The notes below the pieces were generated by a model, which saw only the letters and a program-made list of their open reading frames with translations, was not told where the DNA came from and made no database searches. A program made the translations under genes and the position numbers. From assembly GCA_021781415.1 (NCBI GenBank), contig JAJXWW010000079.1, positions 62,001 through 126,000 of the forward strand: a stretch of 64,000 nucleotides of DNA. Direction: 5' to 3'. The stretch is from Planctomycetota bacterium (lineage in GTDB: Bacteria > Planctomycetota > Planctomycetia > Gemmatales > Gemmataceae). This document shows positions 1-64,000 of this stretch, one piece after another (position 1 is the first letter of the stretch; every line of letters begins with the position of its first letter).

Positions 1-1
1 T

Positions 2-490
2 TTCGCGCACCGCATTGCCGAGCGATTTCAACCCCAAAAGATCATTCTCTTCGGCTCTTACGCTTACGGCACACCACACAACGAAAGCGATGTCGATCTA
101 CTCGTCATCATGCCCACCCGCGATACGGTCCATCAAGCCCTTCGTATCCGTCGAGCTTTCAATCGAGTTTTCTCGTTGGACTTGATTGTACGGACGCCCA
201 AGCAGATCGAGCGTGGACTGCGCGAAAACGATTGGTTCCTTCGGGATATCGTCAAGAGGGGAAAGGTTCTCTATGAAGCGCGAGACGACGAGGTGGGTTC
301 GCAAGGCGGAAGAAGATTGGCAAGGCGCAAACGCACTCGCCTCCCAAACTCCTCCCCTTCAAGATCTGGTCTGCTTCCACTGCCAACAAGCAGCGGAGAA
401 ATACCTCAAGGCTTTGCTACAAAACAGCGGAACGACGGTTCCCAAAACGCACGACCTAGAAGAACTCCTCGATCTGCTACTTCCGCATGA
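2..490 (+). CDS. MNT-type nucleotidyltransferase (antitoxin-like), 5' truncated by window edge
   Basis: Frame 2 open from window start: FAHRIAERFQPQKIILFGSYAYGTPHNESDVDLLVI (GS-x10-DxD nucleotidyltransferase signature); overlaps the following HEPN gene. Confidence 0.8.
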   Translation, partial: FAHRIAERFQPQKIILFGSYAYGTPHNESDVDLLVIMPTRDTVHQALRIRRAFNRVFSLDLIVRTPKQIERGLRENDWFLRDIVKRGKVLYEARDDEVGSQGGRRLARRKRTRLPNSSPSRSGLLPLPTSSGEIPQGFATKQRNDGSQNARPRRTPRSATSA

Positions 491-656
491 CGCTTCACTC
501 AGGCCGCTTCGAAGACTGTCGCAATCGCTCAGTCAATATGCGGTAGACTATCGCTATCCAGGAGAGCGTGCCACAACGCGGAGAATGAAGACCGCTCTCG
601 CTCACGCGGAGCGCGTGCGGACGGAAGCACTTACGCGGCTTGGCTTGCCAGTCTAG
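273..656 (+). CDS. HEPN domain protein (toxin-like partner of MNT)
   Basis: MKRETTRWVRKAEEDWQGANAL...CFHCQQAAEKYLKALLQ, typical HEPN; internal ATG at 273 of the 186..656 ORF. Confidence 0.8.
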   Translation: MKRETTRWVRKAEEDWQGANALASQTPPLQDLVCFHCQQAAEKYLKALLQNSGTTVPKTHDLEELLDLLLPHDASLRPLRRLSQSLSQYAVDYRYPGERATTRRMKTALAHAERVRTEALTRLGLPV

Positions 657-763
657 TTTTACCTCGTGTCACGATCGGTCGGTGGAATTGAACTCCGAAT
701 GCCACGCCTTACAATGATCCTATCCACGCCCTACCATCACCCAGTTGAGGGAAGTCCCACATA

Positions 764-1933
764 ATGCGCGACGGCGATGCCAAAGCCAACGTCCTTCTGG
801 TAGATGATACACCCGCGAATCTCTTGGCGTTGCGAACGATTTTAGATTCGCTCGGCCAAAATCTCATCGAAGCAGCGTCCGGCGAACAAGCGCTGCATTC
901 TCTTCTCAACGAAGATTTCGCCGTCATCCTGCTCGACGTGAGCTTGCCGGGCATGGATGGCTACGAAGTGGCACGGATGATTCGAGGACGCAGACGCTCG
1001 CGGCGCACGCCCATCATTTTCGTCACCGCCTACGACACGCCGTCCGAGCGCATGATCGAAGCCTATTCGCAGGGAGCGGTCGATTTTCTGGTCAAGCCGT
1101 TGGTCCCCGCCGTGCTGCGTTCCAAAGTGTCCGTGTTCGTTGAGTTGTATCAGAAGACGGAACAGGTCAAACGCCAGCAGGAGCAGATGCTCCTGCAACA
1201 GCGCGAGATGATGCGGGCGGGACACTTGGCCGTTGCCGGACAGCTTGCCGCTAGTGTGGCCCACGAAGTGCGGAATCCCCTGGCCACGATCAAGGTCTTG
1301 GTCGAAGGAGCGCTCCGCGCTCGCAATCCATCGCCGCTCTCTCCGCAAGAACTTACCGTCATGCACGGGGAAATCGCTCGGCTCGAACGCATCGTCCAAG
1401 AGTATCTCGATTTCGCCCGACCTCCCGAGTCGAATCGCAATGTCGGCGATCTGCGCGACGTACTCGATCAGACGGCGGCGCTGCTCCATTCCAACGCGCA
1501 GCGTCAAGGCATTTGTCTGGCCGTGGATTACCCCAGTCAGCCGGTTTGGGCCAAAGTCGATCACGATCAAATCCGTGCCGTACTCATCAATTTGTTGCTC
1601 AACGCCATGGAAGCCATGAAGCAAGGCGGAAACCTTCAAGTGAACCTGAAGACGACGCATCACGAAATCGTCATGTCGGTGACGGATAGCGGCTGCGGCA
1701 TTCCACCTGAGATTCTCAAACGTCTGTTCGCCCCATTTGTCAGCAGCAAACCGAGCGGCACCGGCTTGGGGCTGTGCATCTCCAAACGCATCGTCGAATC
1801 GCACGGCGGACGGATCACGGCCAATAACCGTCCCGAAGGCGGGGCGGTCGTGGCTCTGACGTTGCCGCGACGGGACGAACGAGAGGATTCGAGTATAGGT
1901 AATGGAAAATCGTCGGCGGCGATCGTTCCCTGA
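764..1933 (+). CDS. Response regulator receiver - histidine kinase hybrid (soluble)
   Basis: N-terminal receiver (VILLDVSLPGMDG), HisKA (SVAHEVRNPLATIK), HATPase (GTGLGLCISKRIVESHGG). Confidence 0.9.
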   Translation: MRDGDAKANVLLVDDTPANLLALRTILDSLGQNLIEAASGEQALHSLLNEDFAVILLDVSLPGMDGYEVARMIRGRRRSRRTPIIFVTAYDTPSERMIEAYSQGAVDFLVKPLVPAVLRSKVSVFVELYQKTEQVKRQQEQMLLQQREMMRAGHLAVAGQLAASVAHEVRNPLATIKVLVEGALRARNPSPLSPQELTVMHGEIARLERIVQEYLDFARPPESNRNVGDLRDVLDQTAALLHSNAQRQGICLAVDYPSQPVWAKVDHDQIRAVLINLLLNAMEAMKQGGNLQVNLKTTHHEIVMSVTDSGCGIPPEILKRLFAPFVSSKPSGTGLGLCISKRIVESHGGRITANNRPEGGAVVALTLPRRDEREDSSIGNGKSSAAIVP

Positions 1934-1954
1934 CAAAAGACAAAAGGAATCGAC

Positions 1955-3418
1955 ATGTCGAAATTGCTGATTGTCGACGATGAGGAGGCACTGTGCTATT
2001 CGTTCCAACGGGTGCTGTCCGCGCAAGGGTTGGAGGTGTGTACCGCGGGGACTGCTGCCGAGGGATGGAAGCTATTCGAGTCCGAAGGCGCGGACGTTGT
2101 AGTACTCGATCTGCAATTACCGGACAGATCGGGTATGGAATTATTTCACGACCTCCGTGCCAGCGATCCGCGATGTCCGGTCATTTTTATGACGGCGCAC
2201 GGCACCGCCGACACGGCAATAGAGGCAATGAAGCACGGCGCATTCGATTATCAAGTCAAACCCGTCGATCTCGAACAGTTCACGCAGATTCTGGAGCGCG
2301 CCTTCGAGGCGGCGCGTTTGATGCGCGTCCCGGCGCTGCTGCCCCCGGATAGCGAGGGCGATCGCATCGTGGCTACCAGCCGCGTCATGCAAGAGATGTG
2401 CAAGACGATCGGCCGCGTCGCCCCGCAAGATGTCAACGTGCTTATTTGCGGCGAGAGCGGCGTGGGCAAGGAACTGGTCGCCCGCGCCCTCTATCAACAC
2501 AGCCCTCGAGCCGATAAGCCGTTCCTAGCCATCAACTGCGCTGCCATTCCAGAAACCCTGTTGGAGAGCGAGTTGTTCGGTCACGAAAAGGGGGCGTTCA
2601 CCGGCGCGGATCGACGGCGCATCGGCAAGTTCGAGCAATGCGACACCGGCACGCTCTTTCTGGACGAGATCGGCGACATGCCCTTGGCGTTGCAAGCGAA
2701 AATGCTCCGCGTCCTCCAAGATCAGCGCTTCGAGCGTTTGGGCAGCCATGAGACGGTGCAGACCAACGTGCGCGTGTTGGCGGCCACCAATCAGCATTTG
2801 AATCGCCTGGTCGAGGAAGGGCGCTTTCGTTCCGATCTCTATTACCGCCTGAGTACCGTACGCATCGACATTCCGCCTCTCCGCGTGCGTCAGGGCGATC
2901 TGGAAGAACTGGCGCACGAGTTTCTGTTCCGCTACGCGCGGGAAATGGGCATGGAAGTGCAGGGGTTCGCTCCGGAGACGTTGGAACTGATGCGTTCGTA
3001 TTCTTGGCCCGGCAACGTGCGCGAATTGCAGGGGGCGATTCGTCAGGCTTTGCTCGCCGGTCGGGGCCACATTCTTTTGCCGGAGTTCTTGCCCGAACAT
3101 CTACGATGTCCCCCCACTCCGAAAGACAGTTCGAGGGAGGCGATAACGTCCAAAGCGGGACTGGAGGCGTTGGCCAGAGCATTGATCGAAAAGGGAGGAA
3201 GCGATCTGTACAGTGAAGCCATAGCCGCTCTCGATCGCGCGATTCTGCCGATTGTATTGCAACACCACGGCAACCATCAAACTCGGGCATGTGAGATGCT
3301 CGGTATCAGCCGAACCACTCTTAGGCAAAAGTTGCGCACCCTCGGTCTGTCGATCGGTCTCACAGTGGTCGATAACGCGGCGGAAGAGGGGAAATCCAAC
3401 GAATCAGGTGAAGCGTAA
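1955..3418 (+). CDS. Sigma-54-dependent NtrC-family response regulator
   Basis: Receiver (VVVLDLQLPDRSG), AAA+ (GESGVGKELVARA, ESELFGHEKGAFTGA), C-terminal Fis-type HTH. Confidence 0.95.
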   Translation: MSKLLIVDDEEALCYSFQRVLSAQGLEVCTAGTAAEGWKLFESEGADVVVLDLQLPDRSGMELFHDLRASDPRCPVIFMTAHGTADTAIEAMKHGAFDYQVKPVDLEQFTQILERAFEAARLMRVPALLPPDSEGDRIVATSRVMQEMCKTIGRVAPQDVNVLICGESGVGKELVARALYQHSPRADKPFLAINCAAIPETLLESELFGHEKGAFTGADRRRIGKFEQCDTGTLFLDEIGDMPLALQAKMLRVLQDQRFERLGSHETVQTNVRVLAATNQHLNRLVEEGRFRSDLYYRLSTVRIDIPPLRVRQGDLEELAHEFLFRYAREMGMEVQGFAPETLELMRSYSWPGNVRELQGAIRQALLAGRGHILLPEFLPEHLRCPPTPKDSSREAITSKAGLEALARALIEKGGSDLYSEAIAALDRAILPIVLQHHGNHQTRACEMLGISRTTLRQKLRTLGLSIGLTVVDNAAEEGKSNESGEA

Positions 3419-3452
3419 ACGAGGATGCGTCGAGCGACGAACCTGCCTCATC

Positions 3453-3494
3453 GGCTCGCCCTCTCCCCCGGAGTACCGCGGGAGAGGGCGAGCC
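3453..3494. terminator. Perfect 15-bp stem hairpin between convergent ntrC-like gene and valS
   Basis: GGCTCGCCCTCTCCC-12 nt-GGGAGAGGGCGAGCC. Confidence 0.6.
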
Positions 3495-3589
3495 ACCAAT
3501 TTTACCGCTTCGCACTCTCGGATTATCGCACGATCGGCTCCTGAGCGCCGAATCGGCGCGGCAAGAACGGGCTGCCGCTTGCTGTTGTC

Positions 3590-6500
3590 CTACTCCTGAC
3601 TCAGTTCCTTCAGGTTCATTTCCACCGCTTGAATTTGGATCTGTAGATCGGCGACGAGATCGCGCTGTTGTTGGACCACATCGGCGGGGGCGCGCTCGAC
3701 GAAGTTGGCGTTGCCGAGTTTCGCTCGCGCCGCCTGCAGATGTTTCAGCTTTTCGGCCACTTGTTTTTCCAAGCGAGTCTTTTCGGCATCGACATCGATC
3801 AAACCTTGCAGCGACGTGTAGATCTCGAAATCCGCCGTCACCTGGCTGGCGGCTTGGCGCGGCTTCTCAATGGCAGGACCGCACTCCAATCGAGCAACGC
3901 CTGCCAAAGATGCGATGAACGGCGTGAGCGCGCGAAAATCCTCGGCGATGGACTCGGAGCAACGCACGAACACATCGAGATTCGTTTTCAGATCGACAGT
4001 GTACCGATTTCGCACTTCGCGCACGGCGCGGATCAGCTCTTGCATTCGACCGATGCGCGCCTCCATCGCGCCATCGCGCCACGTTTCGGGCAGAATCGGC
4101 CATGCCGCGACCACCACGCTTTCGGCTGCCGGCTCCGGCGCGGGTAAGCCACGCTCGAAGGCGATCTCATTGAAAGCCTGCCAAATCGACTCGGCGACGA
4201 ACGGCACAATCGGCTGCACGAGCCGCAAGATGCCGTCGAGAACCCCGACCAGGACGCGCTGCACCAATGGACGCGCTGCGGGATCTTGCAGGCGGCGCTT
4301 GCTCATCTCGAGGTACCAATCGCAGAACTCGGACCAGGTGAAATCGTAGATCGTCCGCGCTACCTCGCTGAAACGATAGTTCTCCAGATGTTGCGTCACC
4401 GTGGCGGCCGTCGTCGCCAAGCGGCTCAGGATCCAGCGATCTTCGAGCGGCAAGTGTTCGACATGAATCGCTTGCGGAGTATAACCCTCTAAATTGAGGA
4501 ATAAAAAGCGGGCCGCGTTCCACAGCTTATTGGCAAAGTTGCGACCGACCTCGAAGCGCTCCGATGCCTGCTTCGCCGTCGGCAATTCCGGATCGGGAGC
4601 GTGCCATGGCCCGCCGGGACGAAACGGTTTTTTGCAGCTGGGACAGGCGATCTTGCGCGTTTTGCCGCCGAGATGCTCCATCTTCACCGGCACGAGAACA
4701 TCGCAATGCGGACACACGTTGGCCACCGGCATCTTGCTGTCCTGCGTCTCCGTGGCCAAATGAACCATTTGAAAGCGAAGCGCGTCGGCTCCGTAGCGCT
4801 CGATGATGTCGAGCGGATCGAGACCGTTGCCCTTGGTCTTGCTCATCGTCTCGCCAAAGGCGTCGAGGATCTTCGGATGGATATAGACCCGGTGAAACGG
4901 CACTTCGCTGAGGTTGTATAGTCCGGTCATCACCATGCGCGCCACCCAGAGCGTAATAATGTCGCGGCTCGTTACCAGCACGCCGGTCGGATACCAGTAG
5001 GCCAGCTCCGGCGTATGTTCCGGCCAGCCGAGCGTCGAGTGCGGCCACAACGCCGAACTGAACCAGGTATCGAGGACATCCGGATCTTGTTCCAAAGGAT
5101 ATTTCGGACCCAGAATATCGCTCGGCAAATCGTTGAGGGCGCAAATGAGCCAACGGCCGTTTGCTTCGTCGAGCCGCCAGGCCACGTCATCGCGTCTCTC
5201 GAAGATGCGCTTCAGTTCGTTTTCCGGACAATACGCATACCAAATGGGAATGCGATGTCCCCACCACAACTGGCGGCTGATGCACCAATCGCGCTTCTCG
5301 CCGAGCCAATCGAGATAAGTCTTGGCATAGCGCTCCGGACTGAAGCGCACGCGGCCTTCGTTCACGGCGTCGATAGCACGCTGGGCCAAACCCGGTTGGC
5401 CGTTCGCGTCGCCCATGCGCACGAACCATTGATCCGATAGATACGGCTCGATGGGTGTCTTGCTGCGATCGCTGACCGGGATGGTGTTCTCGATTTCCTC
5501 TTCGCGGTCGAACAAGCCGATTTCCTGCAAATCTTCGATCACTTTTCGCCGCGCTTCCATGCGGTCGATTCCAGTGTACGAGAAGGTTCGACCGCGATAT
5601 TCGCCGCACCCCTTGTCATTGATCGAACCGTCGGGATTCAAAATGTTGATCGGTTCGCCGATCTCCTTGTGGCGTTCCCAGACGGCATAATCGTTGGCAT
5701 CGTGAGCGGGTGTAATCTTGACCGCGCCGGTCCCTTTTTCGGGATCGGCGTAGCGATCGGCAATCAGCGGTATTTTACGTCCCACAAGAGGCAATTCGAG
5801 AATCGCGCCGGCGCGAGCGAGTTCGGCGAGATTTACTAGATGCGGAAGCATTTCGTCGCGTCGGCGGCGCAGACGTTCGAGTCGTTCCTGGATGTCGCGC
5901 AGCTCTCTTTCGTTCGCCTTGGCCAAACTCGCCTCCAACTCGCGCTCGCGCTTGTCGAGTTCGCGCGCCGGTTCGGGATGGACGGCGACGGCGGTATCGC
6001 CGAGCATCGTCTCCGGCCGCGTCGTGCCAATGAGGACATGGTCGAGACTGCCGGACGCTCCCGATAAAATCGGATAGCGAAAGTAGTAAAACTTGCCTTT
6101 CTGTTTGACGTTCTCCACTTCGTCGTCGGCCACCGACGTTTGCAGTTGGGCATCCCAGTTCACAAGTCGTTTGCCGCGGAAAATTAGGCCGTCTTTGAAC
6201 ATCTTGAAAAAAGTAGTGCGAACGGCGCGAGCGCACACCGGATCGAGGGTGAAGCGCGTCCGCTGCCAATCGCAGCTGCAACCCAATTCGCTGAGCTGGC
6301 CGAGGATGCGCTTCTCGTATTGGTCCTTCCATTGCCAGATGCGCTTCACCAGTTCCTCTCGACCGAGATCGCGGCGCGTCTTCTTCTCTTCGTCGCGCAG
6401 ACGGCGTTCGACCACGGCTTGCGTGGCAATGCCGGCGTGATCGGTTCCGGGCATCCAGAGCGTAGCGTAGCCCTGCATCCGTCGCCAACGCACCAACACG

Positions 6501-6703
6501 TCTTGCAACGTATTATTAAGAGCGTGGCCGAGATGCAGAGCCCCGGTCACATTGGGCGGTGGAATGACGATGCAAAACGGCTCGCGGTTGACATCGGGTC
6601 GAGCATGAAAGAAGCCGCGTTCGTTCCAGAACTTCAACCAACGCTTTTGGGCTTCGCGGGGATCGTAGTGCTTTGCTAATTCCATCGCCATGTGATTTGG
6701 CAT
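3590..6703 (-). CDS. valS: Valine--tRNA ligase
   Basis: PPPNVTGALHLGHALN (HIGH), WMPGTDHAGIATQ, MSKTKGNGLDP (KMSKS), C-terminal coiled coil. Confidence 0.97.
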   Translation of the reverse strand: MPNHMAMELAKHYDPREAQKRWLKFWNERGFFHARPDVNREPFCIVIPPPNVTGALHLGHALNNTLQDVLVRWRRMQGYATLWMPGTDHAGIATQAVVERRLRDEEKKTRRDLGREELVKRIWQWKDQYEKRILGQLSELGCSCDWQRTRFTLDPVCARAVRTTFFKMFKDGLIFRGKRLVNWDAQLQTSVADDEVENVKQKGKFYYFRYPILSGASGSLDHVLIGTTRPETMLGDTAVAVHPEPARELDKRERELEASLAKANERELRDIQERLERLRRRRDEMLPHLVNLAELARAGAILELPLVGRKIPLIADRYADPEKGTGAVKITPAHDANDYAVWERHKEIGEPINILNPDGSINDKGCGEYRGRTFSYTGIDRMEARRKVIEDLQEIGLFDREEEIENTIPVSDRSKTPIEPYLSDQWFVRMGDANGQPGLAQRAIDAVNEGRVRFSPERYAKTYLDWLGEKRDWCISRQLWWGHRIPIWYAYCPENELKRIFERRDDVAWRLDEANGRWLICALNDLPSDILGPKYPLEQDPDVLDTWFSSALWPHSTLGWPEHTPELAYWYPTGVLVTSRDIITLWVARMVMTGLYNLSEVPFHRVYIHPKILDAFGETMSKTKGNGLDPLDIIERYGADALRFQMVHLATETQDSKMPVANVCPHCDVLVPVKMEHLGGKTRKIACPSCKKPFRPGGPWHAPDPELPTAKQASERFEVGRNFANKLWNAARFLFLNLEGYTPQAIHVEHLPLEDRWILSRLATTAATVTQHLENYRFSEVARTIYDFTWSEFCDWYLEMSKRRLQDPAARPLVQRVLVGVLDGILRLVQPIVPFVAESIWQAFNEIAFERGLPAPEPAAESVVVAAWPILPETWRDGAMEARIGRMQELIRAVREVRNRYTVDLKTNLDVFVRCSESIAEDFRALTPFIASLAGVARLECGPAIEKPRQAASQVTADFEIYTSLQGLIDVDAEKTRLEKQVAEKLKHLQAARAKLGNANFVERAPADVVQQQRDLVADLQIQIQAVEMNLKELSQE

Positions 6704-6730
6704 CCTATTCGAGAAACAGATTCCAAAAAT

Positions 6731-7699
6731 CTAAGATTGTCCACGCAGTCGATTCATCTCCGCTTCCATTTGGAGAAGACGCGCTTCCGCAGTCTGTCGC
6801 GCCAAAGCTTCGGACTGAGCGCGAACTTCCGCCGCTTCTCGCGCTTGGGTCTCAAGTCGCCGCGCCTGCATTTCGGCTCGCGCTTGAGCTTCGGCGCGTT
6901 GTCTTGCTTGGGCTTCCACAAGTGCTTGCTCTTCGGCTGCTTCGGCACGCGACTCCGCGTCTGCAACGGCGTTGATCGCCTCCGCCGGTTCCAGAAAAGG
7001 ACGACCCGAAGCATCGCGGCAGACCAGCCGTCCATCCTCAAAACGTATCCATAATCCAATCGAACCCAACGACAACCAACCCTCCGCGTCCGGCTCCACA
7101 ACGACATATCCGTCCACACCACGACGGTAAGCCAACAAACGCGGCTTCTCACCATCCTCATTTTGACGATCTACAATCACGTAATAGGGAATACCCGCAC
7201 GATAATACTCGTCCACCTTGGCATTCAAATCGCCTTCTCGCGTCGCCGGCGATGTCACCTCCAAAGCCAACAGCGTCCGAGCCGCGCATTCCGAAAGGTA
7301 AAACGTGCCGCGTTGACCGTCCCAGTCGTCCGGAAAACCATCGACCACCGCGAAATCCGGACCATGAGCCTTGATCCCTTCCACACCCCAATCCATGCGA
7401 TGATCGAAAAAAACGTACACGTTGGGACGGTCGGCCAGATGGGCGCTCAAAACGGCATCCAAGTAGCGACAGTCGCGTCGATGATCGTCGTTGTTCACGA
7501 TGAAATCGCCCTCCTGGGGATGGAGTACGTCCTCTTCGGTGAGGGGCACTTGAATCGACTTCTCCGTACCATCCGGCTCGAATTGGGTTACATAACGCCA
7601 ACCGTAAAACCACGGATCTGCATCGGTGGACCGAGTCGGTTGGACTTGGGGTTCAACGTGGGTATTCATGCCTTCTCCTCCCTCAATGCCATCGGTCAC
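6731..7699 (-). CDS. Uma2-family (DUF820) restriction endonuclease-like protein with C-terminal coiled coil; likely start at internal ATG MNTHVEPQ
   Basis: GPDFAVVDGF...LALEVTSPATREGDLNAKVDEYYRAGIPYYVIVD, Uma2/PD-(D/E)xK pattern. Confidence 0.85.
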   Translation of the reverse strand: MTDGIEGGEGMNTHVEPQVQPTRSTDADPWFYGWRYVTQFEPDGTEKSIQVPLTEEDVLHPQEGDFIVNNDDHRRDCRYLDAVLSAHLADRPNVYVFFDHRMDWGVEGIKAHGPDFAVVDGFPDDWDGQRGTFYLSECAARTLLALEVTSPATREGDLNAKVDEYYRAGIPYYVIVDRQNEDGEKPRLLAYRRGVDGYVVVEPDAEGWLSLGSIGLWIRFEDGRLVCRDASGRPFLEPAEAINAVADAESRAEAAEEQALVEAQARQRAEAQARAEMQARRLETQAREAAEVRAQSEALARQTAEARLLQMEAEMNRLRGQS

Positions 7700-7792
7700 G
7701 ATTGTCCGCGCAAACGATTTATCTCCGCTTCCACGCGCGTAACGCCAACCGTCGAAGTCGGTGTCGCGCTTGGATTGGACTTCCCAATCGGG
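7696..7792 (-). pseudogene. Remnant of a second Uma2-family gene
   Basis: Minus-strand VEAEINRLRGQS* (7696-7734) matches the intact 3' end EAEMNRLRGQS*; adjacent DWEVQSKRDTDFDGWRYA in another frame resembles the intact N-terminal QVQPTRSTDADPWFYGWRYV. Confidence 0.65.
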
Positions 7793-7807
7793 GTGTCAAC
7801 GGGATTC

Positions 7808-9403
<1,596 letters not shown>

Positions 9404-9418
9404 AATTCAATCCGCCAA

Positions 9419-9450
9419 TAAAAAAAGCCCTGAAGCACTCGCTCCAGGGC
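9419..9450 (-). terminator. Intrinsic terminator within the cimA 5' leader (candidate attenuator)
   Basis: Minus strand GCCCTGGAGC-GAGT-GCTTCAGGGC followed by TTTTTTTATT, ending about 16 nt before the cimA ATG. Confidence 0.75.
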
Positions 9451-9675
9451 CGGGACAACAGAGCCAACTCATTGCGTCAAAAAGCCCGGCACTAATCTCT
9501 CCATACGACGGCGATACGGCGCGCTCCCCGCGCCCCGCAAATAGCGATCGATCGATTCGTTTGGAGAGATGTTCGCACGGTCGAAATCCTCACGGTCGAT
9601 ACCCGATACCCTACAATTATACATTAAAACAAATCGGTGGGCGTCCGTCCATTGGCGAGACCGAGGGCTTCTCGT

Positions 9676-11514
9676 TCACAGACTGCGAAGGAAACGCAGC
9701 AGATCGTCTCTCTCTTGCGACGTCAAGCCGGGGCCGACCTTGTGCCGGTACTTCGTGAAGACTTCCTCGAGCGTCGCGGCTCGGTTGTCGTGCAAGAAAC
9801 GGTAGCCTTGACCGACGCCTCGCAATGAGGGGGGATTGAATTTGCGCAGACCGTTCTCATCGGCGAACCCCACGTCGTGCGTTTCGTGCGAAGTGTAGGT
9901 CAACGGCGAGATGTGACAGCGTATACAGCCGCGCTCGTGAAAGATCACTTCTCCCCTCTCGATTGTCTCTCGATCCTCCTTGTCTCCGGTGGCCGGTTCC
10001 AAGGGAGGTGGAGGCGGGAGCGTGTGGAGGTACGAAAGAAGATCGTTGATTTGCTCGCCGGAGATTGTGGGCGCGTGCATGGTGTCTTGCAACGATTTCT
10101 CAATCTGATCCTGAAGATACTTCATACTGCCGTTCCATCCCCACGGATCGGTCAAAGCCGTGCCGAGCAACGTCAAGGTTCGCTTGGGAGTACCGTAAGA
10201 GTTGTCGCCGAGCGTGTCGGCGAGCAAACCGTTCGTGTGTCCGTCGGTGTGGCAGCTGTGGCAGCTGAACCAACCGTCGCGGGACAAGTGCGCGTCGAAG
10301 AACAACAACTCGCCGCGATCGGCGGAAGTGAGATCGGGCTGCGAACCGAGGCGGATCGTCCCGACAACAAGCGCCTGACGCACATCGATCAGCGACAGTG
10401 AATCGTCGAATGTATTGAGGGTCACGAGCGGCTGCCCCGAAGCCCCCCACGCGATTGCCGTCGGCCTGCGTTCGACCGAGACGCGGCGATTGATGTCGCC
10501 TTCGTCGTTCACAAATGCCACTTCGTTGACTCCCGCCAGGGCCACGGCGAAAACCTCCGCATCCAATACCGTGATGCCCGACGGATCACCCGCTCCTCGT
10601 CCGTTCCCCTTCAACGAGATGATTTCAGAAGATTTATCGATATCCTTTATCGGTTTCGTCAAGAGTTCGATCGGCAGCGATCGCACGACGTTCACCATCA
10701 GTTGACCGCGCCAGACCTTCTCTTCCAGGGTTGGCAATTGCTGATCGAGAATCTGATGGGCGATCAACAAGTGCTTCTTGTCGGCGGCGACAGCTAGACC
10801 GCGCAGGTTGTGGCCGTTGATCTCGTGATGGACGAGCAATTTGCCCTCGACTGCGTCGAGCAGTGCCAGTCCGCCACCGAAAGCGTCGCTGACGACGAGC
10901 CGCGAACCGCCCGGCAACACGCACTGATTCCGGGGAGCGAAGGGCAAGCGAAGCGTGTGACGAATCCGAAGCGTCGCCGAATTGTCGGTGGTTGACAGAG
11001 GAGTCAGGTCCACGATCTGCACCCGCCGCGACCACAACGAGGCGACGCTTGCCCACTTTCCATCGCCCGAAACGACGACGCTGGCCGGATTCGACGCCGT
11101 TGCCAATCGGGATCGAACGCGGACAGTCTCGCCCACGATACGCGCTGCGATCAGTTCGTGCCGTTCGTCATCGACGGCGAGAATCGTCTTTCCGTCCGGC
11201 AACAGCGCAAGATCGTTCAGCCGCTTTCCAATCGTCGTTTCGCCGACCACCTTGCGGCGCGGGACGTCGACAATGGAGACAGTCCCACTGCGTTGATTGG
11301 CGACGCACAAAGTCTTTCCATCGCTTAGAAATGCGGCGGCGATGGGCCGGAGCAACCCTTCCGTTCGTTGAGGAGGCCGAGGAGGCGTCTGTCCCGCGAT
11401 CGCCAAATAGCCAATCCAGACAGCCAAGCAGACGGCCATTGTCCCGATCCAAGCAGAGCGTCCGCGCAAGCGGTTTGCAAGAGAGTGGATACGGCACAGA
11501 TTACGAGATAGCAT
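9676..11514 (-). CDS. YncE-like beta-propeller fused to di-haem cytochrome c peroxidase/MauG-like domain
   Basis: Repeated propeller motifs; two CxxCH sites (CHSCH, CIRCH); start chosen at MLSRNL (11514) to limit overlap with upstream gene. Confidence 0.8.
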   Translation of the reverse strand: MLSRNLCRIHSLANRLRGRSAWIGTMAVCLAVWIGYLAIAGQTPPRPPQRTEGLLRPIAAAFLSDGKTLCVANQRSGTVSIVDVPRRKVVGETTIGKRLNDLALLPDGKTILAVDDERHELIAARIVGETVRVRSRLATASNPASVVVSGDGKWASVASLWSRRVQIVDLTPLSTTDNSATLRIRHTLRLPFAPRNQCVLPGGSRLVVSDAFGGGLALLDAVEGKLLVHHEINGHNLRGLAVAADKKHLLIAHQILDQQLPTLEEKVWRGQLMVNVVRSLPIELLTKPIKDIDKSSEIISLKGNGRGAGDPSGITVLDAEVFAVALAGVNEVAFVNDEGDINRRVSVERRPTAIAWGASGQPLVTLNTFDDSLSLIDVRQALVVGTIRLGSQPDLTSADRGELLFFDAHLSRDGWFSCHSCHTDGHTNGLLADTLGDNSYGTPKRTLTLLGTALTDPWGWNGSMKYLQDQIEKSLQDTMHAPTISGEQINDLLSYLHTLPPPPPLEPATGDKEDRETIERGEVIFHERGCIRCHISPLTYTSHETHDVGFADENGLRKFNPPSLRGVGQGYRFLHDNRAATLEEVFTKYRHKVGPGLTSQERDDLLRFLRSL

Positions 11515-11542
11515 GATGGATTCCCTCGACCTTGGCACGGTC

Positions 11543-12715
11543 TCAACGATTTCCACCGGCCGCATGGAGCAGCGCCCGATGTAAGTCCTCTTGCAAATCT
11601 TCCAAATCTTCAATGCCGACGCTCAGGCGGATCAAGCCGTCGTCGATGCCACGGGCGATGCGGAGTTCGGCGGGAATGCTGGCGTGCGTCATCGTAGCCG
11701 GGTGACACACCAACGATTCTACACCACCGAGGCTTTCGGCGAGACTGAATAATTGCGTTTTCGTCAAGAATCGCTTTGCCGCCTCGCCTTCGCCCCGAAG
11801 TCGAATGCTTATCATGCCGCCGAAATCGCGCATCTGTCGCTTGGCAATCTCATGGCCGGGATGCGTCGTCAGGCCAGGATAATACACCCGGTCGATCTGC
11901 GGTTGCTCGCTCAGCCATGTTGCCAACTGGCGCGCGTTGGCACAATGGCGATCCATGCGCACGGCCAACGTCTTGAGGCCACGCAGCGTCAGGTATGCGT
12001 CGAACGGTCCCGGCACGCCACCGGCCGCATTCTGATAGAAGGCGATCTGTTGCAATAGCTCCTTGCGACCGACGACTGCCCCGCCCACCACGTCGGAATG
12101 GCCGCCGAGATATTTCGTGGTACTATGTACCACAAGATCCGCCCCCAAGGCAATCGGCTGTTGGAGATACGGCGAGGCGAAAGTGTTATCGACGGCCAAC
12201 AAGGCTCCGGCTTTGTGCGATGCCTCGGCAATGGCTGCAATATCGAGGATTTGCAAGAGCGGATTTGTCGGCGATTCGATCCAGACGAGCTTGGTCTTCT
12301 CGGTGAAGAGTTGGGCGAATCCGGCAGGAGTGGGATCGTCGGTGTAGCGCGCGAGAAGTCCCCACGGTTTGAAAACCCGTTCGAGCAGTCGATAGGTGCC
12401 GCCGTAGAGGTCGGCGGCAGCGACGACCTCATCGCCGGGTTGAAGCGTGGAGAGAACGGCGGTCGATGCGGCCAGCCCCGAGGCGAAAGCCAACCCGCGC
12501 TCGCCACCTTCGAGCGAGGCCAGACACGTCTCCAGAGCGGTGCGCGTCGGATTGCCGCTGCGCGAGTATTCGTAACCTTTGTGCTGTCCGGGTGCGGCTT
12601 GCGTATAGGTGCTAGTGGCGTAGATGGGCACGATGGTCGCGCCGGTGGCAGGATCGGCGTCCTGTCCGGCGTGGATGGCGCGCGTGGCGAAAGCGGGCAT
12701 ACGGGATCCGGTCAT
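11543..12715 (-). CDS. Cystathionine gamma-synthase / trans-sulfuration PLP enzyme
   Basis: TRAIHAGQDADPATGATIVPIYATSTY, YSRSGNPTRTALE, HSTTKYLGGHSDVVGG. Confidence 0.93.
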   Translation of the reverse strand: MTGSRMPAFATRAIHAGQDADPATGATIVPIYATSTYTQAAPGQHKGYEYSRSGNPTRTALETCLASLEGGERGLAFASGLAASTAVLSTLQPGDEVVAAADLYGGTYRLLERVFKPWGLLARYTDDPTPAGFAQLFTEKTKLVWIESPTNPLLQILDIAAIAEASHKAGALLAVDNTFASPYLQQPIALGADLVVHSTTKYLGGHSDVVGGAVVGRKELLQQIAFYQNAAGGVPGPFDAYLTLRGLKTLAVRMDRHCANARQLATWLSEQPQIDRVYYPGLTTHPGHEIAKRQMRDFGGMISIRLRGEGEAAKRFLTKTQLFSLAESLGGVESLVCHPATMTHASIPAELRIARGIDDGLIRLSVGIEDLEDLQEDLHRALLHAAGGNR

Positions 12716-12803
12716 GATGTCAAAGCCTCCTTACTAAATGCGAAGGGTAGCCGTCTCGATTCGTCGCGAACAAGATTGCGATGAAACGGAGCCGTGATAC
12801 ATT

Positions 12804-13784
12804 TCATTGTCCCTCCAACTCCGACGTATCGAGCCGTCCCTCGGCCTGCAACTGTTTGAACTGCGTCAGGGTGCGGCGGATGCCCTCCACGAGCGGCGTC
12901 TTCGGCGGCAATCCCACATCGCGCTGGAGCGCGGAATCGTCGAGATCGTAGGCGATGGCGATTTGCCGTTCGCCGTGGGTGATGAGTTTCGCCGCGGCGG
13001 GATCGACTTCACACAGCGCACGGTGGAACGCCGGCAGATCGACGACATCGCCGCGCAGGTTGTACGACTTCGCTCCGTTGTACGGCGCTTCCAGACAACG
13101 AATAAAAACGTTCGCGACGTCTTCGACGTACTGCAAATCCTGCCAGCCGCCATAGGTAATGTGATACGGCCGGCCCAGCGCCAACGATTTGATTGCCTTG
13201 GTCGGTTCGCTGGTCATGCCGAAATCGCGGCCAACGCCGTAAACCGTCCACGGACGCAGACCGATGCTCGAAAGAGCGTGATCCTGAAAATAGATGCGGG
13301 CGTTGCCTTCGTTGCAGCATTTGAAATAGCCATACTGCGTCGTCGGCTTCAGCGGCACATCGTCGTTCAATCGCCCGGCGGGATAGGCTTCCGGCGGCCC
13401 GAACACGGCGGCGGAACTGGCATACACGAGCCGTTGGACTTGCCCCTGAGCTTCGCGCATCGCCTCGAAAACACACAGCGTGCCGACGACGTTCACTTGA
13501 GCGCCGAGGATTGGATTGGCCCGACAGACCGGCACCTGAAGGCCGGCAAGATGAACGACATGGGTGATCTCATATTGTTTCATCGCCGACTTCAAGCCGG
13601 CCAAGTCGGTCACATCTCCCTGGATAAAGGGCACGTTCCGAAGTTGCTCCGCGCTCAGAATCTGTTTCATCCGGCGCGTGTCTTCCTTCAAATCGTAAAT
13701 GAACGCCCGATCGCCGCGTTCCAGCAAGAAACGCACAATCCAACTGCCGATACATCCGTAACCGCCGGTCAAAAGAACACGCAT
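12804..13784 (-). CDS. NAD-dependent epimerase/dehydratase
   Basis: MRVLLTGGYGCIGSWIV Rossmann motif, YGYFKCCNE (YxxxK). Confidence 0.9.
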   Translation of the reverse strand: MRVLLTGGYGCIGSWIVRFLLERGDRAFIYDLKEDTRRMKQILSAEQLRNVPFIQGDVTDLAGLKSAMKQYEITHVVHLAGLQVPVCRANPILGAQVNVVGTLCVFEAMREAQGQVQRLVYASSAAVFGPPEAYPAGRLNDDVPLKPTTQYGYFKCCNEGNARIYFQDHALSSIGLRPWTVYGVGRDFGMTSEPTKAIKSLALGRPYHITYGGWQDLQYVEDVANVFIRCLEAPYNGAKSYNLRGDVVDLPAFHRALCEVDPAAAKLITHGERQIAIAYDLDDSALQRDVGLPPKTPLVEGIRRTLTQFKQLQAEGRLDTSELEGQ

Positions 13785-13873
13785 GGGAAAGCTCCTCTTC
13801 CATTCCGGACATTTGACGTACACGACGCCCACGGGTACAGTGATAGGCGATTTTCCTTTGGAGGGCCAGCATC

Positions 13874-14701
13874 ATGCAAGACGGCATCTGCTCGGAACCG
13901 GCGTTTCCCACGCACATCGACCCGCCTTTTCGATTGGAGTATCGCCTTGGGATCGATGACTTCATCGCCTACTGGATCTACCTTGCCTGCAAAATTCCGA
14001 AACGTCTGCCGCTACGCATCGAAGATCGGCTTGCTATGATCCGGCTGGTCTTCGATGGGTGCGTGTTCTGCGGCGCGTTGACGATCTTCACTTTCTTTTT
14101 CGTGAAACGAATTGGTAGAACTATTGAACCGGATACCAATTTCGATCTGCCGACGATGATCTTTTGGTTTAATATTTGGCTTGTTTTCTTTTGCCGGCCT
14201 CCTAGCATTCTGGCGTGGCCGAAATCGTTCCTGAAAGGTCCGCTGGCGCGACCGACTCGTTGGTTGTGTTCGTTCGCCCTTCGCAATTTGGCGAAGGCGA
14301 AAGTGCGCGGCGGTGCCCTTGATACCATATCCTCCTATCGAGTCGTCGTGACTCCCGAAGGAATTATCCAAACGGCGGAGAGGCTGACGACGCGAGAAGA
14401 GCTAAAGGCGGTACTTTACAGCCGAGAGGAAAAGCTTTCTTGGGCAGCTGTGGAAATCATCGGGGAAGATGAAGAACGAATCTTTCTTATCACCGATAAT
14501 TCCATCCCCGTAATCGTTCCGCGCTCTACATTTCCTCACGAAAAAACGGCCGAATCGTTTCTTCAAATGGCACGGCGCTATCGAGAGGCAAGAGGCGTCT
14601 TCCTTTCCACTTCTGCTGATGCCGTTGGAGACCTCACTGCTCCTTCCCACGCAATGTCGCCGGCCATTCAAACCGGACCAAACGGGCAACGGCCGTTTTG
14701 A
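13874..14701 (+). CDS. Membrane protein, YcxB-like C-terminal domain
   Basis: Two hydrophobic segments then ISSYRVVVTPEGIIQTAER...LSWAAVEIIGEDEERIFLIT. Confidence 0.6.
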   Translation: MQDGICSEPAFPTHIDPPFRLEYRLGIDDFIAYWIYLACKIPKRLPLRIEDRLAMIRLVFDGCVFCGALTIFTFFFVKRIGRTIEPDTNFDLPTMIFWFNIWLVFFCRPPSILAWPKSFLKGPLARPTRWLCSFALRNLAKAKVRGGALDTISSYRVVVTPEGIIQTAERLTTREELKAVLYSREEKLSWAAVEIIGEDEERIFLITDNSIPVIVPRSTFPHEKTAESFLQMARRYREARGVFLSTSADAVGDLTAPSHAMSPAIQTGPNGQRPF

Positions 14702-14807
14702 ACCTTTCGCAATCGGGAACGCCGTAGTCAAGGATCGATTCCTCGCGTATGCTTATCTTGTTGTTTTTTGACTGCGGAATACGAACTACGAACTACGGAA
14801 AAGGGCT

Positions 14808-15833
14808 ATGTCTCCAAGCGTTGCGGTAGTTGGTGCGACAGGTGCGGTCGGCGAGATCATGCGGCGGGTGCTCGACGAGCGGAAATTCCCCTTCCGCACT
14901 ATCAAATTCCTCGCCTCCGAGCGCAGCGCGGGTAAATCGGTCACTTTCCAGGGTAAAACGTACACCGTCGAGGCCATTCGCCCCGAAGCGTTTGCCGGCG
15001 TGGATATTGTGCTGTCGAGCACGCCAGCCGGGGTCAGCCGTGAGGCGAGTCCGATGGCGGCGAAAGCCGGGGCTATCGTTATCGACAATTCCAGTGCGTG
15101 GCGCATGGACCCGGACGTACCGCTCGTCGTGCCGGAGGTGAACGCCGAGGCGCTGCGGCACATTCCCAAGGGGATCGTGGCCAATCCCAACTGCTCGACG
15201 ATTCAGATGGTCGTCGCTCTGAAGCCGCTGCACGATCTGGCCAAGATCAAGCGCGTGGTTGTCGCCACGTATCAGGCGTCGTCGGGCAAGGGGGCGACGG
15301 GCATGATGGAACTGGATGCCCAAGTCGCCGCGGTCGGCCGCAATGAGCCGGTGCCGCCGGTGAAGGCTCACGCCGCCCAGTTGGCCGGAAACGTCTTGCC
15401 GCACGATTGGAAGGCAGGCGACGAAGGCTATACCGAGGAAGAATGGAAGATGGTGCGCGAGACGCACAAAATCATGGGCGACGACAGCATTCAAGTGTCG
15501 CCGACCACGGTGCGCGTGCCGGTGCGCATCGGGCATTCGGAGGCGATCAATCTGGAGTTTTGCCGGCCCATCACTCCTGAACAGGCCCGCGAAGCATTGC
15601 GCCGCGCGCCTGGTATCGTCGTTCTCGACGACGCGAGCAAGGGAGAGGTGCCGTTGCCTTTGCACCTGACGGGACGCGATGAAGTATTCGTTGGCCGCAT
15701 TCGCCGCGATCCGACCGTGCCGCACGGCCTCAATCTGTGGGTCGTCGCCGATAACCTCCGCAAGGGTGCGGCCACCAACGCGATTCAGATCGCCGAAGTC
15801 CTGGTCCAACGCGGCTGGCTGCCGCGCAAGTAG
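14808..15833 (+). CDS. asd: Aspartate-semialdehyde dehydrogenase
   Basis: VAVVGATGAVGEIMRRVLDER, VANPNCSTIQMVVALKPLHD. Confidence 0.96.
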   Translation: MSPSVAVVGATGAVGEIMRRVLDERKFPFRTIKFLASERSAGKSVTFQGKTYTVEAIRPEAFAGVDIVLSSTPAGVSREASPMAAKAGAIVIDNSSAWRMDPDVPLVVPEVNAEALRHIPKGIVANPNCSTIQMVVALKPLHDLAKIKRVVVATYQASSGKGATGMMELDAQVAAVGRNEPVPPVKAHAAQLAGNVLPHDWKAGDEGYTEEEWKMVRETHKIMGDDSIQVSPTTVRVPVRIGHSEAINLEFCRPITPEQAREALRRAPGIVVLDDASKGEVPLPLHLTGRDEVFVGRIRRDPTVPHGLNLWVVADNLRKGAATNAIQIAEVLVQRGWLPRK

Positions 15834-15918
15834 CATTGCCAAGCGGGAGCGTGGGAACGAGGAGCTAGGGTGGGTCGAGCGGAGCGAGACCCACCGCGCG
15901 AGTTCCGGAATTCGTTCG

Positions 15919-17244
15919 TTATTGGCGGCATTCCGAGCATGGTGCGGCGTCGGTGTAGCCGCATTCGGCGGGTAGGATGCCTTGAGCCTGTTTGAGTTTG
16001 ACGGCGGCGATTTTCCACCCAAGGAACTCCTTAATCACTTCGCCGCGCGCCTTGTACCAGTCCATGTGGGCCTGAGTTAACTCGGAAATGCCGCGAAGAC
16101 CTTCGGCGCGTTGCTTTTCCAGATCGCGGATGCGCTCGTGCCGGCGCTCGGACGCCTCGCGCGCCAGCACCACGGCCTCGCGTCGGGCATTGACTTCGTA
16201 GGCCGCCTCGCGGATTTCCGCCTCCGTCTCCCGTTCGCGCTCGCGCAGGAATGTTCGCAGTTGATCGCGGATGCGCTCCACTTCTTCCTCTTGCCCCGGT
16301 CGAACGTGCGACAGTCTGCCCAACAGAGGCAGCAGCTTGCAGTTTGGCCCGGGACGCGACAGAGCAAGCAACGGGCTAATCGTTTGTAAGAAGGCGCGCG
16401 AGGCACCGAGCGTGTCGCGGTCGAGGTCGGCGATGAGGGCGCGGAGCAGTAACAACTGCGGACGTTGGCTCATTCCGAGCCGAACGGCGCTCTCAACATC
16501 GCCGACAGAATCCGAAACGAGTCCAACGCCGGGGTCCGCTTGGATGCGCCAATCGTCCTCAGCGCCGAAGCCGAGCGCCAGGCGCAGTTTGCCGTTGAGT
16601 TGTTCGAGGGTCAACTGATTCTGCGCCTGCTGCAATTGCAGTTCAACGAGTTGACGCTGATACTCTTCCAGAGGCGACGGCAGGGGAATGCCGAGTTTTT
16701 TCATCTGTTCGGCGCGCCGCAGCGTCTCTCTGGCTCGCTCGGTTGCCAGGGCCATCAAGTCGGCTTTGGCCTCGGCGGCGGCGAGCTGATAGTAGGCTTC
16801 CAAGGCCGCCCCCGCCGCCCGATCGCGGATCTCCAGAGCGCTGTACCGAAGCATCGAAGCCTGAAACGCGCGTTGCTTTTCCGATTTGTCCTTTCTGGTA
16901 TGTCTGGATTGATCGCGCCGCGCGCCCAGTCGCTTCCGCTGATCGTCGAGCGCGTCGGCCAACGGAGCATGTTTGGCGGCGAGACATTGACATTCGCCGG
17001 GAGAAAGTGCGCGATAGACAGCCTTTGTGCTGGATTCGAGCGGCGGATGGGGCGGTTGCAACGTGGCGGCCAACTGCTGTACGGTTGGCTCCTGGGGGCT
17101 TCGCTCCACCTGGACCGGTGGATTCTCGCCGTGGTGCGCGGCATGAGACGCGGAGCGCCGGCCGCAATGGCCCAGCGAACAGCCGGACATTGCGGACAAG
17201 AGCGTTCCAGTTGCGAGCAGAAATAAGGCCCGCCTCATGTGCAT
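15919..17244 (-). CDS. TolC-family outer membrane lipoprotein
   Basis: Lipobox-like signal (LLATGTLLSAMSGCSLG), long helical TolC-type repeats. Confidence 0.7.
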   Translation of the reverse strand: MHMRRALFLLATGTLLSAMSGCSLGHCGRRSASHAAHHGENPPVQVERSPQEPTVQQLAATLQPPHPPLESSTKAVYRALSPGECQCLAAKHAPLADALDDQRKRLGARRDQSRHTRKDKSEKQRAFQASMLRYSALEIRDRAAGAALEAYYQLAAAEAKADLMALATERARETLRRAEQMKKLGIPLPSPLEEYQRQLVELQLQQAQNQLTLEQLNGKLRLALGFGAEDDWRIQADPGVGLVSDSVGDVESAVRLGMSQRPQLLLLRALIADLDRDTLGASRAFLQTISPLLALSRPGPNCKLLPLLGRLSHVRPGQEEEVERIRDQLRTFLRERERETEAEIREAAYEVNARREAVVLAREASERRHERIRDLEKQRAEGLRGISELTQAHMDWYKARGEVIKEFLGWKIAAVKLKQAQGILPAECGYTDAAPCSECRQ

Positions 17245-17263
17245 CGCCTCGGTTCGCGTCCCA

Positions 17264-18850
17264 TTAGATCGCCTTGCGGAGCAGGGCGGACTCGCCAACG
17301 TCGAGACCCCGATGTTTCCGCCTAAATCGCGCCGCGCCTTCGTTCAGCGCCGCGGCCAACTTCGGCCACACGCTCTCGGCATCGACCAACTCGCGCATGC
17401 GCCCGCGCGCGTGGGCGGCCATTTTTTGATAGCCCGCGCTGTGCTGCCGCGCCGTCTCATAGCTCGCACGCAGCCGATCGTGCAGCGACTGCCAGACGAG
17501 TCGATGCCAGGTGGTGCGATAACCCCCGTCGATCTCTTGCGGCCAGCGCGCCGGCTCCGGATGCGAGGCCAGGGTAAAGCTGCAATCGTCGTCGAGGGAA
17601 TCGGCCATCCCGGTGTGCGGCGGCGCGATCGCCGGACGCCCCGCCGCCAGAAAGTTTTGCAAAGGCAAACAGGAACCTTCGGCCCGCGAGGTGTTCAAAT
17701 AGTAGGTGCTGGCCCGCGTCAACTCGAGCAATTGGGCCTCGGACAAATACGCGGTCACGAAGACGAGTTTGCAGCGATGGCTCAGGCCGCAGGCGCGATA
17801 GAAGGCGAACATCTCGGCCAATGCCGCCGCCTCCCACTCCGCCGACACCACCAGCTTGACCACCAGCGTCGCGTCCTCGCGGTCGCGCAGAGCAAGGAGA
17901 TAGCCCGACAGCAAATCGTGCCAGTTCTTTCGAGCGTCGAATGGATTCAGAATGGTCGTGTAGACCACTCCGCTAAGCGTCAAGCTCGATAAGGGAGGAT
18001 ACAACTCGCGCACGTCGCGCTCGCGCAATGTTTGGCGAGCGGACCACAGTCCGGCGCGCACCGCGCGGGCCGTGCGATGGATCGCTTTGCCCACCGGATT
18101 CGGCATGAGTCCGACGCATTTTTTGTAGAGTTGGCGCAGACCGGCGCGCGTCCTTAGATGCCCGGTCTCAGTGCTGACCCAAGGGCGCGGGGCGCGAGGC
18201 ATCGCCGTTGGCTGTGGAAAGACGTAACACGGACAATCGAGTACCACACGCTGTCCGGCTCGCCAATCCGCCACGCGGAAATAGTCGGCCTCTATCGGCA
18301 CCGGCACAACGTGAACCGGAGTTTTCACCCCAGCGCGCAGAAAGGCGGAGCGCGAAAACTGCGTGTGGGTGACGATCAGATCGACCTCATTGGCTCGCTT
18401 GGCCCAATTGTGGCGCGGATCGTCTTCTAAATCGAAACTCGGGATGTCCGGAAATTCCCAGGCCGGTACCGCCACATTGGGGATGCCGGCGACGAGGTCC
18501 ATCAGATGCAACGGCAGGAAACTGAGATGGATCGGCTGTCTCCGTTGGCTACTCGCTTCGGCGGCGGCGCGTTCGAGCGCGACGGACGGACCCGATACGT
18601 CGCGGTGGTTGCCCCAGCGTTCCAACAGCGGAGCGAAGGCCCGATAGACGTAGCGATAGGAATAGGCGTCGCGCCCCAGCCGGCGTTTCATGTCGCCGTC
18701 GCTGTACATGGAAGTAACGAGCAACAGCGGATCGTCGTCCAGCTTGAGCGTCTGCTCGTCTCGCATCGACTTCCCCATTTGCCCACTTCGCCCACGCGCC
18801 CCGAAGTCCACGACCCGATGGCGGCGATTACCGTGTTTGTTATCGTTCAC
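17264..18850 (-). CDS. Glycosyltransferase family 1/4-like
   Basis: VDLIVTHTQFSRSAFLRAGVKTPVHVVPVPIEADYF; C-terminal NTSRAEGSCLPLQNFLAAGRPAIAP. Confidence 0.85.
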   Translation of the reverse strand: MNDNKHGNRRHRVVDFGARGRSGQMGKSMRDEQTLKLDDDPLLLVTSMYSDGDMKRRLGRDAYSYRYVYRAFAPLLERWGNHRDVSGPSVALERAAAEASSQRRQPIHLSFLPLHLMDLVAGIPNVAVPAWEFPDIPSFDLEDDPRHNWAKRANEVDLIVTHTQFSRSAFLRAGVKTPVHVVPVPIEADYFRVADWRAGQRVVLDCPCYVFPQPTAMPRAPRPWVSTETGHLRTRAGLRQLYKKCVGLMPNPVGKAIHRTARAVRAGLWSARQTLRERDVRELYPPLSSLTLSGVVYTTILNPFDARKNWHDLLSGYLLALRDREDATLVVKLVVSAEWEAAALAEMFAFYRACGLSHRCKLVFVTAYLSEAQLLELTRASTYYLNTSRAEGSCLPLQNFLAAGRPAIAPPHTGMADSLDDDCSFTLASHPEPARWPQEIDGGYRTTWHRLVWQSLHDRLRASYETARQHSAGYQKMAAHARGRMRELVDAESVWPKLAAALNEGAARFRRKHRGLDVGESALLRKAI

Positions 18851-18912
18851 TCCATGCGAGAAGTTGAGAGAAATGCCGAGAATGACGATTGTGCCGAGGC
18901 TGCCGACTTGAA

Positions 18913-18940
18913 GGCGAACCGGCGGCGTGAGCCGCCGGGT
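18913..18940. repeat. Single-copy palindrome of the same family as the 41658-42020 array
   Basis: GGCGAACCGGCGGCGTGAGCCGCCGGGT, 28 nt, compensatory stem change versus the array unit. Confidence 0.7.
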
Positions 18941-19021
18941 TCATTTCCCCGCCCAACGACGTGCGCTTCCGGCTCGCCGCTCAACTTGGCGCAATACCGC
19001 GCCGCTGCTACCGTGGCGGAC

Positions 19022-19417
19022 ATGAAGGCACAACCCCCTAGCTCTCCGCACCGCGCCGTTTCCCGTCTCGCTTCCTTTCGCCATGCCTTTTCCGGCTGGT
19101 GGTATGTCCTCTGCTCGCAGCGCAATGCCTGGATTCACGCCCTCGCCTCGGTAGCCGTCTTCGCCCTCGCCCTATGGCTACCATTGGGACGCATCGAGTG
19201 GGCGATTCTCATTCTGACCGTGGCCCTCGTCTGGGTAGCGGAGTTCGTCAATACCGCCGTCGAGGCCGTGGTCGATCTGTCGTCGCCCAACATTCATCCG
19301 CTGGCCAAGATCGCCAAAGATGTCGCGGCGGCGTCCGTGCTGATCGCGGCGCTGTCCGCCGTCGTCGTTGGAGTGCTTCTTTTAGGACCGCTTTTGTGGT
19401 CGAAATGGTCGGGCTAA
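19022..19417 (+). CDS. dgkA: Diacylglycerol kinase family protein
   Basis: AFSGWWYVLCSQRNAWIHA...EWAILILTVALVWVAEFVNTAVEAVVDL. Confidence 0.9.
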   Translation: MKAQPPSSPHRAVSRLASFRHAFSGWWYVLCSQRNAWIHALASVAVFALALWLPLGRIEWAILILTVALVWVAEFVNTAVEAVVDLSSPNIHPLAKIAKDVAAASVLIAALSAVVVGVLLLGPLLWSKWSG

Positions 19418-19573
19418 GGTCGTCCGGGCACGGCATCGCCGGTTGTTTCGCGGGATGGCGGAACTCTGGTGCGGTTCCCTCTTGGCCCAGGCGATGGTTT
19501 TGGGGTACAATTTCCGTTTGACGTTGGGCGATGGATTGCCTCACTTCTCACCGATGACCGAAAGGATGTGGTC

Positions 19574-20866
19574 ATGCGCATTTGCCTCTTTGAAGATCGG
19601 AACGCCCTCGATCTGGAACCGTTGACCCTGACTCGCCCGGTGTTCGAGTTGCTGTGCGGCTTGACTTCGTTGGCAGCGAAACAGAGCAGTTACTTTGCGC
19701 TGGGCCCGCGCGGCGTTCTCATCCGTCCGCATTTGGCCGATCTCTATCGTCTTCACGCGCCAGAAGTATCCGTAAACGATCTCGATTGGGTCAAAAGTGG
19801 CCGCACCGTTCTGGTGAACGGCCGCTGGCTGCCGCCTTCCTTACCGCTGCCGAAAGAGATTCCAAACGAACCGTCGGTAGCCCTGGTCGAGAACGAAGTC
19901 GCCTACGCCGTTCTCGCGCCGGAGCATTTGGTCGATTGTACGCCACAAACGATCGACGATTGCCTGAACGGATGGAAAGCGATGCTGCCGCGCCGGCAGG
20001 CCGGCGGACGCATGATGCGCTACCTTTGGGAACTCGTTCACCACAACGGCGAACAGATTCGCGCCGATTGGCAAACGGCTCAACCGCACTGCGCGCCGGA
20101 ATCGAATCGAGTCGAGCGGCCAGGTTTGGCCGTCGTTGGCCCGCGCGATCGACTGTACATCCATCCCTCGGCACAGCTCGAACCCTCCATCGTTGCCGAC
20201 GTAACCCGTGGGCCGATTGTGGTGGAGCGAGAAGCCGTCGTGACCGCGTTCACGCGGATCGAGGGACCGTGCGTCATCGGCCCGCGCACGCGGATTCACG
20301 GCGCGAACATTCGCGGCGGCACGACGTTCGGCCCGGATTGTCGCATCGGTGGCGAGGTTGAGTGTTGCATCGTGCAAGGACACAGCAACAAGTATCACGA
20401 TGGCTTTCTCGGCCACGCCTACCTCGGCGAATGGGTCAATCTCGGCGCGGGTACGCACAACAGCGATCTCCGCAACGATTACGGCACGGTGACAATGACG
20501 GTCAATGGCCGCCGAGTGCTTACGGGGTTATCGAAAGTCGGCTGTTTTATCGGCGATCATACCAAAGCCGGACTCGGCACGCTGTTGAACACCGGAGCCA
20601 ACGTCGGCATTTTCTGCAATCTTTTGCCCGGCGGATTGCTGCCGAGATACATCCCGTCGTTCGCCAGCTGGTGGAAAGAGGTGCTAACGGATCGCGCCAG
20701 GATGCCGAGTTTATTAGACACGGCGGCCGAGGTCATGCGCCGGCGCGATGTCGCGTTCACGGAGACCCACGCGGAATTGTACCGCAACCTTTTCGAGCAG
20801 ACTGCCGCTGCACGCCGCCAAGCCGTGTGTGAGGCCGATCTGCGCTCCCTGCGTCGCAGCGCATGA
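19574..20866 (+). CDS. GlmU-like sugar nucleotidyltransferase with left-handed beta-helix
   Basis: MRICLFEDRNALDLEPLTLTRPVFEL; hexapeptide-repeat C-terminus (GPCVIGPRTRIHGANIRGGTTFGPDC). Confidence 0.85.
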   Translation: MRICLFEDRNALDLEPLTLTRPVFELLCGLTSLAAKQSSYFALGPRGVLIRPHLADLYRLHAPEVSVNDLDWVKSGRTVLVNGRWLPPSLPLPKEIPNEPSVALVENEVAYAVLAPEHLVDCTPQTIDDCLNGWKAMLPRRQAGGRMMRYLWELVHHNGEQIRADWQTAQPHCAPESNRVERPGLAVVGPRDRLYIHPSAQLEPSIVADVTRGPIVVEREAVVTAFTRIEGPCVIGPRTRIHGANIRGGTTFGPDCRIGGEVECCIVQGHSNKYHDGFLGHAYLGEWVNLGAGTHNSDLRNDYGTVTMTVNGRRVLTGLSKVGCFIGDHTKAGLGTLLNTGANVGIFCNLLPGGLLPRYIPSFASWWKEVLTDRARMPSLLDTAAEVMRRRDVAFTETHAELYRNLFEQTAAARRQAVCEADLRSLRRSA

Positions 20867-20986
20867 GGCCAAGTCGAGACGATCGAACCCGCGGCGCGAC
20901 TCGGAGACCATCCGCCAAGCCCCCCTCTCCCATGTACTCAGGGGTGAGGGGCGAGAATATGCGGAAAAATAACCCCCTCACCCCAA

Positions 20987-21018
20987 CCCCTCTCCCCCTG
21001 AGAACAGGGGGAGAGGGG
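20987..21018. terminator. Perfect 14-bp GC-rich hairpin downstream of the GlmU-like gene
   Basis: CCCCTCTCCCCCTG-AGAA-CAGGGGGAGAGGGG. Confidence 0.55.
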
Positions 21019-21034
21019 CTTATCGGACGGATTC

Positions 21035-21331
21035 TCAAGCCGCTTTCGTTGCGAGGCATTCGTTCAATTGTTTGCGTGCGTTCCCAAACGCCTCCAGCCA
21101 ACTTCGCGTGGTATGGATCTCGCTCTCCAACATCGCGAACGCTTGCTCCGCTTCTCGTTCGGCGCGATCGAGATAGCCCTGCAAACGCAGCAGCCGTTCC
21201 TCGAAGGTTTTGATTGCCGCCGGATCGGTCCATTCCGGCGGCGGCACGATGGGCGGCTCCACGGCTCGCGCCAGCCAATCGTTGAGATGGTGTTCCATCA
21301 GGTCGAATAGTTCCACGGCTTCCGAGGTCAT
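21035..21331 (-). CDS. Hypothetical helical protein
   Basis: ORF with plausible start MTSEAVELFDLMEHHLNDWL, upstream of convergent hairpin. Confidence 0.55.
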   Translation of the reverse strand: MTSEAVELFDLMEHHLNDWLARAVEPPIVPPPEWTDPAAIKTFEERLLRLQGYLDRAEREAEQAFAMLESEIHTTRSWLEAFGNARKQLNECLATKAA

Positions 21332-21422
21332 GCGCGCTCCTCCCCTTGGGCGAGTCACGATCTTACCCAAGGAGACGAAATCTGACAGCCTCAATTTTCG
21401 GAGGACGATCCGTTCGCCGAAG

Positions 21423-22106
21423 CTAGGACGGGACGATCGGAAGGCATGCGTTTCGCAGTCGATTCATGGCGCTGGCGATGCCGTCGGCGGCTCCGAAGAT
21501 GGCCGAGCCAGACACCAACACATTCGCTCCCGCGGCGACCGCGCTCGGCGCGGTTTCAGCGTCGATACCTCCGTCCACCTCTAACTCGATCGTTCGCTTC
21601 GATTGCTCGATGGCTCGGCGAATGCGGCCGATTTTGTCGAGGGTGCTGGCAATAAACTTCTGCCCGCCAAATCCAGGATTCACGGTCATCACCAGAACGA
21701 GATCGACATCGCACAAGATCTCGTCGATGGCCGAGGACGGCGTGGCGGGATTGAGGACGACGCCGGCTTTCTTCCCCAACGCCTTGATATGTTGCACCGT
21801 GCGATGCAGATTGACTCCGCCCTCGACGTGGACCAAAAGCGAATCGGCACCCGCTTCGGCAAAGGCGTCGAGGTAACGCATCGGCTGCTCGATCATCAAA
21901 TGCACTTCCAGTGGCACATGCACCACTGGGCGCAGCGCCTTAACCACCAGCGGACCCATACTGATGTTCGGCACGAAATGGCCGTCCATCACATCGACGT
22001 GCAGGCGATCCGCCCCGGCCTGCACCGCTTGGGACACCTGATCGCCAAGATGCAGGAAGTCGGCGGCGAGGATGGATGGAGCGAGTTTAACGATAGAATC
22101 GGCCAT
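21423..22106 (-). CDS. rpe: Ribulose-phosphate 3-epimerase
   Basis: KLAPSILAADFLHLGDQV, HVDVMDGHFVPNISMGP, VMTVNPGFGGQKF. Confidence 0.97.
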   Translation of the reverse strand: MADSIVKLAPSILAADFLHLGDQVSQAVQAGADRLHVDVMDGHFVPNISMGPLVVKALRPVVHVPLEVHLMIEQPMRYLDAFAEAGADSLLVHVEGGVNLHRTVQHIKALGKKAGVVLNPATPSSAIDEILCDVDLVLVMTVNPGFGGQKFIASTLDKIGRIRRAIEQSKRTIELEVDGGIDAETAPSAVAAGANVLVSGSAIFGAADGIASAMNRLRNACLPIVPS

Positions 22107-22190
22107 GTGCGAGTCTCCCGAACGAGTGGGCGAGTGGAATTTTATGGAAACGGCACTTCATTTTCGACTCCGCTCTTGCCGAAATGTTTA

Positions 22191-22215
22191 TTAACCTGAT
22201 AAAGTTAGTTGTAAC
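22191..22215 (+). promoter_or_regulatory. Candidate Rrf2-type operator upstream of cysH
   Basis: Overlapping dyads TAAC-N8-GTTA and GTTA-N4-TAAC in TTAACCTGATAAAGTTAGTTGTAAC. Confidence 0.45.
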
Positions 22216-22241
22216 TGTTTCCAGCGGCGAAAGGGAGAACG

Positions 22242-22967
22242 ATGATCGTGTTGCAGTCGCAAGCCGAGGAAATCGCCGAGGCGAACGAACTTTTAGCCGA
22301 CGCGCCAGCGGAGACGATTCTGCGCTGGGCGGTGCGGACCTATCGTGAGAAACTCACGATGGCGACGGCTTTCGGAGCCGAGGGGTGTTGCATTCTCCAT
22401 CTCTTGGCCGAGATCGACCCGAACGTCCGCACGTTCAACCTCGACACGGGTTATCAGTTCGCCGAGACGCTGGAGTTGCGCGAACGCATCCGCGAACGCT
22501 ACGGCATTGAGGTCGAGTACATTCGTCCGGAATCGACGGTCGCGGAGTACGAAGCGGAGCATGGCGGACCCTTGTACAATATCCGTCCCGATCAATGTTG
22601 CCACGACCGGAAGATCTTGCCCCTGCGACAAGCGGTCGTCGGCTACGACGCCTGGATCAGCGCCATACGCCGCGATCAAACGAACCATCGCGCCGTCGCG
22701 GGAGTGGTGCAATGGGACGCCAAGTTCAACCTCGTGAAGATCAATCCGCTCTTAAACTGGACGCGCAAGGACGTTTGGAGTTTCATCCTCAAGAACGACA
22801 TTCCGTACAATCCGTTGCACGACCGAGGTTATCCCAGCATCGGTTGTTGGCCGTGTACCGCCTCGGTCGGCGAGGGAGAGGACGAGCGCGCCGGTCGCTG
22901 GGCGGGCAGCGGCAAAAAGGAGTGCGGGCTGCACGTCGTCGAAGTGGAAGACGGCGGAGGCATTTGA
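22242..22967 (+). CDS. cysH: Phosphoadenylyl/adenylyl-sulfate reductase (APS reductase-type, 4Fe-4S cysteine pairs)
   Basis: ATAFGAEGCCILHLLAEI; DQCCHDRK and GCWPCT cysteine motifs. Confidence 0.94.
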   Translation: MIVLQSQAEEIAEANELLADAPAETILRWAVRTYREKLTMATAFGAEGCCILHLLAEIDPNVRTFNLDTGYQFAETLELRERIRERYGIEVEYIRPESTVAEYEAEHGGPLYNIRPDQCCHDRKILPLRQAVVGYDAWISAIRRDQTNHRAVAGVVQWDAKFNLVKINPLLNWTRKDVWSFILKNDIPYNPLHDRGYPSIGCWPCTASVGEGEDERAGRWAGSGKKECGLHVVEVEDGGGI

Positions 22968-23026
22968 GATGTGCCGCGCCCCGAAAGGGAGCGAGGGGAC
23001 GAAGCGAAGCGAGACGAGGAGGAACC

Positions 23027-23461
23027 ATGCGTATTTCCGCCAAAGCCGAGTATGCCTGTGTGGCCATGCTGGAATTGGCGGCCCATCATGGAGATGCTCA
23101 ACCGTTGCCGATCAAGGCCATCGTCGAAGCTCAGAGGATACCTCCGTATTTCCTCGTCCAGATTCTCTTGCAGCTGAAGACGGCGCGCTTAGTCGCGAGT
23201 ACGCGCGGCGCGTCGGGGGGCTATCGACTGGCGCGCCCGCCGGAAGAGATCACCCTCTACGAAGTGATAAACGCCATCGACGAACGCTCGTCCGCGCCGC
23301 GCTCGGCACTCGACAAAGACGCGCATCGCCCGGCCGTCGGTGTCTTATTGGGGATTTGGCACGAGGTTCAGCTCGAGGAAGAACGCGCCCTGCGGCGCGT
23401 CACCTTGGTAGACCTCGTCCGCCGCATCCAGGAAGACCATGCTCTGTCGTATCAGATCTAG
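23027..23461 (+). CDS. Rrf2-family transcriptional regulator
   Basis: MRISAKAEYACVAMLELAAHHG...RGASGGYRLARPPEEITLYEVINAID. Confidence 0.92.
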   Translation: MRISAKAEYACVAMLELAAHHGDAQPLPIKAIVEAQRIPPYFLVQILLQLKTARLVASTRGASGGYRLARPPEEITLYEVINAIDERSSAPRSALDKDAHRPAVGVLLGIWHEVQLEEERALRRVTLVDLVRRIQEDHALSYQI

Positions 23462-23511
23462 CGGTCTATAAATACATCCGTGAAAGTTGATCGCTTTTAA
23501 GGAGTTTGAAG

Positions 23512-24771
23512 ATGTCCGAATTGCTTCCGCCGCACGGCGGATTGAAAGAACCCATCGATCGCAATGTACCCGCCGACGAAGCGGCGGATTTTCGCGCGGG
23601 GGCGGCCTCGCTGCCGCGCGTCTCGATCGGCGATGCCGACCTCTCGACCCTGTATCGTCTCGGCGACGGGGGTCTTAGTCCTCTGACCGGCCCCATGGAC
23701 CGCGAGACATTCGACCGCGTTCTCGACGAAGAGATAATTGTGCATGAAGGGAAGAAGTACGCCTGGACGATTCCACTGGCGTTTCCGGTGGACGAGTCTC
23801 AAGCGAAGACGTTGAAAGTCGGACAGACCGTCGCACTGGTGAATTCCCAGAACGAAATCGTTGGCTCGCTCGAAATCAGCGATATTTTCCCGTGGGATAA
23901 AGCCCGCTATGTCCGCGGCGTTTACGCCACCGAGCGTTTCGATCATCCCGGTGGCCGCATGACCGAGCGCGACCCGCGCTCTTACCTCGTCGGCGGCACG
24001 GTGCGCGTTCTGCCGCAACCGAAACATTCGGAGTACGGCCATTTCATCCTGTCGCCGCGCGAGACACGCGCTTTGTTCGCCCAACGCGGATGGAAGCGCG
24101 TCGTCGCCTTCCAAACGCGCAATCCCCTCCACCGCGCGCACGAGTATGCCCTGGTCGCCGGGCTGGAGCGATTGGTGCGCGAAGGGCATTTCGCCGGGGC
24201 GGTGTTGAATCCCTTGGTCGGTGAGACCAAGGGCGACGATGTGAATGCCGTCACGCGGATGCGCACCTACCGGGCGCTCGTCGAGAGCAAAGTGTTGGGC
24301 GAGGGGGACAAGGACGAGCAATTGTGGCAGTCGGCCGGTTGCGACATTACGGATCGCATTATGCTCTTGGGTCTGGACATCAAGATGTTTTACGGCGGGC
24401 CGAAAGAGGCGATCATGCACGCTATCTATCGGCAAAATTTCGGCTTTACCGACATCATCATCGGACGCAAGCATGCCGACGCCCCATACGAAGACGGCAA
24501 AGACATCTGGGACGGTCTCGCCGCTCAACGCAAGTTCGACGAGCTAAAGGGTGAGCTGCTCATCAAGCCGGTCAAGATTGGGTTCGCGGCCTACTATGAA
24601 GAACTGGGCCGCGTCGGATTGGTGGAGGAAAACGAACCGAAGGGATACAAGCAAGTCAACATCGCCGGCCGCATCCTCCGCGAGACGCTGCGCAAAGGCG
24701 AACTGCCCGATCCGCGCGTCATGCGGCCTTCGACGGCCCGCATTCTCATCGAAAGCATGAAGGGCGAATAG
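23512..24771 (+). CDS. sat: Sulfate adenylyltransferase
   Basis: QTRNPLHRAHEY, GRKHADAPYEDGKDIWD; start at MSELLPPHGG. Confidence 0.96.
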   Translation: MSELLPPHGGLKEPIDRNVPADEAADFRAGAASLPRVSIGDADLSTLYRLGDGGLSPLTGPMDRETFDRVLDEEIIVHEGKKYAWTIPLAFPVDESQAKTLKVGQTVALVNSQNEIVGSLEISDIFPWDKARYVRGVYATERFDHPGGRMTERDPRSYLVGGTVRVLPQPKHSEYGHFILSPRETRALFAQRGWKRVVAFQTRNPLHRAHEYALVAGLERLVREGHFAGAVLNPLVGETKGDDVNAVTRMRTYRALVESKVLGEGDKDEQLWQSAGCDITDRIMLLGLDIKMFYGGPKEAIMHAIYRQNFGFTDIIIGRKHADAPYEDGKDIWDGLAAQRKFDELKGELLIKPVKIGFAAYYEELGRVGLVEENEPKGYKQVNIAGRILRETLRKGELPDPRVMRPSTARILIESMKGE

Positions 24772-24786
24772 CGGTCTTGCTCTAAC

Positions 24787-24834
24787 GAATCGGACGGGTA
24801 GATCGAGCTTTCCTCGATCCACCCAGTCCGATTC
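24787..24834. terminator. Hairpin between convergent sat and sucC
   Basis: GAATCGGAC...GATCGAG-CTTTC-CTCGATC...GTCCGATTC. Confidence 0.55.
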
Positions 24835-24977
24835 CTCATGCCGAGTCAAGCGAACGCCGTCTCTCCGCGCCGTGTACTTGTTACAGCACGGAAGAGATGC
24901 CCCCGATGCTCCGCCCTTCACCAGATAGCCGCCGAAGTCGAACAACGCCACGCTCGAAAACAGCAAGAGCTATTCGT

Positions 24978-26168
24978 TCACTTCGCGGCTGCGACGACTT
25001 TTTTCGCCGCCTCGGTTAGCCCGTTCGCCGTCGTGATGTTCTGACCGCTCTCCGCCAGCATTTTACGGCCTTGCTCGACGTTGGTTCCTTCCAGACGTAC
25101 TACCAGCGGGACATGAAAGCCGACTTCCTTGAACGCGGCCAGGATGGCTCCGGCAATGATGTCGCATTGCATGATGCCGCCGAATATGTTCACCAAAACG
25201 GCCTTGACGCGCGGATCACCCAAGAGAATGCGAAACGCCTCGGTCACTTGATCCTTGTTGGCACCGCCGCCGACATCGAGAAAGTTGGCCGGTTCGCCGC
25301 CGTGGTATTTGATGATGTCCATGGTGGACATGGCCAAACCCGCGCCGTTGACGAGGCAGCCGATGTTTCCCGTCAGGCTGATGAAGCTCAAGCCCGAACG
25401 ACCGGCGCGCAGCTCGGCGGGATCTTCTTCGGCCTCATCGCGCAGGGCGACGAGATCGGGGTGGCGGAACAGGGCGTTGTCGTCGAAGGTCATCTTGGCA
25501 TCGACGGCCAACACTTCGCCGTTGTCCATGACGGCCAACGGATTGATCTCGGCCAGGCTGCAATCCTTTTCGAGATACACCTTGGCCAACGCCGTCACCA
25601 GCGCCTCGGCCTGCGTCGCCTGTTCGCCGGTGAATCCCAGCGCGTAGGCCACGCGCCGCGCCTGAAACGGCTGGAGACCGAACTCCGGTTCGACGATGGT
25701 TTTGAGGATCTTCTCGGGGGTATGCGCGGCCACTTCTTCGATTTCGACGCCGCCTTCGGCGCAGGCCATCAGTACCGGAGCGCCGACCGCGCGATCGAGA
25801 ACCATGCCGACGTAGACTTCGCGGACGATCTTGGCGGACGCCTCGACGACGAGGAGTTTAGACACCTTCTGCCCCGCCTCGCCCGTCTGCTTCGTGACGA
25901 GCGGATAGCGGAGCATGACCTCGGCGATGCCGGCGATGTCGCCGCGTTTCATCACGAATTTGACGCCGCCAAAGTCTTTGCCGCTGCCTGCGAAATGCCC
26001 TTTGCCTCGTCCGCCGGCATGAATTTGCGCCTTGATGACGACGGGTCCGCCGCCGAGCGCATCGAACGCCTTCTCGGCTTCGGCCGACGTGGAGGCGACG
26101 ATGCCGCGCGGGATTTTGGCACCGGCTCGCGCCAGCAATTCTTTGGCCTGATATTCGTGAATCTTCAT
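24978..26168 (-). CDS. sucC: Succinyl-CoA ligase (ADP-forming) beta subunit
   Basis: MKIHEYQAKELLARAGAKIPRG; NIFGGIMQCDIIA. Confidence 0.95.
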   Translation of the reverse strand: MKIHEYQAKELLARAGAKIPRGIVASTSAEAEKAFDALGGGPVVIKAQIHAGGRGKGHFAGSGKDFGGVKFVMKRGDIAGIAEVMLRYPLVTKQTGEAGQKVSKLLVVEASAKIVREVYVGMVLDRAVGAPVLMACAEGGVEIEEVAAHTPEKILKTIVEPEFGLQPFQARRVAYALGFTGEQATQAEALVTALAKVYLEKDCSLAEINPLAVMDNGEVLAVDAKMTFDDNALFRHPDLVALRDEAEEDPAELRAGRSGLSFISLTGNIGCLVNGAGLAMSTMDIIKYHGGEPANFLDVGGGANKDQVTEAFRILLGDPRVKAVLVNIFGGIMQCDIIAGAILAAFKEVGFHVPLVVRLEGTNVEQGRKMLAESGQNITTANGLTEAAKKVVAAAK

Positions 26169-26564
26169 GCAATAGCCCTTGCGATGGTCTTGATTTCGCA
26201 CCGGCATCGCGCCGATTGCGGGTTCGTGGGCACCACAATCCTGTTATAGCCGGACGATGCACTTGCGTCAGGGGAATCGACGCGATCGCATCGACTCGCA
26301 AAGGAGGCGCGACGGCCAAACACGGCTCAAACGAAAAGGGTTCTCTCGCTTGAATTCGACGCCGTCGCTTCGCCAAACTCGGAAGGCCGCAAGATCTGCC
26401 GCGTGCGGAGAATCGCGCGGTCTTGGCGGCATTCGACACACAATCTTTTAGGAGCCGTGCGACTTTTCTTATAGATCGGTCGATGATTGCTTCACCGGAA
26501 TGCGAACTCGCTTTCTCTATTCTTGCTGGACGAGTGCGGATCGATTGGCACAAGGCGGATATCC

Positions 26565-26858
26565 ATGATGCGGTTTTTGCTCGCGTACAACGCCGAAGAT
26601 ACGAAGGAACCCTGTAGCTTGTGCGGTCGCCCCGCATCGACCGCGGGCGGGGTCCGGCTCGTTCGCGCCGACAACACGGCCTCGGTATGCCAGGAGTGCG
26701 GAGGCAAGCAGGCTCCCGAATTGGTTGCCTTGGCCAATCTCGCCGGCGCGGCCACGCGCATCGGTCGCATCCATCGCCACTCCGTATTTCCCCCGCTCAC
26801 CGCGCTCCTCGATCTCGCCAACGCCGCCGAAAAGTATGCCCATACTTCCTCTCCGTGA
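26565..26858 (+). CDS. Hypothetical small protein with CxxC...CxxC zinc-binding pattern
   Basis: MMRFLLAYNAEDTKEPCSLCGRPAST...CQECGGKQAPELVALANLAG. Confidence 0.45.
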   Translation: MMRFLLAYNAEDTKEPCSLCGRPASTAGGVRLVRADNTASVCQECGGKQAPELVALANLAGAATRIGRIHRHSVFPPLTALLDLANAAEKYAHTSSP

Positions 26859-26937
26859 GACGCTACCGGGGTGACAAGGTGAACGGAATTCCTATCCTCA
26901 CTCTGTCCATTGTCACCTTGTCTACTTCGGGTGAGTC

Positions 26938-28098
26938 ATGCACGAAACAGCGCGGCTATTGAAAGATCTCGTCGCTCTCCCAAGTGTCAATCCGATGGGT
27001 CGAGCGCTGGTGGGAGAGGATTTCTACGAATATCGCGTTACCGAGTATCTCGAAGCCTTCTTCCGCTCGTTGGGCGTGGCTTTTGAACGTCAGTCGATCG
27101 CTGCCCGCCGCCAAAACATTATCGCTTGGACCGATGCGCCGACTTCCGCGCCGACCTTGATTTTCGAGGCCCATCAAGACACGGTTCCGGTCGACAACAT
27201 GACGATCGATCCGTTCGCGGCTCGCATCGAGCATGGCCGCCTCCACGGTCGTGGGGCGTGCGACATCAAAGGGGGAATGGCGGCCATGCTCGCCGCTTTC
27301 GCCCGCTTGGTCCGAGAAAAGCCGAGCAACGCGGCTCGCGTCGTCATGGCCTGCACCGTCGATGAAGAGTTCACTTTTTTGGGCGTGCAGCGTCTGGTAG
27401 AGAGCAACCCGCGCGAGCGCTTTCCGAATCTCATGGGCGCAATCGTTGCCGAACCGACGCAGTTGCACATCGTCGATAGCCACAAGGGGGCGGTGCGCTG
27501 GGATCTGACGACTTCCGGCACATCCTGCCACAGTTCGCGACCGGAACGAGGCATCAACGCCATCTACCGCATGGCCGTGTTATTGCCGCTCATCGAACGC
27601 TATGCCGAGGAATTGCGCACGGGTCGCTCCGATCCACGGTTGGGATCGGCAACCCTGAGTGTGGGCCGAATCGAGGGCGGCGTCAGCGTCAACACCGTGC
27701 CGGATCGCTGTCGCATTGAGATCGACCGGCGATTGCTTCCCGGCGAGAAGTCGGTTGCCGCCCTCGAACATTTGCACGAGTATTTGCGCGCTCGGGTCGA
27801 TCCCTCGCTCGCGTTCTCCTTTTCCGCGCCGTGGTTGTCCGCTCCCGCCTTGAGCGCGGACGGTTCGGAGGCTCTCGTAGCCCGCCTCGGATCGGCCATC
27901 GACAGCGTCGTGGGGAAGCATGAAGTGCAAGCCGTTCCCTATGGAACCGATGCGGCACCGCTCGCCGAATCCGGCATCCCCTCCGTCGTGTTCGGACCCG
28001 GCGACATCGCACTCGCCCACACCTGCGACGAATGGGTTCCGCTCGACGAAGTCGAACGAGCCAGCGAGATTCTTTATCGCTTGGTCTGCGCAGAATAA
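26938..28098 (+). CDS. M20-family metallopeptidase (ArgE/DapE-like)
   Basis: LIFEAHQDTVPVDNMTIDPF, GRGACDIKGGMAAMLAAF, VDEEFTFLG. Confidence 0.92.
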   Translation: MHETARLLKDLVALPSVNPMGRALVGEDFYEYRVTEYLEAFFRSLGVAFERQSIAARRQNIIAWTDAPTSAPTLIFEAHQDTVPVDNMTIDPFAARIEHGRLHGRGACDIKGGMAAMLAAFARLVREKPSNAARVVMACTVDEEFTFLGVQRLVESNPRERFPNLMGAIVAEPTQLHIVDSHKGAVRWDLTTSGTSCHSSRPERGINAIYRMAVLLPLIERYAEELRTGRSDPRLGSATLSVGRIEGGVSVNTVPDRCRIEIDRRLLPGEKSVAALEHLHEYLRARVDPSLAFSFSAPWLSAPALSADGSEALVARLGSAIDSVVGKHEVQAVPYGTDAAPLAESGIPSVVFGPGDIALAHTCDEWVPLDEVERASEILYRLVCAE

Positions 28099-28115
28099 AT
28101 GGAGGGCGATAGGGT

Positions 28116-30359
28116 TCACTGCTTGCGTATGATTTCCAGCTTTACTTTGTCGGCGATGAAGGTGCGTTCGCCGGCGGTGGAGAAGCGAATCTTAACGCGC
28201 TTCAGCACTCCTTGTCCGCTGACATCGACGACGCGGCCCGTGCCGTAACTGGGATGGCGCACCAGGGTTCCAACGGCGTAGGCCACGCTCTCGTTCTCGG
28301 CGGGAGCGCGCGGTGGAATGGGAGCGGGACGCGGGCGCACTCCGGCATCGTGCCAGCCCTGTTCCGCCGCCGCCCCGCCGCCTCCGCGCCAGTCCTCGAA
28401 AGCGTCCGGCCCGCGACCGCCGCTCGACAAATCGATGTGTTCGATCGCCTCCTCCGGCAATTCGCGGAAGAACATACTCTCGACCGGATAGATCGTCTGG
28501 CCCCGAAACTCACGACTGCGCGCATGCGTCAGATAAAGCTCTCCCTTGGCCCGCGTCATGCCGACGAATGCGAGGCGGCGTTCTTCTTCCAGTTCGTCGT
28601 TTCGCGCGATGCTGCGCTCGTGCGGCAGTAAACCTTGCTCCACGGCCGCCATGTAGACAACGGGAAACTCTAAGCCTTTGGCCGCGTGTAAGGTCATAAT
28701 CGACACGCAATCTTGCCGTTCGTCCCAGCTGTCGAGATCGCTGGCTAGAGTGACGTTCTCCAGAAAATCGCCGATGGTTCGAGACGAGTCTTCCGCGGCG
28801 AACTGCTTGGCCGCCGTGATCAAGTCTTCGACGTTGGCCAGGCGCTCCTGATCCTCGGTGTCGTCGCCTCGCCGGAGCATGTCCCGATAGCCGCTCAGGT
28901 CGAGGACTTGCCGCACGACTTCATCGGGAGGTGACTCCAACAGCGAACGCATGTCGGCGATAAGTTGATGGAAGCCGCGCAGGGACGAGGCTGCCTTGCC
29001 CTTGATGGCCGGGATTTTCGCCACTTCTCCCGCTGCCGAAAGCAAGCTCATCTCGCGCGGCTCGGCATAAGAGCGCAAATGATCGAGCGACACCTTGCCG
29101 ATGCCGCGCGCCGGTTCGTTGACGACGCGCAAAAACGAGAGATCGTCGCGCGGATTGACCAAGAGGCGCAGATAGGCGAGTACGTCGCGGTTCTCTTTGC
29201 GCTCGAAGAAGGCCAAGCCGCGCACGATCTGATGCGGCACGCGCTGCTGTACGAAGGCCGTTTCCAAACTGCGCGACAAGGCGTTGATGCGGAGAAAGAC
29301 GGCGAAATCGCGGTACGATCGCTTGCCCGCTTCGACTTCCGCCCGGATGCGCCGCGCGATTCCCTCGGCCTCGTCCATGCTCGAATAGTAAGTCAGCACC
29401 GTGACCGGCGTTCCGGCGTCGTTGTCGGTGACGAGGTGCATCGGTTTGCGCTGCTTGTTGTGCGCGATGAGATGGCTGGCCGTCGAAAGAATCGCTCGCG
29501 TGCTGCGATAGTTCGTGTTCAGTGTGAGGACGCGGGCGTTGGGAAAATCGCGCTCAAAATCGAGTATGTTACGAATGTCCGATCCCCGGAACTTGTAGAT
29601 CGATTGATCGGGGTCGCCCACCACGCATAGATTCGGACAATCGACCGATAGCCCGCGCGCGATGGCATATTGCGCCTTATTCGTATCTTGATACTCGTCT
29701 ATTAACACGAAACGGAAGCGGTCGTCCAGCTCGGCCCGCAGCTCGGAGTCGTTCTTGAGAGCTAGGGCCGGCCAATACAGGAGATCGTCGAAATCCAGCG
29801 CGTTGGAGTCGCGCAGCCGTTTCTCGTACAGCGGATAGATGCCCGCAACCGTCTTTTCGTAAAAGTCACCGGCGCGCTCGGCGAATCGGTCGGGCCCGAG
29901 CAGCTGATTTTTAGCCTTGCTGATGGCACCGGCGATGCTCTCCGGCGAGAAGCGCGCGTTGTCGATGCCGGCGTCTTCGAGAGCCATTTTCACGATGCGG
30001 GCGCGGTCGTTCTGATCGTAGATCGTGAAGTTGCGGTCGAGTTCGAGGCGATCGGCGTATTGCCGCAACAAACGCGCGCCGAAGCTGTGGAAGGTGCTGA
30101 CCCAGACGCGGCAGCCCGGCACGAGTTGTTCGACGCGCTGGCGCATCTCACCGGCGGCTTTGTTGGTGAACGTGATGGCGAGAATATTGTTCGGCCGCAC
30201 CCCCTGTTGGAGCAGCCAGGCGACCCGGCGCGTGATGACGCGCGTTTTTCCGCTACCGGGTCCGGCGAGAATGAGCAGCGGTCCCTCAAAATGCGTGACT
30301 GCTTCCCGCTGGGCCGGCGTCAGTTCATCGAGCAGATCCCGTTTGCCTTTGTGCCCCAT
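28116..30359 (-). CDS. UvrD/PcrA-type ATP-dependent DNA helicase
   Basis: LAGPGSGKTRVITRR (Walker A), VLIDEYQDTNKAQY, TLHAAKGLEFPVVY. Confidence 0.96.
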   Translation of the reverse strand: MGHKGKRDLLDELTPAQREAVTHFEGPLLILAGPGSGKTRVITRRVAWLLQQGVRPNNILAITFTNKAAGEMRQRVEQLVPGCRVWVSTFHSFGARLLRQYADRLELDRNFTIYDQNDRARIVKMALEDAGIDNARFSPESIAGAISKAKNQLLGPDRFAERAGDFYEKTVAGIYPLYEKRLRDSNALDFDDLLYWPALALKNDSELRAELDDRFRFVLIDEYQDTNKAQYAIARGLSVDCPNLCVVGDPDQSIYKFRGSDIRNILDFERDFPNARVLTLNTNYRSTRAILSTASHLIAHNKQRKPMHLVTDNDAGTPVTVLTYYSSMDEAEGIARRIRAEVEAGKRSYRDFAVFLRINALSRSLETAFVQQRVPHQIVRGLAFFERKENRDVLAYLRLLVNPRDDLSFLRVVNEPARGIGKVSLDHLRSYAEPREMSLLSAAGEVAKIPAIKGKAASSLRGFHQLIADMRSLLESPPDEVVRQVLDLSGYRDMLRRGDDTEDQERLANVEDLITAAKQFAAEDSSRTIGDFLENVTLASDLDSWDERQDCVSIMTLHAAKGLEFPVVYMAAVEQGLLPHERSIARNDELEEERRLAFVGMTRAKGELYLTHARSREFRGQTIYPVESMFFRELPEEAIEHIDLSSGGRGPDAFEDWRGGGGAAAEQGWHDAGVRPRPAPIPPRAPAENESVAYAVGTLVRHPSYGTGRVVDVSGQGVLKRVKIRFSTAGERTFIADKVKLEIIRKQ

Positions 30360-30481
30360 TCTCGCTTCACTCCTCTCGGCGGATCGAAGGTTCAAAACCT
30401 CAATGTACCGATTGTACCCGCGAGAGGAATGTTTGCTAAGATCAGCAGGAGACGAGCGGTGCGAGACAGAAAGGAATCGTC

Positions 30482-30868
30482 ATGGAAATCGTGGGCGTCG
30501 GTACGGAGATCGTCGAATGCTTGCGCGTTGGCCGAGCGATCGAAGAACACGGCGAGTTGTTTCTCCAGCGCGTCTATACCGAGCGCGAGGTGCGGCATTG
30601 CCAAGCGCGCCAGCGATCGACGGAGCATTTCGCCGCCCACTGGGCGGCCAAGGAAGCGATTTTGAAGTGTCTGGGTCTACCGTGGCGAAGGGGGCTATCC
30701 TGGACCGAGATGGAGGTGAGTTGGGAATCGGCTCAGCGTCCGACGGTCCTTTTGTGCGGCGCGGCCAAGGACATCGCATCGGATCAACGGATTAGTGATG
30801 TACTCTTGTCGCTCTCTCATTGCCGGGCATACGCCGTGGCCTATGCGCTCGCCGTTCGCAAATCCTGA
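30482..30868 (+). CDS. acpS: Holo-[acyl-carrier-protein] synthase
   Basis: VGVGTEIVECLRVGRAI, FAAHWAAKEAILKCLG. Confidence 0.9.
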   Translation: MEIVGVGTEIVECLRVGRAIEEHGELFLQRVYTEREVRHCQARQRSTEHFAAHWAAKEAILKCLGLPWRRGLSWTEMEVSWESAQRPTVLLCGAAKDIASDQRISDVLLSLSHCRAYAVAYALAVRKS

Positions 30869-31021
30869 GTTCGATCTGCGCCATTTGCACCGGCCGTACC
30901 TTCGCTCCAATCGGCCCATCCACCTTCCGTCGCGGTTTCCATTCGGATCTCCCACGCTCTGACCGATAAGGTTCGATGCGCCGAGTAAGACATCTGTGAG
31001 CTTGCAAGGAGGATCGCGATC

Positions 31022-32140
31022 ATGCGCCGCGCTGGGCAACCGTGGATGTTGGTAGTTTTGAGTCTCCTCACGGCTTCGTCCGGATCGACCGCGCCGCCGA
31101 CTTTGACTACTTCCACCTCAACGCCGATTCATTTGCCACAAGGTATTGCCGATCCTCAGGGTCGAGTCGGCTATTTCGCCAGCGCCACCGGCGGAATCGA
31201 GGCAATCGACCTCGCCACCGGAAGTGTGCTTTGGCAAACGTCCGAGGCACAAATTCCCTTGCTTCTCGACGGAGAGCATCTGTTGGCTCAAGCGGGCGTC
31301 AAACGCAATCGGCTTCGCGTCCTTCGTCTCGATCTGAAACGCGGCGGCGAATGCGATCTGGAATCCGATCCCGTCGTCTTTCCCGCTTGGGTGGTCACAG
31401 GGGAAGCCCCTGGCCGTTTGTTCTCGGCACGATGGCGCGTCGAACGCCATCACATGGTTCTCGATTGGGAAGCGAGCGCTTGGTACATCGGAGCTTCCAA
31501 GCCCACCCCGGAAGAAGCGGAAGCGGCCCGCAAGCGTGCCGACGGCCAAGTCTTCGTCGACTTGCGAACCGGACAGATCGACGTTCGCCCTCCCACGAAG
31601 GTCGAACTTCCCGCCGCTCCCGCACTGCCCGAACATCTGCAAAAGAAATCGCTGCGCTGGCAAGGCCGATACGGCGACGGCTGGAAAGTCCTTTCGCTGG
31701 AGGATCACCGAGGCAAGCAGCGGTTCCTTCTGCACACTTGGACGCCGGGAGAACAGACAGCGAGCGATCCGAAGGAATTGATGGTCGGCGAGCATTTGCA
31801 GGCCCGCACGACTTTGGACGAAAGCGTTCTCTGTCTCCGCGAGTGTAACCTCCGGCCCGAGGACCGTACCTCGCTCATGCCGAAAAAGACTCTGCCACCC
31901 TGGCATCTGTTCTCCGCGACGACGGGCGATCTCCTCGGCAGCATCCCCCACGAACCGGGAGGACACGCCTTTGCCGTACAGGGGAAGCGTGTGTTTTATC
32001 TTGTCGCGGGTTCACTCGGCGGCTCCCTCCAACGCGGCGGAGTGCAGACGCAGACTCTCCGCGCCGTGGATTTGTCGACGGGGAAAAAGCTGTGGGATCA
32101 TCCCGTCGCCGGCAAACTGATCGCCCCGCCACCCCTTTGA
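31022..32140 (+). CDS. Secreted PQQ/beta-propeller-like protein
   Basis: N-terminal signal; GIEAIDLATGSVLWQTSEAQIP and VDLSTGKKLWDHPVAGKLI PQQ-repeat motifs. Confidence 0.65.
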   Translation: MRRAGQPWMLVVLSLLTASSGSTAPPTLTTSTSTPIHLPQGIADPQGRVGYFASATGGIEAIDLATGSVLWQTSEAQIPLLLDGEHLLAQAGVKRNRLRVLRLDLKRGGECDLESDPVVFPAWVVTGEAPGRLFSARWRVERHHMVLDWEASAWYIGASKPTPEEAEAARKRADGQVFVDLRTGQIDVRPPTKVELPAAPALPEHLQKKSLRWQGRYGDGWKVLSLEDHRGKQRFLLHTWTPGEQTASDPKELMVGEHLQARTTLDESVLCLRECNLRPEDRTSLMPKKTLPPWHLFSATTGDLLGSIPHEPGGHAFAVQGKRVFYLVAGSLGGSLQRGGVQTQTLRAVDLSTGKKLWDHPVAGKLIAPPPL

Positions 32141-32166
32141 GATAGCGAGAGGTCCATTCGGATCGT

Positions 32167-33285
32167 TTAGACGACGCTTGCTCCCTCCGTGGCCGAACAC
32201 ACATAGACGACTGGCTCGATGCCCGTCGCCGACCGAAAACTCGCCGCGACCTGGGAAGTAAACGAGTCCGCCAGATCGCGGCGAATCAAGGCGACGGCGC
32301 AGCCTCCGAAACCCGCCCCGGTCATGCGGATGCCAAAGCACGCCGGGTGCGCGCGACCGCATTCGACCATGACATCCAACTCGCGGCTTGAGACGCCGAA
32401 GTCGTCGCGCAAGCTGTCGTGGCTGGCGTTCATCAGATGGCCGACGGCCAAGGCGTCGCCGTGCCGCATCGCCTCGGCTGCTTTCAAGGTGCGGTCGTTT
32501 TCGGATAGGACATGCCAAGCCCGACGACGGGTCTCTTCGTCGAGACGACCGGATTCCGCCGCGAACCGTTCCACCGACACATCGCGCAACGCGGGCACAC
32601 CGAAGGCGCGCGCCGTGGCTTCGCACTGACTGCGCCGTTGGTTATAGGCCGAATCCACCAGACCGCGCCGAGTAGCCGTGTCGAGGATAACGACCGTCGT
32701 CTCCGAAGGAAACGGCACCGCTTCGGTGTGCAAGGTACGACAGTCGATGAGCAATGCGTGGCCCGCGCGCCCGGCTGCGGAGATCATCTGATCCATGATG
32801 CCGCAGCGAACGCCAACCCACTCGTTCTCGGCCCGTTGTCCCAACAGAGCCATCGTCGCCGCATCCCAAGGAAGGTCCGAAGCGGCCGCGAACGCGCGGG
32901 CCAACGCCAACTCGAATGCTGCCGAGGAGGACAATCCAGCGCCCACCGGCACATCGCCCGCGACAACCCCTTCCCAGCCGCGTATCGCGTAGCCTTTCTC
33001 TTGCAACACCCAAGCCACGCCCTTGACGTACTCAGCCCATCCGTGCTTGCCGCGCAGCAGTTCATCGAGCGCGAACGCCGTCGTTTCGTGGAAGTCGAGC
33101 GAGTGTACCACCATCCGCCGATCCGCGCGTGGACGCAGGGCGATCCACACCGCCCGATCGATGGCCAACGGCAAGACGAAACCGTCGTTGTAATCGGTGT
33201 GTTCGCCGATGAGATTGACGCGGCCCGGAGCGCGAACTACCCAAGCCGGCGAAGTCTCAAATCGCTGTTGAAACGCGCGCTCCAT
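32167..33285 (-). CDS. galK: Galactokinase
   Basis: RAPGRVNLIGEHTDYNDGFVLPLAID, GAGLSSSAAFELALA; start at MERAFQQRF. Confidence 0.95.
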   Translation of the reverse strand: MERAFQQRFETSPAWVVRAPGRVNLIGEHTDYNDGFVLPLAIDRAVWIALRPRADRRMVVHSLDFHETTAFALDELLRGKHGWAEYVKGVAWVLQEKGYAIRGWEGVVAGDVPVGAGLSSSAAFELALARAFAAASDLPWDAATMALLGQRAENEWVGVRCGIMDQMISAAGRAGHALLIDCRTLHTEAVPFPSETTVVILDTATRRGLVDSAYNQRRSQCEATARAFGVPALRDVSVERFAAESGRLDEETRRRAWHVLSENDRTLKAAEAMRHGDALAVGHLMNASHDSLRDDFGVSSRELDVMVECGRAHPACFGIRMTGAGFGGCAVALIRRDLADSFTSQVAASFRSATGIEPVVYVCSATEGASVV

Positions 33286-33474
33286 CACTTGCTTGCAAAG
33301 ACCGCCCTGTGGAATGCTCACCCGTTGAACCTTTCTTTTTCTGGTTGTGCTTTCGGAAATTGTATCGAGCGGATGGCGGGTGGGGCGAGCGCACTGAGGA
33401 TTGGCGGATAGGATTAGGCATGGGTAGAATATCGAAGCAATGGGAGCCAAGCGAACCAGAAAGAGACCCCGGCC

Positions 33475-33897
<423 letters not shown>

Positions 33898-33911
33898 CAA
33901 GGAGTTAGAGC

Positions 33912-34496
33912 ATGAGTTCAGGACGAGTTACCCGACTCTCATACGAAGAGTCGTGCAGGCTGCTCCAGCGTCTCGGCTACCCTGACGCTGGAGCCGATGG
34001 GGTGATTTCGCCGCTACCCGACCACCGCCCGCAATGCGATGATGAAGCACCGCTGGGAGTTTCGTTCTTCCGCACGTTCGTCGGCCAAGACATCGAGCAG
34101 GGGGATGAAAATGTCAGCCACCGTGATCTGGAAAACCTGACCCTGCCACGGACCTTCTTCGGCAAGTCGAATGTCCAGCAAGTTTCTTTCAGGAATACGG
34201 ACCTGTCCGAGTCAACCCTGTGCTGGAATGACTTCACCGAAGTCAACTTCACTGATGCCGACCTTTCTGGATGCGATCTTCGGGCGTCGATTTTCAGCGA
34301 AGTCGATTTTGTGCGGGCGGACCTGCGGAACGCCGACCTTCGCCGCTCCAGCTTCGAGGCGTGCGATTTCACCGATGCCGACATGCGAGCGGCGAAACTG
34401 ACCCGTGAGCAGGGCGAGGAAATCGACCTGTCCGAAAAACAGCAACAGGTCATCGACTGGCAAGACAGCGACGGGGATGAACCTCCCGGTGGGTAG
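33912..34496 (+). CDS. Pentapeptide-repeat protein
   Basis: SFRNTDLSESTLCWNDFTEVNFTDADLSGCDLRASIFSEVDFVRADLRNADLRRSSF. Confidence 0.88.
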   Translation: MSSGRVTRLSYEESCRLLQRLGYPDAGADGVISPLPDHRPQCDDEAPLGVSFFRTFVGQDIEQGDENVSHRDLENLTLPRTFFGKSNVQQVSFRNTDLSESTLCWNDFTEVNFTDADLSGCDLRASIFSEVDFVRADLRNADLRRSSFEACDFTDADMRAAKLTREQGEEIDLSEKQQQVIDWQDSDGDEPPGG

Positions 34497-34569
34497 CGGC
34501 GACGAGGGCAGATTCATGTCACCCGCTGTCACCGAACGAACGAAGTAGTTTGATGATCTGCTGCGGGTG

Positions 34570-34701
34570 ATGCCACCGCTTGCCCGAGCGGGTTGGGTAG
34601 CGGAGAGAAACCCGGACTTCGGCCCGTGGGAGCAAATCTTCTACGGCGAGTTCGACGGCCACCGCCCCAAGCGGGTGCTGGTCAAGGTCATCGGCGAGTA
34701 A
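34570..34701 (+). pseudogene. 3' fragment of a second yjbQ copy within a 43-aa chimeric mini-ORF
   Basis: 34615-34701 matches 33811-33897 with 6 mismatches in 87 nt; encodes [28 protein letters not shown]. Confidence 0.85.
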
Positions 34702-34771
34702 ACCTTGGGCGAGCCGGCGTGTAAACGCTCCGGTAAGTCGTTTGAGGCGTATCGTCCAATCGCTCGCTCCT

Positions 34772-36379
34772 TCAGTGCGACGGATCGGGAAGCTGAGCGG
34801 GACAGGAGATATGCCGCTGCCAGTGGGTATCGTCGCGTTGCGGATAGTCGGAACGGAAGTGGACGCCGCGCGATTCTTCGCGCTTGAGGGCGGACCAGAT
34901 CATCAAGCGGGAGATCGTGAGCAAGTTTTGCAGTTCCCAGCCGGCGCGAGTGTGGAACTCGCGGCGAAGGGCATAGCGACACCAGAAGGCCACCGTGCGC
35001 TCGGCTTCGAGCAAGCCCTCGCGGCTTCGGGTGATTCCCATGCGGCGTACCATCAGGCTTCGCAACGAATTGGTCAGGTCGGCCACATCGAGCCTAGGGC
35101 CATCGGTTTCCGGTTGAAACACGGCCTGCACGGGCGGAACGAGAAAGGCGTCCGGTTGTCCTTCGGAGATTTCGCCCGCTCCTTGACCGCATGAGGTGCC
35201 AAAAACCAAGCCTTCGAGCAGACTGTTGGAAGCGAGGCGATTCGCGCCGTGGAGGCCGCTGGAAGTCACTTCGCCGGCCGCCCACAAGCCCGGCAGCGCG
35301 GTGCGCCCTTGGGCATCGACCGTGACTCCCCCGATGGTGTAGTGCGCGCCCGGACGAACGGGGATCGGATCGCGGGTTATGTCGAGGCCGAATTCGGCGC
35401 ATACCTTGGCGATGCCCGGAAAATGCTCGCGCACCTTGACCGCGTCGAGATGCGTTAGATCGAGATAGACATTGGGATGCTGGGTTCGCTCCATGCAGCG
35501 AACGATGGCTTGGGCCACCACGTCGCGCGTGGCCAATTCGGCGCGGGGGTCTTCATTGAGGAGGAACCGAACGCCGTTCTTGTCGCGCAGGTACGCGCCC
35601 GCTCCGCGCACCGCCTCGCTGATGAGAAAGCGGCTGGAACCGGCGACGTACAGTACGGTCGGATGAAATTGCATGAACTCCATGTCGCGCAGTTCGACTC
35701 CCGCGCGATAGGCGGCGGCCATGCCGTCCCCAGTGGCCACGGGGGGGTTCGTCGTCTCGCGGTACACCATGCCCGCGCCGCCGGAAGCGAGGACGATCTG
35801 CTTGGCCCAGACGAGCAGTTTACCGTGCCGTTTGCGATGCACCAGCGCCCCGACACAGTGTCCTTCGTGCGTCAACAGGTCGATGGTAAAGGTGCGGTCC
35901 CAGATGGACACATTAGATGTCTTCTTTAGCTTTTCGATCAGCGCGCGCATGACTTCGAAGCCGGTGGCATCGCCGAGGGCATGGACGATGCGATGATAGC
36001 TGTGCCCGCCTTCGATGCCGGTTTCGGCGTCGAAACGCGCGCCGTAGCCGATGAGGTCGTCGATCTGCCGCGGCGCTTCGCGCACCACCGTTTCGACGAC
36101 GGTGCGCTCGCACAGTCCGGCTCCCGCCGTCAGCGTGTCCTCGATGTGGTTTTCAAAACGATCTTCCGGCGAACGCACCGCCGCGATGCCTCCTTGGGCA
36201 TAGCTGCTGTTGCTCTGTTGCAGGCGGTCCTTGGTGATAATGAGCGTACGCAGCGAGCGCGGCGCGACCAAGGCGGCACGAACCCCGGCAATGCCGACAC
36301 CGATCACGAGTAGATCGGTAAAAACGTGTGGCGTTTGCTTGGGACCGAAACGAACGAGATAGCGCTTGGGAAAGGTCAT
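34772..36379 (-). CDS. nadB: L-aspartate oxidase
   Basis: LLVIGVGIAGVRAALVA, GGIAAVRSPEDRFENHIEDTLTAGAGL. Confidence 0.94.
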   Translation of the reverse strand: MTFPKRYLVRFGPKQTPHVFTDLLVIGVGIAGVRAALVAPRSLRTLIITKDRLQQSNSSYAQGGIAAVRSPEDRFENHIEDTLTAGAGLCERTVVETVVREAPRQIDDLIGYGARFDAETGIEGGHSYHRIVHALGDATGFEVMRALIEKLKKTSNVSIWDRTFTIDLLTHEGHCVGALVHRKRHGKLLVWAKQIVLASGGAGMVYRETTNPPVATGDGMAAAYRAGVELRDMEFMQFHPTVLYVAGSSRFLISEAVRGAGAYLRDKNGVRFLLNEDPRAELATRDVVAQAIVRCMERTQHPNVYLDLTHLDAVKVREHFPGIAKVCAEFGLDITRDPIPVRPGAHYTIGGVTVDAQGRTALPGLWAAGEVTSSGLHGANRLASNSLLEGLVFGTSCGQGAGEISEGQPDAFLVPPVQAVFQPETDGPRLDVADLTNSLRSLMVRRMGITRSREGLLEAERTVAFWCRYALRREFHTRAGWELQNLLTISRLMIWSALKREESRGVHFRSDYPQRDDTHWQRHISCPAQLPDPSH

Positions 36380-36389
36380 GGTCGTTTAC

Positions 36390-37793
36390 CTATTTCGGCA
36401 GGGTGAACGTGAAGAGCGCTCCGCCATGGGGATCGTTCTCCCCCGTGATACTGCCGCCGTGTTCTTCGAGCAGCCGACGGCAGATCGACAATCCCAATCC
36501 AATTCCGGTTTCCTTGCCGCTGACGAACGGGTCGAACAGGCGGGCCAGCACCGGAGCGGGGATGCCGGTTCCCGTGTCTCGAATGCGGACCCGTGCCCCC
36601 GGCGGATCGGTGGTCGGTCGTATCTCCAATCGCAGTTCGCCTCCTCGCGGCATGGCATCCAGCGCATTCAGCAGCAGATTCACGAAGACCTGATGGATCT
36701 GTTCGGGATCGAGGAGTAATTCCAGAGGCGTTTGCGGCAGGTCGGTTTGAATGTCAACGTGCTGACGCCGCGCTCGTCCTTCCAACAGAGAGACGGCGCG
36801 GTGAACCACGGCCAACAGATCGGTCTGGCGGCGCTCGGCAGTGGGCGGGCGGGCGAAATCGAGAAAAGTTTGGATACAGGCTTCCATGCGGCGAATCTCT
36901 TTCTCGATTATTTGTAAATCCTCGGCCGGCAATCCACTCGGCGGCGTGCCTTCCAATCCGGTCTGAACCAACATCTTGACCGAAGTGAGCGGGTTGCGCA
37001 ATTCGTGGGCCACGCCGGCGGCCACCTGACCGACGGCGGACAATTGCTCGGCGCGAAGCACCTCGCGCTCGCGCTGCCGAAGTCGTTCAAAGACGCGCTC
37101 GATCTCTTCGCTAATGACTTGCATTTGCCGATGCAAAGCCGTCACGTCCAGATCGCTCCCCACCTGAAACGGTTCCAACTCACTGTTGAGTCGCCCCGCC
37201 GCGTCTCGGATGCGCACGCTCAATTGCAGCATGGACTGATGCAGCCGTCTCGCCACGGCATAGCCGAGCAGAAGCCCGACCAGCGGCGCGCCGATGCCCA
37301 CCGTCAACAGCCCCCACGTCAACCGCTCGACGAGCCGATGATCCGCATCGCTGGACTCTTTCACTTGTCGAGTGTTGTATTCCAACAGATTCGAGCAGCG
37401 TCTTAACAAGTCCTCTTCGAGGAACAGAGCCAACCGGCGATCGAAGAGTTCTCGTTCCTTTTCGGAAGCTTCGCCGGGTCGATTGCTCCACAGCGTTTTG
37501 TAGCGTTCCCAGCTGTTCTCGATTTGCTCGACTAGCGCTTTCTCTTCGTCGGTATTGGCATACTCGGCCACATTCTTGAGTTGTTGTTCCGCCTTGTCGT
37601 GGCGGCGCATCAACTCTCCTTCAAGATCGGGGTGAGCGCGATCGCCGCGCAGCAACACCGGCAATTCGTCGAGAGTCGTCTCCAATTCCTTGTCCGCCAA
37701 ATTGCTGGCCGCGTTCTCCGTCATTACGCGCGAGACCTCTCGATGCGCCTGATTGAGGTGAATGGCGGCGGCAACACAAGCGGCCACAAGCAA
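36390..37793 (-). CDS. Membrane-associated sensor histidine kinase
   Basis: N-terminal 4HB-like sensor, GVAHELRNPLTSVKML, GIGLGLSICRRLLEEHGGSI. Confidence 0.9.
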   Translation of the reverse strand: MLVAACVAAAIHLNQAHREVSRVMTENAASNLADKELETTLDELPVLLRGDRAHPDLEGELMRRHDKAEQQLKNVAEYANTDEEKALVEQIENSWERYKTLWSNRPGEASEKERELFDRRLALFLEEDLLRRCSNLLEYNTRQVKESSDADHRLVERLTWGLLTVGIGAPLVGLLLGYAVARRLHQSMLQLSVRIRDAAGRLNSELEPFQVGSDLDVTALHRQMQVISEEIERVFERLRQREREVLRAEQLSAVGQVAAGVAHELRNPLTSVKMLVQTGLEGTPPSGLPAEDLQIIEKEIRRMEACIQTFLDFARPPTAERRQTDLLAVVHRAVSLLEGRARRQHVDIQTDLPQTPLELLLDPEQIHQVFVNLLLNALDAMPRGGELRLEIRPTTDPPGARVRIRDTGTGIPAPVLARLFDPFVSGKETGIGLGLSICRRLLEEHGGSITGENDPHGGALFTFTLPK

Positions 37794-38065
37794 GGCACTG
37801 CCCGCCAGGGCCGACCGGCGAACGATGCGTTCAAATCGAATCGAAATAGCAGCGGCTCCCCAGACGGCGCAGTTGCATAATTCCAGTACCCTTGGATATT
37901 GTATCGTTCGATCGCACGCTCGGATCGCGACCTCTCGAGGCGGAAGGGAATAGGGGTAAGCCCCTTCTCCCCGGACACTCCAACAGAGAGAGATGGGCGC
38001 GAGGAGAGAAGCGACTTCCGGCGCTCCTCTTTACGAGCGGAGCGCCGCACTGATAGAGTGGTTTT

Positions 38066-39310
38066 ATGAAGTGTGAAATTCTCTCGATTGGTAGCGAACT
38101 TACAAGCGGTCAGAATCTCGACACCAACAGCCAATGGCTCAGTCGGCGCTTGGCGGAGATGGGTATAGTCGTCGGCTGGCATACGACCGTGGCCGACGAT
38201 CTCGAAGCGAATATCGAGGCGTTCCGAATTGCAAGTCGGCGAGCGGGACTGGTGCTTGCGACGGGCGGACTCGGTCCCACGCAGGACGATCTGACGCGCG
38301 AAGTGTTGGCCCGCGTCGCCGGCGTCGAATTGTTCGAGGATGCCGATTCGTTGCGGCACATCGAAGCGATGTTTCATCGGCGCAATCGCACCATGCCGGA
38401 ACGCAATCGCGTGCAAGCACTGTTTCCCAAGGGTGCTGAAGCAATCTTGAATGAGCGAGGTACCGCGCCCGGCATTTGGATGCGCACGGGCGAATGCCAG
38501 ATTGCAGCCATGCCGGGCGTGCCGTCGGAGATGTACGGCATGTTCGAGTCGCAGGTGCGGCCGCGCCTCGATGCGCTCGGGTTAGGCGGCGGCGTACTCG
38601 TGCAGCGCAAAATCAACACTTTCGGACTCGGAGAATCGGCAATCGAAGAGAGGCTCCTCGACCTGACGAAGCGAGGCCATGTGCCGGAGGTTGGCATCAC
38701 GGTCAGCGACGCGGTGGTCTCGTTGCGCATCCTCGCCCGCGCGGCGAGCCTCGCGGATGCTCAAGCGCAGATCGCTCCGGTCGAACGAACGGTGCGCGAG
38801 CGCCTTGGCTCTCTGGTTTTCGGCGTGGATGACGAGGAATTGCAAGGAGCGGTGGCGGAGTTGTTGGCCTCCAAACGACAAAGTTTGGCGACGGCGGAAG
38901 GGGTGACGGCGGGATTGGTGGCCGAACGGCTCGGCAGCGTGCCGGGCATTAGCGCTTGGTTCCGCGGCGGCATGGTTGCCTACGACAATCGTTTGAAGGT
39001 GGAGTTGCTCACCGTGCCGCAATCCCTGATCGAAACCCACGGAGCCGTCAGCGCCGAAGTTGCCGAGGCGATGGCCGTCGGCTGCCGCACCCGCCTGCGT
39101 GTCGATCTGGCCGTAAGCACGGTCGGCGTTGCCGGTCCCCACGATCTGAGTGCGGACTGTCCGGTCGGTCTGGTGTACGTCGGTCTGGCATGGTCGGGGG
39201 GCGCGACTTCCACGCGCTTCAGCTGGACCGGCAGCCGCGACGAAGTACGGCGGCGCACCGCCAAACTCGCCCTCAATCGGGTCCGCCTCCATCTTTTGTC
39301 CGGCGAATGA
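38066..39310 (+). CDS. cinA: CinA-family protein (MoCF domain plus degenerate CinA C-domain)
   Basis: CEILSIGSELTSGQNLDTNSQWLSRRLAEMG, ATGGLGPTQDDLTRE. Confidence 0.92.
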   Translation: MKCEILSIGSELTSGQNLDTNSQWLSRRLAEMGIVVGWHTTVADDLEANIEAFRIASRRAGLVLATGGLGPTQDDLTREVLARVAGVELFEDADSLRHIEAMFHRRNRTMPERNRVQALFPKGAEAILNERGTAPGIWMRTGECQIAAMPGVPSEMYGMFESQVRPRLDALGLGGGVLVQRKINTFGLGESAIEERLLDLTKRGHVPEVGITVSDAVVSLRILARAASLADAQAQIAPVERTVRERLGSLVFGVDDEELQGAVAELLASKRQSLATAEGVTAGLVAERLGSVPGISAWFRGGMVAYDNRLKVELLTVPQSLIETHGAVSAEVAEAMAVGCRTRLRVDLAVSTVGVAGPHDLSADCPVGLVYVGLAWSGGATSTRFSWTGSRDEVRRRTAKLALNRVRLHLLSGE

Positions 39311-39421
39311 GTCTGAAGGCAGTCCGTTTGCCGCGACAATGTGCTTGGGTCGAAGGAACCGAATGGGGTATAATATCGTCTGAAGGACAGAGAGATTCAC
39401 CCTCCTTTTGGAGATCGTCCC

Positions 39422-41653
39422 ATGTCGCAGCTGGTGCAGTCGTTGTGTCCGGGGTGTAAAAATCGGCTTCGGATTCCCTCCGATTGGCTCCACCAAGCGA
39501 TCCGGTGTAAACATTGCGGCACGGTGTTGCAAGCCAAGGGACGAATCGCTCCAGCCGTCCGCGAGAATGCGATCGCTTCTCCTCCTCAAAAGGCGGCAAT
39601 CGCGTCGATCGCTCCACCGGTTGCTCCTCTCGCCGTGCCCGTCGCGCAGTCGGTCGGCGGCGCGACCTTCACCGATTTCGACCACCCGCAACCCGAAACG
39701 AGCAAACGCAAGAAGCAGCGTCCCTCGAAAGGCGGCAGCGGCGGATGGATGGGAGCGTTTCTCGCACTCCTTTTTCTCGTTCTCACCGCCGGCGGCGCGT
39801 TTGTCTTCTGGGATAACCTCGCGGCGCTCTTCCCTCCCGACGACGATCCGGTTGCCCAAAATGCGCGCGACAAGTCGCCGAACAGTTCAACGACCAAGAC
39901 ATCGGACAACGAGTCCCGCTCCGTTCCGTCGCAAACGAAGGACAAAACTCCATCGACCAAGACACCGTCGAACAAACAACCCACGGACTCGCCCACTCGG
40001 CCCAACCCGAATCGCAACGATTCACCCAAACCGCCGCGCCCTGGAAGCAACCTCTTCCCACGCCGGGCGCTAGTCATCAGCATTCACGATTATCTCTACG
40101 CGAATCCGATTCTCAACGGATCGTCGAAGTCCGATAATTTTCACGCCTTTTTAGATAATCTCTCGCGCGCCGTGCAAATCCCGCGCAACCAAATCGCTCA
40201 TCTCAGCGACGACTCGTTCCACACGGACGGCGATCCGCGCGCACCGACGAAATCCGTGATCGAAAAGTCATTGACGGCTTTTCTCGAAACCTCGCGCGCT
40301 CAGGATCGCGTCGTGGTCTTCTTCGTCGGCCATTCCGTCGAGCTGGGTGACGATGTGTATCTCGCTCCCATCGAAGGCGAATTGGACCGGGCCGACACGA
40401 TGATTCCCCTGAAGTGGTTCTACGACCAGCTGGCCAAGTGCAAGGCGAGACAAAAGGTATTGGTGCTGGACGTGAATCGCTTCAATCCGACCATCGGGCA
40501 AGAACGGCCCGGCGGCGACGAGATGGGAGAGAAACTCGATGCCCTGTTGAAGGCTCCGCCGGCCGGCGTGCAAGTCTGGTCGTCGTGCATTGCCAAGCAA
40601 CGCTCCTATGCTTCCGACGATTACCCGATGGGCATTTTCCTAGACTCCATGAGGGAGACGGCGTCGGGTTTGGGCAACGGCAAGATTCAGAATGACCCGA
40701 AGAAGCCGTTACCGTTGGAGCGCTGGGTCGAAGTGGTCAATGAGCACATGAAAAAAGAATTGGGCAAGCGCAAGCTCGAACAGGTCTCACGGCTGACCGG
40801 CAAGGAAGCGGAAGGCAACGACGCTTACGATCCGAAGGAAGCATCGCCACCCAGCCCCATCGCCGCGCTCGCCGCTCCTCCCGCTAGCGTCTCCATCAAC
40901 AAGATGCTGATCGAATCCGTTCTCAGCCAAGCCGGTGCCCCGCCGATCAAGGTGACGCACGAATTGGCCATTCGCTACGATGCGCTGCCCCCCTTCTCCG
41001 TCGAGGCGCTCAAAAAGTATCAGGGTGACGTGCCCAATCCCGAATCGCCCCTGCGCAAAGCGATCAAGAACGCTCGCGCCGTTCTCTGGGCCATTTATCC
41101 CTCCCAAGGCCCCAAAGAGTTGAGCGGTGACATCAGCGTGATGCGCTCGAAGATCGGCGTTCAGTTGAACGTCCTCCGCGACGGCTATCGCGCCCCCGTT
41201 GGGGGAGGAAACGTCGAGAATCAATTCAAGACGCGCGTCGAGAACGACGAACGCCGGGTCGCCTTACTCATGCGCGCCATCGACGACGCCTTAAACGACT
41301 TACGCGATCCGAAAGTCGTCGAGGCCAGGGAAGCCGAGAACAAACGCTGGCAGGCGAATTACGATTACATCCATGCCCGCATGCAACTGGAATATGCGTA
41401 TCTCTTCGAGTATCAGTCGATGCTCGGCTCGATGCGGAAGGAACTCCCGCCGCGCGATCCCGAATTGCAATCCGGCTGGAAACTCGCCTCGCAAGCCAAG
41501 CTGCAAGGCGACAGCGCCGGCAAGAAGTTCGCCAAGGAGGGGCACAAGCTGCTCGACAAGATCATCAAGGATCACGCTGGCTCGCCGTGGGAAGTGTTGG
41601 CCAAGCGCGAGAAGCTGACCAACCTCGGCCTCGAATGGCAGGCAACGCGCTAA
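39422..41653 (+). CDS. Zinc-ribbon/TM protein with caspase-like (peptidase C14) domain
   Basis: CPGCKNRLRIPSDWLHQAIRCKHCG; RALVISIHDY...DRVVVFFVGHSVELGDDVYLAPIEGE. Confidence 0.75.
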   Translation: MSQLVQSLCPGCKNRLRIPSDWLHQAIRCKHCGTVLQAKGRIAPAVRENAIASPPQKAAIASIAPPVAPLAVPVAQSVGGATFTDFDHPQPETSKRKKQRPSKGGSGGWMGAFLALLFLVLTAGGAFVFWDNLAALFPPDDDPVAQNARDKSPNSSTTKTSDNESRSVPSQTKDKTPSTKTPSNKQPTDSPTRPNPNRNDSPKPPRPGSNLFPRRALVISIHDYLYANPILNGSSKSDNFHAFLDNLSRAVQIPRNQIAHLSDDSFHTDGDPRAPTKSVIEKSLTAFLETSRAQDRVVVFFVGHSVELGDDVYLAPIEGELDRADTMIPLKWFYDQLAKCKARQKVLVLDVNRFNPTIGQERPGGDEMGEKLDALLKAPPAGVQVWSSCIAKQRSYASDDYPMGIFLDSMRETASGLGNGKIQNDPKKPLPLERWVEVVNEHMKKELGKRKLEQVSRLTGKEAEGNDAYDPKEASPPSPIAALAAPPASVSINKMLIESVLSQAGAPPIKVTHELAIRYDALPPFSVEALKKYQGDVPNPESPLRKAIKNARAVLWAIYPSQGPKELSGDISVMRSKIGVQLNVLRDGYRAPVGGGNVENQFKTRVENDERRVALLMRAIDDALNDLRDPKVVEAREAENKRWQANYDYIHARMQLEYAYLFEYQSMLGSMRKELPPRDPELQSGWKLASQAKLQGDSAGKKFAKEGHKLLDKIIKDHAGSPWEVLAKREKLTNLGLEWQATR

Positions 41654-42020
41654 CCCCGGCGAACCGGCTGCGTTAGCTGCCGGGTGGACAGCATATCCCC
41701 GGCGAACCGGCTGCGTTAGCTGCCGGGTGAACTGCATCCCCCGGCGAACCGGCTGCGTTAGCTGCCGGGTGAACTGCATCCCCCGGCGAACCGGCTGCGT
41801 TAGCTGCCGGGTGAACTGCATCCCCCGGCGAACCGGCAGCGTTAGCTGCCGGGTGAACTGCATCCCCCGGCGAACCGGCAGCGTTAGCTGCCGGGTGAAC
41901 TGCATCCCCCGGCGAACCGGCTGCGTTAGCTGCCGGGTGAACTGCATCCCCCGGCGAACCGGCAGCGTTAGCTGCCGGGTTAGCTCCCCACCACCCGGCA
42001 GCTAACGCTGCCGGTTCGCC
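41654..42020. repeat. Array of eight 42-43-bp palindromic repeats plus one terminal inverted copy
   Basis: Core GGCGAACCGGC(T/A)GCGTTAGCTGCCGGGT at 41658, 41701, 41743, 41785, 41827, 41869, 41911, 41953; inverted copy 41993-42020. Confidence 0.95.
41953..42020. terminator. 28-bp perfect inverted repeat with 12-nt loop, potential bidirectional terminator
   Basis: GGCGAACCGGCAGCGTTAGCTGCCGGGT-TAGCTCCCCACC-ACCCGGCAGCTAACGCTGCCGGTTCGCC. Confidence 0.6.
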
Positions 42021-42949
42021 GAGAGCTGAATCTCGAAAACGCGGCCCTCGCGGAATGCTCCGCGCTCCTCATCGAAAACGCGCTGAACCGCGTGCAGGTG
42101 CGAGCCTTCAATGACGTAATCGCTATAAGACCACAATCCGCGTTGGGTGGCGCTACCGGCGCAGATGACGGGGAATGGCGCGTATTCGGAGTGCGGATGG
42201 TGATAATGTTCGTGGCGATGGCCGTGCAGCCATAGCGTGACGCCACCGTTTTTAGCCACGGAGAGCAGGTCGTTCAGATCGCGCAGACCGTGGAAAACGC
42301 CTTCCGGTTTTCCCTCGGCCAGACAAATGGGATAGTGAGTGATGAGAATGCGGTGTCCTGGCTCCAGTTGGTCGAGGAGCTTTTCCAGTCGTTCGAGCTG
42401 TTTCGATCCAACTCTCCCCCGCGCGTCCCAATACAGTCGATTGGCCGTCGAGGAGTTGACGCCGATCAACCACAAATGCCCGACGCGTTGAGCAAACGGA
42501 TAGACGTCATTGCCGATGCGTTCGCCTTGCTGCCAAGGGGCGAAAATCCGCTCGAAGTGGCCTCCTCGCACGGCGGAAGCGGTACAGTAATCGTGATTGC
42601 CTGGCACCGCCAGACCCCTAAAAGCCTCATTTCCCACGCCCAGCAAGCGCGCCGCGCTGTGAACCTCTTCCTCGAACCCCATCGTCGTGGCATCGCCGGA
42701 AAAAAGGAGACGATGATAGCCTCGCTGCCGTACCTCCTCGCGCAACGCGGTCAGAATGCGTTCGGTATGACGAAAGCGTTTGCCTCGACCCAGAAGGCGA
42801 AGATTGATCCATGCCGACATGCGTTTGTTGAACCAATCGCGCGGTCGCCACGAACGAATGGGCGCAGAGACGTGGATGTCGCTGAAATGGGCGAGACGGA
42901 CGAGGGGGGTATCGTTGGTGTCGATGGTGATAGACTCCCTCGTTCCCAC
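42002..42949 (-). CDS. Calcineurin-like metallophosphoesterase
   Basis: LAHFSDIHVSAP, FSGDATTMG, VPGNHDYC, LWLHGHRHEHY; GTG start in ORF track, start uncertain. Confidence 0.88.
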   Translation of the reverse strand: MGTRESITIDTNDTPLVRLAHFSDIHVSAPIRSWRPRDWFNKRMSAWINLRLLGRGKRFRHTERILTALREEVRQRGYHRLLFSGDATTMGFEEEVHSAARLLGVGNEAFRGLAVPGNHDYCTASAVRGGHFERIFAPWQQGERIGNDVYPFAQRVGHLWLIGVNSSTANRLYWDARGRVGSKQLERLEKLLDQLEPGHRILITHYPICLAEGKPEGVFHGLRDLNDLLSVAKNGGVTLWLHGHRHEHYHHPHSEYAPFPVICAGSATQRGLWSYSDYVIEGSHLHAVQRVFDEERGAFREGRVFEIQLSANRQR

Positions 42950-43013
42950 GCTCCGCGTGGGAACGCGCGTCCAGACGCTCCGCGTCCCGAAAGACGCGGA
43001 GCGTGGGAACGAG
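42939..43013. repeat. Palindromic intergenic element with 20-bp perfect terminal inverted repeats
   Basis: CTCGTTCCCACGCTCCGCGT ... ACGCGGAGCGTGGGAACGAG. Confidence 0.85.
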
Positions 43014-43018
43014 AAGAG

Positions 43019-44386
43019 TTAACTCATGTTCATGCTCAGCAAGAATTCCGCATTCGATTTCGTCTTGCGCATGCGGTTCACGACCAACTCCATTGCCTCG
43101 ACGGGGTGCATGTCGGCGAGGACGCGACGGAGAGCGCGGACGCGATCGACCTCATCGGGGTGCATCAACAACTCTTCCTTGCGGGTTCCGGAGCGGTTGA
43201 TGTCGATGGCGGGCCAGACGCGTTTATCGACGAGTCGGCGATCCAGGTGGAGTTCCATGTTGCCCGTGCCCTTGAACTCCTCGAAGATCACTTCGTCCAT
43301 GCGTGAGCCGGTGTCGATGAGGGCGGTGGCCAGAATGGTCAGCGAGCCGCCTTCCTCAATGTTGCGTGCCGCTCCAAAAAAGCGTTTAGGCTTTTGCATC
43401 GCATTCGAATCGAGACCGCCGGACAACAGCTTGCCGCCGGAGGGCGCTTCGGTGTTGTGAGCGCGGGCGAGGCGGGTGACGGAATCGAGCAGAATGACCA
43501 CGTCGCGCCCGTCTTCCACGAGACGCTTGGCTTTTTCCAGGGCGATCTCGCTGACGTGGACGTGTTCCGAGGACGGTTCATCGAAGGTGCTGGCAACGAC
43601 TTCGGCGTTGGGTCCGGCCACGGTGCGAACCATGTCGGTGACTTCTTCGGGCCGTTCGTCGATGAGCAATACAATTAAATAACACTCGGGATGGTTCTTC
43701 TTGAGGGCCAGGGCAATTTTTTGCAGCAGGACCGTCTTACCCGCGCGGGGCGGCGAGACAATTAGGCCGCGCTGACCTTTACCGATGGGGGTCACGAGGT
43801 CGATGACGCGGGTGGGCATCTCGTCGCCGGTCGTCTCCAGGACGAGACGGCGATTGGGGTGGAGCGGCGTCAAATCCTCGAAGACCGTTGGCCGCGACTT
43901 CTCTTCCGGCGGATGACCGTTGACGACTTCGACCTGCATGAGGGCGAAGTTTTCCTGTCCTTCGATGGGCAGACGGATCGGTCCTTCGACGACCAACCCG
44001 GTGCGCAATCCGAGGCGACGAATCTGGCTGGGGGAGACGTAAATGTCTTCGGGAGAAGCGAGATAGTTGTGCGCGGCGCTGCGGAGGAATCCGTAGCCAT
44101 CGGGCAAGACTTCGAGCGTGCCGGAGCCGCGGACGATTTCGCCGCGTTCAATCTGGCGGCGCACGACGGCGACGATCATCTGGGCGCGATTCATTCCGGT
44201 GTGTTCGGCGATGCCCTCTTGCTCGACCAAGGCGAACAATTTCGGCATCGGCAGCCGGTAGAGATCGTCCAGCCGCAGCGCGGGATTGCCGCGCGGCGGA
44301 GTGTAATTTGGGGGAGGGGTGGATTGCGGCGGGGGAGACGCCGCCGAATCGGTAGTACGTCGAATCGTTCGTCTGCGGGTCATGTT
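43019..44386 (-). CDS. rho: Transcription termination factor Rho
   Basis: [54 protein letters not shown]; start taken at MTRRRTIRR. Confidence 0.96.
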
Positions 44387-44445
44387 CCCCGCTCCCTCGT
44401 CGCCGCGAGCGACGGCCATGTTGGATTCCTCCGGTGTGTTTGGCG

Positions 44446-44505
44446 TACCGCGTCAGCCGCCGAGGATGGGCGTGAGCATTCGGCAGCCTCAGCCGCCGGT
44501 TTACC
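44446..44505. repeat. Imperfect palindromic element (two TCAGCCGCCG half-units)
   Basis: CGTCAGCCGCCGAGG...CGGCAGCCTCAGCCGCCGG upstream of rho. Confidence 0.4.
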
Positions 44506-44827
44506 AGGACAAGCCCTTACGCAGTATGCCGTTGAAAGAAATTAAACCTTGCGAATGCGGTTAAAGTTGCGGACTTCAATGGGACCATCCTCCCACGAGG
44601 ACGGCAGTAAAAAAAGTGAAGCCAGCGGTTCGAGAGAATGGCGTGGACCAACCTCCCTACCCAGTTAATTGTAACGAAGGTTTTTACATTTTCCAGACGA
44701 ATTGTCGAAAAGTTTCGCAAGTCGCCGATTTTGTCCCATTCCCGGTCGTGCCGAACGGACGATAAGACGCTTCGAGGGTCTCGGATCGACCTTGCCAACC
44801 TTACCGCGTCTGGTCTATCTTCAAACC

Positions 44828-46954
44828 ATGAGCTTGCCGAGAGTTGTCGCAACGCTCGGATCGGCTCCACCGTGCCACGAACCGAAAGACGAAACGATGC
44901 TTTCTCTGCGAATCGCTCGCGGCAAATGCTTGCCGCTCGGCGCCTCGGCAATGCCCGATGGCGTTAACTTCGCTCTCCTCTGTCGCAATGGCACCTCCGT
45001 CACTCTGGTAGTCTATCCGCTCGACGGCCTTCAAACGATTGCCGAAGTACCGTTGGATCGGCGGCGCAATCGAACCGGCGACCATTGGCACATTCTCGTC
45101 GCCGGTCTGCCGTCCGCCTTCACCTACGGTTGGCGCGTCGAGGGGCCGCGCGGTTTGGGGCATCGTTTCGATCCGTCCATCGTACTGCTCGATCCCTCGG
45201 CGACCGCCTTGTCCGATAGCTCGTCGTGGGGCGAATCGCACGAGCCGGACTCGATGCGCTGCTCCGCGCGGCGAAGCGTGTATCTTCGTCGTCCCTTCCA
45301 TTGGGGGGAAGACGCGCCGCCGTTGACGCCGCTCGAAGATACGATCGTGTACGAATTGCACGTTCGCGGCTTCACCTGTCACCCGAACTCCCTGGTCGCT
45401 CATCCCGGAACCTTTGCCGGCGTGGTCGATAAAATCCCCTACCTCGTCTCGCTCGGAGTTACCGCCGTCGAGTTGCTGCCCGTTCACGAGTTCGACGAGT
45501 GCGACTGCCCGTTTCGCAATCCCGACACCGGCGAGCGCCTGCGCAATTTTTGGGGATATAACAGCGTCGCGTTCGCGGCGGTCAAGGCTGCCTACGCCGC
45601 CACGGGGAAGGATCACGGACAAGTCACCGAGTTCCGCGAGATGGTCCGCGCTTTCCACGACGCCGGAATCGAAGTCTATCTCGATGTGGTGTTCAACCAC
45701 ACGGGCGAGGGGGACGAACGCGGTCGAACCTACTCGTTTCGCGGTCTCGACAATCATCTGTATTACATGCTCACTCCAGAGGGAAAATATCTCAACTTCT
45801 CCGGCTGCGGCAATACCGTCAACTGCAACCATCCCGTCGTGCGCAACCTCATCCTCAACTGTTTGCGTTTCTGGGTGGCTGACATGCACGTCGATGGCCT
45901 GCGCTTCGATCTCGCTTCCGTCATGGGACGCGATTTCTTGGGGCGCGTGATGGTCGATCCGCCCATCGTCGAGATGATCGCCGAGGAAGGCGTGATGACC
46001 GACACGAAGTTGATCGCCGAACCGTGGGACGCGGCAGGCTTGTATCAGGTAGGCGGCTTTCCTTACGGGCGGCGTTGGTCGGAGTGGAACGGCATGTACC
46101 GCGATCACGTTCGCCGTTTCTGGCGCGGCGAACCGGGCATGGTGGGACAATTGGCGACGCGGCTGTGCGGCAGTTCCGATCTCTACGAACGCTCCGGACG
46201 GCAACCGCGCCATTCGCTCAATTTCATCACCTGTCACGATGGCTTTACTCTCTGGGATCTGGTGTCGTACAACCAAAAACACAATCGGGCCAACGGAGAG
46301 GACGAGCGCGACGGCTGCGGGGAAAACTACAGCTGGAACTGTGGCGTCGAGGGACCGACCGGGGACGCCAAGATTCTCGCCCTGCGCCAACGTCAAGCGC
46401 GGAACCTGCTCGCCACGCTTTTGCTGTCGCAGGGCGTACCGATGTTAATGGCCGGCGACGAGTTTCTCCGCACACAGAACGGCAATAATAACGCTTGGTG
46501 TCAAGACAACGAACTCTCGTGGATCGATTGGTCGCTGGCCGAACGCAATGCCGGATTCCTACGCTTCACGCGCGAGATGATCGCTCTGCGGAAGCGTCAT
46601 CCCGCCCTACGTCGAAGGAATTTCCTGTGGGGATCCGATGTGATTTGGCACGGCGTGATTCCCTTCAAGCCAGACTTCTCAGCGTGGAGCCGCAGTCTCG
46701 CTCTGGTTCTCGACGGTCGCCGCACCAATCGCGAGCCGGATCGAGACATCTACATGGCTTTTAACGCTTGGACCGAGACGTTGGCGTTTCGCATCCCACC
46801 CGCGCCCCAAGGCCGTCCGTGGCATCGCGTCGTCGATACGGCACTTATCTCGCCGCGCGACATCGTCGGCCTCGACGAAGGCCAACGCATCGAAGTAGGC
46901 TCGACCTATCCCGTGGTGGCGTTCTCGACCGTGGTATTGATCGCCGAAGCATGA
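44828..46954 (+). CDS. glgX: Glycogen debranching enzyme (GlgX/isoamylase type); start at 44828 or 44897
   Basis: YELHVRGFTCHPNS, DVVFNHTGEGDERG, DGLRFDLASVMGRD, AEPWDAAGLYQVGGFP. Confidence 0.94.
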   Translation: MSLPRVVATLGSAPPCHEPKDETMLSLRIARGKCLPLGASAMPDGVNFALLCRNGTSVTLVVYPLDGLQTIAEVPLDRRRNRTGDHWHILVAGLPSAFTYGWRVEGPRGLGHRFDPSIVLLDPSATALSDSSSWGESHEPDSMRCSARRSVYLRRPFHWGEDAPPLTPLEDTIVYELHVRGFTCHPNSLVAHPGTFAGVVDKIPYLVSLGVTAVELLPVHEFDECDCPFRNPDTGERLRNFWGYNSVAFAAVKAAYAATGKDHGQVTEFREMVRAFHDAGIEVYLDVVFNHTGEGDERGRTYSFRGLDNHLYYMLTPEGKYLNFSGCGNTVNCNHPVVRNLILNCLRFWVADMHVDGLRFDLASVMGRDFLGRVMVDPPIVEMIAEEGVMTDTKLIAEPWDAAGLYQVGGFPYGRRWSEWNGMYRDHVRRFWRGEPGMVGQLATRLCGSSDLYERSGRQPRHSLNFITCHDGFTLWDLVSYNQKHNRANGEDERDGCGENYSWNCGVEGPTGDAKILALRQRQARNLLATLLLSQGVPMLMAGDEFLRTQNGNNNAWCQDNELSWIDWSLAERNAGFLRFTREMIALRKRHPALRRRNFLWGSDVIWHGVIPFKPDFSAWSRSLALVLDGRRTNREPDRDIYMAFNAWTETLAFRIPPAPQGRPWHRVVDTALISPRDIVGLDEGQRIEVGSTYPVVAFSTVVLIAEA

Positions 46955-46972
46955 GAGCGCGCGGAGTTGTCT

Positions 46973-47087
46973 CTCGTTCCCACGCCGGAGCGCGGGAACG
47001 CAGGCTTCATCGCTCGGCGGTGCGAGACGTGGAATACGGGACGCGGAGCGTCCGGACGTGCGTTCCCACGCTCCGCGTGGGAACGAG
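46973..47087. repeat. Second copy of the GTTCCCACGC palindromic element, 13-bp terminal inverted repeats
   Basis: CTCGTTCCCACGC ... GCGTGGGAACGAG with internal palindromes. Confidence 0.75.
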
Positions 47088-47162
47088 GTTACGAGATCGC
47101 GCGTCCTCCACGCTTGGCGGAAGGAGCAAGCTGAAGACAACTTCGGAAGCACGAATCGCCGA

Positions 47163-47249
47163 TTATTTGCGGTGGCGAATGCGGGCGCGCATGCGCCGTT
47201 TCTTGCGACCCACTTTTCGCCTTCCGCTGCCGCGACGCCGACTCCCCAT
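47163..47249 (-). CDS. 28-aa highly basic microprotein, candidate bS22 / AURKAIP1-COX24-like
   Basis: MGSRRRGSGRRKVGRKKRRMRARIRHRK*; perfect SD (AGGAGGT, 5-6 nt spacing); TTGTCG-N16-TACAAT promoter-like sequence upstream. Confidence 0.75.
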   Translation of the reverse strand: MGSRRRGSGRRKVGRKKRRMRARIRHRK

Positions 47250-47439
47250 TGATTACCTCCTGCGCGACCGCGCTGTAAACTCAAAATACTGGATTCAACC
47301 CTTCGGAATGCTCGACTCCGAGAAGGGGCTTATTGTAGAATGGAAACCATCTGCGACAAGGCCATTCTCGCCTTCGCTTCCGGCAAGGCGAAGACCGGCC
47401 CACGATCGGAGGAATCCTTCGCCTTGGAGTGCGATATTC

Positions 47440-48354
47440 GTGCGTTCCGTTGTCTCTCGACTCGCCGTCGCACTGCTGTTACCGACTCTGCTCGGCTGCG
47501 GAGGCGATCCGACTTACCCCGAATTGGTGTGGGGGCGACGAGGAGTACAGAACGGCGACATGGTGCGCCCCCGAGCTGCGGCCATTGATGCCGACGATCG
47601 ACTTTATATCGTCGATTTCACCGCGCGCATCCAAGTGTACGACCGCGACGGTCACTATCTCGGTCCAACCTGGACGACGCCGGATTATCGCAACGGTCGC
47701 CCTAGTGGTTTGAGCGTGGCCCGCGACGGCAACTTGATCGTCAGCGACTCGCACTACAACTGTTTCCGCGTCTATTCCCCCACCGGAGTCGAACTCCGCA
47801 AGATCGGCGGCGAGAGCGGAACGGCGGTGGGGCAACTCGGCTACGTCAGCGATGTCGTTGAGGATGAAGAGGGCAATTTCTATGTGGCCGAGTTCGGACA
47901 GAACCAGCGAATCAGCGTTTTCGATGCCGTCGGTCGATTCTTGCGTTGCTGGGGCAGCGCTGGGACCGAGCCGGGACAGTTTTCGCGCGCCCGCGCCCTC
48001 GCTTGGGGGCCGGACGGCAACCTCTACGTCGCCGATGCCTGCAACGATCGCATTCAAGTCTTTACGCGCCAAGGGACGTTGGTACGCTGTTGGGGCGTCT
48101 CCGGCGCGGAGCCGGGACAACTCAAATATCCTTACGATCTGGCGTTCAACAAAAGCGGCATCCTCTATGTCGTCGAGAACGGCAACAATCGAGTCCAGAA
48201 GTTCACGGCGACGGGCGAGACGCTGGGTTGTTGGGGCGGTCCCGGCCACGCTCCCGGTCGGCTGCACAATCCGTGGGCCTTGGCCATCGACAGCCGAGGC
48301 CGCGTTCACGTCGTCGATACTGAAAATCATCGCCTCCAACGCATCGACTTCTAG
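47440..48354 (+). CDS. NHL-repeat lipoprotein
   Basis: GTG start after GGAG; lipobox LLLPTLLGCGG; NHL repeats (PSGLSVARDGNLIVSD, YPYDLAFNKSGILYVVENGNNRVQKF). Confidence 0.8.
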   Translation: MRSVVSRLAVALLLPTLLGCGGDPTYPELVWGRRGVQNGDMVRPRAAAIDADDRLYIVDFTARIQVYDRDGHYLGPTWTTPDYRNGRPSGLSVARDGNLIVSDSHYNCFRVYSPTGVELRKIGGESGTAVGQLGYVSDVVEDEEGNFYVAEFGQNQRISVFDAVGRFLRCWGSAGTEPGQFSRARALAWGPDGNLYVADACNDRIQVFTRQGTLVRCWGVSGAEPGQLKYPYDLAFNKSGILYVVENGNNRVQKFTATGETLGCWGGPGHAPGRLHNPWALAIDSRGRVHVVDTENHRLQRIDF

Positions 48355-48620
48355 CACGGATTGCGCGCCACAGAGAACGCGGAGAGCGCAGCGGAAGAAA
48401 GAGAGAAGAGAGTTAAGTACCTCGTCCTCGCATCACGGCGCGGCACCCACGCTCGGCTCCCAATGAGCTTGAACTTTTGCAGATCGCACTTTTATATTCT
48501 CTCTGCAATCCCTCTGATCTCCGCGGTGAGATATTCGGGCAAGCGGCTTGCCCCCATCCTAGGCACCGGGCGCTGAGAGGAGTCGAGGTTCCGACGTATC
48601 GTGTAAGGGGAGACCATTAT

Positions 48621-49376
48621 CTATTTACCACCGGCGAATATCGCTCTGCCGCCATCGACGGGTAGGCTGACGCCGGCGATGAAATCGTTGTCGATCAGCG
48701 CCAGCACGGCGCGGGCGATGTGGTCGGGCGTGCCTTCGCGTTGAACCAGAGTGGCGGCGATCGCTTCGCGGCGTTCGTTTTCGGGAAGATCGGGCGGTAG
48801 CATCACCGGCCCCGGTTCGACGCAGTTGACGCGCACGCGCGGATTGCGCGTGCCCAATTCGACGGCCAGACAGCGCGTCAGTGTCGGGATGGCACCCTTG
48901 GAGGCGAAGTAGGCGGGATAATCGAGATAGGGTCGGACTACGGCCCAATCGCCCAGCGTTACGATGCAGCCGCCGTTTTCTTGCCGTACCATCATCAGAC
49001 CGGCCGCGCGGGCGCAGAGAAACGTGCTGAGGACGTTTGCCTCGAAATTGTGGCGAACGTCGGCAGCCTCGACGGCTTCCAGAGGTTTTTTGTTCCAAAC
49101 CCCGGCACAATGGACGAAGACATCGAGCCGGTCGAATCGAGTGCGAATCTCGCCAAAGAGGCTTTGAACCTCCGTTTCGTCGGATAAATCGGCCTGCAAA
49201 GTCATCGTTTCGACGCCGCGCTGCCTCAAGGCATCCGCCGTTTCCTCGGCCTCTCGCGCCGAGGTACGATAGTGGACCACGACGTTGTAGCCGCGCTCGG
49301 CGAGAGCGGAGGCAACGTGCCAGCCGATGCGCTTCTTGCCGCTACCCGTCACCAGAGCGACACCGCGTTGATTCAT
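48621..49376 (-). CDS. Short-chain dehydrogenase/reductase
   Basis: ALVTGSGKKRIGWHVASALAERGYNVVVHYR; YPAYFASKG (YxxxK). Confidence 0.9.
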   Translation of the reverse strand: MNQRGVALVTGSGKKRIGWHVASALAERGYNVVVHYRTSAREAEETADALRQRGVETMTLQADLSDETEVQSLFGEIRTRFDRLDVFVHCAGVWNKKPLEAVEAADVRHNFEANVLSTFLCARAAGLMMVRQENGGCIVTLGDWAVVRPYLDYPAYFASKGAIPTLTRCLAVELGTRNPRVRVNCVEPGPVMLPPDLPENERREAIAATLVQREGTPDHIARAVLALIDNDFIAGVSLPVDGGRAIFAGGK

Positions 49377-50275
49377 GTTAGGGTATGCTCCCGTCCTTCG
49401 GTGAAATGGAATTGTGCCAGAGCCGCTTCGTAGCTCGGCCACGGTTGACGCGGATAAAGCCCGCGCCAGTGCGATGAATCGAGGGCGAGATCGGCGGGAC
49501 GCGGCTCGACATCGGGAAGATCCGTCCGGGATATCGCCTTCATCGCTTGGTCGCCGCATCCCAAGAAAGCCGCCAGGCGCTGTCCCATCTCGAATCGGCT
49601 CAGTCGCTCCGGCCCTCCCATGTGCAAGACTCCACCGGGCGGCGAATCGGCCAGGGCCAAGAGCGAGCGGGAGGCGACGAAGTAACTGAGAGGCGTTCGC
49701 CATTCGTCATAAAACAAACCGATGGACTCGCACAGACGCAACGCCTTTAGTTGAGCGTCGAAAAAAGTCGGACGGTCGGTCAGCGATGGGCCAAAGAGCA
49801 ACGGCAATCGCACGACGGTGTGGCGAGGCGAGGCTAGAACGGCTCGCTCGGATTCGACCTTGGTGGCCCCGTAGATCGAGAGAGGGCAAACGGCGTCTCC
49901 TTCACGATAGGGAGCGTATCCACCGTCGAACACCATATCGCTGGAGATGTGAAGCAGAGGAATCTTCGCTCGTTCGGCCAACTCGGCGAGGCGGGCAGTA
50001 GCGTGGACGTTAATCTGCTCGGCGCGCCGCGGCTCGGCCCGGCATTCGGAGGCACGAGCCAAGGCGGCAGCATGGAGGACCACCGACGGAGCGGCCTCCC
50101 GGAATGCGTCGGCAACGGCATCCGGATCGGTTAAATCGACCGGACGCAAGGGGTAGCCAAATGACTCACCACTCCGTCTCCCGCTCCAGGCGACAACGGC
50201 GATGCTCTGGCTCAGGCACTCGCGCAGCAGATAGCTCCCCAGTTGTCCGCTCGCTCCCGTCAGCAAGAGACGCAT
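49373..50275 (-). CDS. dTDP-4-dehydrorhamnose reductase-like (RmlD) protein
   Basis: MRLLLTGASGQLGSYLLREC, YGATKVESERAVL; 4-nt overlap with downstream SDR. Confidence 0.85.
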   Translation of the reverse strand: MRLLLTGASGQLGSYLLRECLSQSIAVVAWSGRRSGESFGYPLRPVDLTDPDAVADAFREAAPSVVLHAAALARASECRAEPRRAEQINVHATARLAELAERAKIPLLHISSDMVFDGGYAPYREGDAVCPLSIYGATKVESERAVLASPRHTVVRLPLLFGPSLTDRPTFFDAQLKALRLCESIGLFYDEWRTPLSYFVASRSLLALADSPPGGVLHMGGPERLSRFEMGQRLAAFLGCGDQAMKAISRTDLPDVEPRPADLALDSSHWRGLYPRQPWPSYEAALAQFHFTEGREHTLT

Positions 50276-50333
50276 GCCTCCCACTCTCCGTTCGATCTTT
50301 TTTGAAAAAAATGACAATTCGTTCATTTTTTTC

Positions 50334-50362
50334 TTGCGATGGTTCTCGGTCCCCTGTATAGT
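50334..50362 (+). promoter_or_regulatory. Sigma-70-type promoter for the pseudopilin gene
   Basis: TTGCGA-N17-TATAGT preceded by AT-rich palindrome 50304-50333. Confidence 0.6.
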
Positions 50363-50595
50363 GTCCGAAGTAATGGATTAACGCCATATCTTTCTGGGAG
50401 ATTTCTAGCTTGAACCACAGACTCGCGTCGTTGCCGCTCAGGCTCCGTATACCTCTCCGCACGATTCGCCGTCTTGCGAACCGATAGTTCAACGTCCCAT
50501 CGATTCTTAGCCCTTTGTCTCGGCGTCGGGTAGGGTCCGCGCTCATCCCCGTCCTGGGAAGGCGATCTCGATTGACTCCGTTTGAGGAACCGTAC

Positions 50596-51588
50596 ATGGT
50601 CCAGGTCGTTCGGCGTTCCGCGTTCACTCTCATCGAATTACTCGTCGTCATGGCCATCGTCGCCATTCTCATTGGACTGCTTTTACCGGCTATCCAGAAG
50701 GTACGGGAATCGGCAGCCCGCGCTCAGTGTCGCAACAATCTGAAACAAATCGGCCTGTCGGCCCATAACTATGCTGGAGTGGCAGGCGTTCTACCTCCCG
50801 GCCAACTCGGCCCCTATCCCGACATCGGACGCGGCGTGCCGCCTTTCGATACCCAGTTCGCCGGCGTCCTCGTCTACCTCCTGCCCTACATCGAGCAAGA
50901 CAATCTCTACCGTGCGCTGATGCGCGATCTACCTAGCGATTACCTCAATCTGACGGCCGTTTATCCGCCTTGGTGGAACTATGCCTCCGCCCGCGCCGCC
51001 GCTCAAATGCGCATCAAAACCTATCTCTGCCCCTCGGACAATCCCTATTCCAACACGCGCATGACGGACATTCTGACGCAGACATTCCGCACTCCCCAAG
51101 GTTTCGATCTGTTCGTTGGAGGTTTCGGCATCGACCAGGGTGGAGCGGACCTCGGACGCACCAGCTATGTGGGCGTCGCCGGCTATGGCGGATACGTCAA
51201 CGATTCCTCGGTCGATCGTTATGCCGGATTGTTTTGCAATCGTTCTTCCATCAGTCTAACTCAACTGACATCGGGCGATGGAGCGAGCAACACGCTGATG
51301 TTCGGCGAATGGCTCGACGACTTCGCGTATGGCCCGCGATTGTTCGCACCCGCCTGGATTGGCGTCGGTTCGCTGCCAACCGCTTACGGGACGGCGTCGA
51401 CGGGTTCCACCGGCATCTTCGAGTTCAACAGCAAGCACACGGGGGTCATTCAATTCTGCATGGGCGACGGCTCGGTGCGCGGCATCCGCAAGGGCATCGC
51501 TCCCGGCACGGCGGAGTACAACAATTACATCGCCACCTCCGGTTGGCACGACGGAGTCGCCGTCGATTCCAACCAAATAGGGAATTGA
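50596..51588 (+). CDS. DUF1559 pseudopilin-like protein with prepilin N-terminal methylation motif
   Basis: [41 protein letters not shown]-terminal [21 protein letters not shown] (H-x9-DG). Confidence 0.95.
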
Positions 51589-51618
51589 ATTTCTTTTGGA
51601 TTGTGAACGATGGCAACG

Positions 51619-52290
51619 TCACGATTCCCACTCGGCCAACAGCGGAGCGGGGTCGGATAAATCCTCGAACAGCAAGTCGGGATGACTCGCGGCCAATTCC
51701 TCCGCGCTGTGCCAGCCAGTAGCCACCGCTACCGCACGCGCGCCGATTGCACGCGCGCAGCGCACGTCCAAGGGGGTATCCCCGATGACCCAAATGTTCT
51801 CCTCTCGAATCGAACCATTCAAGCGATTTCGCACCTCGCCGAGCGCTTCCCGCGCCACGTCGTCTCGGTCGAGATGGAGATCGCCGTAGCCGCCGAAGGC
51901 GAAGTGTTCGGCCAGTCCGAAGAAGCCGAGTTTGACCGCTGCGCCGGCGCGGACATTGCCGGTGAGCAGGCCGACGGCAACATCGTCGCGTTCCTCGAGA
52001 TGGCTCAGCAGTGCGGCGATGCCGGGCAAGATGCGTCCGGCGTGCAAGAAGCGCGGCAACGAACGGAGATACGCATCGCGCAGACGAGCGTAATGTTCCG
52101 GCGTGTCGTCGAGGGCGTGGTGGCGCAAGAGATCGACCAGAATGGATCGGTCGGTGCGACCGCTCAGTTGGAGTTTGTCGAGTTGGAGGGGGACGCCGAA
52201 CTCTTCGGCCAACCCTGCTTCGAGGGCGGCCTTGCCCGCGCCGCCGCTGGCGATCAGGGTTCCGTCGATGTCGAACAAGCAAACGTGCAT
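51619..52290 (-). CDS. HAD-superfamily hydrolase
   Basis: MHVCLFDIDGTLIASGG, VGLLTGNV, WVIGDTPLDVRCARAIGARAVAVATG. Confidence 0.92.
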   Translation of the reverse strand: MHVCLFDIDGTLIASGGAGKAALEAGLAEEFGVPLQLDKLQLSGRTDRSILVDLLRHHALDDTPEHYARLRDAYLRSLPRFLHAGRILPGIAALLSHLEERDDVAVGLLTGNVRAGAAVKLGFFGLAEHFAFGGYGDLHLDRDDVAREALGEVRNRLNGSIREENIWVIGDTPLDVRCARAIGARAVAVATGWHSAEELAASHPDLLFEDLSDPAPLLAEWES

Positions 52291-52323
52291 GAGAATCTTT
52301 CCCGATAGAGATATAGGCAATAT

Positions 52324-52905
52324 CTATAGTTCAATGTGCGTGCCCAGCAGGCTGAGGAAGCGTGCCAGCCATTGGGGATGGGCCGGCCAGGCGGCGGCGG
52401 TGACGAGAGAACCGTCCGTGTGCGCGCGGTCGAAGCCGACATCGACCCACTTCCCTCCGGCGCTCACCACTTCGGGAGCAACGGCGGGATAGGCCGAGCA
52501 ACTCCGCCCCCGCAATACGCCCGCGGCGGCAAGCAGCTGCGCGCCGTGACAAATGGCGGCCAGGGGTTTGTTCGTCTGGGCAAAGTGGCGCACGATGCGC
52601 AACACGTCTTCGTTCAGGCGCAGATACTCCGGAGCGCGGCCGCCGGGTAACACCAGGGCATCGTAGGATTCCGGACGCACATCGGCGAAATTGGCGTTGA
52701 GCGTGAAATCGTGGCCGCGTTTCTCGCTGTACGTTTGATCGCCCTCGAAATCGTGGATGGCGGTGCGCACTCTCTCCCCCGCCTCTTTGTTGGGACAAAC
52801 CGCGTGAACGGTGTGGCCGACCATCGACAGCGCCTGAAACGGAACCATGGCTTCATAATCCTCGACGTAATCGCCGACCAACATCAAAATCTTCTTCACT
52901 GCCAT
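52324..52905 (-). CDS. DJ-1/PfpI family protein
   Basis: [44 protein letters not shown]. Confidence 0.92.
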
Positions 52906-52962
52906 AAGGTTGTGCCTCTCGCTAAAAGGATAAAAAAGACCCGTTAACCAAGTATCCGTCGA

Positions 52963-55395
52963 TTACCTTCCCAATACGCGATCCAGATGTGGAGGAGGGT
53001 GGAGCATCGTCACTTTCTTTTCGTGAACGATGAAAAGCCGCTCCGGCTGGGTTGCACGATCGGCACCGAACCCATTCGGAGTGGAATGAAAGAGAACGCC
53101 AGAGGCAGATGGATAGCCGGGGAGCGCCAGCAGTTCGAAGCCGTTTTCCACGTCCCAAATCCGCACCGTGCCATTTTGCCCGCAGCTGACGAGACGTTTG
53201 CCATCGTCGCTAAACGAAAGTCCGGTAACAGCGCTCCGGTGACCGCTGAGTACCCGCGCCGGTCGTGAAGCGCGCGGATCGTATAGATGGATGAGACGAT
53301 CGTTGGCTCCCAGTGCTAAGTGTAATCCATTTGGGTCGGAGGCGAGAGAGAGATAAAGCGTGGTGAAGCTGCTCTCCAGCACGTCCGGTTGCGTGGGAAA
53401 TCGCGCATTCTCCAAGACCAAGGCTCGGCCGCCATCGGGGGTTATCAACGCCATTTTTATCCGGTTTGGCGATTCATTCCACGTCACCAAGCGCCCCAGC
53501 CATTCGCGCGGAATGCGCGCTTCCGTCGGGATCGCATGGTTTCCGACCTCGACTCCATTATCGCAGCGCAACAAATGCAGCCGTGCGTCGTCGGTCATCA
53601 CCACCATGATTTCCGAATTGGAAGAGATCGTCGTGGAGATAGGTTTGGCGTTAGCGAATGAGTGCGGTCGAAAGCGAGGGTTATTGGCCCTCAGATCGCG
53701 CAGGAGAACCGTGCCGCCAAGGTTGCCCTCCTCAAGACTACAAACGATGGCCAATCCTTCGTTGCGGTCGAAGGCAAGGCTGCGCACCGGCTCGGCGAAT
53801 TTCCAATGCCAAAAGAGTTTGCGACTTTCCAAGTCCCATACATAGACTTCGCCGCGCGCCGCCGGTAGGCCGCCGTCGGATTCGCTGCCTCCTCCGGCGG
53901 CCAAATAGCGGCCGTCTTGACTTACCTGGGCACAAAGAATCGGCATGTCCGCGTCGAACTCAGCGGTTTGCAGAGTGCCCGCCAACCGACCGCGCCAGTA
54001 GTGCCATTCCCAATGACGCAGCGACTGCGGGCATCGCGTGAGCAATTCTTGCGAGCGCGTCGCTTCACCTTCGGTAGTCCGCTGGGCCAAGAAGAGATTG
54101 CTCAGGTACTCGGCATTATCCCGTTGCTTGATGATCTTCTGCAAATCCAACGTCATCTGCGCGAGCTTCTGTCCATCGTTCGTATCGGACGACGATGAGC
54201 TTGAGACGGAGGGTTTACGAGCCGCCACCATCCAAACCAGGCATCCGCCCAACGCGAGGCCGAAAAGCATCAGCGCGATGCCGCGGCGATTGCGACGCAG
54301 CCACTTGCCCAGGCGCTCGTTGTTCCCGACAAAGCGTGCCTCGATCGGACGCCCTTCGAGATAACGGCGGAGGTCTTCGGCCAACGCCAGCGCGGAGTCG
54401 TAGCGGCGGCGCGGCTGCTTGGCGAGACACTTGAAACAGATCGCCGAGACATCGCGAGGCTGATGTGGCAAACGAGGCGGTTCGCGGCATTGGATGGCAT
54501 CGAGCGTCTCGGAAACCGTGGCCTCTTGGAACGGCGGTCTGCCCGTCAGTGCGTGGTAGAGAATCGCTCCCAAGGCATACACATCGGTGGCCGGGCCGAT
54601 GTCCTTTGCGCGACCCCAGGCTTGCTCCGGGGAAAGCCAGCACGGCAACTCGCCTTGCAACTCCACATCGGAGGGATCGCCGTCAACCGCCTTACGCGCC
54701 AAACCAAAGTCGGTGATCTTCACGCCCCGACACGCTTCGATCGGCAGAATCGCCCCGCCCTTCTCGCCTTCGGTGTTTGGGAACAGAATGCAGGACGGTT
54801 TCAAGTTGCGATGGAGGATATTCTGGCGATGCGCTCGATGGACGGCCCGCGCCAGTGTCTCCACGAGAGCCAACGCCTCGCGCAACGGCAACGGTTTCCC
54901 ATCGATTCGTTCGGCCAACGACGATCCCTCGACATCTTCAACGGCGTTGTAGAACAGTTGCCGATCCCGCTCGCCGGCGTCGTGGATTTGAACGATATTC
55001 GGATGATCGAGCCGTCCCAGCGCGGACGCCTCGTTGCGCAGACATCCCCAGGCGAGTTGCCCGGGATCTTCCTTGGCGAACACGACTTTCAGCAATACCG
55101 GACGGTTTACGACCAGCTGCCGCGCGCGATACAGAAAGACACCCGTTGGACCTCTGCCAAGCTCTTGAACCATTTCGTACCCGGCGACCACGGGTCGGCC
55201 CGAAGCATCGCGCAATGGCGGCGGAGAAGGCGGCTCGATAGGTTCGGGCACGGTTTCTTCGGAAGGAGCCAAGTCGAACGAGGGCAGCGACTCGGCAGCC
55301 CTACCGCAGGTCGGGCAGGTCTCCGAAACGTCCTCGCCGTTGGCGCTGGCCTTCTCCCAATAATGCCCTTGGGGACAATTCAGTAGTTTGAGCAT
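52963..55395 (-). CDS. Ser/Thr kinase-like protein with C-terminal WD40 repeats
   Basis: ELGRGPTGVFLYRA, VLLKVV, HRNLKPSCILF, ITDFGLAR; SGHRSAVTGLSFSDDGKRLVSCGQNGTVRIWD. Confidence 0.9.
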   Translation of the reverse strand: MLKLLNCPQGHYWEKASANGEDVSETCPTCGRAAESLPSFDLAPSEETVPEPIEPPSPPPLRDASGRPVVAGYEMVQELGRGPTGVFLYRARQLVVNRPVLLKVVFAKEDPGQLAWGCLRNEASALGRLDHPNIVQIHDAGERDRQLFYNAVEDVEGSSLAERIDGKPLPLREALALVETLARAVHRAHRQNILHRNLKPSCILFPNTEGEKGGAILPIEACRGVKITDFGLARKAVDGDPSDVELQGELPCWLSPEQAWGRAKDIGPATDVYALGAILYHALTGRPPFQEATVSETLDAIQCREPPRLPHQPRDVSAICFKCLAKQPRRRYDSALALAEDLRRYLEGRPIEARFVGNNERLGKWLRRNRRGIALMLFGLALGGCLVWMVAARKPSVSSSSSSDTNDGQKLAQMTLDLQKIIKQRDNAEYLSNLFLAQRTTEGEATRSQELLTRCPQSLRHWEWHYWRGRLAGTLQTAEFDADMPILCAQVSQDGRYLAAGGGSESDGGLPAARGEVYVWDLESRKLFWHWKFAEPVRSLAFDRNEGLAIVCSLEEGNLGGTVLLRDLRANNPRFRPHSFANAKPISTTISSNSEIMVVMTDDARLHLLRCDNGVEVGNHAIPTEARIPREWLGRLVTWNESPNRIKMALITPDGGRALVLENARFPTQPDVLESSFTTLYLSLASDPNGLHLALGANDRLIHLYDPRASRPARVLSGHRSAVTGLSFSDDGKRLVSCGQNGTVRIWDVENGFELLALPGYPSASGVLFHSTPNGFGADRATQPERLFIVHEKKVTMLHPPPHLDRVLGR

Positions 55396-55693
55396 GTTCC
55401 AACTCGCCAAATGGATTCCCGTTCCCTTCGGATTATCGCACAGAGACGGCGAGGGTCAAGGCGATGGTCGAGCGGTTTCGTTTTTTACCGACGTCCAACT
55501 CGCCGCACAAAAGATGAAAAGAAATCCTTGACCGTCGCCGCGTCAGTGTTTACGATGCCATTAGTGTTCGAGGGTATCGCTGGTCTTCCCCCTTTCCGGT
55601 GAACTCGAACTCCCACCGTTAGCAGCGTTGCTGCCTGCCAGAGTGCCCCGCCGACCGATTTTTCGGATTCCGTATTTTCAGGAGAGATCCGCG

Positions 55694-58291
55694 ATGATGA
55701 CGAACCTTCGTTCCATGCCGACAATCCGTCGCGCTGGGATCGTCTTGCTCGCCGGTGTCGGCGCGCTTTTGGCCCGACCCGTTCATGCCCAGCGGCAGGC
55801 CGGCTCCAATCTTCCCACTCCACGCTTGATGACCGTCATGCCTCCAGGCGCGAAGGTCGGTACCAGCGTCGAGGTCACCTTCACCGGCACCGATCTCGAA
55901 GAACCCGAACAGCTGTTGTTCAGTCATCCCGGCATCAAGGCCGAGCCAATTGCGGGGCCGACTCCCCCGCCTCCGCCTCCCGATCCCAAGACCAAAAAGC
56001 CCAAGCCCGGCATGGCCAAGCCCGTGGTGAGCCGTTTCAAAGTGACGCTTGCTCCCAATGTGCCCCTCGGCATTCACGACGTTCGCTTCGTCAATCGGTG
56101 GGGCGTCAGCAATCCGCGCGCATTCGTCGCCGGCGATCTCAACGAGATACTCGAAAAGGAACCGAACAACGACGTGGATCAGGCCCAGCGCGTCACGATC
56201 GATGCGACAATCGACGGCTCGATGGCCAATCCCACCGATGTCGATTACTACGTCTTCAGCGGGAAAAAGGGCCAGCGCATCGTGTTGAGTTGTCTCGCTT
56301 CCAGCATCGACAGTCGCTTTCACCCCGGACTCGAACTCTACGACGCCAAAGGGAGACAACTGACCTCCGGCCGCGATTACAACGGCAACGACGCCGTCGC
56401 CGATTACACGCTGTCCGAAGACGGCGATTATTTTGTTCGTTTGTACCACTTCACGCACACGCAGGGGACTGCCGAGCATTTTTATCGCCTGTCGCTAAGT
56501 ACCGCGCCGTGGATCGATGCGATCTTCCCATGCGCCATTGAGGCGGGGAAGACGACCAACGTCACCGTTTACGGCCGCAATCTACCGGGAGGGAAGCTCG
56601 ATCCGTCGGCTCTCGTGGGCGATCGGGTGCTGGAGAAAATCACTCTGAACATAACCGCGCCTCCCGCGCCCCAAGGAACGAACGAAGGAGGCCTATTGAC
56701 CTTCAGCGGTTCCATCGACCCGAAGATGGCGGGACTCGACGGCTTCGAGTATCGTTTGCGAAATGCGAGCGGCTCTTCCAATCCGTTCTTGATCGGTCTC
56801 GCCGCCGCTCCGGTCGTTCTCGACAACGGCAACAATGAGACACCGGAAACGGCGCAGGTCGTTTCGCTGCCGTGCGAGATTGCCGGACACATCGAAAAAC
56901 TGCGCGACCGCGATTGGTACACTTTCACCGCCAAAAAGGGCGACACTTACAACATCGAGATTATCAGCGATCGGCAGGGCGCGCCGACGTTCACCTATTT
57001 CATGCTTCGCACCGACAAGGCCGACCTGAAAGAATCCGACGACAATCAAGATATAATTAGTCGCAAGTTTTACATGCGCAGCGAAGATCCGCAATCGTAT
57101 CGCTTCGTGGCTCCCGCCGACGGCAAGTATCAACTGATGGTCAGCAGCCGCTTGGCGGACACGATAGCCGAGCCGCGCCACTTCTATCGCGTCCGCATCA
57201 CCGCTCCGAAGCCGGACTTTCATCTCGTCGCCTTGGCCACGGGGGAATATCGCCCCGCCGCCACGACGGTGCTGGCTGGCAGTCAAGAATCGTTCACGAT
57301 CTTTGCACTGCGACAGGACGGCTTCGTCGGCGACATCGCCATCACTGCCGAGGGATTGCCGCCTGGCGTGAGCATCGCGCCGCAGACGGTTGGCGGCGAC
57401 TTGAGGGAATCGCGCTTCGTCGTCTCCGCCGCTCCCACCGCGGCGACGTGGACGGGGCAGATCAAGATTCTCGGAACAACGACGATTCAAGGTAAAAAAG
57501 TGGTGCGCTCAGCGCGCTCGGCCAGCATCGTTTGGCCGATGCCCCAAGGACAAAACATCCCCACCATCAGCCGCATCGATCGCACCTTGATGTTGGCGGT
57601 GAGGCCCGGCGCGCCCTACAGTCTCGCTCCCACTCTCGATAAGCCGACCATCGTTCAAGGCGACAAAGGGACGCTCAAGGTGAAATTGACGCGCATCTCG
57701 CCAGACTTCAAAACGCCGTTGACCGTGCAGGCGATCCCAACCGAGTTACCCAAGGGATTGACGATCAATAACAATCAGCCCATCACCATCGCCGCCAACG
57801 CGAACGAAGGCTCGCTTCCCATCAACGTTCCGGCCAACGTACCGCCGGGCAACTATACTCTCGTGTTGCGCTCGCAAACACAGATGCCCTACAACAAAGA
57901 TCCGATGGCCAAGCAGAAGCCCAACACGCTCGTCGTCCTACCCTCCGCTCCGGTGACGCTGACGATTCTGCCGAAAACATTGGCCTTGCTGTCGCTCTCC
58001 ACGCCCAACGTCTCGGTCAAGACGAGCAAGGAAGCCGAGATCGTGGTGCGTGTCGCGCGGCAATTCGGTTACGAGGGCGAGTTCAAAGTGCAAGTCGTTC
58101 TACCCGCCGGCGCGAAGGGATTTACCATCGCCGACGCCGTCATCCCCGCCGGCAAGGATGAGACGAAATTGATCGTCAAAGCGGGGGCCATGCCGGTTAA
58201 CGTGGCGAACTTGGTCGCCCGTGCCACGGCGATGTATCAGGGCCATCCGACGGTTCACGAAGTGAAGTTGAATGTCAATGTGGTGAAATGA
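55694..58291 (+). CDS. Secreted protein with bacterial pre-peptidase C-terminal domains
   Basis: Signal peptide (AGIVLLAGVGALLARPVHAQ); EKEPNNDVDQAQRVTIDATIDGSMANPTDVDYYVFSGKKGQRIVLSC. Confidence 0.85.
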   Translation: MMTNLRSMPTIRRAGIVLLAGVGALLARPVHAQRQAGSNLPTPRLMTVMPPGAKVGTSVEVTFTGTDLEEPEQLLFSHPGIKAEPIAGPTPPPPPPDPKTKKPKPGMAKPVVSRFKVTLAPNVPLGIHDVRFVNRWGVSNPRAFVAGDLNEILEKEPNNDVDQAQRVTIDATIDGSMANPTDVDYYVFSGKKGQRIVLSCLASSIDSRFHPGLELYDAKGRQLTSGRDYNGNDAVADYTLSEDGDYFVRLYHFTHTQGTAEHFYRLSLSTAPWIDAIFPCAIEAGKTTNVTVYGRNLPGGKLDPSALVGDRVLEKITLNITAPPAPQGTNEGGLLTFSGSIDPKMAGLDGFEYRLRNASGSSNPFLIGLAAAPVVLDNGNNETPETAQVVSLPCEIAGHIEKLRDRDWYTFTAKKGDTYNIEIISDRQGAPTFTYFMLRTDKADLKESDDNQDIISRKFYMRSEDPQSYRFVAPADGKYQLMVSSRLADTIAEPRHFYRVRITAPKPDFHLVALATGEYRPAATTVLAGSQESFTIFALRQDGFVGDIAITAEGLPPGVSIAPQTVGGDLRESRFVVSAAPTAATWTGQIKILGTTTIQGKKVVRSARSASIVWPMPQGQNIPTISRIDRTLMLAVRPGAPYSLAPTLDKPTIVQGDKGTLKVKLTRISPDFKTPLTVQAIPTELPKGLTINNNQPITIAANANEGSLPINVPANVPPGNYTLVLRSQTQMPYNKDPMAKQKPNTLVVLPSAPVTLTILPKTLALLSLSTPNVSVKTSKEAEIVVRVARQFGYEGEFKVQVVLPAGAKGFTIADAVIPAGKDETKLIVKAGAMPVNVANLVARATAMYQGHPTVHEVKLNVNVVK

Positions 58292-58347
58292 GCCTCTCGA
58301 ACCCGCGCTCCCGCGTGGGAACGAAAGCTACTCGATACCATCCCCGT

Positions 58348-58405
58348 TTAGCCGCGACGCGGAGCGGAGCGCGTAGACCCACGCACGGCATCGCGTCCCG
58401 GCTAA
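58348..58405. repeat. Palindromic intergenic element
   Basis: TTAGCCGCGACGC ... GCGTCCCGGCTAA (one mismatch in 13-bp arms). Confidence 0.6.
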
Positions 58406-58430
58406 CCGAACATAACCAGGAGCTACTCGC

Positions 58431-59840
58431 ATGCGATTTTTGCTTTCCCTGTCTCTTCTCGGCTTGATTCCCGCGCTCACGAACGCACAGGAGAAGAAAC
58501 CCAAGCCCGTGCAGCCCATCGCCGTCGTCGAATTGAAGCGCGCCGAGCCGGTACTCTACGACAAGGACATCGAGCCGATCTTAGTCAACAAGTGCGCCGT
58601 TTGCCACAGCGATAACATCAAGGAAGGCAAGTTCGATCTCGGCAGTTACGAAGCGATGTTGAAGGGGGGCAAGCGCGGCGTGCCGCTCGTGTCCGGCAAG
58701 TCCGCCGATAGTCTCATCGTCAAGTTGGCAGGCAAAACACTCAAACCGGCGATGCCTCCCAAGGGCGAAGAACCGCTGACGCCAGAGGAATTGGCTCTCC
58801 TCAAATTGTGGATCGATCAAGGAGCCAAAGCGCCAACCACTCGGCGCGAACGACCGAAGGTGATTGTCACCGGCCCGCCGGCCAACGTCCATCCCGTCCT
58901 TGGTGTCGCCGTTCGACCGGATAAGGTTCAAGTTGCCGCCTCGCGCGGCAATCGAATCCATATCTATGAAGCCGCTTCCGGCAAACATCTGCGCGAATTG
59001 CTCGATCCGCAGTTGACCGCGCCGGACAAGAAGCCCCTGAAAGCCGCTCACCTATCGATCGTCGAATCGCTGGCCTATAGCCCCGACGGCAAGATTTTGG
59101 CTTCTGGAGCGTTTCAGGAAGTCGTCTTGTGGGACGCGGAGAAGGGGACTATCGTTCGCCGTTTGCCCGGCTTCGTCGATCGCGTCGTGGCTTTGGCCTT
59201 CTCGCACGATGGCAAACTGCTGGCCACGGGCGGCGGCGCGCCGACCGGAGACGGCGAGATCAAGATCTTCGAGGTCGCCAGCGGCAAAATGGTCGTCGAT
59301 ATTAAGAACGGCCACAGCGACACGGTGTTCGGCGTCAGCTTCAGCCCCGACGACAAGAAGTTGGCCACTTGCGCCGCCGACAAGTTCGTCAAGACGTTCG
59401 AGGTTCCCAGCGGCAAATTCCTCAAAGCGTTCGAGGGGCATACGCACCATGTTCTCGGCGTCGATTGGAAGGCGGACGGCAAGATGTTGGCTTCGGCCGG
59501 CGCGGACAACGTCGTGAAGATCTGGGATTTCGACAAGGGCGAACAGGTCCGCACGATCAACGGCCACGGCAAGCAAGTGACGCGCTTACTCTTCGTCGGC
59601 AAGACCGATCAGTTTGCCACGTGCAGTGGCGATCAAACGGTTCGCTTCTGGAACATTAACGGTGGAAATACGCGCAATTTCAGCGGCAGCTCCGATTTCC
59701 TCTACGCGCTGAGCGTAAGCCCCGACGGAGCGCTCGTCGCTGCCGGAGGGCAAGAGGGAATCGTACGGGTGTACAACGGCACGAATGGCCAACTCCTCAA
59801 ATCGCTGACGCCGACGGATGCTCAACCGGCGAAAAAATAG
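58431..59840 (+). CDS. Planctomycete-type cytochrome c domain plus WD40 protein
   Basis: NKCAVCHSDNIKEGKFDLGSYEAML (CxxCH); WD40 repeats (DGKMLASAGADNVVKIWD). Confidence 0.9.
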   Translation: MRFLLSLSLLGLIPALTNAQEKKPKPVQPIAVVELKRAEPVLYDKDIEPILVNKCAVCHSDNIKEGKFDLGSYEAMLKGGKRGVPLVSGKSADSLIVKLAGKTLKPAMPPKGEEPLTPEELALLKLWIDQGAKAPTTRRERPKVIVTGPPANVHPVLGVAVRPDKVQVAASRGNRIHIYEAASGKHLRELLDPQLTAPDKKPLKAAHLSIVESLAYSPDGKILASGAFQEVVLWDAEKGTIVRRLPGFVDRVVALAFSHDGKLLATGGGAPTGDGEIKIFEVASGKMVVDIKNGHSDTVFGVSFSPDDKKLATCAADKFVKTFEVPSGKFLKAFEGHTHHVLGVDWKADGKMLASAGADNVVKIWDFDKGEQVRTINGHGKQVTRLLFVGKTDQFATCSGDQTVRFWNINGGNTRNFSGSSDFLYALSVSPDGALVAAGGQEGIVRVYNGTNGQLLKSLTPTDAQPAKK

Positions 59841-59861
59841 CAAACCCAGCGAGGGTGCAAC

Positions 59862-59909
59862 AGCGATAAGCCTCTCTCTCCCGCTTTCGGGGCAGAGGGG
59901 CTTATCGCT
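59862..59909. terminator. Hairpin downstream of the cytochrome/WD40 gene
   Basis: AGCGATAAGCC ... GGCTTATCGCT with inner CTCT/AGAG pairing. Confidence 0.6.
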
Positions 59910-60000
59910 GTACTGTTACGAGATGCTTCCCCTCCATCGAATACGCTGTAACATAGCCGCTGGGTACGTTCGATTGTGAGTGCGGGGATGAGGTTGCTTC

Positions 60001-60801
60001 ATGGCTACGGACGATCTGACGGCGTATCGAGAGGCGGCGTGCGAGGCGGCGCGGAGAGGCGGCGCGGTCTTGGAGGAATGGCGCAGCCGCTTTCAAGTCC
60101 GCGAGAAGGGACGCTTCGATCTTGTCACCGATGCCGATCTCGCATCGCAACGGACCATCGCGGCGTACTTGCTCGAACGCTTTCCCGATCACGCTTTTCT
60201 GGGCGAGGAAGAGGGAGCGTCGAAGAGTCGCCCCGAAGCCGACGCGCCGCCGACATGGATTTGCGACCCACTCGACGGCACGACGAACTACGTCCACGAT
60301 TGCCCTCTTTATTGTGTATCAATCGGTCTGCAAGTGGAGGGCGAACTGGTTGTCGGCGTCGTCTTCGATCCGCGACAGCAGGAAATGTTCGTCGCCGCCA
60401 AGGGCCAGGGAGCCTGGCTCGACTCCCAACGCTTGCAAATTAGCGAGACGCCGACGCTGGAAACAGCGCTCTTGGCCACCGGGTTCCCCCCCGATTTACA
60501 AGCGCAGGAGCGAATCCTGGACTGGTGGCGTTACTTCTCGCTGCGATCGCAATCGCTTCGCCGCACCGGCTCGACGGCGCTGAACTTGGCGTACTTGGCC
60601 GCGGGGCGTTTCGATGGCTATTGGGCGTTCGACAATCGCGTTTGGGATGTGGCCGGCGGCGCGGTGTTGGTCCGCGAAGCAGGTGGCATCGTTACCAACG
60701 TCGATGGCTCGCCTTACGATCCCTATACGCCGGACGTACTCGCCGCCAACGGCCCGCTTCATGCGCTCATGCTAAAAGCCTTGCGCGGCGAACTACCGTG
60801 A
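60001..60801 (+). CDS. Inositol monophosphatase family protein
   Basis: DLVTDADLASQRTIAAYL, ICDPLDGTTNYVHD, WDVAGGAVLVREAGG. Confidence 0.94.
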   Translation: MATDDLTAYREAACEAARRGGAVLEEWRSRFQVREKGRFDLVTDADLASQRTIAAYLLERFPDHAFLGEEEGASKSRPEADAPPTWICDPLDGTTNYVHDCPLYCVSIGLQVEGELVVGVVFDPRQQEMFVAAKGQGAWLDSQRLQISETPTLETALLATGFPPDLQAQERILDWWRYFSLRSQSLRRTGSTALNLAYLAAGRFDGYWAFDNRVWDVAGGAVLVREAGGIVTNVDGSPYDPYTPDVLAANGPLHALMLKALRGELP

Positions 60802-60806
60802 GCGGC

Positions 60807-61553
60807 TCAAGGTCGATCCGGTATAGGTGCTTTACGTTGTTCCAACTCGCGGAGCAACTCGTCCGCCCTCTTCAACGCTTGTCGTAAGCGCGGCCGTTCC
60901 TCGCGCGCCGGCGGCTCGGCAGGTTGTGGACGGACTGCGGCTTGACCTATCTGGATCGAGGTCGCCGTCATTCTGCCCTTGTGTGATTCGGCTTTCACCG
61001 TCGCCGTCTCGCCTTCCTTCAAATCCGCAAGAGCGATCTTTTTCCCGTCGCGAAGAATGGCCGTCTTCTCGGCCACGGAGATGGTCGTCTCCGTCTTCTC
61101 GCCCTTGGGTCCAGGACCAATAAGTACAATCTCCCTCTCGGCCAAGCTGATGCGGCGCAGGACTCCGGCCATCCCATCGCCGTCCTTCGGGGGAACGATC
61201 GGCTGCTCGGCGTCGCCACCTCGTCGTTCCCCAGGCGGAGGCGCGAGTAGACCCAAGGAACGCACCACTTGAGCGATAGCCTTGCCATCGCGCTGCTCGA
61301 ACACGACGCGAATGCGCCGATTGGGAGCGAGAGCCTTCAACGTCGCCGGTTGTCCGGCGATGAAGATTTGCGTTTTGCCGTCGATCTTCAGGTCGAGGAC
61401 GCCGCGTGCCGGCAGGCGTGTTTCCAAGCGAATTTCCTTCTTTTCCGCGTCGATCCGCACGATGCGTCCGCGCGCTTCGTCGGCTGAGACTCCGGCGGCC
61501 AGAAGAAGTCCCGCCGCCAAGCCGAGAGAAATGCGATTGAAATTCATCATCAT
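60807..61553 (-). CDS. Secreted hypothetical protein
   Basis: Signal peptide (ISLGLAAGLLLAAGVSADEA); repeated small beta-domain pattern (RIVRIDAEKKEIRLE, RRISLAEREIVLI). Confidence 0.6.
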   Translation of the reverse strand: MMMNFNRISLGLAAGLLLAAGVSADEARGRIVRIDAEKKEIRLETRLPARGVLDLKIDGKTQIFIAGQPATLKALAPNRRIRVVFEQRDGKAIAQVVRSLGLLAPPPGERRGGDAEQPIVPPKDGDGMAGVLRRISLAEREIVLIGPGPKGEKTETTISVAEKTAILRDGKKIALADLKEGETATVKAESHKGRMTATSIQIGQAAVRPQPAEPPAREERPRLRQALKRADELLRELEQRKAPIPDRP

Positions 61554-61762
61554 CGGGTTCCTCGTTCCTTGGACTCACGGCGATACGAACGCCCGACCGT
61601 TGGGCGATTCGTCAATCGTCATTATATGCCAAACGGGGAACGATGTGAAAAGCGCCTTGGCGCGAGCAAGGATGTCGGCTCTCCTCGTTCGCGCCGAGGT
61701 GTGTCGAGTTCACAGCGCTTAACCTTGCCCTCCTGCTCGCTTTGCTCGACTTGTCCTACCCG

Positions 61763-63034
61763 CTACTGTTTCATCTGCATCTGTTTGGAGAGATTAAGGA
61801 GGGGTGTGACTTTGATCGTGTTGAATCCGGTCAGTTTGTTGGCCTCCACTTTGAGATTCAACTCCATCAGATCTTTCACTTCCTTGGGAGCCAGAGGAGA
61901 ATTGCGCCCCATCGTTAAGAATCCATCCGCGAGTTTCTTGAGATCGCTGGCGCTGGTTGCATCCTGGCACAGTAGGGCGAAATCGTAATGAATATCGACG
62001 TCGAACTGAAGTTGAATTGCACCAGCGTTGATTTTGTCCAGACCAGTTAACGCTTGGCCGACCCCACCGACACGTTTAAGTCCCTGTTGTATCTCGGATC
62101 GAGAGCGAGCGGACTGCACATCCACGGCGATGGCGAGGGATTTGGAGAAGTCCACGCAGTTCATGGCCGCCTCCATGTTCTTGGTGAAATCGGGTTTCTT
62201 ATCGCGCAGAAGAACGGAGTGGATCGTATCTTTATGACCGATAAGTAGGCGCGACTTCTCCAAGACACAGAAACTTGGATTTGCGGGATTTTGCGAGGAA
62301 TGTACGACGTACTTGCCTACTTTCGACTGCGAGTAATTCCCGTTCGAGACTTTAGAGAGAATCTCCTGCAATTCGATGGGTTTCTTGGAGCGAACGACCA
62401 TCACGACTTCTTTTTCTGAGGAGCCAATACCCAGAAAGACGCGCTCGATGTCTTCGACCGCAATGCCGATCTCCCTGCGAAGGTCCGAGAACTGGTTTTT
62501 CTCCAACTCGGGAATCGCATTCCGGAGTTCTCGAAACGCCACACTCTGCACTATCTGGTCGTTGCGAATCGAGGCGATCATCTGGCAATTGTTCGGCATG
62601 TATTTAAGGTCTTCGCCGGCGCTGGAGGAGGAGAAATACCACCACGCCAATCCGCCAACCCCGGAGCAGAGTAACAACAGACCGAAGGCTCCGGCGACAA
62701 GACCCACTAGAAGGCTGGTAGACATTCCGCGCTGTTTCGTTTTGCGCTTCTTGCGGGGTCGAGAGGTGTCCTCCTCTGGAGCGTCGGCGAACTCGTCGTC
62801 GTTTGCCTTGTCGATTCGGCGGTGCGGCGGGAGAGCCCTTTCCTCAACGATGGCAGCGGGAGACGGTCGCGGAGATCGCCGAGCCGGAGCGGGCTGCGCT
62901 TGCGATTCGTCCTCCGACTCGGTGGGAACCTGGAGGATCGCATCGCACTTGGGGCATTTGCCCTTCTTCCCCGCCATGGTATCGGGAACCCTCAGAATTT
63001 TTGCACAGGCGGCACAACGAAAGGTGATGGGCAT
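61763..63034 (-). CDS. Zinc-ribbon, single-TM hypothetical protein
   Basis: FRCAACAKILRVPDTMAGKKGKCPKCDAILQVP; TM STSLLVGLVAGAFGLLLLCSGVGGLAWWYF. Confidence 0.7.
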   Translation of the reverse strand: MPITFRCAACAKILRVPDTMAGKKGKCPKCDAILQVPTESEDESQAQPAPARRSPRPSPAAIVEERALPPHRRIDKANDDEFADAPEEDTSRPRKKRKTKQRGMSTSLLVGLVAGAFGLLLLCSGVGGLAWWYFSSSSAGEDLKYMPNNCQMIASIRNDQIVQSVAFRELRNAIPELEKNQFSDLRREIGIAVEDIERVFLGIGSSEKEVVMVVRSKKPIELQEILSKVSNGNYSQSKVGKYVVHSSQNPANPSFCVLEKSRLLIGHKDTIHSVLLRDKKPDFTKNMEAAMNCVDFSKSLAIAVDVQSARSRSEIQQGLKRVGGVGQALTGLDKINAGAIQLQFDVDIHYDFALLCQDATSASDLKKLADGFLTMGRNSPLAPKEVKDLMELNLKVEANKLTGFNTIKVTPLLNLSKQMQMKQ

Positions 63035-63271
63035 GGCTGCGGCTCCGCGTCAAATGAGATCAAAGATCGAATTAGAATCAAATCTCGCCTATTATGACGA
63101 CCCTTCCCGCAGATTACAAGTGCCGGTTACGTTCGCGGTTCCTTCGTCCAAGGTCGCCACCGACAGTGTGCGCGCGTCGGAGCGGACACTCGCGGAGCAG
63201 ACGGGACGCGGAGCGACTGGACGTGCGTTCTCACGCGGAGCATCGGAACGAGGGGACAAGGTAGAATTTCG

Positions 63272-63976
63272 TTATCCTTTGTTCCCATCGACGGCTTGGG
63301 GCGGGAATAGGTCGAGGACGGATATTTGCCCCATTTCCTTTCCGTTAAGAATCAGAGGAATCTTGCCGTCGATTGCCACATCGGCGCGCCTTCGATACGC
63401 TGGAGATTTGCCGCCCTTCGGTTCGGTATAGACTTCGATGTGCCTCTCGTTCAAGTTGACGATCCAATAGACGGGCACGCGGGCACCGGCGTACATTCGC
63501 ATCTTGCTTCCACGATCGTTTTCCAACGAGGTATCCGCGACTTCGATGATCAGGGCTAAGTCATCCAAGGCCGGATGTGCCGCTCGATACTTTTCTTCGG
63601 GGCCGGTCACAATCGCTAGATCGGGTTCCGGTTCGCTGTCCTCCAACGTAATGGGAGACTGCACGCGAACGATCCAGCCCTTTGGGAGTTTCGTTTGCAG
63701 TCTGGCCAGCAGAATCGAGATCGAACTGGCATGAGCGGGATGTTGCGGCATCTTATCGACGATCCATCCTTCCAGTAGCTCTACCCGATCCTCTTCGGTA
63801 AGCAATCCGGTTGCAATCATGCGATGATACTGGGCAACCGTGAACCGATGGATGGCTATCGGCAGCGGGGGGAGAACCTTGGGTCTAAGCAACGCCGGGG
63901 CAAGTGAAGACATGGCGAACCTCCTCTCTCGATCCGTGGGCGAACGGATGTCTTCAATGTCCAACGTATTTGGCAT
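63272..63976 (-). CDS. Uma2-family (DUF820) protein; start at 63976 or MSSLAPALL (63913)
   Basis: YHRMIATGLLTEEDRVELLEGWIVDKMPQHPAH, EPEPDLAIVTG, LIIEVADTSLENDRGSKMRMYAGARVPVYWIVNL. Confidence 0.9.
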   Translation of the reverse strand: MPNTLDIEDIRSPTDRERRFAMSSLAPALLRPKVLPPLPIAIHRFTVAQYHRMIATGLLTEEDRVELLEGWIVDKMPQHPAHASSISILLARLQTKLPKGWIVRVQSPITLEDSEPEPDLAIVTGPEEKYRAAHPALDDLALIIEVADTSLENDRGSKMRMYAGARVPVYWIVNLNERHIEVYTEPKGGKSPAYRRRADVAIDGKIPLILNGKEMGQISVLDLFPPQAVDGNKG

Positions 63977-64000
63977 ACAGAGTCCGCGCTTTGTCCACGT

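Follow-up and report, generated by a model that had tools for sequence, protein, structure and literature searches.

A near-universal 28-residue protein of the Planctomycetia, a probable bS22-type component of the small ribosomal subunit

Genomes of the bacterial class Planctomycetia share a near-universal gene for a 28-residue basic protein that is missing from Pfam and NCBIfam models, and we consider this microprotein to be probably an overlooked, class-wide small-subunit ribosomal protein of the bS22 type, seated in the bS22/mS38/eL41 pocket. The gene lies on the minus strand of the window, by which we mean the whole 64,000-nucleotide stretch of DNA that was analyzed (Table 1). A first-pass annotation had pointed to an unannotated basic reading frame of this length preceded by a perfect Shine-Dalgarno sequence, and the frame, the peptide, and the AGGAGG element were all confirmed. 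Because an in-frame TAA lies two codons 5' of the ATG, the N terminus is fixed and there is no longer form. The peptide is rich in arginine, and its 28 residues, 16 of which (57%) are Lys or Arg, place it within the size and charge range of bS22 (28 to 33 residues, 55 to 65% Lys and Arg); the latter composition is that reported for bS22 and eL41 (PMC10085706).

Table 1. Features of the microprotein gene in the window and divergent members of the family
Feature	Position or group	Strand	Basis or remark
28-codon ORF MGSRRRGSGRRKVGRKKRRMRARIRHRK plus stop TAA	47163..47249 (ATG at 47249)	minus	conserved microprotein; coding statistics
Shine-Dalgarno AGGAGG	47256..47261	minus	6 nt upstream of the microprotein ATG
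In-frame stop TAA	47253..47255	minus	two codons upstream of the ATG; the frame is a 29-aa open frame
Sigma-70-like promoter TTGTCG-N16-TACAAT	TTGTCG 47359-47354, TACAAT 47337-47332	minus	scan and relatives
5'UTR hairpin	47299..47328	minus	fold -12.8 kcal/mol, z -1.7; close relatives only
Divergent relative MAKPRRRRKVGSKKRKARWKVRHKIG	groups f77, f82, f55		profile iteration
Divergent relative MAFKPRRRRKIGSKKRRMRKLRSKKK	group f54		profile iteration
Divergent relative MRKKHRGRRKIGQKKRRARKKRRLKK	groups f74, f80, f59, f91		profile iteration
Divergent relative MASGKKTGRGRRKIGSKKRRARRRRRKKRGK	group f20		profile iteration

Conservation and coding evidence

The reading frame is a real protein-coding gene, strongly constrained and single-copy across the class. 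The first-pass annotation had named a lack of conservation of the peptide or its Shine-Dalgarno sequence in relatives as grounds for refutation; the gene passed this check strongly, with peptide conservation far beyond chance. One good match was present in each of 53 of 59 relatives (E 4e-4 to 4e-9), and four of the six genomes without one are less than 90% complete. In a phylum-wide draw, 38 of 39 other Planctomycetia genomes had a match, with E-values of about 3e-8 or lower, and a second good match occurred in no Planctomycetia genome of this draw. A scan of named genomes returned at least 51 loci; among the matches listed, nearly all are titled planctomycetes, and the remaining record titles among the core-motif matches listed read simply "bacterium". 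Across 147 distinct sequences, the 16-codon core has a pS of 0.78 and a pN of 0.17 (pN/pS 0.22), with all six codons used at invariant Arg positions and two at invariant Lys positions. Of these 147, 126 (86%) have an upstream Shine-Dalgarno sequence of 4 nt or more, mostly at a spacing of 5 to 8 nt, and the flanking DNA is mostly unalignable beyond close relatives. The ordered positions of the protein include non-basic residues, namely G14, I/V13, M20, I24, and H26. Start codons are ATG in 125 sequences, GTG in 16, and TTG in 6; the GTG and TTG starts occur in several Planctomycetia lineages (L034, L035, L072, L074, L083, L113, and others) and would further hide the protein from gene callers.

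Searches of family libraries, structures, and literature did not recover the protein. Pfam COX24_C (PF08213) matched neither the window protein nor 25 relatives at E of 10 or below, and had no match in the window's own genome or in Planctomycetia genomes; the NCBIfam search of the microprotein found nothing; phmmer and profile searches of the PDB with the family gave no sequence match; and a search of open-access literature found no paper mentioning the protein. The absence of a near-universal class gene from curated libraries is probably due to its length of 28 codons, and small size is known to let bS22 itself escape annotation, for example in Borrelia (PMC10618245). The invariant core RRK[VIL]G.KKR..R provides annotators with a ready search pattern.

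Divergent relatives and canonical bS22 in the Planctomycetota

Profile iteration recovered divergent relatives of 25 to 31 residues outside the Planctomycetia, most of them with an upstream Shine-Dalgarno sequence. In total, 65 of 392 phylum genomes, in 15 family-level groups, carry the microprotein at E of 2e-3 or below, although some of the genomes counted contributed to the profile, and their E-values are therefore not independent. RRK[VIL]G.[KRT]KR..R is constant across the whole family. Canonical bS22 was detected in 17 of the 392 genomes, in 16 family-level groups that all lie outside the Planctomycetia, and in none of the sampled Planctomycetia genomes. No genome in the sample has both genes, and neither does any family-level group; the hypergeometric p for non-overlap is about 0.04, calculated without phylogenetic correction for a pattern that follows phylogeny. 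The two genes have no adjacent gene in common.

Two types of bS22 are found in different family-level groups of the Planctomycetota (L229 to L245), one actinobacteria-like (SVIKKRRKKM) and the other Bacteroidota/Spirochaete-like (PCGRK..KINKHKRKK), which suggests rapid divergence or transfer. At one of these loci (L229:5053-5349; G059:C299), the canonical bS22 gene (about 5160-5250, minus strand) is flanked by two tRNA genes of the same strand, tRNA-Gly (5277-5349) and tRNA-Leu (5053-5139).

Comparison with bS22 and other small ribosomal proteins

Among known proteins, the closest likeness by motif is to bS22 of the Bacteroidota/Spirochaete type (COX24_C/AURKAIP1, PF08213; structures 7jil and 8fmw), which is likewise 28 to 30 residues long and more than 55% basic, and is helical, as is predicted for the microprotein. 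An M-x-S/C start is common in both; both have a hinge motif, K-[VIM]-[AS]-T-H-K-[RK]-K in bS22 and K-[VIL]-G-[SRQ]-K-K-R-[RK] in the microprotein; and N-R-H-K near the C terminus of bS22 has its counterpart in I-R-H-R. The microprotein differs in its hinge Gly, in having about one residue fewer between hinge and C terminus, and in being Arg-rich rather than Lys-rich. The first-pass annotation had likened it to actinobacterial bS22 (5o61, 8crx). That likeness holds for the MGS start, small size, and basic character, and the C-terminal L..R-[TM]-R-[VH] of the actinobacterial protein resembles M-R-A-R-I-R-H in ours; however, actinobacterial bS22 has 33 residues with an SVIKKRRKRM N terminus that the microprotein lacks, and the motif of the microprotein has more in common with the Bacteroidota/Spirochaete form. 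Further afield, the small basic helices eL41/aL41 (eS32) and mS38 occupy this pocket in the ribosomes of eukaryotes, archaea, and mitochondria. By eye, their RKRRKMR is similar to RKKRRMR of the microprotein, but mS38 is far longer.

Comparison of the microprotein and bS22 alignments with hhalign gave no significant match. We also used a shuffle test in which profile columns were permuted with composition kept, comparing eight small ribosomal proteins. Bacteroidota/Spirochaete-type bS22 was the strongest of the eight for four of the five subfamily profiles, namely Planctomycetia (z=2.5, p 0.017), f82 (z=3.2, p 0.008), f54 (z=3.0, p 0.010), and f20 (z=3.95, p 0.002), these p-values being uncorrected for several tests and subject to the caveat that K/R-rich peptides align readily. 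Taken with the pooled family profile, the range of z was 2.3 to 4.0; the f74 profile had no bS22 signal (z -1.0). As a positive control, actinobacterial against Bacteroidota bS22 scored z=4.8 (p 0.002). The actinobacterial protein itself was weak against the microprotein (p 0.045 with the Planctomycetia profile and 0.18 with that of the whole family).

Other identities were tried and set aside. For eL41 there was no signal beyond composition (family profile z -0.2, Planctomycetia profile z 0.96). The comparison sequences for THX, bL34, bL36, bS21, and bL37 were entered by hand; with these, bTHX, a 27-residue basic small-subunit protein whose GTYGKYRPRKK motif is absent from the microprotein, reached z of 0.53 or less with every profile, and bL34, bL36, and the bS21 C terminus reached about 1.3 or less, nothing beyond composition. 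AF2 predicted a single helix over residues 4 to 28 of a 30-residue relative at moderate confidence (mean pLDDT 74, pTM 0.34). Support for the original description of the protein as bS22-like comes from its length and charge, the helix predicted for it, the order of its motifs, and its absence from the sampled genomes with canonical bS22, but not from a bS22/COX24 profile match or a significant hhalign score. From the sequence comparisons, homology to bS22 appears likely but is not proven.

Proposed role and alternative explanations

Known occupants of the bS22 pocket are bS22 itself (mycobacteria, Cutibacterium, Flavobacterium, and Borrelia) and mS38 or eL41 (mitochondria, eukaryotes, and archaea). 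The bS22 helix, which is basic, lies in a cavity of 16S h27, h44, and h45 and extends to 23S H67/H68, where it makes an additional bridge between the subunits (PMC10085706; PMC10618245), and eL41 and mS38 occupy the same place (PMC7005279; PMC6582356). We infer the same role for the microprotein, with ribosome binding, this binding site, and descent from bS22. It would be a structural protein of the small subunit in planctomycetes, a single basic alpha-helix with a probable bend at the Gly-Ser/Arg step. This helix would sit in the h27/h44/h45 cavity beneath the mRNA channel and contact H67/H68, contributing an extra bridge. Its departure from bS22 would reflect rapid divergence with loss of about one residue at the hinge. 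If ribosomal, the microprotein would be an unlisted component of the planctomycete ribosome and would extend the site to another phylum. To our knowledge, the site has so far been described among bacteria in actinobacteria, Bacteroidota, and Borrelia. Presence on the ribosome would also bear on whether the site stems from one ancient protein.

We considered whether the protein could be ribosomal without being bS22. It might be a Planctomycetota protein of separate origin that fills the pocket independently, the site having repeatedly recruited unrelated basic helices, and we think this unlikely. A lineage-specific protein at another rRNA site, as bTHX, bL37, and bL38 are, has a similarly small chance of being correct: such a protein would account for the lack of profile-level homology to bS22 in hhalign, for the f74 subfamily, and for the score of bL37 against the Planctomycetia profile (z=1.95, with a hand-entered bL37 sequence), whereas the top rank of bS22 for four of five subfamily profiles, the z of about 1.3 or less for bTHX, bL34, bL36, bS21, and eL41, and the fact that the microprotein and bS22 never overlap all speak against it.

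Functions away from the ribosome are less probable still. The 57% Lys/Arg composition taken alone would suit a peptide that binds nucleic acids away from the ribosome, for instance an RNA chaperone or a nucleoid protein of protamine-like character, and the adjoining genes have no ribosomal function. Protamine-like tails, however, drift in composition, and the microprotein does not; its class-wide invariant core, a length held at 25 to 31 residues, and ordered non-basic positions make this reading rather improbable. A short frame with a 5'UTR hairpin also recalls a cis-acting leader peptide or uORF controlling a neighboring gene, which is very improbable given a promoter of its own, neighbors that vary among relatives, and selection on amino acids (pN/pS 0.22). 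Moreover, the gene leads no operon, because its 3' neighbor is convergent. Least credible is a cationic peptide that is secreted or acts as an antimicrobial: bS22 and eL41 peptides are themselves in vitro inhibitors of bacterial growth or of translation (PMC10085706), but the microprotein carries no leader or export signal, and near-universality with an invariant core is a housekeeping pattern.

Transcription signals and gene neighborhood

The microprotein gene stands alone, in single copy, under its own promoter. The promoter-like sequence TTGTCG-N16-TACAAT that had been noted upstream is present, and sites of this type occurred twice in a 611-nt scan against 0.2 expected. The form TTG[T/C]C..N16..TANAAT aligns among genus- and family-level relatives, and TTG[TC]C-N16/17-TANNAT was found upstream in many loci with a modest excess (mean best score 7.3, compared with 6.4 for shuffled sequence). 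The hairpin that the first-pass annotation had placed in the 5'UTR also exists, but it is not clearly beyond chance: its z in four same-genus genomes was -1.7, -0.3, -2.7, and +0.4, mostly not significant. An ordered leader structure was rejected, with a whole-leader fold z of +0.5, and no Rfam family was found in the leader. Because the hairpin is confined to the genus and close relatives and its stability does not regularly exceed chance, the autoregulation that had been suggested is unsupported.

On one side the gene is flanked by an isoamylase-type glgX on the plus strand, ending at 46954, with rho beyond it; on the other side is a divergent gene for an NHL-repeat, lipoprotein-like protein (plus strand, GTG start at about 47440), followed by two SDR/epimerase-type genes. 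The convergent 3' neighbor, glgX in the window, is different in relatives. Many genomes in the family to which the window belongs (L042, L048, L053, L056, L058, L067; L044, L049, L051, L057, L062) have in this place a gene for either an SDR of about 245 residues or a protein of about 300 residues that, judged from its sequence, resembles HemF coproporphyrinogen oxidase. A REP-like perfect palindrome, CGTTCCCACGCTCCGCGTGGGAACG, is located at 47061-47085 and again at 42941-42965, and has 43 copies in the genome at up to 2 mismatches, compared with 0 for a reversed control pattern. One copy falls between the microprotein stop codon and the convergent end of glgX, where it could terminate both transcripts.
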